Of a stretch of DNA of 33,843 nucleotides, positions 1-33,843 are shown piece after piece. The translations under genes were made by a program, and so were the position numbers. The stretch is from Acidobacteriota bacterium. GTDB taxonomy: Bacteria > Acidobacteriota > UBA6911 > RPQK01 > JAJDTT01. The stretch spans positions 1 to 33,843 of the forward strand of contig JAJDTT010000310.1 of NCBI GenBank assembly GCA_022827025.1, written 5' to 3'. Below the pieces are notes generated by a model. That model did not search any database and was not told the DNA's origin. It saw only the letters and a program-made list of their open reading frames with translations. How positions within the stretch are numbered: the first letter of the stretch is position 1; every line of letters begins with the position of its first letter.

Positions 1-819
1 AAAGTAGATGCTGGGAACTCCGTCGTTGTTGAAATACGTGTCCCAGAGCGGTTCGGGAAGGCGTTTCCAGTGGATCCCGTCTGGAGAGACGGCCGCTCCC
101 AGGATGCCGCTCATGCTCTTGGCATTCGGCTTGAACAACCGGATATTGGTGAGGCTGGTGGTCTTGTACCGCTCCTCGGGAGGCGCGTTGGGATCGACGA
201 AGATGTGACCGTTGATTCCGGCAAGTCCGTTGAGGGCGATCAGGTTGTTGTCCCGGCTTCCCTCGAACTCCACCATGCCCATGGAGACCCGTTTCCAGTT
301 CAGGCCGTCCTCAGACTCCGCGTAGCACACCCCCGAGCCTCCGCTGTCCGACCCCAGTTTCAGGCGGCCGTCAGGGGCGATCACTGCGCGGTCCCGTACG
401 GTCCAGCCGCAGCCATACCAGAGACGATAGCGGCCGTCCTCGTGGATCACGGCCTTGGGCCCGATGCCGCTTCTTTCCCAAGGTCTTTCCGGTTTGAGCC
501 AGGGACCGACGGGCCGGCCCTTTTCGATGCGGATCCTCACGCCACTGGCTGCCCGTATTCTCCGGGAAGCGGTGGGTCCGTCGGAGACGTACATGGTGGC
601 CTTGTAGTAGTCGTTTACTTTGGCGATCAGCTGCCGGTCGTGCTCGGTCACATGGGTCAGATCGACGGGAAAGATGGCGTTTCCCGGATCCACCTTGGTC
701 CAGTCGGTGAAGATATGAGTCACCACCGGGGAGGCGTCGTTCTGGGACAGGGAAATTCCCCACGAAAGACTGCAGACCATCCCCACCAGAATCGAATTGA
801 AGCGGCGTTTCGTGTTCAT
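1..819 (-). CDS. Secreted five-bladed propeller glycosidase-like protein (3' end missing)
   Basis: The gene starts at an ATG at 819 and runs off the left edge, leaving 273 codons without a stop. Residues 1-25 look like a signal peptide (a basic start, then a hydrophobic stretch), so the product is probably exported. It shares motifs with the complete neighbour at 912-2411: CYAESEDGLNWKR here against CYAESRDGIHW there, and EGSRDNN against NGSRDNN. Repeated motifs of the type 'SPDGIHWKRL' are typical of GH43/GH32-like beta-propellers. By family resemblance it would bind or cleave a glycan, but no catalytic triad can be assigned from a partial protein. It lies 92 bp downstream of its neighbour on the same strand, so the two are probably tandem paralogues in one transcript. 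It lacks the LFVDD segment that opens the neighbour's mature domain, so the two are diverged rather than a recent duplicate. Confidence 0.75.
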   Translation of the reverse strand, partial: MNTKRRFNSILVGMVCSLSWGISLSQNDASPVVTHIFTDWTKVDPGNAIFPVDLTHVTEHDRQLIAKVNDYYKATMYVSDGPTASRRIRAASGVRIRIEKGRPVGPWLKPERPWERSGIGPKAVIHEDGRYRLWYGCGWTVRDRAVIAPDGRLKLGSDSGGSGVCYAESEDGLNWKRVSMGMVEFEGSRDNNLIALNGLAGINGHIFVDPNAPPEERYKTTSLTNIRLFKPNAKSMSGILGAAVSPDGIHWKRLPEPLWDTYFNNDGVPSIYF

Positions 820-911
820 TTGAACAGTGTTCCTCGGTAGTTGAGTCAGCGCCAATTGAGAATCCGTCCTGGCAGGGAACTCGACTTCAGCCCGGCCAGC
901 GGATGCAGATT

Positions 912-2411
912 CTATCGAAACTTCAAGGAAAAGAGATCCGCGTCCTGCATCACGAAGCGCAGTCTCACCGGGTCTCCCTGGATCCTCCGCATCAATTGTT
1001 CGGAGGTCTTCCGGGAACGGCTCCGGTCCCACCGAACGGTATGCTCGATCTCATCTCCCCACACGATGGGCGATTCCTCCAGGGCGAAACCCGGCATCGG
1101 ATTGCCGTAAACGTCCTGGATCTCGATCTGAATGCCTCCGGCGGCGGAGGTTGCGAAATTCAGGATCAGGGAGTCGCCTTCGAAGATCAGCGGTTTGGTC
1201 AGAAATTCACCACCTGCCGCCCCGGCATTCACGGAGGCGAAGCCGTCGGTCCGCATCACGAACCGCTCCAGGTGGACGCTGGGAAAAGTGTAGTGCCGCT
1301 GCACGTAGATGGAGAGTTCGTCCGGTCCGGTCGGGACCAGGCCGGTCGCCGGCGTGTTGGCGCGATGAATCCAGTTGCGGACGTGGCGGCCGGGCCGGAT
1401 GAAGCCTTCCATGAAGGTGCGCTCCCAGTGATGGCCATCCCGGCTGCTGAGGAGGACCACGTCCGAAGCTCCCGCATACCGCTGGGACCGGTAGGGTGCC
1501 AGAGTGCGCCAGGGGACCATCCGCCGGGGAAATGCCAGAAAGATGTGGGGAGCTCGAAAATAGGGATTCGCGGCATTCGTATAGAAGTGCTCGGGCGGCG
1601 CGTCTCCCACGTCGATGAATTCGGGTGGGCTCCAGCGAATGAAATCAGGCGACGTGGACCGGACGACTTCCCGAACCCGTTGCCCCCGGAGGCCCCGGAG
1701 ATAGGCGACGTATTCCTCCCGTTCCGCATCCCAGAAGGCCAGATCCCCACCCCAGTCCACAGCCTGCGTGATGAGGGGTTCGTCCTGAATGAGGCGCCAG
1801 TGGATCCCGTCGGCGGACACGACTCCCATGACGTGTTTCAGACCCGGAGTATGGTAGTTGGCCAGGGCCTTGTAACGTTGATCTTCGGGCGCCCTGGGAT
1901 TCTCGTCCTTGAAGGCCATGAAGCAATGGGAGGGGTCTCCGAGTGCCCCGGTCCAGACGATGTTGTTGTCTCTGGATCCATTGAACTCGAACAGCCCCAG
2001 GGAGGGGCGGGTCCAGTGGATTCCGTCCCGGCTCTCGGCGTAGCAGGTCCACGCGGGATGGTCCGGAGTGACCGTCTCCCCCGGCTCCAGCATTGAGAAG
2101 ACGGTCAGACCCTTGGCGGCATGAGTGCTCCCCCGGTAGTACATGCGATACCGGTCCCCATCCTTGAAGACCGAGATGTAGTCGCTCGTGCCCCCTTCCC
2201 AAGGGCGGTCGAAAGAGAGGACCTTGCCGGCCGAACGGGGGGGATGAAGCTTCAACTCCACGCCCCGCATCGATTCGATCAGGGTGTCGTCGACGAACAG
2301 CTCCAAGCGAGAGCCCAGCTCCAGCGGATTCGCCTGCCGGTCGTCTCGAGCCGGAGTGAAGTGAGTCCCAAGGATAACCAGCAGGAAGACAACAACGGCG
2401 CTTCGTCTCAT
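912..2411 (-). CDS. Secreted GH32/GH43-like beta-propeller protein
   Basis: This 499-residue protein starts at ATG 2411. Residues 1-21 form a signal peptide (MRRS, then a hydrophobic core ending THFTPA). The mature protein opens with LFVDDTLIE (38-46), a motif I associate with a large group of secreted propeller proteins in Planctomycetes and Acidobacteria that are usually annotated as hypothetical or glycosyl hydrolase family 32-like. CYAESRDGIHW (about 123-133) and NGSRDNN (about 144-150) recur in the next gene downstream. Several further blades carry DGIHW or DGHHW motifs. The probable role is periplasmic or extracellular carbohydrate processing; the substrate cannot be read from the sequence. 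No transporter or regulator lies beside it. The fold is fairly certain, the enzymatic activity is not. Confidence 0.75.
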   Translation of the reverse strand: MRRSAVVVFLLVILGTHFTPARDDRQANPLELGSRLELFVDDTLIESMRGVELKLHPPRSAGKVLSFDRPWEGGTSDYISVFKDGDRYRMYYRGSTHAAKGLTVFSMLEPGETVTPDHPAWTCYAESRDGIHWTRPSLGLFEFNGSRDNNIVWTGALGDPSHCFMAFKDENPRAPEDQRYKALANYHTPGLKHVMGVVSADGIHWRLIQDEPLITQAVDWGGDLAFWDAEREEYVAYLRGLRGQRVREVVRSTSPDFIRWSPPEFIDVGDAPPEHFYTNAANPYFRAPHIFLAFPRRMVPWRTLAPYRSQRYAGASDVVLLSSRDGHHWERTFMEGFIRPGRHVRNWIHRANTPATGLVPTGPDELSIYVQRHYTFPSVHLERFVMRTDGFASVNAGAAGGEFLTKPLIFEGDSLILNFATSAAGGIQIEIQDVYGNPMPGFALEESPIVWGDEIEHTVRWDRSRSRKTSEQLMRRIQGDPVRLRFVMQDADLFSLKFR

Positions 2412-2502
2412 CGTTTCATACTACACGGAGGTAGAAGCGCCGACACGAAAAGCGGGTGCATCCCACCCTGGAGCGCATGACCGGTTTTTCCATGAAAAGA
2501 GA

Positions 2503-2578
2503 TGGTAGCCCCAACGGGAGTCGAACCCGTGTTACCGCCTTGAGAGGGCGGCGTCCTAGGCCACTAGACGATGGGGCC
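2503..2578 (-). tRNA. tRNA-Glu (anticodon CTC)
   Basis: Read on the minus strand this is a 76-nt cloverleaf. The acceptor arm GGCCCCA pairs with TGGGGCT (a G-U at the first pair), followed by discriminator A and an encoded CCA. The anticodon stem CCGCC/GGCGG closes the loop CTCTCAA, giving anticodon CTC for Glu (GAG codons). The T loop is GGTTCGAACC-like. A promoter lies about 20 bp upstream at 2596-2624, so the gene is probably transcribed alone. Confidence 0.95.
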
Positions 2579-2595
2579 ACCTGACGATTAAGAAT

Positions 2596-2624
2596 TTTCT
2601 ATCCAAACCGGGCGGAGTTGTCAA
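2596..2624 (-). promoter_or_regulatory. Sigma70-type promoter for tRNA-Glu
   Basis: On the minus strand a perfect -35 TTGACA (2619-2624) is followed by a 17-bp spacer and a -10 TAGAAA (2596-2601, four of six consensus bases). The start of transcription would fall a few bases before the tRNA 5' end at 2578. It lies in the gap between the defence operon's last stop codon and the tRNA. Confidence 0.6.
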
Positions 2625-2677
2625 TCCCGGAGACGGCTCCCGGACCGGTCGGAAAGTAGCGACGCGCCGCTGTCGTG

Positions 2678-4288
2678 TCAGGCTCTCAACCTCTCGACCA
2701 GACGCGCCTCGATCTTGGGATCGATGATCGCCGTTTCCGCCAGCAGCTTGAGGAAACGGACCTTGTCCACTGCCGTTTTGACGGCCTTGGGTTCGCCTGG
2801 AAACACGATCTCCATCCCGCCTCGCCCGACCTCCAGACGATAACCTCCCTGCCCCAATCTCAGCCGGGTTTCAATACAGTCCCATCCTTGAGACCGCGCC
2901 AACTCCAGGGCAGCCGAGCGCTGTCGAGCATTCCAACCCTCGAGAAACCATTCAGCAAGCGGTTTCGGGCGTTCCGGTGCCGGTCCCAGGTCGAAGCCGC
3001 TGGCGGACATCCGGTGGCTCATGGCAGCCATGCGGTGGGAAACGGCCCGGGAGGCTTCCGGTCCACCCCGCAGGGAAAGGGGCAACGACAGCCATCCGGA
3101 ACGGGCGCCGAACAGGACGGCGGCTGCCAGCCAGTCTTCATCCCTCAGTTCGGACGCCTGGAACTCCAGCAGCTCGGCACAGGTGCGTCGAAGAAACAGC
3201 AGCGACATCGCCCGAGGCAGCGGGGTCGAGTACTTCTTCCACAGGTCCGACACTCGGAACCGTCCCAATCCGGTCAGGGACTCGAGGTCGTCCCGGAGAC
3301 TCCGCACGCGCTCCCGCAACTCGGGTGACACGCGCGTCGAGGCGGCGCCGAGGTAATCGGGCAATACACCGGCCGCGTCGTCGCGGTCACCGGAACCCAC
3401 CTCTTGGACAAGTCGACCGGCGGCGCCCCAGAACAACCGCCGCCACGCAATTTGGCCGGCAGCGTCAGGCAACGGCTCTGAAGCTGACCGCGCCTCGCCA
3501 CCGGAGCAAATCCAGGCTCCGAGGCCGGCAAGAATAGTGTCCTCCAGCTCGGACACGGGTTCCCGCACGGGATCGAATGCCACTCGACAGGCAGCGACGC
3601 TCAGAGTCTCTCCCGCCGCGGGCATCCGGTTGGCGCTGCGATTGCCCATCAGCCGGAGCATCGCCATGATGCCGCCGGCGGCCTGAACGGGGCCCAACGG
3701 TGTTTCGCGAGCGCCAGGAACTCGTTTCGGCGGCCAGGGACCCTTGGGGAGATTCGAGAAACGCGGTCGATCGGTTCTGGTGGTGAAGTCCGCCCAGGGC
3801 ACGTTGGAAAAATCCCGGGCGTCGGCCTCGCAGGCCTTCCGTTCATCCACCGAGCGAAACAGGATCTTCTCGATCGACGACGCGGGAAGCGGCGCCGGCA
3901 GGAACAGTAGTTCGGCTTTGCCCAGCCGGTCCGGGAATCGGCCCGCCTGCAGATCTTCCGAGTCGAGAGTCACGACCCGGCCGGAGAACCCGTTCAGAGA
4001 GATCCTGACGATGCACGGCTTGAGGTGCCCCGCCTCGGAGAGGCAGTGATCGATGGCGGCGCTGCCGGGTCTGCCGGTGAACAACGGGATCCAGCCCGGG
4101 CAGCAGTCGAGGGTGTCCTGGTAATACTTGTCGCCGAATGCGGTGGGCGGCAGCAGGAGGCCCGCGCTCAGCATGTACATCAGATTCAGGTGATTGGTGA
4201 CCAGATAACCCGCTTTCGGCGCTTCTCGCGGCGTTGAGGACCGGGCCGATTGAACCATGTCATGCAAAAGAGAACCCTGAGCCGTCAA
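2678..4288 (-). CDS. Unrecognised 536-residue protein, last gene of a DISARM-like operon
   Basis: I do not recognise this family. The gene starts with TTG at 4288, overlapping the stop of the helicase gene by four bases (TTGA), which implies translational coupling. An ATG ten codons later is the alternative, but it has no better ribosome site. The protein is soluble, with no signal peptide or membrane segment. Residues 27-60 read GYLVTNHLNLMYMLSAGLLL and continue to FGDKYY (51-56). Residues 125-143 read AELLFLPAPLPASSIEKIL. This pairing, an N-terminal 'H/N-L...L..G' segment and a later 'E-hydrophobic-P-x-x-I' strand, recalls DarT/DUF4433-type ADP-ribosyltransferases, with E126 where the catalytic Glu would sit. 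That is a weak pattern resemblance only. The remaining 390 residues are mostly helical with many Arg and Leu. It has no HKD motif, so it is not the PLD protein DrmC, and no methyltransferase motif. Its position makes it the likely specific component or effector of the system. Confidence 0.7.
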   Translation of the reverse strand: MTAQGSLLHDMVQSARSSTPREAPKAGYLVTNHLNLMYMLSAGLLLPPTAFGDKYYQDTLDCCPGWIPLFTGRPGSAAIDHCLSEAGHLKPCIVRISLNGFSGRVVTLDSEDLQAGRFPDRLGKAELLFLPAPLPASSIEKILFRSVDERKACEADARDFSNVPWADFTTRTDRPRFSNLPKGPWPPKRVPGARETPLGPVQAAGGIMAMLRLMGNRSANRMPAAGETLSVAACRVAFDPVREPVSELEDTILAGLGAWICSGGEARSASEPLPDAAGQIAWRRLFWGAAGRLVQEVGSGDRDDAAGVLPDYLGAASTRVSPELRERVRSLRDDLESLTGLGRFRVSDLWKKYSTPLPRAMSLLFLRRTCAELLEFQASELRDEDWLAAAVLFGARSGWLSLPLSLRGGPEASRAVSHRMAAMSHRMSASGFDLGPAPERPKPLAEWFLEGWNARQRSAALELARSQGWDCIETRLRLGQGGYRLEVGRGGMEIVFPGEPKAVKTAVDKVRFLKLLAETAIIDPKIEARLVERLRA

Positions 4289-5463
4289 TTGCCCGTCCTC
4301 CCTGTCAATACGCTTCGCCGAAGAACCTGGGGATCTTTCGGCAGTATCGCTTCGATTCGACTATCGACCCCGGTCTGCCGGAGCAGGATCACCTGCTCCC
4401 GCGCCCGGGCCACCATGACGTAAAAGAGCTTCATCGTCGATTCCCGATCGTCAGGCCGATAGTAGTGGCGGTCGACGTCGGCCAGCACGGCAACGTCGAA
4501 CTCCAGACCCTTGCAGGCCTGGCAGTTGATGACCAGGATCCCGCCTTCATCGAACCGGACGTCGGGACGATGGTTGCCGTGGAAGGTTGCGATGGTCGGA
4601 GGATCATGGTCCAAAGCGTCCCCTCCCACGGCACGCAATCCATCGAAATAACGCCGGCGGACATCGTTGTTCGGAGCCAGAACGCCGACCAACCTCGCGG
4701 GATCGCGATCGACCAGCCGGACAATCCGTCGGCAGATCTCCGCAAAACGCTCCGGAGGGTATTCGAAGAGCCATGCCGGAACCCCCTGTCGCTTGGGCAG
4801 AATCGGTCGGGGGCTGGCAGGGTCGTCGGTGTAGAACGCGCGCGCCAGCCTCGCCACCGGCGTGCTGTTGCGATAGTTGTACGTCAATTCGACGACGTCT
4901 TCCGTGTCGATGTCCAGTTGCGTTTCGATGTCCCTGCGACTGCTGTGGGCATCGGTGATCTGCTGATTCTGATCCGCCGCCACGAAGAACCGTTCGAAAC
5001 CCAGCTTGACCAGCGACCGGTAGAAGTCGGGCGGCATGTCCTGGCCTTCGTCGATCACCAGGAACGGAGGATCTTCGACCCGGTCCGCCCGCCCCACGAG
5101 ATCCAGGACCGCATCCCAGTCGATGGGTTCGAAACCGCCAGGACGATCGGCGTCTTTCTTCGGCGGCAGTTGGTGGTGGATTTCCCAGAACTTCCGACCG
5201 AACCACCTGGTCCAAGTGGTGATCGACACCGTCTCGCCGGCAAGGGCGACGCTCCAACGATGGAGCAGATGGTTGTGGACCAGGAAAACATGAGGGTCAC
5301 GATCCCGGGCATGGCGCCGGACCCGCATCAGCGCCAACACCGTTTTCCCGGTCCCAGGGCCGCCGACGATCAGGTGCTGGCCCTCCATTGGAAGAGCTCG
5401 AGCCGCTTCCTGCTCCTTGCTCAGGTCCTGGATGCCCGGAAGCTCGAACCGGCGCGTCGCCAT
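4285..5463 (-). CDS. Compact UvrD/Rep-like SF1 DNA helicase, defence-operon member
   Basis: This is a 392-residue protein starting at ATG 5463, one base after the stop of the upstream DUF1998 gene. The superfamily 1A helicase motifs appear in order: Walker A GGPGTGKT (34-41), DEGQ Walker B (138-141), motif III AADQNQQI (162-169), motif IV YNYRNS (195-200), motif V CKGLEFD (317-323) and motif VI FYVMVARAREQ (347-357). It is much shorter than UvrD or Rep (about 700 residues) and lacks room for the usual 1B and 2B insertions, so it resembles the stripped-down UvrD_C_2 type found with mobile and defence genes. It should hydrolyse ATP and translocate on single-stranded nucleic acid. Tight packing with DrmA- and DrmB-like genes indicates a shared function. 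All motor residues look intact. Confidence 0.88.
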   Translation of the reverse strand: MATRRFELPGIQDLSKEQEAARALPMEGQHLIVGGPGTGKTVLALMRVRRHARDRDPHVFLVHNHLLHRWSVALAGETVSITTWTRWFGRKFWEIHHQLPPKKDADRPGGFEPIDWDAVLDLVGRADRVEDPPFLVIDEGQDMPPDFYRSLVKLGFERFFVAADQNQQITDAHSSRRDIETQLDIDTEDVVELTYNYRNSTPVARLARAFYTDDPASPRPILPKRQGVPAWLFEYPPERFAEICRRIVRLVDRDPARLVGVLAPNNDVRRRYFDGLRAVGGDALDHDPPTIATFHGNHRPDVRFDEGGILVINCQACKGLEFDVAVLADVDRHYYRPDDRESTMKLFYVMVARAREQVILLRQTGVDSRIEAILPKDPQVLRRSVLTGRTGN

Positions 5464-5464
5464 G

Positions 5465-7345
5465 TCAGCCTCGCTGTTCCGGACGTTTCGCGATGTCGAA
5501 CAACCCCGGAACGCCGCCGGCGACTTCCGTGACGAAGGCGCGGTCCAGCAGCACGTTGCCGAAGGCGCAACTCGGCTCCGGAACCAGGGCGCAGGCATGG
5601 CAGGCGGCACGGTTCAGGAGCCCGGGGCCATGGCCTTCCTGCCGGGCGCAGACCGGATCCAGAGAGCACCATTCGGCCGCCTCGACCACTGCGCTCAGCA
5701 GGCGCAGAAAGCGGTGCGGCTCGGCCTGACTCATCAGACCGCCCAGCGAACCTTCCGTATCCGGCACGGCGACGTAGATGAGAACCCCTGCCATCGATCC
5801 GGAGTCAGCGGCGCCCTCGCTCTGGCAATAGATGCGTTCCCGTAGCGACGCTGCAGGATATCCGGCCTTGGTCTCCAGCTCCCGGATCATCAGGTGGGAC
5901 AGCGTGTGGAGAGCCAGGAAGCGGGGAGAAACTGTCGGAGGTCCCATCGGTGAACGGACGCCCGACCCGTCGAAGCGGTCGAGAAATATCCGGGTCCGGT
6001 TCCGAACCTGGCGGTTGGCCTCCCATCGCCTCAGAAACGATTCGCGCAAGGTGAAGAAGATCCCTTCTCCGTAGAGTTCCAACGCCGGCAACCAGTCGGC
6101 TTTCCCGGTGAGGTCCGGCGGGGTCATGCGGCCTTCGAGCCGCCGGAACCCATCGAGCACCAGGATCTCCTTGAGGCGGTTGACGGCGATCAGCCGGTCC
6201 ACGGCGGCGATCAGCCGGGCGGCGGTTCCCTGCAGCTTCGATCCGAGATCGGACCATGCCCGCGTGTGATGCTCGGTGACGAAATCCTCGTCCTCCTGCA
6301 GGTCCGGGATCTCCCCGATCAACGCCCGGTACTCGCCGCCGAACAGATCTCCATCGCCCACGGATTCCCCGTAGAGGGGGTAGCCGCGGTCGATCTCCTT
6401 GAGCGCCTCCTCGACTTCATCGATACCGCAACCCCACTCGGCCGCAATTCCTCGGAGAGTCGTCCTTCTCTGCAGGCCGGTTCGCGACTCCCGGATCTCC
6501 TCCTGCCTGTCCGTGCTGCTGTAGAGCCGGTCCACCACGGTCCCCTTCCGGATGCGGGATTCGGGGGGGATGACCAAGGCGGTCCGCGTCTCCGGCGAGT
6601 GGATCCGAACGTCGTTGATCTCGAGGATCCAGGCCAGCCCCTCCGGCCTGTTCTCGGGAGGTTTGCGAAGCCACGGCTGCTGCCATTCATGCTCGGAATA
6701 GGGAAAGCGTAATTCGATCGGACCGGAGGCAGAACATCTGGTGCAAAGAACCCGGTACCCCCGATCGGCAGGCTGGATCTTCAGGTACGGACTCTCCCAA
6801 TCCGCAACACACGCTCGCCGGGCCGGGCGCCTCGGCTCGAAGTGCGCCAGAGCATGCCAGGGCACCTCCGCCAGGTAGCCATGTTCGTGAGCCAGCACCC
6901 AGGGGACCTGTTCCAGCCTGCCGCCGCAGACCGGAACGTCGCCACCCACAGGGTGACTCGGCCCCGGACCCGAGCAAAAGGACGGGTCGATCTGCACCTC
7001 GCCGCGCGTCTCGGCCCGACCCGTCCGGGGACGCCGCCACGGGCGATGCTGCAGCAGGCCGCACCGGGAGCACCAAGTCCAGCCCGGAAAACGGAGCGCC
7101 GGTATGGCATGTCCGGAAACCCGGCCGTTCTTCTCCACCCGGGCCTTCGGGGGCGTGCGCAGGACCTTGCTGATCTTCAGGGAGCGGCGCACCCGCTCGA
7201 CGTGGCGAATCCCTTCTTCGTCGCCGCCCCTCCAGAATGTCGTGTCCTTCACCGTCACCAGGTGATCCGGCCCCCGGACCAATGCGCCCACGGAACAGTG
7301 CCGCAGCAGGTGTGAGAGCCGCACCGGCAGCGCTTCGTCAGTCAT
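5465..7345 (-). CDS. drmB: DrmB-like DUF1998 protein of a DISARM-type system
   Basis: This 626-residue protein starts at ATG 7345; its ATGACTGA overlaps the end of the drmA-like gene by eight bases. The C-terminal half carries the DUF1998 signature: LHTLSHLMIREL (479-490), then SLRERIY, GVLIY and EGSLGGL (531-537). A cysteine cluster follows (C560, C566, C582, C585, C593) within CSLDPVC, AACHAC and a LLDRA ending. Further CxxC pairs at 92-95 and 201-204 suggest metal-binding knuckles in the N-terminal half. DrmB partners DrmA in DISARM, where the pair binds and loads on DNA. Length and motif order fit DrmB; DruE of Druantia, which also carries DUF1998, is much larger and fused to a helicase. 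The lack of drmC or a methylase nearby makes this an atypical set. Confidence 0.85.
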   Translation of the reverse strand: MTDEALPVRLSHLLRHCSVGALVRGPDHLVTVKDTTFWRGGDEEGIRHVERVRRSLKISKVLRTPPKARVEKNGRVSGHAIPALRFPGWTWCSRCGLLQHRPWRRPRTGRAETRGEVQIDPSFCSGPGPSHPVGGDVPVCGGRLEQVPWVLAHEHGYLAEVPWHALAHFEPRRPARRACVADWESPYLKIQPADRGYRVLCTRCSASGPIELRFPYSEHEWQQPWLRKPPENRPEGLAWILEINDVRIHSPETRTALVIPPESRIRKGTVVDRLYSSTDRQEEIRESRTGLQRRTTLRGIAAEWGCGIDEVEEALKEIDRGYPLYGESVGDGDLFGGEYRALIGEIPDLQEDEDFVTEHHTRAWSDLGSKLQGTAARLIAAVDRLIAVNRLKEILVLDGFRRLEGRMTPPDLTGKADWLPALELYGEGIFFTLRESFLRRWEANRQVRNRTRIFLDRFDGSGVRSPMGPPTVSPRFLALHTLSHLMIRELETKAGYPAASLRERIYCQSEGAADSGSMAGVLIYVAVPDTEGSLGGLMSQAEPHRFLRLLSAVVEAAEWCSLDPVCARQEGHGPGLLNRAACHACALVPEPSCAFGNVLLDRAFVTEVAGGVPGLFDIAKRPEQRG

Positions 7346-10300
7346 CGTGTTGCAACACTCCCGTGTCCTCGACGTTTCGCATGGAATTCAGCGTCCGCCA
7401 CAGCCCCCGAGCCGGCGGCTCGTCGAATTGGCGCAACAGCCCGTCGGCGGCTCGATCCTTCGCCCGGTAGTTCAGCCGTCGTTTCTGCCGCTCGCAACGC
7501 CGCGCTTCCTGATGCCAACGTTCGGCAAGCCGGTCGAGGTGGCGGCCCGTGACCTCGCCCCGGGCCTCGTCGGCATCGCGGCAGCGGCGCTTGAGTCGTT
7601 GGACCACTGCCCGCACCCGGTCGTCGTTCGCGTCGAATGCGCCGGCGTCCTGGTTCCGGCTCAAGGCGTCGCACCCGTGGCGCAGGGCGATCACCAGGGC
7701 GGCATGCAGGGCCCGGGTGCGGACCTGGTAGGTGAACGGCGTCACGCTGGTCGGCTCCACGAACCGGTAGAAGGACTCGTGGTAGGGACGGAAGTTCTCG
7801 TAGTGGGAGAGGCTGCGGGCCTGGTGGCGGTAGTAGTTGGCGATGACGAGGCCCGGGACGTCGGCTCGCCCGATTCGGCTGCTGGCCTGGACGTATTCGG
7901 CGGTGGTGAGCGGCTGGCCGTTGATGACCATCGTGGCCAGCCGGTCCACGTCCACGCCCACGGAGATCATGTTGGTGGCCAGCACCGCGTCCAAGCAATC
8001 CGGCTCGCCCCGGCGGAGATGCAACCGGTCGAAGGTCCGCGCGTTCCTTTGAGGCGTGGAGAAGCTGGTGAGCTGGACCACCGACTGCCGCAACTCGGCA
8101 GCCCCTCGCGCATCGGTCCGTTCCGGTTCGGCTTCGGCGCCGTCCCGGTCCGCCTGTCTCTGCTCCTGGTCGAGACGCCTTACCAGGTCGCGCACGTAGG
8201 TGGCGTAGGCGTTGTGGCTGTTGCCGACGCCGCGCAGGCTGCCGTGGTAGATCACCTGGGTCCACCAGGCATCCAGCAGGTCGTCCCGGTCCGGCTGATC
8301 CTGGAACACGGCCAACGGCGCCTGGAGCAGAGCAGCGGCCAACGGCGCCAGGCAGCGCCGTTGATCCAACGACGGCGCCAGGTAGCCAACGTAGAGCCGG
8401 CCGGGCCTGGAATGATCCACCCGTGCGAACCACGAATCGTCGGCCGACAGGCCCGGTGGCGGAAACACGGCGAGCTCTCGACCGTACAGGCTTCTCACCT
8501 GCTCCCGCGCCATGCGGATGGTCGCCGTCGAGGCGACGTACTTGGGACGCACGCCGCGTTGCTCCAGCACCGTCTCCAACCCCGCCTCGTAGAGGCCGGC
8601 CACGGACCCCAGCGGTCCCGCGATAAGGTGGAGCTCGTCCTGGATCACCAGTTCCGGCGGGCGGCGGGTGGAGCGGCTTTCGGGCGGCCGTCTGCCGAGA
8701 AAGACTGAAGACCGCGCCTCCCAGGCCAAGCGGGCGAACTTGTCGACGGTGGCGATCAGGAGCGTCGGCGGGCATTGATACAAGGACTCGTCAACGACGT
8801 TGCAGGGCAACGGGATCGGCTCGCCCGATTCGCCATCGGGACCGAACTCGCACTCGGGATTCCGGCACAGGAAGGCAAACGACCGGAGCGTCGCCCGGTA
8901 GCTCCCGGGCGCCTCGAACTCCCGGTTGCACCACGGACACGCTCTCAGCACGAGTTGGTGACCGGCGTCCTCATCGCCCGCCGCCAGTTCCTTCACGCAA
9001 TCCTCCGCCTGCCGGCAGGTGTTCGGACTGGCCGCGCGGCCGACCCACATGCCGACGGTGATGGGCTCTTCGCCCAGCCGCTCCGGATCCTGTCGGCGCA
9101 ACAGCTCAAGGGCGCAGATGATGCGGGTCGCGCGCTCGAACTGCTGCCTGGTCAGCAGACGCAGGGTGTAGCGCATCAGAACCACGGTGCCGCCGCCCAA
9201 GGTCCCGTGCTGCAAACGCCGCCACGCGATCAGAAACGCGATCAGACCCAGGTAAGCTTCCGTCTTGCCGCCGCCCGTGGGAAACCAGATCAGGTCCAGC
9301 ACGTCGCGGAAGTCGTCCTTCTCCCGGACGGTCGACTCGATGACGGCCAGCAGAAAGGCGAGCTGAAACGGCCGCCAGCGATACACCCGCGAGTCCTTCC
9401 GTTCGTCCCTCTTCCCTTCATCCCGGCTGCGATCCTGCTGCCGCATCTGCTCCAACATCGCGCGGTTGGCCTGCCGGAATGCGAACCTCGCTCCGGCATC
9501 GGCCCGGAGCAGCGCCACACCGCGGCGCATGCGCTTTTGCGCCGTGTCCATCCGTCGGCAGATCCGCGCCGCCGTCTCCCGCTCCACGGTGGTTCCCAGC
9601 CCTCCGGAACCCCTCCACTGTTCCTTGATCCATCGCTGGTAGCCATCCACGAAAGCGTCGAGCCGGCCGAGGACCATGTCCCAGGGCGCCGCGGCAAGGT
9701 CGTGCAAAACCAAGACGTCTTCATCCACATCCCGGGCCTGGACCGTCACCAGGGGCACATCCACCTCCGGCATGAATTCGGCCCGGATCCTGGAGGGTCT
9801 CCCCGGCTCTACCGACCAGTCCACGGCCGCCCCGTGGCCCACCGCATAGATGCGCTTGTGCCGATATTGGAGTTCGAGTTCCCGCTCCTCTTCGGTGAGC
9901 AGACTGGGGTCCACGCGCGGGTATTCGGCCAACTCACCATTCAGGATCTCGCATTCCAGACTCGCTTCGAACAGGCAGCGCCCGTCGCGGTCCTCTCCGA
10001 TCCCGGCCGGCTCCCGGCGGTTGGCGAAGACCACGGTGAGGATGCGGCCGTCTCCGTGCCCGCGCTCGCGCACTTCAAGGAGCACGTCTTCGGGCAGCGC
10101 AGGTTCGCCACCGGGCCATTCCAGGGCGCATTCAAGGGACTTGCGCTTGTATTCGCGCCTCAGGAATTGTCCTTGAGGATCCCTTTCATCCGTCCGTTCG
10201 TAAATTGCCGCGGAAGCCGTAATGCGCAGACTCAGGTCGTCGAAGGTGCGAACAAAGAACGAAAAACTGACGGAGGAGGGGGGTACGTAACGCCTTCGCC

Positions 10301-10568
10301 GAACCGGTTCCGCCAGATTCTTCTCGGCGGCCTCACCATCGCCGACAGGCGTCTCGTGCTCCTCGTCGTCCTCCGGAATCGCAGGATCGAGGCCCGAATA
10401 CCCCGGTTCCACGGGGTGCAGAACGCCAGTGGGATACCGCTCGAGAGGCGACCCCTGCAGACGGCCGCCGTGTGCCGGACCGATCAACTGGAGACGCACC
10501 CAGTCCACCAGGCGCTTCCGATGCTCCGCCCAAGGACTCTTCGATAAACCACTGCTGCTTGAAATCAC
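7338..10568 (-). CDS. drmA: DrmA-like SF2 helicase of a DISARM-type system
   Basis: This is the first and largest gene of the operon. With the GTG start at 10568 it makes 1076 residues; the open frame continues to a TTG at 10727, but that codon lies inside a dispersed hairpin repeat, so I prefer the internal start, just before the conserved-looking segment SPWAEHRKRLVDWVRLQL. Motifs in GTG numbering are Walker A FPTGGGKT (430-437), DELH box (644-647), STAT motif III (680-683) and QASSRIGR motif VI (894-901) after ATNMISVGVDV. A zinc-knuckle-like insert, CPWC (544-547) with a later C-x4-C (568-573), sits between the two helicase halves. 'WFPTGGGKTEAYLGL' and the C-terminal 'SMRNVEDTG' are typical of DrmA. 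It should be an ATP-driven DNA translocase acting with DrmB against invading DNA. No upstream promoter is clear. Confidence 0.85.
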   Translation of the reverse strand: MISSSSGLSKSPWAEHRKRLVDWVRLQLIGPAHGGRLQGSPLERYPTGVLHPVEPGYSGLDPAIPEDDEEHETPVGDGEAAEKNLAEPVRRRRYVPPSSVSFSFFVRTFDDLSLRITASAAIYERTDERDPQGQFLRREYKRKSLECALEWPGGEPALPEDVLLEVRERGHGDGRILTVVFANRREPAGIGEDRDGRCLFEASLECEILNGELAEYPRVDPSLLTEEERELELQYRHKRIYAVGHGAAVDWSVEPGRPSRIRAEFMPEVDVPLVTVQARDVDEDVLVLHDLAAAPWDMVLGRLDAFVDGYQRWIKEQWRGSGGLGTTVERETAARICRRMDTAQKRMRRGVALLRADAGARFAFRQANRAMLEQMRQQDRSRDEGKRDERKDSRVYRWRPFQLAFLLAVIESTVREKDDFRDVLDLIWFPTGGGKTEAYLGLIAFLIAWRRLQHGTLGGGTVVLMRYTLRLLTRQQFERATRIICALELLRRQDPERLGEEPITVGMWVGRAASPNTCRQAEDCVKELAAGDEDAGHQLVLRACPWCNREFEAPGSYRATLRSFAFLCRNPECEFGPDGESGEPIPLPCNVVDESLYQCPPTLLIATVDKFARLAWEARSSVFLGRRPPESRSTRRPPELVIQDELHLIAGPLGSVAGLYEAGLETVLEQRGVRPKYVASTATIRMAREQVRSLYGRELAVFPPPGLSADDSWFARVDHSRPGRLYVGYLAPSLDQRRCLAPLAAALLQAPLAVFQDQPDRDDLLDAWWTQVIYHGSLRGVGNSHNAYATYVRDLVRRLDQEQRQADRDGAEAEPERTDARGAAELRQSVVQLTSFSTPQRNARTFDRLHLRRGEPDCLDAVLATNMISVGVDVDRLATMVINGQPLTTAEYVQASSRIGRADVPGLVIANYYRHQARSLSHYENFRPYHESFYRFVEPTSVTPFTYQVRTRALHAALVIALRHGCDALSRNQDAGAFDANDDRVRAVVQRLKRRCRDADEARGEVTGRHLDRLAERWHQEARRCERQKRRLNYRAKDRAADGLLRQFDEPPARGLWRTLNSMRNVEDTGVLQHDD

Positions 10569-10784
10569 TGACCTCGCGGTTGGCGGCTGCAAATCGCGGC
10601 GCCATGATCCCGGTGCTGGCTGGCCGGTGGCCGGTGGTTCGGGCAGAGTAGTACTCGGGACCATCGGCTGCCCCGAACCAGTGAGTCGGCGGTCGGAGAA
10701 TCGCGCTTCCGAAGAGGGCGCCCACAAGGGGCGCCCCTACCCGAATTTCTTCGTCCACGCGCACGGGAATTTGGGATCAAGGAA
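10569..10784 (-). other. Leader region of the DISARM-like operon
   Basis: These roughly 215 bp lie between the AhpD-like stop and the chosen drmA start. They contain repeat copy A (10711-10740) and an open extension of the drmA frame that is rich in Pro, Ser and Thr and looks non-conserved. I see no convincing -35/-10 pair. The operon may have a weak or alternative-sigma promoter here, or may be read from the AhpD-like gene upstream. Confidence 0.4.
10711..10740 (-). repeat. Dispersed hairpin repeat, copy A
   Basis: This is a 30-bp element. On the minus strand it starts GTAGGGGCGCCCC, has the loop TTGT and returns GGGCGCCC before TCTTC. The stem is perfect with G-C, C-G at the two variable pairs. 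It lies between the AhpD-like gene and the drmA-like gene and overlaps the 5' extension of the drmA frame, so starts upstream of it are suspect. Confidence 0.85.
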
Positions 10785-11120
10785 CTAATCGAAGTGCTTC
10801 AGCTGCAAGCGCTCCGCGGCGTGGTCCGTCTGATCTACGACGGAGGCCGCGGCGACGCCCATGGCAATGGAAATGGTCTCGCTGATCTCCTCCCGGGTGG
10901 CGCCGTACTTGAGTGCCTTCCGGAGATGACCGTCCAGGCAACCCTCGCACTTGAATCCCAGGGAAGCGGCGATGGCGATCAACTCCTTCTGCTTGCGGTC
11001 GATGGGAGAAGACTTGTAGGTCTCCTGGTAGAACTTGAAGTAGATCTTCCGCATCCGGGGCTCGACCATACTGTAGGAAGGCCATTTTCCCCGATTCTCC
11101 GGGGTCTTCTTCTCTGCCAT
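10785..11120 (-). CDS. AhpD-like carboxymuconolactone decarboxylase family protein
   Basis: This 111-residue protein starts at ATG 11120; longer in-frame extensions upstream have no family resemblance. The conserved CEGC pair (C58 and C61), followed by LDGHLRKALKYGAT, is the CMD/AhpD redox signature, in which two cysteines and a nearby His act in peroxide or disulfide chemistry. The downstream EEISETISIAMG helix is also typical. It is a likely cytosolic alkylhydroperoxidase-type antioxidant; the specific substrate is unknown. It is divergent from lptD with 213 bp between the starts, and it is the nearest gene upstream of the DISARM-like operon on the same strand, with about 215 bp and a hairpin repeat between them. 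Bacillithiol (see bshA) could be a reductant partner, but that is conjecture. Confidence 0.85.
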   Translation of the reverse strand: MAEKKTPENRGKWPSYSMVEPRMRKIYFKFYQETYKSSPIDRKQKELIAIAASLGFKCEGCLDGHLRKALKYGATREEISETISIAMGVAAASVVDQTDHAAERLQLKHFD

Positions 11121-11316
11121 ATTGGGGCAAAGGTTAGCACAACGGCTCGGGGCCGTTCCAGGCTGGCGCCACGTGGTCAGCTCAGTCAGAGATAGCCCCA
11201 AAGAGGCAAGAAAGACCTTGCCTTCCGGTGACATCGGTAGATCGCGGACGCCGCGCTGTTCTTGGTCTCCACCCCAGCAGGCAAGGGCGTTCGGGAATGG
11301 ACGGCGGAGCAATTCT

Positions 11317-11324
11317 GCTACTAT
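11317..11324 (+). promoter_or_regulatory. Possible extended -10 promoter of lptD
   Basis: The sequence TGCTACTA followed by T has the extended -10 form (TGn plus TACTAT at 11319-11324). No good -35 is visible at 16-18 bp. Transcription would start at about 11330-11334, at or just before the GTG start codon of lptD, leaving almost no 5' leader. Confidence 0.35.
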
Positions 11325-11333
11325 CTTTGACCC

Positions 11334-13523
11334 GTGTCTGCCGTGGGTTTTCTACTTCTGCTGGCCCTCCCCGCCATGGGCCAATCCCGGGACCGGGCAA
11401 GGGTCGAACTGGTATCCGAGCACGGTCCAATCATCGTCGAGGCCGACCGGCTCGTCCGGGAGTCGAGGGATCTCTGGGTTGCCGAGGGGCAGGTCGTCGT
11501 TACCCATCAGGACAGCACCATCGAAGCCGGGAGAATGACCTACGACTCCCGGACCGGCCAGCTCCTGATCCTGGAGAGTTTCGAGGTGAAACGGGGCGAC
11601 CTCCGGCTCAAGGGTTCCGATGGGGAGCTGAACCTGGAGACGCAGACGGGGATTCTGAGGCAGGTGGAGGGCTCTACCGACAGGAACATCCTGGTCCAGG
11701 CCGAGACCCTGATCAAAACCGGCCCCGACAGCTATGAGGCGCGCAACGGCTTTCTGACCGCCTGCCAGGAGGCCGTCCCCAAGTGGAGCTTCACCGTCGA
11801 GAAAGGGACCATCAAGAGCGGCGAGAGGGCTCGAATTCACCACACCTTCTTCAAGATCAAGAACATCCCGGTCTTCTACTTTCCCTTCATGTCGATTCCC
11901 ACCGAGAAGAAGGAGCGCTCCAGCGGATTCCTCCTTCCCAGCACCGGCTCCTCCGACAACAAGGGCCGGCGTCTGAGCCAGTCGGTCTACCTGATCCTGG
12001 GCCGGAGCACCGACATCATCTTCCATGAGGACTATTACTCGAAGCGCGGTTTCGGCCACGGCTTCGCCCTCCGGACCCGGCCCAACCAGACCAGCTCTCT
12101 GGAGTTGGACGGGTACTTGATCAAGGACAGCATGGAACAGGGAGGCGCCAGCCTCAACGGCCGGGGCGAAACCAGGTTCGGAGACGGCTACCGGGCAGTG
12201 GCCGATTTCAACTTCGTCTCCAATTTCACCTTCCGGCAGGTGTTCTCGGACAACTTCTTCACCGCCACCCGTCCCACGGAAAGCTCGACCCTCTTCTTGA
12301 CCCGGAACCGGGGACCCAGGAGTCTCAACGTCTCCTTTTCGCGGGAAGAGACCTTCTTTCCGGAGGGGAACGTCGTGGTTCAGAGCGCTCCGGGCGCCCA
12401 GTTCCGACTGAGCGGCCACAGATTTCGGGACATCCCCATTTATCTGGATCTCGACACGTCGGCGGAGGGGTTGACCCGGCGCGATTCGCTGATGGAAACC
12501 TCCGGCCTGACGCATCGCCTGGATTTCTTTCCTCAAATCTACACCTCCCTCCCTCTGGGCCAGGGCCTCCGGCTGACTCCCAGACTGGCCCTTCGGGAGA
12601 CCCTCTACGGGAACAGTCTGGCCCAGGCCGGCGACAGCGACTCGCGGGAGGTGTTCAGCGAGGAGAGCTTCTCTCGCCGGTATGCCGAACTGACGGTGGA
12701 CCTGAAGGGATGGGGCCTCTCGCGGATCTACGGCGACCCTGCGCAGGGCGGGCGCATGAAGCACCTGATCGAGCCGACATTCCGATACCAGTACCGGACC
12801 GGCATCGACCGGTTCGACCGGCTCCTCCGTTTCGACCACCTGGATTCCATCACCGATACGAATGAAGTCGAGTACGGACTCTTCAACCGATTCTTCGTCA
12901 AGCGCCGGACCCCGCACGGCTCCCAGACGCACGAATTGCTGGCCCTCAAGCTGGTCCAGAAGCACTTTCTGGACCCCGACTTCGGCGGTGCGTTCCAAGC
13001 CGGCGCGGTGAACCAGTTTCTCTCCTTCCATTCCCTCACCGGCTTTCCCTTCGGGGGTCTGCGAAGAGGTTTCTCTCCCATCACGGCAGTAGCGCGCGTC
13101 ACCCCGGAACCTCGTGTCAATTTCGACGTCCGGACCGACTACGACCCCGATTTCCACCGCGTCCGAAACGTCGCGGTCATGGGATTCGTCCACAGCAGGC
13201 GGTTCCTTCTGGGCACCGCCTACTTCGTGACCCGGGAGCTGGAGCCCGGCACGATTCAGACCAACCAGGTGCAGGGACAGATCGCGTTGGGACACCTGGG
13301 CCGGGGCGCGTCCCTGTCCAGCACCCTCAGCTACGACGTCCACTCCGCCCGATTCCTGAACTACCGCACCCGCCTCAACTATTTCTGGGACTGTTGCGGG
13401 GTCTCGCTTGACTTCGTGGGGTTCAACGTCGGGGTGCGCCAGGAGAACCAGATCCGATTTTCCTTTTACCTCAAGGGAATCGGAACCATCGGGACCATCA
13501 AACAGCCCCGGAGCGTCTTCTGA
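11334..13523 (+). CDS. lptD: LPS-assembly protein LptD (OstA)
   Basis: This 729-residue protein starts at GTG 11334; an in-frame TGA lies two codons upstream, so no longer start exists. Residues 1-17 (MSAVGFLLLLALPAMGQ) form a signal peptide. Residues from about 30 to 110 fit the OstA/LptA-like beta-jellyroll domain (IIVEADRLVRESRDLWVAEG and similar), followed by the LptD insert and a C-terminal barrel of alternating aromatic strands that ends in Phe. LptD, with LptE, places lipopolysaccharide in the outer leaflet of the outer membrane, so the cell is a diderm with LPS or a similar glycolipid. There is no Shine-Dalgarno sequence in front of the start, consistent with a leaderless message. folK follows with its start overlapping the lptD stop. 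Confidence 0.9.
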   Translation: MSAVGFLLLLALPAMGQSRDRARVELVSEHGPIIVEADRLVRESRDLWVAEGQVVVTHQDSTIEAGRMTYDSRTGQLLILESFEVKRGDLRLKGSDGELNLETQTGILRQVEGSTDRNILVQAETLIKTGPDSYEARNGFLTACQEAVPKWSFTVEKGTIKSGERARIHHTFFKIKNIPVFYFPFMSIPTEKKERSSGFLLPSTGSSDNKGRRLSQSVYLILGRSTDIIFHEDYYSKRGFGHGFALRTRPNQTSSLELDGYLIKDSMEQGGASLNGRGETRFGDGYRAVADFNFVSNFTFRQVFSDNFFTATRPTESSTLFLTRNRGPRSLNVSFSREETFFPEGNVVVQSAPGAQFRLSGHRFRDIPIYLDLDTSAEGLTRRDSLMETSGLTHRLDFFPQIYTSLPLGQGLRLTPRLALRETLYGNSLAQAGDSDSREVFSEESFSRRYAELTVDLKGWGLSRIYGDPAQGGRMKHLIEPTFRYQYRTGIDRFDRLLRFDHLDSITDTNEVEYGLFNRFFVKRRTPHGSQTHELLALKLVQKHFLDPDFGGAFQAGAVNQFLSFHSLTGFPFGGLRRGFSPITAVARVTPEPRVNFDVRTDYDPDFHRVRNVAVMGFVHSRRFLLGTAYFVTRELEPGTIQTNQVQGQIALGHLGRGASLSSTLSYDVHSARFLNYRTRLNYFWDCCGVSLDFVGFNVGVRQENQIRFSFYLKGIGTIGTIKQPRSVF

Positions 13524-14062
13524 CGAATTCCCCTGCCGAGGCGGCCATCCTGCTCTCGCTCGGGTCCAACTTGGGCCGCCGGGAAGACTACCTGGCCCGC
13601 GCCTTGAACCGGTTGGACGAACGGGGAGTGGAACCGGTTCTCTGCTCTTCGGTGTACGAGACCGAACCCGTGGGAGTCGTGGACCAGGGCCTTTTTCTGA
13701 ATCTGGTCTGCCAGGTGGAGACCCGCCAGGCCCCCGCATCGCTGCTGGCCACCTGCCTGGACGTCGAGGCTTCGCTGGGCCGTTCACGCAAACATGCCAG
13801 GGAGCCTCGCAACATCGACATCGACATCCTCTTTTTCGGACAGGAGATCGTCCGCCGGCGGGACCTGCAGATCCCTCATCCACGATTCCGGAGCCGGAAG
13901 TTCGTCCTGGTCCCGTGGAACGAGATCCTGCCCTGCTTCAGAGACCCGATTTCGGGGCGAAGTCCGGCCGAATTGCTGCGAGTCTGCCCGGACCGGACGC
14001 GAGTCGCACGATATTGCGCGGCGACGCGTCACCCGGAGCCTGCCTTCTGGAAGATCGGATAA
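13520..14062 (+). CDS. folK: 6-hydroxymethyl-dihydropterin pyrophosphokinase (HPPK)
   Basis: The enzyme transfers pyrophosphate from ATP to 6-hydroxymethyl-7,8-dihydropterin in folate synthesis. Family motifs are clear: LLSLGSNLGRRE at the N-terminus, SSVYETEPVG, FLNLVCQVET, then EPRNIDIDILFF and IPHPRFRSRKFVL. The first standard start (TTG 13571) falls after the LSLGSN motif and would remove the first strand. No ATG, GTG or TTG occurs in frame for at least 80 bp upstream of that motif. The best candidate is CTG at 13520, whose last two bases belong to the lptD TGA, giving a 180-residue protein translated by coupling. A one-base sequence error is the alternative. The gene ends with TAA at 14060. 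Confidence 0.85.
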   Translation: MTNSPAEAAILLSLGSNLGRREDYLARALNRLDERGVEPVLCSSVYETEPVGVVDQGLFLNLVCQVETRQAPASLLATCLDVEASLGRSRKHAREPRNIDIDILFFGQEIVRRRDLQIPHPRFRSRKFVLVPWNEILPCFRDPISGRSPAELLRVCPDRTRVARYCAATRHPEPAFWKIG

Positions 14063-14122
14063 GGCTGCCATGAGGGCGCCGGAGCCGGTGCGATGCCGTG
14101 CGGCCATCACCATCGGCTGGTT

Positions 14123-14282
14123 CCAGCCCGTGGCGAAAGTCTCGCGAGCACCGAGACCGGGGCTGCGCCCGCCGGACAAGGCGCTCTGAGGGAGCATACC
14201 GGGAGTATGTGACCGAGGAGCAACGCAGTCCGCCGGGATGCAGACCCGGTCGAATGCCGTGACGACTTTTGCCACGGGCTGG
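14123..14282. repeat. MITE-like long imperfect inverted repeat
   Basis: The outer 19 bp are inverted copies with one mismatch (14123-14141, CCAGCCCGTGGCGAAAGTC, and 14264-14282). The arms keep matching inward through ACCGGG.CTGC and the CCG.CGGAC region, and meet at a CATAC/GTATG stem (14195-14199 and 14205-14209) around a 5-base loop. The two ends are symmetric about 14202. There is no coding capacity. This is the form of a miniature inverted-repeat element or large REP-type hairpin. Confidence 0.75.
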
Positions 14283-14288
14283 TATACT
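14259..14288 (+). promoter_or_regulatory. Candidate lepB promoter at the edge of the inverted repeat
   Basis: An extended -10, TGGTATACT, has its hexamer TATACT at 14283-14288, immediately outside the inverted repeat. An 18-bp spacer separates it from GTGACG (14259-14264), a weak -35 that lies inside the element. It would drive lepB and probably dacB. Confidence 0.45.
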
Positions 14289-14401
14289 CGGCGGCGTTTT
14301 TCGGGACTTGCCGAGAGTTCGTTTTCCGGCCGCATGACCGTGGTCGAATTCGGGGAGTGCCTCGGCATACCTGGTCGTGATCCGTTTGGGGCCGAGGCAG
14401 G

Positions 14402-15130
14402 ATGACTCAGACCGAACCTCAGGAAACGCCCGCCAGCCAGGAGAGCACCCTGCGGGAGTACTTCGTCACCACCGTCGTCTGCACCATCTTCGCGCTCTTC
14501 GTCACGACGTTCGTAGTTCATCCGATGACGGTCCCCACGCCCTCCATGGAACCGACGATCCTGGTGGGTGACCGGCTACTGATCGACAAGTTCAGTTTTC
14601 GCAACGGTTACTACCCGGGTATTCCGCTGGCCCCCGAGCGCGAGATCAGGCGGGGAGACATCGTCGTCTTCAAATTTCCCAACAATCCCGACACTCTCTA
14701 CGTGAAACGCGCCATCGGGCTGCCCGGCGAGGAGTTGGAGATTCGAGGGGGATCGGTCTACATCAACGGATCAGCGTTGGACGAGCCCTACAAGGTGCAT
14801 CGAGATTCGGCCCTCGACGATGGCCGGAACTATCCGCGCGATCCCCATCGGGGCAACCGCCGGAACAATCCGACGCCCATCAAGATTCCGGACGGCAACT
14901 ATTTCGTCATGGGGGACAACCGTGACGACAGCGCCGACAGCCGCTACTTTGGATTTCTGCCCCGAAGCCATATCGTGGGCCGGCCTCTGGTGGTCTTCTG
15001 GTCTTACGAGGACGCGTCGGATGCGTATCTGAAGAGTTCGATCCCCGAGATGCTCGGCCTGTACCTGGAGAGGATCGTCTTTTTCGTGACCCGGACCCGA
15101 TGGAGCCGGATGGGGCACGTGGTCAGTTGA
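14402..15130 (+). CDS. lepB: Signal peptidase I
   Basis: This 242-residue membrane protease starts at ATG 14402 with GAGG a few bases upstream. One membrane segment (about residues 20-40) anchors it. The catalytic Ser48 is in PTPSMEPT (45-52) and the general-base Lys102 is in the YVKRAIGLPGE box. The GDNRDDSADSRYFG motif of box E is complete. It removes signal peptides from exported proteins at the periplasmic face, including presumably LptD and the propeller proteins in this window. The C-terminus ends in a hydrophobic stretch (LGLYLERIVFFV) and a basic tail. dacB follows 38 bp downstream on the same strand. Confidence 0.95.
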   Translation: MTQTEPQETPASQESTLREYFVTTVVCTIFALFVTTFVVHPMTVPTPSMEPTILVGDRLLIDKFSFRNGYYPGIPLAPEREIRRGDIVVFKFPNNPDTLYVKRAIGLPGEELEIRGGSVYINGSALDEPYKVHRDSALDDGRNYPRDPHRGNRRNNPTPIKIPDGNYFVMGDNRDDSADSRYFGFLPRSHIVGRPLVVFWSYEDASDAYLKSSIPEMLGLYLERIVFFVTRTRWSRMGHVVS

Positions 15131-15168
15131 ACCGGAGGTCGCCGGGAGGCCAGGAGGACGCACCGGGG

Positions 15169-16791
15169 ATGATCAGAACGCTGCTGGCCTTTTGTTCGCG
15201 AACCGGGGCCTTTCCCGCCAGTTGGCGAAACCGGCTCTCCCACGCGGGAGTCCTGGGAATATTGGCGGCGATCTCCGTCGGTCTCGTCCTCTGGCTGCGG
15301 ACCGACTCGACACCGGCGCTATCCTCCCCGGCGGTGCCCGCTGCAGTCGAAGCGGATGCCGGCCCACCTTCCCAGCCGGCGACCGCTGACAAAACCCGCC
15401 GGCCCGACCCCGGCTTGGCACGGAAAATCGACGCTCTACTGGACAGCAAACGGTACCGCCGGGCCTCGTGGGGAGTCGATGTGCGCTACGTCGACGGGGG
15501 AGCCGTACTCTATTCCCGGAATCCCCTGAAATACTTCGTTCCGGCCAGCAACATGAAGGTGTTCACGACGGCGGCAGTCCTGAACCATCTGGGACCCGAC
15601 TTCCGATTCGAAACCCGCCTCGGCTACGAGGGACAACTCCAGGAGAACGGGGTTCTGACCGGAGACCTGGTCCTGATCGGGGGAGGAGATCCCGGCTTGG
15701 CCAACAATCCGGGTTCCGGCTCCATTTTCAAGCACCTGGACAACATGGTCCGGGAGGTGGAACGGGCCGGCATCCGCCTGATCCAAGGGGACGTGATCGG
15801 CGACGACTCGTTCTTCTCCTATGCGCCCCACGGACGCGGATGGAACAAGAAGGACCTGGAGTACCACTACGCCCCCCGAGTCTCCGCCCTCTCCTTCCAT
15901 GACAACCTCCTGAATTTGGTGGCCCGTCCCGGCAGACGGACCGGACAGCCCATCCGTCTTGCCAGCTACCCCTCCAACTCCCTTTTCCAACTGGTCAACA
16001 TGGGCACCACCGTCGCGGATGGTCCGCAAGCCACCGGATACTTCTTCCGGTCCCTGGGAAACCACAAGGCGGTCATCGGGGGCCAGATCCCCGTCAACAG
16101 TCCGGGCTGGACCCGCCGGATCACGATGGAGGATCCCGCCCTGTACACGGCGACACTCTTGAGGGACCGTCTTCGCAAGCGGGGCATTCGGGTCTCAGGC
16201 TCGGTCCGCTCCCGTCACACCGCGCCGGCAGACGGCGTGGAAACGCAGGTCATTTACGTCCACGAGTCCCCGCCTCTGATCCAGTTCATCTTTCGGGTCA
16301 ACAAGGAGAGTCACAATCTCTACGCCGAGATCCTGCTCCGAACCCTGGGCGCCGTCGTCAAAGGCCGAGGCAGCGATTCGGGCGGATTGGAAGTGGTTTA
16401 CGAGCTGCTTCGGGAAGCGGGGGTGCCGTTGCGCCTCACCGATATTCAGGACGGGTCCGGGCTCTCGGAGCAGAACCTGATCACCCCCCGGGCGCAGTCG
16501 ATGTTACTTCAGCACGTGGCGGGAAAGTCCTTCTTCCCCTTCTTCCTGGGCAGCTTGCCCATTGCCGGCAGGACCGGCACCCTCAGCGGGCGGATGGGGG
16601 GAACGCCCGCAGCCAACCGCGTCTTCGCCAAGACCGGGACGCTGTCCAACGCCATCACCCTGGGCGGATACGTCCAATCCCGATCCTCGGAACTGCTGGC
16701 CTTTTCCATCCTGGTCAACGATCACCGCTTCGGCCACTACACCGCCCGCCGCGGCATCGACGAGATCTGCAGCCTTTTGGCCAGGCAGTAG
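15169..16791 (+). CDS. dacB: D-Ala-D-Ala carboxypeptidase/endopeptidase, PBP4 type (S13)
   Basis: This 540-residue protein starts at ATG 15169, with AGGAGG about 11 bases upstream; a frame extension back into lepB is disregarded. A membrane segment spans about residues 26-44 (VLGILAAISVGLVLWL), followed by a Pro/Ala-rich linker to about 80. The three penicillin-binding motifs are present: SNMK (Ser127-Lys130), SHN (381-383) and KTG (488-490). It trims and cleaves peptidoglycan cross-links in the periplasm. The membrane segment looks like an uncleaved anchor rather than a signal peptide, a minor difference from soluble PBP4. It probably shares a transcript with lepB. Confidence 0.93.
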   Translation: MIRTLLAFCSRTGAFPASWRNRLSHAGVLGILAAISVGLVLWLRTDSTPALSSPAVPAAVEADAGPPSQPATADKTRRPDPGLARKIDALLDSKRYRRASWGVDVRYVDGGAVLYSRNPLKYFVPASNMKVFTTAAVLNHLGPDFRFETRLGYEGQLQENGVLTGDLVLIGGGDPGLANNPGSGSIFKHLDNMVREVERAGIRLIQGDVIGDDSFFSYAPHGRGWNKKDLEYHYAPRVSALSFHDNLLNLVARPGRRTGQPIRLASYPSNSLFQLVNMGTTVADGPQATGYFFRSLGNHKAVIGGQIPVNSPGWTRRITMEDPALYTATLLRDRLRKRGIRVSGSVRSRHTAPADGVETQVIYVHESPPLIQFIFRVNKESHNLYAEILLRTLGAVVKGRGSDSGGLEVVYELLREAGVPLRLTDIQDGSGLSEQNLITPRAQSMLLQHVAGKSFFPFFLGSLPIAGRTGTLSGRMGGTPAANRVFAKTGTLSNAITLGGYVQSRSSELLAFSILVNDHRFGHYTARRGIDEICSLLARQ

Positions 16792-16835
16792 GGAAACTGT
16801 CCAGACGTCACCCCGACGCACCTGTTCCGACCGGT

Positions 16836-17057
16836 TCAAGGTTTCAGTCCGTCAGTGGTTGACCGGTCCCACGCGTCGGCGCCGTTACCCCCATCCCATT
16901 CATCCCACGCGGCCGCATAGTCGCGGGCGAGTTCCTTGGTACGCAACAGATGCAGGGCTGCACGCACCACTGCTGACCGCGACTTGAAGTCTCGCGTGCG
17001 CGCATAGTCGTCGAGGAAGTGGACTTCATCTTCACTGAGGCTGATGCTCAGTTTCAT
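16836..17057 (-). CDS. Orphan ribbon-helix-helix antitoxin-like protein
   Basis: This 73-residue protein starts at ATG 17057 (MKLSISLSEDEVHFLDDYAR). Residues 1-40 fit a CopG/ParD/MazE9-type ribbon-helix-helix: an N-terminal strand with alternating residues, then two helices ending in SRSAVVRAALHLL. The acidic, Trp-containing tail (AAAWDEWDGGNGADAWD) resembles the toxin-binding tail of MazE-type antitoxins. Such proteins dimerise, bind operator DNA and neutralise a partner toxin. No toxin gene is next to it: downstream lies the convergent 3' end of dacB and upstream a hairpin repeat. It is therefore an orphan or has been recruited as a plain regulator. Confidence 0.8.
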   Translation of the reverse strand: MKLSISLSEDEVHFLDDYARTRDFKSRSAVVRAALHLLRTKELARDYAAAWDEWDGGNGADAWDRSTTDGLKP

Positions 17058-17118
17058 CTTTCGCAGGCCCCCCGCACCACGTCCCGGCGGTTGGCTTGGC
17101 CTTGGTCTGGTTTGAACC

Positions 17119-17148
17119 GAAGAGGGCACCCACAAGGGGTGCCCCTAC
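17119..17148 (-). repeat. Dispersed hairpin repeat, copy B
   Basis: This has the same 30-bp layout as copy A, but the variable stem pairs are A-T and C-G (GGCACCCC on one arm, GGGTGCCC on the other). Both arms changed together. It lies between the orphan antitoxin start and the bshA stop. Confidence 0.85.
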
Positions 17149-17216
17149 GGGATTCGAATTCGAGGCTCGACCCGTTCTGAATACATGTATTTGCAGGAAA
17201 AGACACTAACAGCCCG

Positions 17217-18386
17217 TCACCGGGTGACTCCAACCGTGCCGCTATTCCCGCGCGTTCGAACAGACCGAACGCCTTTTTCGATGGTCTCCCGGTAGTAGGC
17301 CTCATAGAGGGGCGCAACGTGTTGCGCCGAATACTCGAGGGATCGCTCCCGGCAATTGATTCTGAGTTGCCTCAGCCGATCTTCCGCAAGCAGGCTCACG
17401 GCGGCTTGAGCCATGCCGGCCACGTCACCAACCGGGTGGAGCAGGCCGGTCTCGCCTTCCTGGATCAACTCCGGGACCCCGCCCACGCGCGTGGCCACCA
17501 CCGGAACTCCGCAGGCCATGGCCTCCAGCGCCGCCAGGCCGAAGCTCTCGGTCTCGCTGGGCAGCAGCATGACGTCGCAGACCGAAAGGTAATTCTCGAT
17601 GGCGTCCACCATGCCGACGAAGAAGACCGAGTCACCGATCCCCAACTCGCTGGCCAGGTACTGGGCGTTGGATCGTTCCACCCCGTCGCCGATCATGAGC
17701 AGGACGGCCGGGATCTGCTGTTGCACACGGTGAAAGACCCGGACCACGTCGTCCACCCGCTTGACCGGCCTGAAATTGGACAGGTGGACCAGGATCTTCT
17801 CGCCGCGGGGGGCGAACCGCCGGTGAATCTCGGGCGAAAAGCGCCGCTGCATGCGGTCCACGTCCACGAAATTGGGAATCACGCGGATATCGCATTCGCT
17901 GCAGAATTCCTCGAGCGTCGCCTCCTTGAGGAAATGGCTCACCGCGGTGACCCCGTCGCTCTGACGGAGTCCGAACTGGGTGACGGGCAGATAGGAATGG
18001 TCCCGGCCCACCAGCGTGATGTCGGTGCCGTGGAGCGTCGTGATCACCGGAACCCAGCGGGGATGGATCATCTCCCGGGCCAGGTAGCCGCTGATGGCGT
18101 GGGGAATCGCGTAGTGGACGTGCAGCAGGTCGAGATTCTCCCGCTTGATCACCTCCACCATCTTGGTGGCCAGGGCCAGGTCGTAGGGAACGTACTCGAA
18201 GAGGGGGTAGGCCATGGCCTCCACTTCATGGAAGAAGATCCGTTCCCCCAGTTCCAGAAGGCGGCTGGGCATGGACGAGCTGATGATATGAACCCGGTGT
18301 CCCCTCTGGGCCAGGCACTGGGACAACTCGGTCGCGACGATGCCGCTGCCGCCGTAGGTCGGATAGCACGTGATGCCGACGTTCAT
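17217..18386 (-). CDS. bshA: N-acetylglucosaminyl-L-malate synthase, bacillithiol pathway
   Basis: This 389-residue GT4 glycosyltransferase joins UDP-GlcNAc and L-malate, the first step of bacillithiol synthesis. BshA-type motifs include [17 protein letters not shown] at the N-terminus, [31 protein letters not shown] and [12 protein letters not shown]. The nucleotide-sugar site [19 protein letters not shown] carries the EX7E pattern. These N-terminal motifs separate BshA from generic GT4 enzymes. bshB and bshC are not in this window. It lies 81 bp downstream of the DUF4340 gene on the same strand and could be its distal partner, though no functional link is evident. The start is ATG 18386 without a strong ribosome site. 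Confidence 0.9.
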
Positions 18387-18467
18387 GGCAATAGGGACAG
18401 CATTCCGGTCAGGCCTACCGAGAATGGCGGGTTTGAACGCGCCGCGGTGATCCCGGCCGTCCCGGGT

Positions 18468-19790
18468 TCAAATGATCTCGTCCACCTTGAACTGGATCTT
18501 GTCGAAAGCTTCCTTGGAGATAGCGCCGGTGCGGCCCGATTCCAGCTTTCGAGCCACGTAGCGTTCCCCCTCCCGGGAAAACTGGAAGTTCCGGGCGGGT
18601 CCGTCCTTCAGTTCGATCCGGACCCGGACCTGGGGCGCGGGCAGATCGGTCCCCGCCTCGACTGAGCCGGCGTCGATGGACTCGAACTTGATGTCGTCCA
18701 TGGGATACCAGAACTTGTAGGCCAGTGCCTCCTTGTCCTTTTGCTCCTCCGGCTTCTCCAGGATCCACTTGTAGTCTTCGCGGCGGGCATGGATCACCCG
18801 GTCCCCGATCGTCACCACGACGGCGGCGATATCATCCTGGTCCACGTCGATGACGTCCTTGTCACGGAACTCCCACAGCTCCTGGACCAGCTTGTCCCGG
18901 ACCTCCTTGCCGATGCTGAAAACCGGAGACCGGGCGGCATTGCGCGCCAGGTACTGTTCCTCGGCTTCCTCGAATTCGTTGCCCAGCTCGAGGGTTTCCC
19001 ACTGATCCTGACCCTCCTGCTGGAAGCGGACCCTCAATTGCGGTTCCTCCAGCCCGTACCGGCCCAGATCATCGCTCTCCTCGGCGACGAACTGCTTGGC
19101 CTCGGCGAACTCCAGGGAGGACAGGAGACCACTCACGGCGCTCTGGTCGGCCGCCTCCTGCAGAGGCGATTCCAGCATCCAATTGCCCTCTTCCTTCTTG
19201 AGACGCAGCTTTTCCGAAGCGCGAAAGATCTCGACGACCGCGACCTTGTCCCGCTCCATGGAAACCACTTTCTTGTCCCGCCAATCCATCAACTCCTTGT
19301 CGGCCGCGGTGAAGAGCCGATTCGAGACCACGTGAACCCGGGACTCTCCCTGGACCTGGACATAGAGGTTGCTTTTCGTGAAGTCGTCGCTGCCCACGCT
19401 CAGGACTCTGCTCTCGTCACCCGCCCCGACCGTCAGTTTGAGACGAGGTTCGGCCAGTCCGTACTCCTCGGGTCCCGCGCCCGTCTCCGCGAACGTCCGG
19501 TCGATGCGCGCCGTCCCCAGGTCGCGAACCAGTGAGTCGACGCTGGTCTTGTCGGCGGCCGCCTCCAGCGGCGCCTTGAGGACCCAGCTCTCGCCGATCT
19601 TCTCCAGCAGGATCGGATCTTGTCCGGTCCGGTCGATCCTCACCGAACTGATCTGGTCCTGTTCCAGGCGCAGAAGGCTCTCCTCCTGCTCCTTGGCCGC
19701 TTGCCGCGTCTTCTCGCCTTCGATCTCGTAGAAGTAGACCCAGAGGACCAGGGCCAGGAATGCAACAAACAGGATGCCGATCTTTTTCAT
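18468..19790 (-). CDS. DUF4340 protein of a Gld-like exporter operon
   Basis: The product is about 440 residues, starting at ATG 19790 (MKKIGILF); an ATG two codons earlier (19796) is equally possible. One N-terminal membrane segment (KIGILFVAFLALVLWVYFY) anchors a large, charged extracytoplasmic domain. Two internally similar parts carry the DUF4340 pattern 'W.L..P....AD...V..LL..L', seen as SWVLKAPLEAAADKTSVDSL and again as NWMLESPLQEAADQSAVSGL. DUF4340 genes regularly follow GldG-like genes in gliding-type ABC operons of many diderm phyla, including non-gliding ones. Its exact role is unknown; a periplasmic adaptor or substrate-holding subunit is plausible. It lies 91 bp after the GldG-like gene. 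Confidence 0.85.
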   Translation of the reverse strand: MKKIGILFVAFLALVLWVYFYEIEGEKTRQAAKEQEESLLRLEQDQISSVRIDRTGQDPILLEKIGESWVLKAPLEAAADKTSVDSLVRDLGTARIDRTFAETGAGPEEYGLAEPRLKLTVGAGDESRVLSVGSDDFTKSNLYVQVQGESRVHVVSNRLFTAADKELMDWRDKKVVSMERDKVAVVEIFRASEKLRLKKEEGNWMLESPLQEAADQSAVSGLLSSLEFAEAKQFVAEESDDLGRYGLEEPQLRVRFQQEGQDQWETLELGNEFEEAEEQYLARNAARSPVFSIGKEVRDKLVQELWEFRDKDVIDVDQDDIAAVVVTIGDRVIHARREDYKWILEKPEEQKDKEALAYKFWYPMDDIKFESIDAGSVEAGTDLPAPQVRVRIELKDGPARNFQFSREGERYVARKLESGRTGAISKEAFDKIQFKVDEII

Positions 19791-19881
19791 GGTCATCGTC
19801 CGGAAACTGCTCGGGAGCCGCTCCCGTCCCCGGAGCCATTCCCGGGAGGACACCGGGGCTCGGCTCAGGGGCCGCCCAGCT

Positions 19882-21555
19882 TCATTTCCGCCTGAGCCAC
19901 ACCGCCATGCCGAAGACCAGGGTCACCAGAGGCATGAGGATGACGGTGGCCCAGAACATCAGGGTCGATTCTCTCCGGGTCAGATTGACCCTGCGGTTCT
20001 CCGGATCCCTGGACTGGACCGCCACCAGGTCCGTGTCCTCCGCCAGCCAACTGACGGTCATTCGAAGGAAATCGCCGTTGGCGGAAGTGGTGGAGTAGGC
20101 ATTGGTGGCGAAATCGGAATCGCCCACCAGGACGATGCGCGACTCGCGGGATTCGGCTTCACTCGGGCCACCATCCTCGACGCCGCCCTCAGGGTCCGGT
20201 TCAGGAGACGCCTCTTCGGCGCTGTCCTCGTTCCCACCCTCTGCGTGGTGGGACGACTCCTCTCCTCCCGGTTCACCGCCGGTCTGAACCGTCTTCACGG
20301 CCACGGCCGCCAAAGCCAGGGGCCCCTGGATGTCCTGGTCCTCGTCGAATGCCGCCTGGTTGCCCTCCAGGTCCGTTTCTCCCCAACTTCGGGCAGACGT
20401 GGAGAAGAGCTTCGACGAGCTGTACCCGAGCGGGCTATCGGTCGCTTGCACGCTCTGAGCCATGGGGAAAAAGGTCATGACTCCGCTCAATTCATCCGTA
20501 ATCGGGTGGGTTTCGTAGCTGGAGACGATGGGGGCGGCCACGCCGAGCCCGAAGAGCTGACCCACTCCGCTGGCGTCGATCACCACGTTTCCGTCCACGC
20601 CCAATCCGTACTCCCCCAACAGGCCGTCCATGGAGAACCTGGTCCGGGGGTCCAGCATCAGAAGCAGTTTCCCTCCGCCCTCCAGGTATTCCTTCAGCAG
20701 CCCGACCTCGTTGGGGAGAAAGCTCACCGTGGGACCGGCGGCAACCAGGACCGCGGGATTCTCGGGCAGGGCATTCTCCTGCGCCAGGTTGGTGCTCCGG
20801 ACGACGTAGTTCTGTCTCTCGATCGCCTCCTTGACCTGGGACAACCCGTCAGGGCCGGACTCCTCCAGGCTCCGCTCTCCATGACCGGTCAAGAAGTAGA
20901 CGATCTTCTCTCCCTCGCGCGTCACCTTGATAACGGCGTTGGTGATCTTGGCTTCGTCGAAATCATCCACGATCTCGGTCTTGGCCCCGCTGACCACGGC
21001 GACCTGGCCGAAGCGTTCCACGTCGTACTGGGCCGCCCGGCTTGGCTCTTGCTGCGGGTCCACCACCTCATAGTCGACCCGGGTGGAAACATATCGGTAC
21101 TGCTGCATCAGGTCCTCGAAGACCGTGGACTGGATTTCGTCCTGGAAGAACCCCACGACCTGGATCTCCCCTTCCAGGGCCTCGACCACCTTCCGGCTCT
21201 GGTTGGAAAGGGAGTAGAGCTGATTCTCCGTCAAGTCGATTCTCCGGTTGTGGCGGAGATTGAGGAAGCTCAACAGGCACACGATGGCGACCACCAGCAC
21301 CGTGGAAGCTCCCGCGGCGGCGCCATGGCGTCCGCGGCGCGAGGTCAAGCTTGACCGCAACTGCCCCAGGTTCAGGACGACCCAGAGAACCAGCAGGCCG
21401 GCGCCCCCGTAGACCGCCGCCTGGGCCTTCCAGTCCCAGAGATTGTTGACCGAATAGTAGAAGTAGCCCCCGATCAGGCCTCCCGCGCCGGCATAGATCA
21501 GGGTCTCGGAGGTGCCGAAAACCGAGACCAGAGACTGAATCAGTTTCTTGAGCAC
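19882..21555 (-). CDS. GldG-like ABC-transporter auxiliary protein
   Basis: This 557-residue protein starts at ATG 21555, one base after the stop of the permease gene. Two membrane segments near the N-terminus (about 18-35 and 46-62) and one at about 85-100 precede a large domain beginning RRIDLTENQLYSLSNQSRKV, the GldG/ABC_transp_aux signature. This domain contains YFLTGHGERSL and LLMLDPRTRFSMDGL, typical of the intracellular-IFT52-like fold of the family. An acidic low-complexity insert (about 430-470, rich in Glu, Gly, Pro and Ser) interrupts the domain, and a final membrane helix (LMFWATVILMPLVTLVFGMAVWL) ends in RRK. It works with the adjacent ATPase and permease. The transported substrate is unknown. 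Confidence 0.88.
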   Translation of the reverse strand: MLKKLIQSLVSVFGTSETLIYAGAGGLIGGYFYYSVNNLWDWKAQAAVYGGAGLLVLWVVLNLGQLRSSLTSRRGRHGAAAGASTVLVVAIVCLLSFLNLRHNRRIDLTENQLYSLSNQSRKVVEALEGEIQVVGFFQDEIQSTVFEDLMQQYRYVSTRVDYEVVDPQQEPSRAAQYDVERFGQVAVVSGAKTEIVDDFDEAKITNAVIKVTREGEKIVYFLTGHGERSLEESGPDGLSQVKEAIERQNYVVRSTNLAQENALPENPAVLVAAGPTVSFLPNEVGLLKEYLEGGGKLLLMLDPRTRFSMDGLLGEYGLGVDGNVVIDASGVGQLFGLGVAAPIVSSYETHPITDELSGVMTFFPMAQSVQATDSPLGYSSSKLFSTSARSWGETDLEGNQAAFDEDQDIQGPLALAAVAVKTVQTGGEPGGEESSHHAEGGNEDSAEEASPEPDPEGGVEDGGPSEAESRESRIVLVGDSDFATNAYSTTSANGDFLRMTVSWLAEDTDLVAVQSRDPENRRVNLTRRESTLMFWATVILMPLVTLVFGMAVWLRRK

Positions 21556-21556
21556 T

Positions 21557-22345
21557 TCAGGACCTCCATTTCGGGGAGTTCAGGGATACCGAAGTCAGAA
21601 AGAGTCCGATGAAGATCAGCGACAGATAGAAGAAAACGTGGCTGGTGTCCAGGACTCCCCTGGTGAAGTCTTCGTAGTGGTTCATGATGGAGAGGTAGCG
21701 CAGGACCTCGTTGGCCAGCGTCGATCCGGTTCCGGCCATCCAGTCCACGACCCACAGGATGATGAAGAAGCCGAAGGAGAGGATGCCTGCGACGATCTGG
21801 CTCTCGGTCAGCGAGGACGCGAAGATCCCCAGGCTCAGGAGCGAACCGCCCAGCAGGAAGGCTCCCAGGAATCCGTTGAGAACCGGGCTCAAGGGCGGTA
21901 GCGGGTCGCTGTAGAAGTAGAGGAGGCACAAGTTGAGAATGGTGGGAACCAGCATCACCAGGAGGAAGACCATGACCGCCGTGAACTTCCCCAGAATCAG
22001 TTGCAGGTGGGTCAGGGGCGAGGTGAAGAGAAGCTCCACGGTGCCGCGCTTCTTCTCTTCCGCGAAGACACCCATGGTGATCAAGGGCATGAGAAGCAGA
22101 AATATGGTGCTGATGACGCTGAAGAAGCTGCTCATGATCGCGGAGAACACATCCACCGGGGGCGGTGCGGACCCGAACTGCTGGGACTGGAATCCCATCT
22201 GCTGAACCCTCTCGATGAGGGAGGTGGTGATCCCGAAGAAGAAATAGCCCGAAACCGCGAAGAAAACACCCAGCACGGCGTAGGCGATGGGGCTGACGAA
22301 GAAACCGTACAGTTCCTTGCAGACGATGGCGAAGTAGTTCCTCAC
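21557..22345 (-). CDS. GldF-like ABC-2 permease
   Basis: This 262-residue integral membrane protein starts at ATG 22345, overlapping the ATPase stop by four bases (ATGA). About six hydrophobic segments are visible, among them VLGVFFAVSGYFFFG, VISTIFLLLMPLITMGV and FTAVMVFLLVMLVPTIL. The FAEEKKRGTVELLFTSPL stretch is the cytoplasmic coupling motif typical of ABC-2/GldF permeases (NosY-like). A Gln/Ser/Pro-rich periplasmic loop lies between helices 1 and 2. Together with the neighbouring ATPase it forms the export channel. No gliding machinery is seen in the window, so a gliding role should not be assumed. Confidence 0.92.
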   Translation of the reverse strand: MRNYFAIVCKELYGFFVSPIAYAVLGVFFAVSGYFFFGITTSLIERVQQMGFQSQQFGSAPPPVDVFSAIMSSFFSVISTIFLLLMPLITMGVFAEEKKRGTVELLFTSPLTHLQLILGKFTAVMVFLLVMLVPTILNLCLLYFYSDPLPPLSPVLNGFLGAFLLGGSLLSLGIFASSLTESQIVAGILSFGFFIILWVVDWMAGTGSTLANEVLRYLSIMNHYEDFTRGVLDTSHVFFYLSLIFIGLFLTSVSLNSPKWRS

Positions 22346-23337
22346 GATGCCGCCTCCCCCTCCCGATCCGGATCCTCCCCTTCCCGGAAGGTTCCCTCCG
22401 ACGTCTCTTCCTCGGTGGTCAACTCCACGAAGACGTCCTCCAGGCTGACGGACCGGACCTTCAACTCGTAGAGATCGAGTCCTCCCCGGATCACCTGGCG
22501 GGCCACCGCGTGGCGGACCTCCGCCTGGCCGTCCGCCTCCACCAACACGGACGACAGGCCGTTCCCGGCTTCTTCAACCGCCACCCGCGTCACGTGGGGA
22601 AGGCCGCCCAGCAGTTCATTCACACGGCTGCCGTCACCTCCCACCGTCAGGTCGATCTGTTCCCCGCCCTGCATCCGGCTGGTCAGGTTCCGGGGAGAAT
22701 CGACGGCTACGATCCGTCCCCGGCTGATGATGATGACCCGGTCGCAGGTCATGCTCACTTCGGGCAGGATGTGAGTGGAGAGGATGATGGTGTGCTCACC
22801 TCGAAGACTGCCGATGAGCTCCCGGAACTCGATGATCTGCCTGGGGTCCAGACCGATGGTCGGTTCGTCCAGAATCAGGACGTCCGGGTCGTGGATCAGG
22901 GCCTGGGCCAACCCGACCCGTTGCCGGTAGCCCTTGGACAGGTGCTTGATCAAGCGTTCGCCCTGGCCCGCCAGTCCACACCGGTCCTTGACGATCTCCA
23001 TTCGGTCCGGCGTCTCGGCACCGGCCACTCCCTTGATGGTGGCCACGAATCGAAGGTAGCTGTCCACCGTCATTTCGGTGTACAGGGGTGGACTCTCCGG
23101 CAGGTATCCCACCCGGCTCTTGGCCTCCAACGGGTGCTCGAAGACGTCGTATCCGGCCACCACGGCCCGTCCCTCGGTGGCGGGGAAGAAGCCGGCCAGG
23201 ATCCGCATGGTGGTGGTCTTTCCGGCTCCGTTGGGACCCAGAAACCCGAGGATCTCTCCCTGGCGAACCTGGAAGCTCACGTCCTCGATGGCCGCCAGCA
23301 GGCCGTATCGTTTGGTCAGATGTTCCACCTCGATCAT
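22342..23337 (-). CDS. GldA-like ABC-transporter ATPase
   Basis: This 331-residue ATPase starts at ATG 23337 with GGAAG just upstream; the frame continues further but the upstream part has no family resemblance. It has Walker A GPNGAGKTT (34-42), signature LSKGYRQRVGLAQAL, Walker B LILDEPTIGLDP and the H-loop STHIL. The C-terminal 90 residues form the extra domain seen in GldA/CcmA-type exporters and end in an acidic tail (EETSEGTFREGEDPDREGE). It energises the permease encoded by the next, overlapping gene. The order ATPase-permease-GldG-DUF4340 is conserved in many phyla. It lies 80 bp after ispG. Confidence 0.93.
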   Translation of the reverse strand: MIEVEHLTKRYGLLAAIEDVSFQVRQGEILGFLGPNGAGKTTTMRILAGFFPATEGRAVVAGYDVFEHPLEAKSRVGYLPESPPLYTEMTVDSYLRFVATIKGVAGAETPDRMEIVKDRCGLAGQGERLIKHLSKGYRQRVGLAQALIHDPDVLILDEPTIGLDPRQIIEFRELIGSLRGEHTIILSTHILPEVSMTCDRVIIISRGRIVAVDSPRNLTSRMQGGEQIDLTVGGDGSRVNELLGGLPHVTRVAVEEAGNGLSSVLVEADGQAEVRHAVARQVIRGGLDLYELKVRSVSLEDVFVELTTEEETSEGTFREGEDPDREGEAAS

Positions 23338-23417
23338 CTGCTTCCAATCTCCTGGGAATTTTCTCTGGGAATGAAGAATCTTCAGGCACCGCCGGTGGCG
23401 GCTCCCGACTCGATACG

Positions 23418-24668
23418 CTAGGTCGGACCCAGACCGGCGCTCCTCGAAACTTCTCGAGACGCACCGTACCGATCCGTCACATAATCTTCCAGAATCCGAA
23501 TGAACCGGTCGGAGATCCCATCGCCCCGCAGCGTCGTGAATTGCCGTCCGTCCACGTAGACGGGCGCCTTCGGTTCTTCGCCGCTCCCCGGCAGGGAAAT
23601 CCCGATGTCCGCATGCTTGGACTCGCCGGGACCGTTGACGATGCAACCCATGACCGCCACCTTGAGGTCCTCGACGCCCGGATAGAGTTTCTTCCAGTCC
23701 ACCATCCTAAGACGAAGGTGCCGTTCGATATGTTCCGCCAATTCCTGGAAGAAGCTGCTGGTGGTCCGGCCGCAGCCGGGACAGGCGCTGACCTGGGGTG
23801 TGAAGCTGCGCAGGCCCAGGGATTGAAGAATCTGCTGGGCGACACGAACTTCCTCGGCTCTGCTGGCTCCGGGCAGCGGGGTCAGGCTCACCCGGATGGT
23901 CTCTCCGATGCCGTCGTGCAACAGGACGCCCAGAGCTGCCGAACTGGCCACGATCCCGCGGCTTCCCATCCCCGCTTCCGTCAGTCCCAGGTGCAGAGGG
24001 TAATCACAGGACCGTCCCAGAACCCGGTAGATCCGGATCAACTCGGGCGCCGAGGACACCTTGGCGCTCAGAATGATGCGATTCTTGGGAAGGCCGTACT
24101 CCCGGGCCAGTTCCGCAGACTCGAGGGCGCTGGCCACGATGGCCTCCTCGAGCACCACGGCGGCGCTCGCCGGCTGGGCCCGGGCTGCGTTGACCTCCAT
24201 CAGCCGCGACAGCAGATCCTGGTCCAACGAGCCCCAGTTGACGCCGATGCGAACCGGCTTGTCATATTCCAGCGCCAGTTGAATCAGCCGCCGGAAATTC
24301 TGGTCGCGATAGCGGCCCTTTCCCACGTTGCCGGGATTGATCCGGAACTTGCTCAGGGCTCGGGCGCAATCGGGATGGCGGCTGAGGAGCAGGTGGCCGT
24401 TGTAGTGGAAATCTCCCACGATGGGCACATCGTTCCCCTCTCCTCTCAGCCGGCGCACGATTTCGCCGACGGACCGGGCCGCGGCGTTGCTGTTGACGGT
24501 GATCCGCACAATCTCGGATCCGGCTGCGGCCAGTTCCCGGACCTGGCGGACCGTGGCCCCCACGTCGGCGGTATCCGTATTGGTCATGGACTGGACGACG
24601 ATGGGCTCATCGCCGCCGATCGCGACGTTCCCCACCTTGACCTGGACCGTCTTTCTGACCCCGGACAT
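23418..24668 (-). CDS. ispG: 4-hydroxy-3-methylbut-2-enyl diphosphate synthase
   Basis: This 416-residue enzyme (GcpE) makes HMBPP from methylerythritol cyclodiphosphate in the MEP isoprenoid pathway. The N-terminal TIM barrel shows [19 protein letters not shown] and [13 protein letters not shown]. The 4Fe-4S ligands are Cys296 and Cys299 (CPGCGR) and Cys342 ([10 protein letters not shown]). It is the short bacterial form without the extra domain found in plants and Chlamydiae. The start is ATG 24668. A perfect 22-bp palindrome lies 65 bp upstream. It is the first gene of a minus-strand run that continues into the exporter operon; whether they share a transcript is unclear. Confidence 0.95.
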
Positions 24669-24732
24669 GGCTGAAATTCTACATTACGCCCCTCTTTCCC
24701 AACAAGCCGGGAGGCCCTCGGAAACTCCGATC

Positions 24733-24754
24733 CCCCGCCCTCCGGAGGGCGGGG
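24733..24754. repeat. Perfect 22-bp GC palindrome
   Basis: CCCCGCCCTCC is followed directly by its reverse complement, with no loop. It lies between the divergent ispG and the hypothetical gene at 24894. It could form a cruciform or bind a dimeric regulator. No T-run follows on either side, so it is not a standard terminator. Confidence 0.7.
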
Positions 24755-24893
24755 AAAGTTGTGATGGACGGGCCGATTTCGTATCATGATGCCGCCCACT
24801 TCGAGGCGCGGATTTGGGCCCTGGTGAGACCATGGAGGTGCCGGAAGCGGGTTCCTGACTCGTCCATTTTTCCCTCGAAGGAGTGATTCGAAG

Positions 24894-26240
24894 ATGACCG
24901 ATATCATGGAACGCCTCCTGGAAGCGTCGAGCCCGAAGGAGTTTTCGGGCTGCATGAAGGAGGCTCAAGACCATTTCGCGGCTCCCGCCGATTTCGTGGA
25001 GGCGGTGGCGGGCTACCTTCCCACCCGCTTGTACGAGAACTACTACGGCGACTCGGTTCCCCGCGGCTTCTTCGGAATCATGGCGGCCACCGAAGCCCAG
25101 ACCGTTCTGCCCGCGGAAACCGGGTGGCGCCCCTATGTTCAGCAGACCTGGAGCGCCGCCAGGGAGCGGAAGCGGACTCCGTGGAACCTGGACAAGATCG
25201 ACGCCCGCAACCAGGAGAGCCCGCAAAGGCGCTGGCACCACTTCACCCAAGCGGCCGAGTCGGCCGACGTGTCCGCTGCGCTGGCATGGGCAAAGGGATT
25301 TCTGGCCAACCCCTCGGACCGGGACTATTTCCGGATCCAGGGACTGTCCTACGCCCTGGCCGATACGGCCCAGGGAGGGTTCAAGTTTCTCTACCTGCTC
25401 CAAGCCTGGAAACTGGCTCAGTCGCTCCAGTGGAAAAACCAGGAAGCGATCCTCTTCCCCGCCCTCCATTTCCTGGTGGCCGGTCCCCGTGAGAAGCAGT
25501 TGTCGGCCCAGGTCCGGGAGTACTGGCAGGTCAATCCCCTGACCGCGGCCCTGAAGAACAGCGGGACCGTTTCCGAGGAACTTCGCTCCCGTTTCGAACA
25601 AAGCTGTCTCTTCGGAGAATCGACGGATGAAGCGCTCGACGCGGTGACGCTTCTGAGCCGATCCGGCGCCGGTGTGGAAGCCATCCGCGACCTGCTGCTC
25701 CTGACCGCGGCTCAGGCCGTAGCCAACTCGCGGACCGGCCATTGGCCGGGTCCCGTCCGTGCCCTGAACTTCGCGCACCTCTTGCGGGACTGGGTGAACC
25801 TGGTGGAGCCCCACCGCCGGACCTTCGCGTTGCTGCTGGGAGCCGCCCTGATCCACCAGGCCTCGGCGAAGAGCTCCGATGGCGGCCAGAATCGGGTTCT
25901 GGACCAGCTCCCCGGTCACCTCCTTCCCGAAGATGCCAGCCAGGTCCTGCGAAGCGTGGTCAGCCATTCGGACCCGTATGCATCCGCCACGGCGGCCCAA
26001 GTCATTCTGGACCGGAATTCCGGGGACGGCGCCGGCCTGGCGGCGACTCTGATGGATCTGGCGGTCAAGAACGACGGGCACGTCTGCGGCGGAGACGACA
26101 TCCTTCTGGTCAAGGTGGCGGCGGACTGCTACCAGGCTTCGTCGGCCCCCGGCAAGAACCGGTACCTGGTCGCCACGGCTTTTTTCTTGGGCCGGATTCC
26201 CAAGAGCTACGAGCTTTTCGGTGCCTACGGCTTCAAATAA
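24894..26240 (+). CDS. Hypothetical helical protein, 448 residues
   Basis: I do not recognise this family. It starts at ATG 24894 with AAGGAG ten bases upstream. It has no signal peptide and no membrane segment. The sequence is predicted largely helical and rich in Ala, Leu, Trp and Arg. Potential metal or substrate residues are scattered through it: WHHFTQAAE (about 110-120), ILFPALHFLVAG, GHWPGPVRALNFAHLL and LLLGAALIHQAS. Spaced histidines in helices resemble those in di-metal or heme oxygenase-like folds, but this is impression, not identification. The stop codon lies inside a repeat-like segment. The next gene, a flavoprotein on the same strand, begins 170 bp later, and the pair may belong to one pathway. 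Confidence 0.8.
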   Translation: MTDIMERLLEASSPKEFSGCMKEAQDHFAAPADFVEAVAGYLPTRLYENYYGDSVPRGFFGIMAATEAQTVLPAETGWRPYVQQTWSAARERKRTPWNLDKIDARNQESPQRRWHHFTQAAESADVSAALAWAKGFLANPSDRDYFRIQGLSYALADTAQGGFKFLYLLQAWKLAQSLQWKNQEAILFPALHFLVAGPREKQLSAQVREYWQVNPLTAALKNSGTVSEELRSRFEQSCLFGESTDEALDAVTLLSRSGAGVEAIRDLLLLTAAQAVANSRTGHWPGPVRALNFAHLLRDWVNLVEPHRRTFALLLGAALIHQASAKSSDGGQNRVLDQLPGHLLPEDASQVLRSVVSHSDPYASATAAQVILDRNSGDGAGLAATLMDLAVKNDGHVCGGDDILLVKVAADCYQASSAPGKNRYLVATAFFLGRIPKSYELFGAYGFK

Positions 26241-26317
26241 GACACGTAGGAGCGCCCGACGCGTCGGACCACCTGTCGCAACAGGCGCAGCTTCGAATCA
26301 AACACGTAGGGGCGCCC
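26231..26317 (+). repeat. Direct repeat pair spaced 60 bp, ending in hairpin copy C
   Basis: A segment reading CTTCAAATAAGACACGTAGG at 26231, continuing AGCGCCC, recurs exactly 60 bp on as CTTCGAATCAAACACGTAGG, continuing GGCGCCC. The first unit contains the TAA stop of the hypothetical gene and runs into a perfect 12-bp palindrome, CCGACGCGTCGG (26256-26267), instead of the usual stem. Confidence 0.65.
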
Positions 26318-26335
26318 CTTGTGGGCGCCCTCTTC
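26306..26335 (+). repeat. Dispersed hairpin repeat, copy C
   Basis: This 30-bp copy is identical in sequence to copy A but on the plus strand: GTAGGGGCGCCCC, loop TTGT, then GGGCGCCC and TCTTC. It lies between two plus-strand genes. Confidence 0.85.
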
Positions 26336-26410
26336 CGCCCTTGCAGGAGGGGGGACGTTCTTGACCGCCACTCTTCCTCCACGTTCCATTCTGAAACACA
26401 GAGAAAAAAG

Positions 26411-27691
26411 TTGAGGAGAGACCGTCTCCCCACCACCAGCGATCTCGCCGTCATCGGCGCCGGTCCCATCGGCTTGGAGGCGGCCAGCCGAGCCGCCCTG
26501 GCCGGTCTGAACGTCGTCGTTTTCGAGAAAGGGCAGGTGGGCCACCACCTCTCCCAGTGGGGTCACGTCCGGCTGTTCAGTCCCTTCCGCATGAACCACT
26601 CGGAATGGGGCCTGAAGCTGGTCAAGGACGCCTTTCCGAAGCTTCCCCTGCCTGAACCGGACAGCTATCCGACCGGCTCCGAAATGGTCGAGACCTACCT
26701 GAAGCCGTTGTCCCGGATACCTCAACTCTCGGGCCGCATCCTGGAGGGGATCGTCGTCCGGTCGGTGGGACGGGAGGGGCTGGGCAAGCACGACCTCCTG
26801 GGCAAGCCTGAACGTTCGCATCACCCCTTCAGATTGCTGGTCGAACGAGAGGGACGGCGCCGGATCCACAGATCCCGGTCGGTGGTCGACGCCTCGGGCG
26901 TCTATTCCCGTCCTCAATTCATGGGCAACGGCAACATCGCCGCCCCCGGCGAGTGCGAAGCGCAACAGGCCGCGCCCGATCATTTTCACCGGCACCTGGT
27001 GGACGTGAATGGAAACCAGCGTTCCATGTTCGCCGGACGGCGGGTGCTCCTGGTGGGAGGCGGCTATTCGGCGGCGACGACCTTGGAAGCCTTCCGCAAG
27101 CTGACCGAGACGGCGCCCCGCACCCACGTTTACTGGGTCAACTGCTCGGCCAAAACCGTGCCTTACGAGCAGTATCCGCACGATCCCTTTCCCTACCGGG
27201 ACCAGATCGCCGCCTTGGCCAATTCACTGGCCCGGCGCCCGCCCTCCTGGCTGTCGTATCTGGGAGGCTCCATGGTGGACGAGATCCTGTCCTGGTCCCC
27301 GCAGGGTCCCTTCCGGGTCGTGGTTGACGGAACTCGAAACGGAGTCCGGAGGCGGCGGGAGATTGAGGTAGACGAGATCGTCTCACAAGTGGGATTCGAG
27401 CCGGACAACTCCATCTACCGGCAGCTTCAGGTCCAGGAATGCTACGCCACCGCGGGCCCCATAAAACTGGCGGCCAGCCTGCTGGGAGGTTCCGGGGATT
27501 GCGGCGATCAGGCTTCTCCGGATCTCGACCTGCTGACGAATCCGGAGCCCGACTTCTTCATCGTGGGCAACAAGAGCTACGGGACCAATTCCACGTTTCT
27601 GATCCGGCAAGGCGTCGTCCAGGTGAGGCTGATCATCGACCACTTGGCGGACCGGCTCAAGTCCCGGCATCAACCAACAGCGGTTGCTTGA
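26411..27691 (+). CDS. FAD/NAD(P)-dependent oxidoreductase (monooxygenase-like)
   Basis: The product is about 426 residues. TTG 26411 is the only usable start before the first motif; the open frame further upstream crosses repeats and antisense-like sequence. The FAD-binding Rossmann motif GAGPIGLEAASRA lies near residue 16, with the acidic strand end VVVFEKG after it. The second nucleotide-binding motif, VLLVGGGYSAATT, lies near residue 210 and should hold NAD(P)H. The C-terminal segment FFIVGNKSYGTNSTFLIRQG resembles flavin monooxygenases and the Pyr_redox_3 / lysine-N-oxygenase group. QVGHHLSQWGHVRLFSPF fits the substrate side of that group. It probably oxygenates or reduces a small molecule, with the substrate unknown. 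The adjacent unknown gene at 24894 may take part. Confidence 0.82.
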   Translation: MRRDRLPTTSDLAVIGAGPIGLEAASRAALAGLNVVVFEKGQVGHHLSQWGHVRLFSPFRMNHSEWGLKLVKDAFPKLPLPEPDSYPTGSEMVETYLKPLSRIPQLSGRILEGIVVRSVGREGLGKHDLLGKPERSHHPFRLLVEREGRRRIHRSRSVVDASGVYSRPQFMGNGNIAAPGECEAQQAAPDHFHRHLVDVNGNQRSMFAGRRVLLVGGGYSAATTLEAFRKLTETAPRTHVYWVNCSAKTVPYEQYPHDPFPYRDQIAALANSLARRPPSWLSYLGGSMVDEILSWSPQGPFRVVVDGTRNGVRRRREIEVDEIVSQVGFEPDNSIYRQLQVQECYATAGPIKLAASLLGGSGDCGDQASPDLDLLTNPEPDFFIVGNKSYGTNSTFLIRQGVVQVRLIIDHLADRLKSRHQPTAVA

Positions 27692-27769
27692 CCGGTGCGA
27701 GGCCGGAATCTACGTGGGATACCGACGGCACCGTACCCCGGGGAGACCGTCACGAGGGGCACCGCGAAG

Positions 27770-27799
27770 GAAGAGGGCAACCACAAGGGTTGCCCCTAC
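27770..27799 (-). repeat. Dispersed hairpin repeat, copy D
   Basis: This 30-bp copy has both variable stem pairs changed to A-T (GGCAACCC on one arm, GGTTGCCC on the other). It lies between two convergent genes and contains the TAG stop of the Nudix gene, so it may also act as a transcript end for both. Confidence 0.85.
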
Positions 27800-28365
27800 G
27801 ACCAGTCTCCGATCTCATCCAGTAGATCCTTGATCATCCGGGCCGTCAGACCCCAGACGGAATCGCCCTGGTAATCGTAGAAGTAGACCGGAATCGGACG
27901 GCCTCCGCGATGCCGCGTCTCCACCACGGGACGGGTGTCGCGAAAGAAGGCGTAGGGCACCTGCAGGACCCGTTCCACTTCCGAGGGACTCGGAGTCAAG
28001 GAGAACCCCGGTTTCAGATAGCCCACGTAGCAGGCGACGCGGATGTCGGTCACGGCATGATAATCGTGAAAACGGCCGAGCAGCTCTACGTAATCCGGCT
28101 CGATCCCGACTTCCTCGCCGGTCTCCCTCAGAGCCGTCTGCCAGAGGGAGCCATCACCGCGCTCCTCCACGCCTCCCGGAAAGCAGATCTGTCCCTTGTG
28201 GGTCGCGACTTCCTGGGTCCGCTTGGTCAGCAGGAAAGAGGGTTCACCCCCGCGATCCAGAAGACCCATGAGGACGGCAGCCTGAGCGTTGGATGCAGCC
28301 GGATTCCGTCGCTGCGGAATCCGCAACAGCCGCCGCCGGATCCGCTCCTTCCACTCCACTTCCAA
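27796..28365 (-). CDS. Nudix hydrolase, CoA-diphosphatase type
   Basis: This 189-residue protein begins at TTG 28365 (or GTG two codons in). The CoA-Nudix signature LTKRTQEVATHKGQICFPGG (46-65) is followed by a Nudix box with Asp71 and the REtGEEVGI core (80-88), whose glutamates bind the catalytic metal. Family members cleave CoA or acyl-CoA to phosphopantetheine and 3',5'-ADP. The spacing of the box matches the NudL/YeaB group rather than MutT. The stop codon falls inside hairpin repeat D, so the last residues of the protein adjoin the repeat. The CBS gene lies 21 bp upstream on the same strand, suggesting a shared transcript. Confidence 0.9.
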   Translation of the reverse strand: MEVEWKERIRRRLLRIPQRRNPAASNAQAAVLMGLLDRGGEPSFLLTKRTQEVATHKGQICFPGGVEERGDGSLWQTALRETGEEVGIEPDYVELLGRFHDYHAVTDIRVACYVGYLKPGFSLTPSPSEVERVLQVPYAFFRDTRPVVETRHRGGRPIPVYFYDYQGDSVWGLTARMIKDLLDEIGDWS

Positions 28366-28386
28366 GGGGACGGCTCCTGGTCGGGG

Positions 28387-28827
28387 TCAGTCGGTGGGAC
28401 CGCCGGAGATGTATTGCTCCAGTTGCCGGATGGTGAATTCCTGCTCGGAGATGATGGACTTGACGACGTCGCCGATGGAGATCATCCCCACCAGTTCTCC
28501 CCCCTCCATCACCGGAAGATGCCGGATCCGCTTTTGGGTCATGAGCCCCATACAGTCCTCCATCCCCTGCTCGGGCCGGACATAGACCACCTTGCGGCTC
28601 ATGATCTCCCGGACCCGGGTACTGTGGGAGGCCTTACCCTTGAGGATGACCTTCCTGGCGTAGTCCCGCTCCGAGAAAATGCCCACGAGACGCCCTGACT
28701 CCAGCACCAGGAGCGCTCCGATGTTCTTTTCGGCCATGAGCTTGAGAGCATCCAGAACGGACGTGCCGGGGCTGACGGACCAGACATCGTATCCCTTGGA
28801 TTGGAGCAACTGGCGGACAGTCTTCAT
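28387..28827 (-). CDS. CBS-pair domain protein
   Basis: This 146-residue protein starts at ATG 28827. It has two CBS domains in tandem (about residues 8-60 and 73-128), each with the hydrophobic-Gly-hydrophobic-Asp pattern (GRLVGIFSERDYAR and GELVGMISIGDVVK). Stand-alone CBS pairs bind adenine nucleotides or other ligands and act as energy or redox sensors. There is no catalytic or DNA-binding domain, so the partner is unknown. It lies 15 bp beyond the DUF3368 remnant and just upstream of the Nudix gene. The ligand is not deducible. Confidence 0.92.
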   Translation of the reverse strand: MKTVRQLLQSKGYDVWSVSPGTSVLDALKLMAEKNIGALLVLESGRLVGIFSERDYARKVILKGKASHSTRVREIMSRKVVYVRPEQGMEDCMGLMTQKRIRHLPVMEGGELVGMISIGDVVKSIISEQEFTIRQLEQYISGGPTD

Positions 28828-28842
28828 GGCTTGGCTCCGGAT

Positions 28843-28968
28843 TCAATTCGGACGGCCGCCGCCCGGATCATTGCCAATGATCTCTTCCTCACCGACGAGT
28901 GCCAGGACGCGATGGCGGATCGCTTCCGACATCCACAGCGGTGACGTGTTGCTGATGCACTCAGACAT
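28843..28968 (-). pseudogene. DUF3368 PIN-toxin remnant with large internal deletion
   Basis: This is a 41-codon frame from ATG 28968, overlapping the UPF0175 stop (ATGTCTGA). Its start, ECISNTSPL, is the N-terminal first strand of DUF3368 PIN toxins, including the catalytic Asp/Asn position next to TSPL. The very next residues, WMSEAIRHRVLALVGE, match the C-terminal helix of the same family. About 100 or more residues in between, with the remaining acidic active site, are missing while the frame is kept. UPF0175 antitoxins typically precede DUF3368 toxins, so this is the lost partner. The last residues (EEIIGNDPGGGRPN) look like random extension. It should have no nuclease activity. Confidence 0.7.
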
Positions 28969-29212
28969 GATCGCGTTCCAAGTCGCTCAGCTCCGCCTCG
29001 AGCGGAAAGACCTTGTAGCGATTGAGCGTCAGCAGGAACTCCACCCGCGCCATCCCGGCTAGTTCCGCAGCTCGCCCGGACGAAAGACGGCCGAGCTCAT
29101 AGAGTTTGACCGCAGCCAGCATACCGAGTTCACGAGCAAATGCGCGCTCGTCAGTCTTCTCGGCTAGAAGCACGCTCTCCGGAACGCTGATTGCGATTTT
29201 GCGCATTGTCAT
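28961..29212 (-). CDS. UPF0175-family antitoxin
   Basis: This 83-residue protein starts at ATG 29212, or at ATG 29206 (MRKIAISVPESVL). UPF0175 features are the N-terminal strand with 'VPE', the segment AAVKLYELGRLSSGRAAELAGMARVEFL (a helix-turn-helix-like region where 'G..S.G.AAEL.G..R.EF' is diagnostic) and an ending in LERDHV. It acts as a DNA-binding antitoxin for DUF3368 PIN toxins. Its cognate toxin gene, directly overlapping at the 3' end, is reduced to a remnant, so this is now an unpaired antitoxin unless it acts on the neighbouring PIN protein. Confidence 0.88.
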   Translation of the reverse strand: MTMRKIAISVPESVLLAEKTDERAFARELGMLAAVKLYELGRLSSGRAAELAGMARVEFLLTLNRYKVFPLEAELSDLERDHV

Positions 29213-29291
29213 TTTTCAGATGTCCTGTTCGAGAATTTGGCCGTGGTCCCTGAGCCAGCGCCGCGCTTTTTCCATTGTTCGAGTCAGGCGC

Positions 29292-29684
29292 TCACGTCGT
29301 GCGATCCAGAAAGGCACGCGGGGAGAATACCTCAACGGAGCCATACCGTGGCTCCGTGAAATGCCGGCTATTGCCGGTGATCAGAACCGCGCTGCCGGCC
29401 GTCGCAGTCGCCAAACAGATTTCATCATCCTGGTCGCTCAGGCCGAATGTCACATTCGCCGGCTCGACCACGATGGCGACATTTTCAAGATGTCTGATGG
29501 CAGCCGTCAGTGTATCGCGGTAAGTAGCGTGCTTGGGTCGTTCGGCGACGGTCTCGTATTCCGCCACGATGGACTCGGAAAGGACGATCTCGTGCCGCCG
29601 CACTACAACGTCGATCACCCTGCGGCACACGCTGTCAATTCGAGCCGCCGCAACCAGAACGTTGCAGTCGATAAGAACCTTCAT
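29292..29684 (-). CDS. PIN-domain ribonuclease toxin (COG1569 type)
   Basis: This 130-residue protein starts at ATG 29684, overlapping the antitoxin stop by four bases (ATGA). The PIN active-site acids are in place: Asp6 (VLIDCNVL), Glu42 (SIVAEYETV) and Asp84/86/87 (GLSDQDDEICLATA), followed by LITGNSRHF with Asn105. Such toxins cleave RNA using Mg or Mn and stop growth when unbalanced. The gene is intact although the AbrB-type antitoxin gene in front of it is frameshifted. The UPF0175 gene lies 79 bp downstream. The 79-bp gap encodes only short, unrecognised peptides. Confidence 0.9.
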   Translation of the reverse strand: MKVLIDCNVLVAAARIDSVCRRVIDVVVRRHEIVLSESIVAEYETVAERPKHATYRDTLTAAIRHLENVAIVVEPANVTFGLSDQDDEICLATATAGSAVLITGNSRHFTEPRYGSVEVFSPRAFLDRTT

Positions 29685-29973
29685 TCCCCACGGTTGCGGC
29701 GCTCTCGACGGGACGCGGCGATGTCGGCGATGGTGTCTTCCATGATCTTGTCCTCGGAGCGGCCGGCGTCTTCGGACGAAATCTCCGTCGCGGCGAATTT
29801 GGCAGCAATACGGTCGGCGGCGGCAATTCGGTCCACCACGCCCGTGGGCCGAAGGAGGATTCCATCCCCGACTACGGTGACCTCCACGACGTCGTCTTCC
29901 CGCAGATTGACGCCTCCACGCAGCCTGGCGGAATTGTGACCTGGAACTTCGGCTGCACTGTGACCAGCGTCAT
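29681..29973 (-). pseudogene. AbrB/MazE-type antitoxin with a one-base frameshift
   Basis: From ATG 29973, with GAGG five bases upstream, translation gives MTLVTVQPKFQVTIP, the classic opening strand of a SpoVT/AbrB swapped-hairpin domain (compare 'KGQVTIP'). The expected continuation, RLRGGVNLREDDVVEVTVVG, is present in the next frame, starting at about 29926. A single base is missing in the ATTCCGCCAGG stretch (about 29927-29931); CCGGCC would restore 'IPARLRGG'. Unshifted, the protein ends after 32 residues. The second-frame part then runs to a stop that overlaps the PIN toxin start. It may be a real mutation, a sequencing or assembly error, or, less likely, programmed shifting. Confidence 0.8.
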
Positions 29974-30039
29974 GGAGGCCTCACATTGAAGTCAGATAAT
30001 CGGTGGGGCGCGGCCCCGGCGAATCATCGGATCTGGAAC

Positions 30040-30128
30040 TGGTGCCGGAGGCGGGATTCGAACCCGCACACTCGTTTCGAGCGCCACCCCCTCAAGATGG
30101 TGTGTCTGCCAAGTTCCACCACTCCGGC
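30040..30128 (-). tRNA. tRNA-Leu (anticodon GAG)
   Basis: This is an 89-nt class II tRNA on the minus strand. The acceptor GCCGGAG pairs with CTCCGGC, followed by discriminator A and an encoded CCA. The anticodon stem CCATC/GGTGG holds the loop TTGAGGG, giving anticodon GAG. A long variable arm, CGCTCG-AAA-CGAGTG, confirms the Leu/Ser class, and the T arm is GCGGG-TTCGAAT-CCCGC. It begins only 6 bp after the secG stop, so it is probably cut out of the secG transcript. Confidence 0.95.
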
Positions 30129-30134
30129 ACGAAT

Positions 30135-30485
30135 CTATTGCTGGCCCTCCGGCGCCGCCTCGGCCGGCGGGGTTTCCGAAGGCGTTGGAGACTCGGGGAC
30201 CGCGGATTCCGGAGCTCCTCCCGTCACGGGCACGTCCTCCATCACCGTGGACTCCGTTCCCTGGGTGAAGAGAATCGCCAATCCCAAAGAGGTCACCATG
30301 AAGATCACGGCACACAAGGTGGTCCCCTTGGTGAGAAGCGTCGCCGCTGACCGGGCGCCGAACGCCGTCTGGCTGGTGGTCCCGCCGAAGGCGGATGCCA
30401 AATCTCCCGCCTTTCCCGACTGCAGGAGAACGACGAGAATCAAAACGATGCAGGCGAACACATGAAATATCGTCAAGAGGGTCAT
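30135..30485 (-). CDS. secG: SecYEG translocase subunit SecG
   Basis: This 116-residue protein starts at ATG 30485. Two membrane segments (about 3-22, [20 protein letters not shown], and 50-72) flank the conserved loop with [12 protein letters not shown]. This is the standard SecG arrangement. An Ala/Pro/Glu/Ser-rich tail of about 40 residues (from about 77) is longer than in E. coli SecG and looks disordered. SecG assists the SecYE channel in exporting proteins. It follows tpiA on the same strand, the common tpiA-secG-tRNA-Leu order of many bacteria. Confidence 0.93.
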
Positions 30486-30597
30486 GTTGATCTACCGGTG
30501 CCTCCACAGGCCGCCTCCGGCGCCGAACCGGGCGGCCAAATCCAAAATCCGCGAACTCCTGTCTTCTTCGGTCTCCGAAAAACGGGCCGTGCGCCCA

Positions 30598-31374
30598 TTA
30601 TACCGATTTGTACTCGACTATCCGTGAGAATGACTCGGCTTCGAGACTGGCGCCGCCGACCAGAGCCCCGTCGATGTTCTCCCGGCTCATCAGCTCTCCC
30701 GCGTTGGCCGGCTTGACGCTTCCGCCATAGAGGATCCTCGCCGCGGCAGCCATGTCCGCGGAACAGCGCCGGGCCAACCATTCCCGGATCATGCCATGCA
30801 CCTGGTCGGCGATGTCCGGAGTCGCCGTCATGCCGGTGCCGATGGCCCAGACCGGCTCGTAGGCCACCACCAGGCCACCCAGACGCGAGGCCTCCACCCC
30901 CGCCAGCGCTCCCGAAAGCTGCGCCTGGATCACTTCCTCCGCCCGGCCGGCCTCCCGTTGGGACAGGGACTCCCCCACGCACAGAATCGGGATCAGAGGC
31001 GTGGAGAGAACGGCCCTGAGCTTGCGGGAGACGGTCTCATCCGTTTCGAAGAAATACTGGCGCCGTTCCGAGTGTCCCAGCAGGACGGAGCTGCAACCGC
31101 AATCCAGGAGCATCCCGGCCGAAATCTCGCCGGTAAAGGCGCCTTCGTCCTCCCAATGGAGGTTCTGTCCTCCCACTTGGATTCCGGACCCCGAGAGGGC
31201 CTCATGGACGGCCGCCAACGCGGTGAAGGGCGGGCACACCAACACTTCGCGAGACTGCAGCGCGGGACCGCCGTCCAGGAGGGCCTTCAGCCGCGCCGCC
31301 GTCTCCCCCGCTTCGGGGACGGTTTTGAACATCTTCCAGTTCGCCGCAATGATGGGTTTTCTCTGCTGGCTCAA
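30598..31374 (-). CDS. tpiA: Triosephosphate isomerase
   Basis: This 258-residue protein uses a TTG start at 31374 with GGAGAGAG just upstream; the longer open frame before it has no TIM homology. It interconverts dihydroxyacetone phosphate and glyceraldehyde 3-phosphate. The active-site residues are present: Asn12 and Lys14 (AANWKMF), His in LLGHSERR, Glu in VAYEPVWAIGTG, and the phosphate loop ILYGGSVKPAN. Length is normal for the family. It is the third gene of the glycolytic cluster, starting 35 bp after pgk. Confidence 0.95.
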   Translation of the reverse strand: MSQQRKPIIAANWKMFKTVPEAGETAARLKALLDGGPALQSREVLVCPPFTALAAVHEALSGSGIQVGGQNLHWEDEGAFTGEISAGMLLDCGCSSVLLGHSERRQYFFETDETVSRKLRAVLSTPLIPILCVGESLSQREAGRAEEVIQAQLSGALAGVEASRLGGLVVAYEPVWAIGTGMTATPDIADQVHGMIREWLARRCSADMAAAARILYGGSVKPANAGELMSRENIDGALVGGASLEAESFSRIVEYKSV

Positions 31375-31409
31375 TTTTCTCTCTCCACTGAATTCAGGTT
31401 CCGAGGGGT

Positions 31410-32603
31410 TCAATCGCTCCCGGTCAGGACCGCGACCCCGGGAAGGGTCTTCCCGGCCAGGTAGTCCAGGGACGCTCCCCCGCCGGTGGACACGTGATCG
31501 ATACGATCCCGGATCCCGGCCCGGGCGACGGCGGCCGCCGAGTCCCCGCCGCCGACGACCGAAAAGGCTCGGGACAGCCCTACCGAACGGGCCACCTCCA
31601 GCGTTCCGGCGGCGAACTCCTCCACTTCGAATACGCCGAGCGGACCGTTCCAAATCACGGTCTCGGCCTCTTCGATCTCCTGACGGAAACGCCGGCGCGT
31701 AGCGGGCCCGATATCCAACCCCATCCGGCCGGGCGGAATGGACTCCACCGGCACTGTCCAAGTCTCTTCTCCAGGAGCGCACTTGCGGGCAACCACGACA
31801 TCCTCGGGAAGCACCAGGCGAGTCCCGCACGCTTCTGCTTCCCGGAATGCCTTGCGCGCCGTCTCCAGACTGGATTCCTCGACCAGTGATTGCCCCACGT
31901 CGATTCCGAGAGCCTTGAGAAAGGTAAAGGCCATCCCCCCGCCCATCAAGATGGTGTCGGCCAAGGTCAGGAATTTCTCGATCACGCCGATCTTGCCCGA
32001 AACCTTGGCGCCGCCCATTATGGCCACCACCGGAGGACGGGGATCGGAGAGGACCCGGTCCAGATGACGGAGTTCCTTTTCCATCAGGAGTCCGGCCGCT
32101 CCGCGTCCCAGGACCGTGGGCACTCCGACGGTGGAGGCGTGGCTTCTGTGGGCCGTACCGAACGCGTCGTTGACGTACTCCTCCACGGGAGCCGCCAGCC
32201 GGCCCGCGAAATCAGGGTCGTTCTCCACCTCCGCGGAATGGAACCTCAGGTTTTCCAGCAGCAGGATTTCCCCCGGTCCGAGAGAATCCACGGCCCGCCG
32301 GACCGGCGGTCCCAGGCAATCTCCGACGAATCGAACCGGACTTCCCAACAGCGACGAGAGGCAGCCGGAGACCGGCTCCAGAGACAGCGACGGGTCACGC
32401 CTCCCCCGGGGCCGGCCCAGGTGGGACGCCAACACCACTCTCGCGCCCTTCTCGACGGCGGTCCTGACGGTCGGGATCGAAGCCCGGATCCGGGTGTCGT
32501 CGTCGACCCTCCCCGCCTGAATCGGCACGTTGTAATCGACTCGGAGGAAAAGCGCTCTTCCCGCCAACTCCAGATCCCGAATCGATCGCTTCCGTGGATA
32601 CAC
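31410..32603 (-). CDS. pgk: Phosphoglycerate kinase
   Basis: This 397-residue enzyme begins at GTG 32603, preceded by GAGGTGAG. It forms ATP and 3-phosphoglycerate from 1,3-bisphosphoglycerate. Landmarks are LFLRVDYNVPIQ (substrate site), VLASHLGRPRG, LLLENLRFHSAEV, FGTAHRSHAST, the hinge region GGAKVSGKIGVIEKF, and the nucleotide site FSVVGGGDSAAAV near the C-terminus. All substrate-binding residues I can check are conserved. It lies 50 bp after gap and 35 bp before tpiA, forming one transcriptional unit. Confidence 0.96.
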   Translation of the reverse strand: MYPRKRSIRDLELAGRALFLRVDYNVPIQAGRVDDDTRIRASIPTVRTAVEKGARVVLASHLGRPRGRRDPSLSLEPVSGCLSSLLGSPVRFVGDCLGPPVRRAVDSLGPGEILLLENLRFHSAEVENDPDFAGRLAAPVEEYVNDAFGTAHRSHASTVGVPTVLGRGAAGLLMEKELRHLDRVLSDPRPPVVAIMGGAKVSGKIGVIEKFLTLADTILMGGGMAFTFLKALGIDVGQSLVEESSLETARKAFREAEACGTRLVLPEDVVVARKCAPGEETWTVPVESIPPGRMGLDIGPATRRRFRQEIEEAETVIWNGPLGVFEVEEFAAGTLEVARSVGLSRAFSVVGGGDSAAAVARAGIRDRIDHVSTGGGASLDYLAGKTLPGVAVLTGSD

Positions 32604-32653
32604 CTGAACTCACCTCGACAGCGCCGATCCGAGCCGTGGTTCGGGCAAGGCGG

Positions 32654-33841
<1,188 letters not shown>

Positions 33842-33843
33842 CA

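Follow-up and report, generated by a model that had tools for sequence, protein, structure and literature searches.

The inverted repeat between folK and lepB in the window (the whole stretch of Acidobacteriota DNA analyzed here, 33,843 nucleotides of contig JAJDTT010000310.1) is a copy of a MITE. This assignment is strongly supported by the many copies of the element, by the ends that it shares with an intact insertion sequence (IS), by 4-bp target duplications, and by empty sites. The family is new and ordinary in kind. The 158-nt copy occupies a GTAT target that falls within the -10 region between folK and lepB, and two relatives from the same genus lack it. Judging from the sequence, it is somewhat probable that the MITE was inserted by an IS of the DUF772/DDE type and that its right arm acts as a promoter half that keeps the -10 box usable, such insertions being tolerated or favored.

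Structure and genomic context of the element

The first-pass annotation had described an inverted repeat of 160 bp. The repeat is real, but family alignment reduces the element proper to 158 nt (Table 1), which is the length of 48 of the 95 near-full-length copies; the outermost C/G pair of the 160-bp repeat is part of the 4-bp target-site flanks. In a repeat search, the 19-nt arms at 14123-14141 and 14264-14282 are 95% complementary, in agreement with the single mismatch noted earlier for the outer 19 bp, and the central CATAC/GTATG stem is present as described (14195-14199 and 14205-14209). The predicted RNA fold of the 191 nt from 14110 to 14300 has an energy of -119.8 kcal/mol (z -8.4), and that of the opposite strand has a z of -5.7; none of 200 shuffles was as good in either case.

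The element lies 61 nt 3' of the folK stop and 120 nt 5' of the lepB start. The gene downstream of lepB, previously called PBP4, encodes an S13 carboxypeptidase according to Pfam, which we take to be of the PBP4 type. The only Rfam matches in the window at gathering score are two tRNA genes, at 2506-2578 and 30043-30128, both on the minus strand.

Table 1. Coordinates of the element, its promoter-like signals, and the neighboring genes in the window
Feature	Position	Strand	Basis or remark
folK (HPPK)	13529..14062	+	Pfam HPPK; start not settled, stop 14060-14062
Left target-site copy GTTC, apparently decayed	14120..14123	.	Compared with GTAT of the G003 empty site
MITE copy, 158 nt, CAG...CTG	14124..14281	+	Family alignment, profile search; site is empty in G003 and G001
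Left terminal inverted repeat CAGCCCGTGGCGAAAGTC	14124..14141	+	One mismatch to the IS end CAGCCCGTGGCAAAAGTC
Central stem-loop CATAC/GTATG	14195..14209	.	
-35-like hexamer GTGACG inside the right arm	14259..14264	+	Same place in 59/89 right ends
Right terminal inverted repeat, minus strand reads CAGCCCGTGGCAAAAGTC	14264..14281	-	Identical to the IS ends
TG of the putative extended -10, final dinucleotide of the element	14280..14281	+	TG also there in both empty sites
Right target-site copy GTAT	14282..14285	.	G003 empty site also has GTAT; G001 has TTAT
-10-like box TATACT, beyond the right tip; predates the insertion	14283..14288	+	
lepB, signal peptidase I	14402..15130	+	Peptidase_S26
S13 D-Ala-D-Ala carboxypeptidase	15100..16791	+	Pfam; start not settled

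Copies, targets, and distribution of the MITE family

The repeat had earlier been called MITE-like, with a search for other copies as the proposed check; many genomic copies and 4-bp target duplications bear this out. In the window's own genome (5.33 Mb in 318 contigs), at least 41 matches to the MITE are found (40 of 112 candidates were scored), along with 136 matches to its terminal inverted repeat versus 3 for a reversed control. Among the 60 genomes searched, the MITE occurs in all four members of the genus, including the window's own, and in none of the 56 genomes outside it. When one mismatch at most is allowed, the terminal inverted repeat alone is present in 8 of the 149 genomes from the phylum, including G000 and G003. 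A right-end pattern is counted 125 times in G001, 63 times in G002, and 28 times in G003, with 0 for the control. One exact 21-mer from the right end is present in 63 stretches, all of them from CATOST (uncultured Acidobacteriota) or JAPOYZ records except one Hydrogenedentes contig. The JAPOYZ records (G002) are labeled "Candidatus Aminicenantes," yet their genus is that of the window's genome and of CATOST. The Hydrogenedentes contig carries a 157-nt element (L101:1940-2096) with the same 18-bp ends, the flanks CTAG and CTAA, and a different interior.

A first set of 132 distinct copies was collected, of which 95 are near full length and 93 are usable for analysis of flanks. Identical 4-bp flanks are found in 46 of these 93, compared with 4.9 for shuffled partners, and none of the 93 shows flank agreement over 5 bp or more. 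In a second set of 100 further copies, the 4-bp flanks are identical in 40 of 65 (4.8 expected). The target flanks favor NTAN at both ends. An aligned counterpart without the element is available for 17 copies and shows a 4-bp overlap in 14 of them, with junctions extrapolated from BLAST ends, some alignments poor, and two of the copies (L036 and L306) representing one shared insertion. Predicted genes cover 0.80 of the sequence in the first set, and any overlap with a predicted gene is limited to 80 nt in 81 of 85 copies of the first set and 98 of 100 of the second. The family thus displays the marks of a MITE: it is short and noncoding with many dispersed copies, it has terminal inverted repeats in common with an autonomous element, and it shows target-site duplication and empty sites.

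In six copies from the window's genome (L015:2004, L034, L036, L038, L039, and L043; 169 to 170 nt), the central loop is swapped for another hairpin, GTAGGGGCGACCCTTGTGGTCGCCC. In the right flanks of L017:2161 and L036, the target copy is immediately followed by the short left end of a second MITE, which looks like the insertion of one element at another's edge. The copies at L015:2004-2173 in the window's genome and L290:1559 in G002 seemingly occupy the same site in opposite orientations, reflecting either an inversion or two insertions; L052 has no MITE at this site. At L051:1702-4017, another insertion interrupts a MITE copy; it has a long open reading frame (ORF) that by eye resembles a different transposase. 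A composite element around genes was considered for L066 and discarded, as the ORFs between the two ends do not, by eye, encode a transposase. An IS110-family element of G001 has four long copies (at least 836 matched bases; L179, L183, L187, and L190), all located inside MITE copies at the same place in the central loop, equivalent to about 14194/14195 of the window at the loop edge. Three of these have MITE sequence on both sides, and L190 is cut by a contig end. REP palindromes have been reported as targets of IS110-type IS (PMC1525189).

The probable partner insertion sequence

The 18-bp ends of the MITE are the same as those of a 1,478-bp IS in G001, flanked by TTAG on both sides, and the similarity between the two elements is limited to these ends. 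The IS product, of about 450 amino acids, combines DUF772 and a DDE domain. In Pfam, DUF772 scores 62.7 (gathering cutoff, 23.1) and DDE_Tnp_1_6 scores 26.8 (cutoff, 25.1), with DDE_Tnp_1 at 20.4, below its cutoff of 23. In NCBIfam, the transposase falls below the cutoffs of both the IS1182 family (NF033551, 170.5 bits versus 270) and the IS5 family (IS5_4, 79.8 bits versus 140; others lower), and the IS is therefore filed in neither. The 4-bp NTAN target presumably resembles that of the IS5 group. Six IS copies bounded by two ends were seen, three of them with identical 4-bp flanks; four IS copies contain an uninterrupted full-length transposase gene, and intact copies exist in G001. In the window's genome, the transposase is represented by fragments only (10 matches, the longest 170 amino acids), while G002 has no match and G003 has one weak match. 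The common ends suggest that the MITE was moved in trans by this IS.

Empty and filled sites upstream of lepB

G003 and G001 have folK and lepB next to each other with no element between them; the search of G002 gave no lepB orthologue, only a distant lepB paralogue. The window reads CATCGGCTG-GTTC-element-GTATACTCGG, and the corresponding empty-site junctions are CATCGGCTG-GTATACTCGG in G003 and CGTCGGCTG-TTATACTCGG in G001. Only 2 of 4 bases are shared by the left and right target copies of the window, and the duplication is most simply read as GTAT with a left copy that has decayed. By parsimony, the insertion of the MITE and the accompanying 4-bp target duplication would postdate the split from the G003 and G001 lineages.

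The first-pass annotation had placed the lepB promoter across the right end of the element, with a -35 inside it and its tip completing an extended -10 at 14283, and had proposed comparing the folK-lepB gap in relatives lacking the element. The -35, the tip TG, and the TATACT box are where it put them, and the two relatives do lack the element, but their gaps already read GGCTG-GTATACT (G003) and GGCTG-TTATACT (G001); hence the -10 box and the TG are older than the insertion. The resulting promoter-like site, GTGACG-18 nt-TATACT with TG before the box, has 9 of 12 matches to the Escherichia coli consensus; the region from 13950 to 14420 contains one such site, versus a shuffle mean of 0.1. At spacers of 16 to 18 nt, the best -35 match to TTGACA is 4/6 with the element (GTGACG, 18 nt) versus 2/6 in both empty sites. 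The insertion thus appears to have exchanged the upstream half of the lepB promoter-like site, retaining the ancestral TGGTATACT and gaining a better -35 match; the effect on lepB expression that the annotation had envisaged is a candidate only.

The tip of the element itself ends in GGCTG, like the sequence before the empty-site -10. A preference for CTG before the target was considered as the cause of this match and rejected: CTG precedes the target copy in just 3 of 93 cases, so the match looks like a coincidence.

Promoter-like junctions across the family

At the -35 position, right ends of the family read GTGACG in 59 of 89 cases, GCGACG in 13, and other variants in the remainder, and the equivalent position of left ends reads CGCGGG (37), CGCGAG (24), and the like. 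In a preliminary look without gene context, -10 matches of at least 5/6 were seen at 4 of 93 right ends and 2 of 93 left ends. For the family test, a -10-like box was defined as at least 4/6 matches to TATAAT at flank positions 2 to 7, and an end was taken to face a gene start located within 300 nt. The statistics are limited by their reliance on a simple ORF caller for the starts, on the E. coli consensus, and on a single genus. This test was chosen after the first set had been looked at, and the second set was drawn from three of the four genomes of that genus.

In the first set, -10-like boxes are found at 11 of 35 right ends facing a start, 5 of 54 other right ends, 4 of 42 left ends facing a start, and 7 of 47 other left ends (pooled, 11/35 versus 16/143). 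The 100 new loci of the second set give 15/50, 3/46, 2/32, and 1/33, respectively, i.e., 15/50 versus 6/111 (Fisher test, P = 5e-5). Copies with similar flanks were merged because relatives share insertions, which brought 232 copies down to 205 clusters. Boxes then occur at 26 of 84 right ends facing a start versus 27 of 254 other ends (P = 2.6e-5); taken separately, left ends facing a start have 8/79 (P = 9e-4) and right ends not facing one have 11/99 (P = 8e-4). Clusters of new copies only show 11/40 versus 4/92 (P = 3e-4). Of 13 offsets, only the register adjoining the element has an excess of -10-like boxes. GTGACG is intact in 24 of the 32 junctions with such a box; the figure for the other right ends is 81 of 151 (P = 0.02). 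Of the 26 genes that follow a right end with a box, ten were sent to Pfam, and nine of the ten have domains. The remaining 58 of the 84 right ends facing a start lack a -10-like box.

Two further empty sites, L324 (TTATACT; for the L061 copy) and L333 (TTATAAT; for L331 and L332), have the -10 although the element is absent; the -35 matches at 4/6 positions in the filled sites versus 2/6 or less in the empty ones. Together with lepB, these are the three loci at which empty sites were read by eye. In L331 and L332, at least the left half of the element is missing, but the right tip with GTGACG is retained.

These comparisons suggest that the element carries, in its right arm, a mimic of the upstream half of a sigma-70-type promoter, with GTGACG 18 nt before the box and TG at the tip. 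A right end landing against a -10 box would displace the old upstream half and leave a usable promoter, so that such insertions might be tolerated or favored. The geometry proposed for lepB seems in this way to gain statistical support at the family level, as a half-promoter standing in for the half that it splits.

Alternative explanations

The element might also be a plain MITE with no role in transcription, whose NTAN target happened to lie in a -10 box, the promoter-like arrangement being a leftover of a TA-containing target. This is possible, although we regard it as doubtful. It accords with the NTAN preference at both ends and with the -10 and TG at lepB that predate the element. No orientation preference relative to genes is seen, 44 right and 44 left ends of 81 facing starts in the first set, which also fits. 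However, target preference alone predicts equal rates at left and right ends, and boxes occur at 8/79 left versus 26/84 right ends facing a start (P = 9e-4); the 11/99 at right ends not facing a start (P = 8e-4) also speaks against it. In the merged set, 84 of 183 right and 79 of 155 left ends face starts. This lack of an excess of right ends facing starts counts against the half-promoter reading, since a mere loss of insertions in the wrong direction is hard to reconcile with it; a dependence of insertion on orientation, or subsequent changes in the flanks, may play a part.

Readings based on RNA fare less well. It is unlikely that the block GGCTGKTATACTCGGCGGCGTTTTT after folK is a terminator or another RNA signal, with the MITE simply lying beside it: both empty sites conserve the block, and two terminator-like sites are present (14278-14292 and 14298-14317; shuffle mean, 0.4), but the first stem has 5 pairs, 3 of them G-C, and junctions of this kind are also found upstream of other genes, nine of the ten checked having Pfam domains. 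Very improbable, in turn, is a functional structured RNA (a riboswitch-like leader or a small RNA) kept by selection in the lepB region. The fold is strong, 13 of 42 consensus pairs are changed on both sides in at least one copy, and in 68 of 86 copies the plus strand exceeds the minus strand in G-U-type pairs. Yet the consensus strand difference is only 7 versus 5 and the copies are related; strand-specific selection on the hairpin is accordingly not claimed. The element has no Rfam match at gathering score, a relaxed search of 13950-14500 gave four chance-level matches (best E value, 1.5), copies are dispersed over many loci with target duplications, and the orthologous site in two relatives lacks the element.

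Comparison with known elements and implications

The Correia elements (CREE/NEMIS) of Neisseria, of about 105 to 155 bp, have terminal inverted repeats, target duplication, and stem-loop transcripts; these and several other bacterial MITEs carry sigma-70-like promoters, and the Correia ones can drive the next gene (PMC10969869, PMC2229807). The new family is like them in size class, terminal inverted repeats, and target duplication, and its promoter role is putative. The new MITE differs in its sequence and ends, its 4-bp NTAN target, and its G+C richness, and it holds only an upstream half-promoter, with the -10 in the flank. RUP of Streptococcus pneumoniae, of about 107 bp with more than 100 intergenic copies, is likewise believed to owe its mobility to an IS whose ends match its own (PMC2229807); that partner is IS630-Spn1, with TA targets, in contrast to the DUF772/DDE IS and 4-bp duplications found here. 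Archaeal MITEs have been described whose similarity to IS is limited to ends of less than about 20 nt (PMC3852290), much like the 18 nt in common here, although hosts and IS families differ.

It has long been known that IS ends form hybrid promoters, in which the -35 points outward from the element and the -10 is supplied by the flanking DNA. The present element differs in that it is noncoding, its target duplication shares bases with the -10, and, at the three loci compared, the -10 was there before the element. A narrow literature search found no description of a MITE whose target duplication overlaps a -10 while its end supplies the -35, no paper dealing with MITEs together with Acidobacteriota and sponges, and none dealing with insertion sequences and transposases in Acidobacteriota that are sponge symbionts; absence in print is not thereby shown.

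MITEs are often treated as passive debris. It is quite possible, if short of probable, that this one is a "promoter-healing" transposon, whose target overlaps the -10 and whose right end reproduces the -35/TG half, so that in one orientation it could enter promoters, even those of important genes like lepB, without silencing them and over time re-wire part of the promoters of the genus. The family offers natural pairs of filled and empty sites in an uncultured bacterial genus, together with the prediction that one end is able to replace the upstream half of the promoter that it splits. If true, this would help to explain how an element can spread into promoter regions without killing its host, and it would provide a set of natural promoter swaps.
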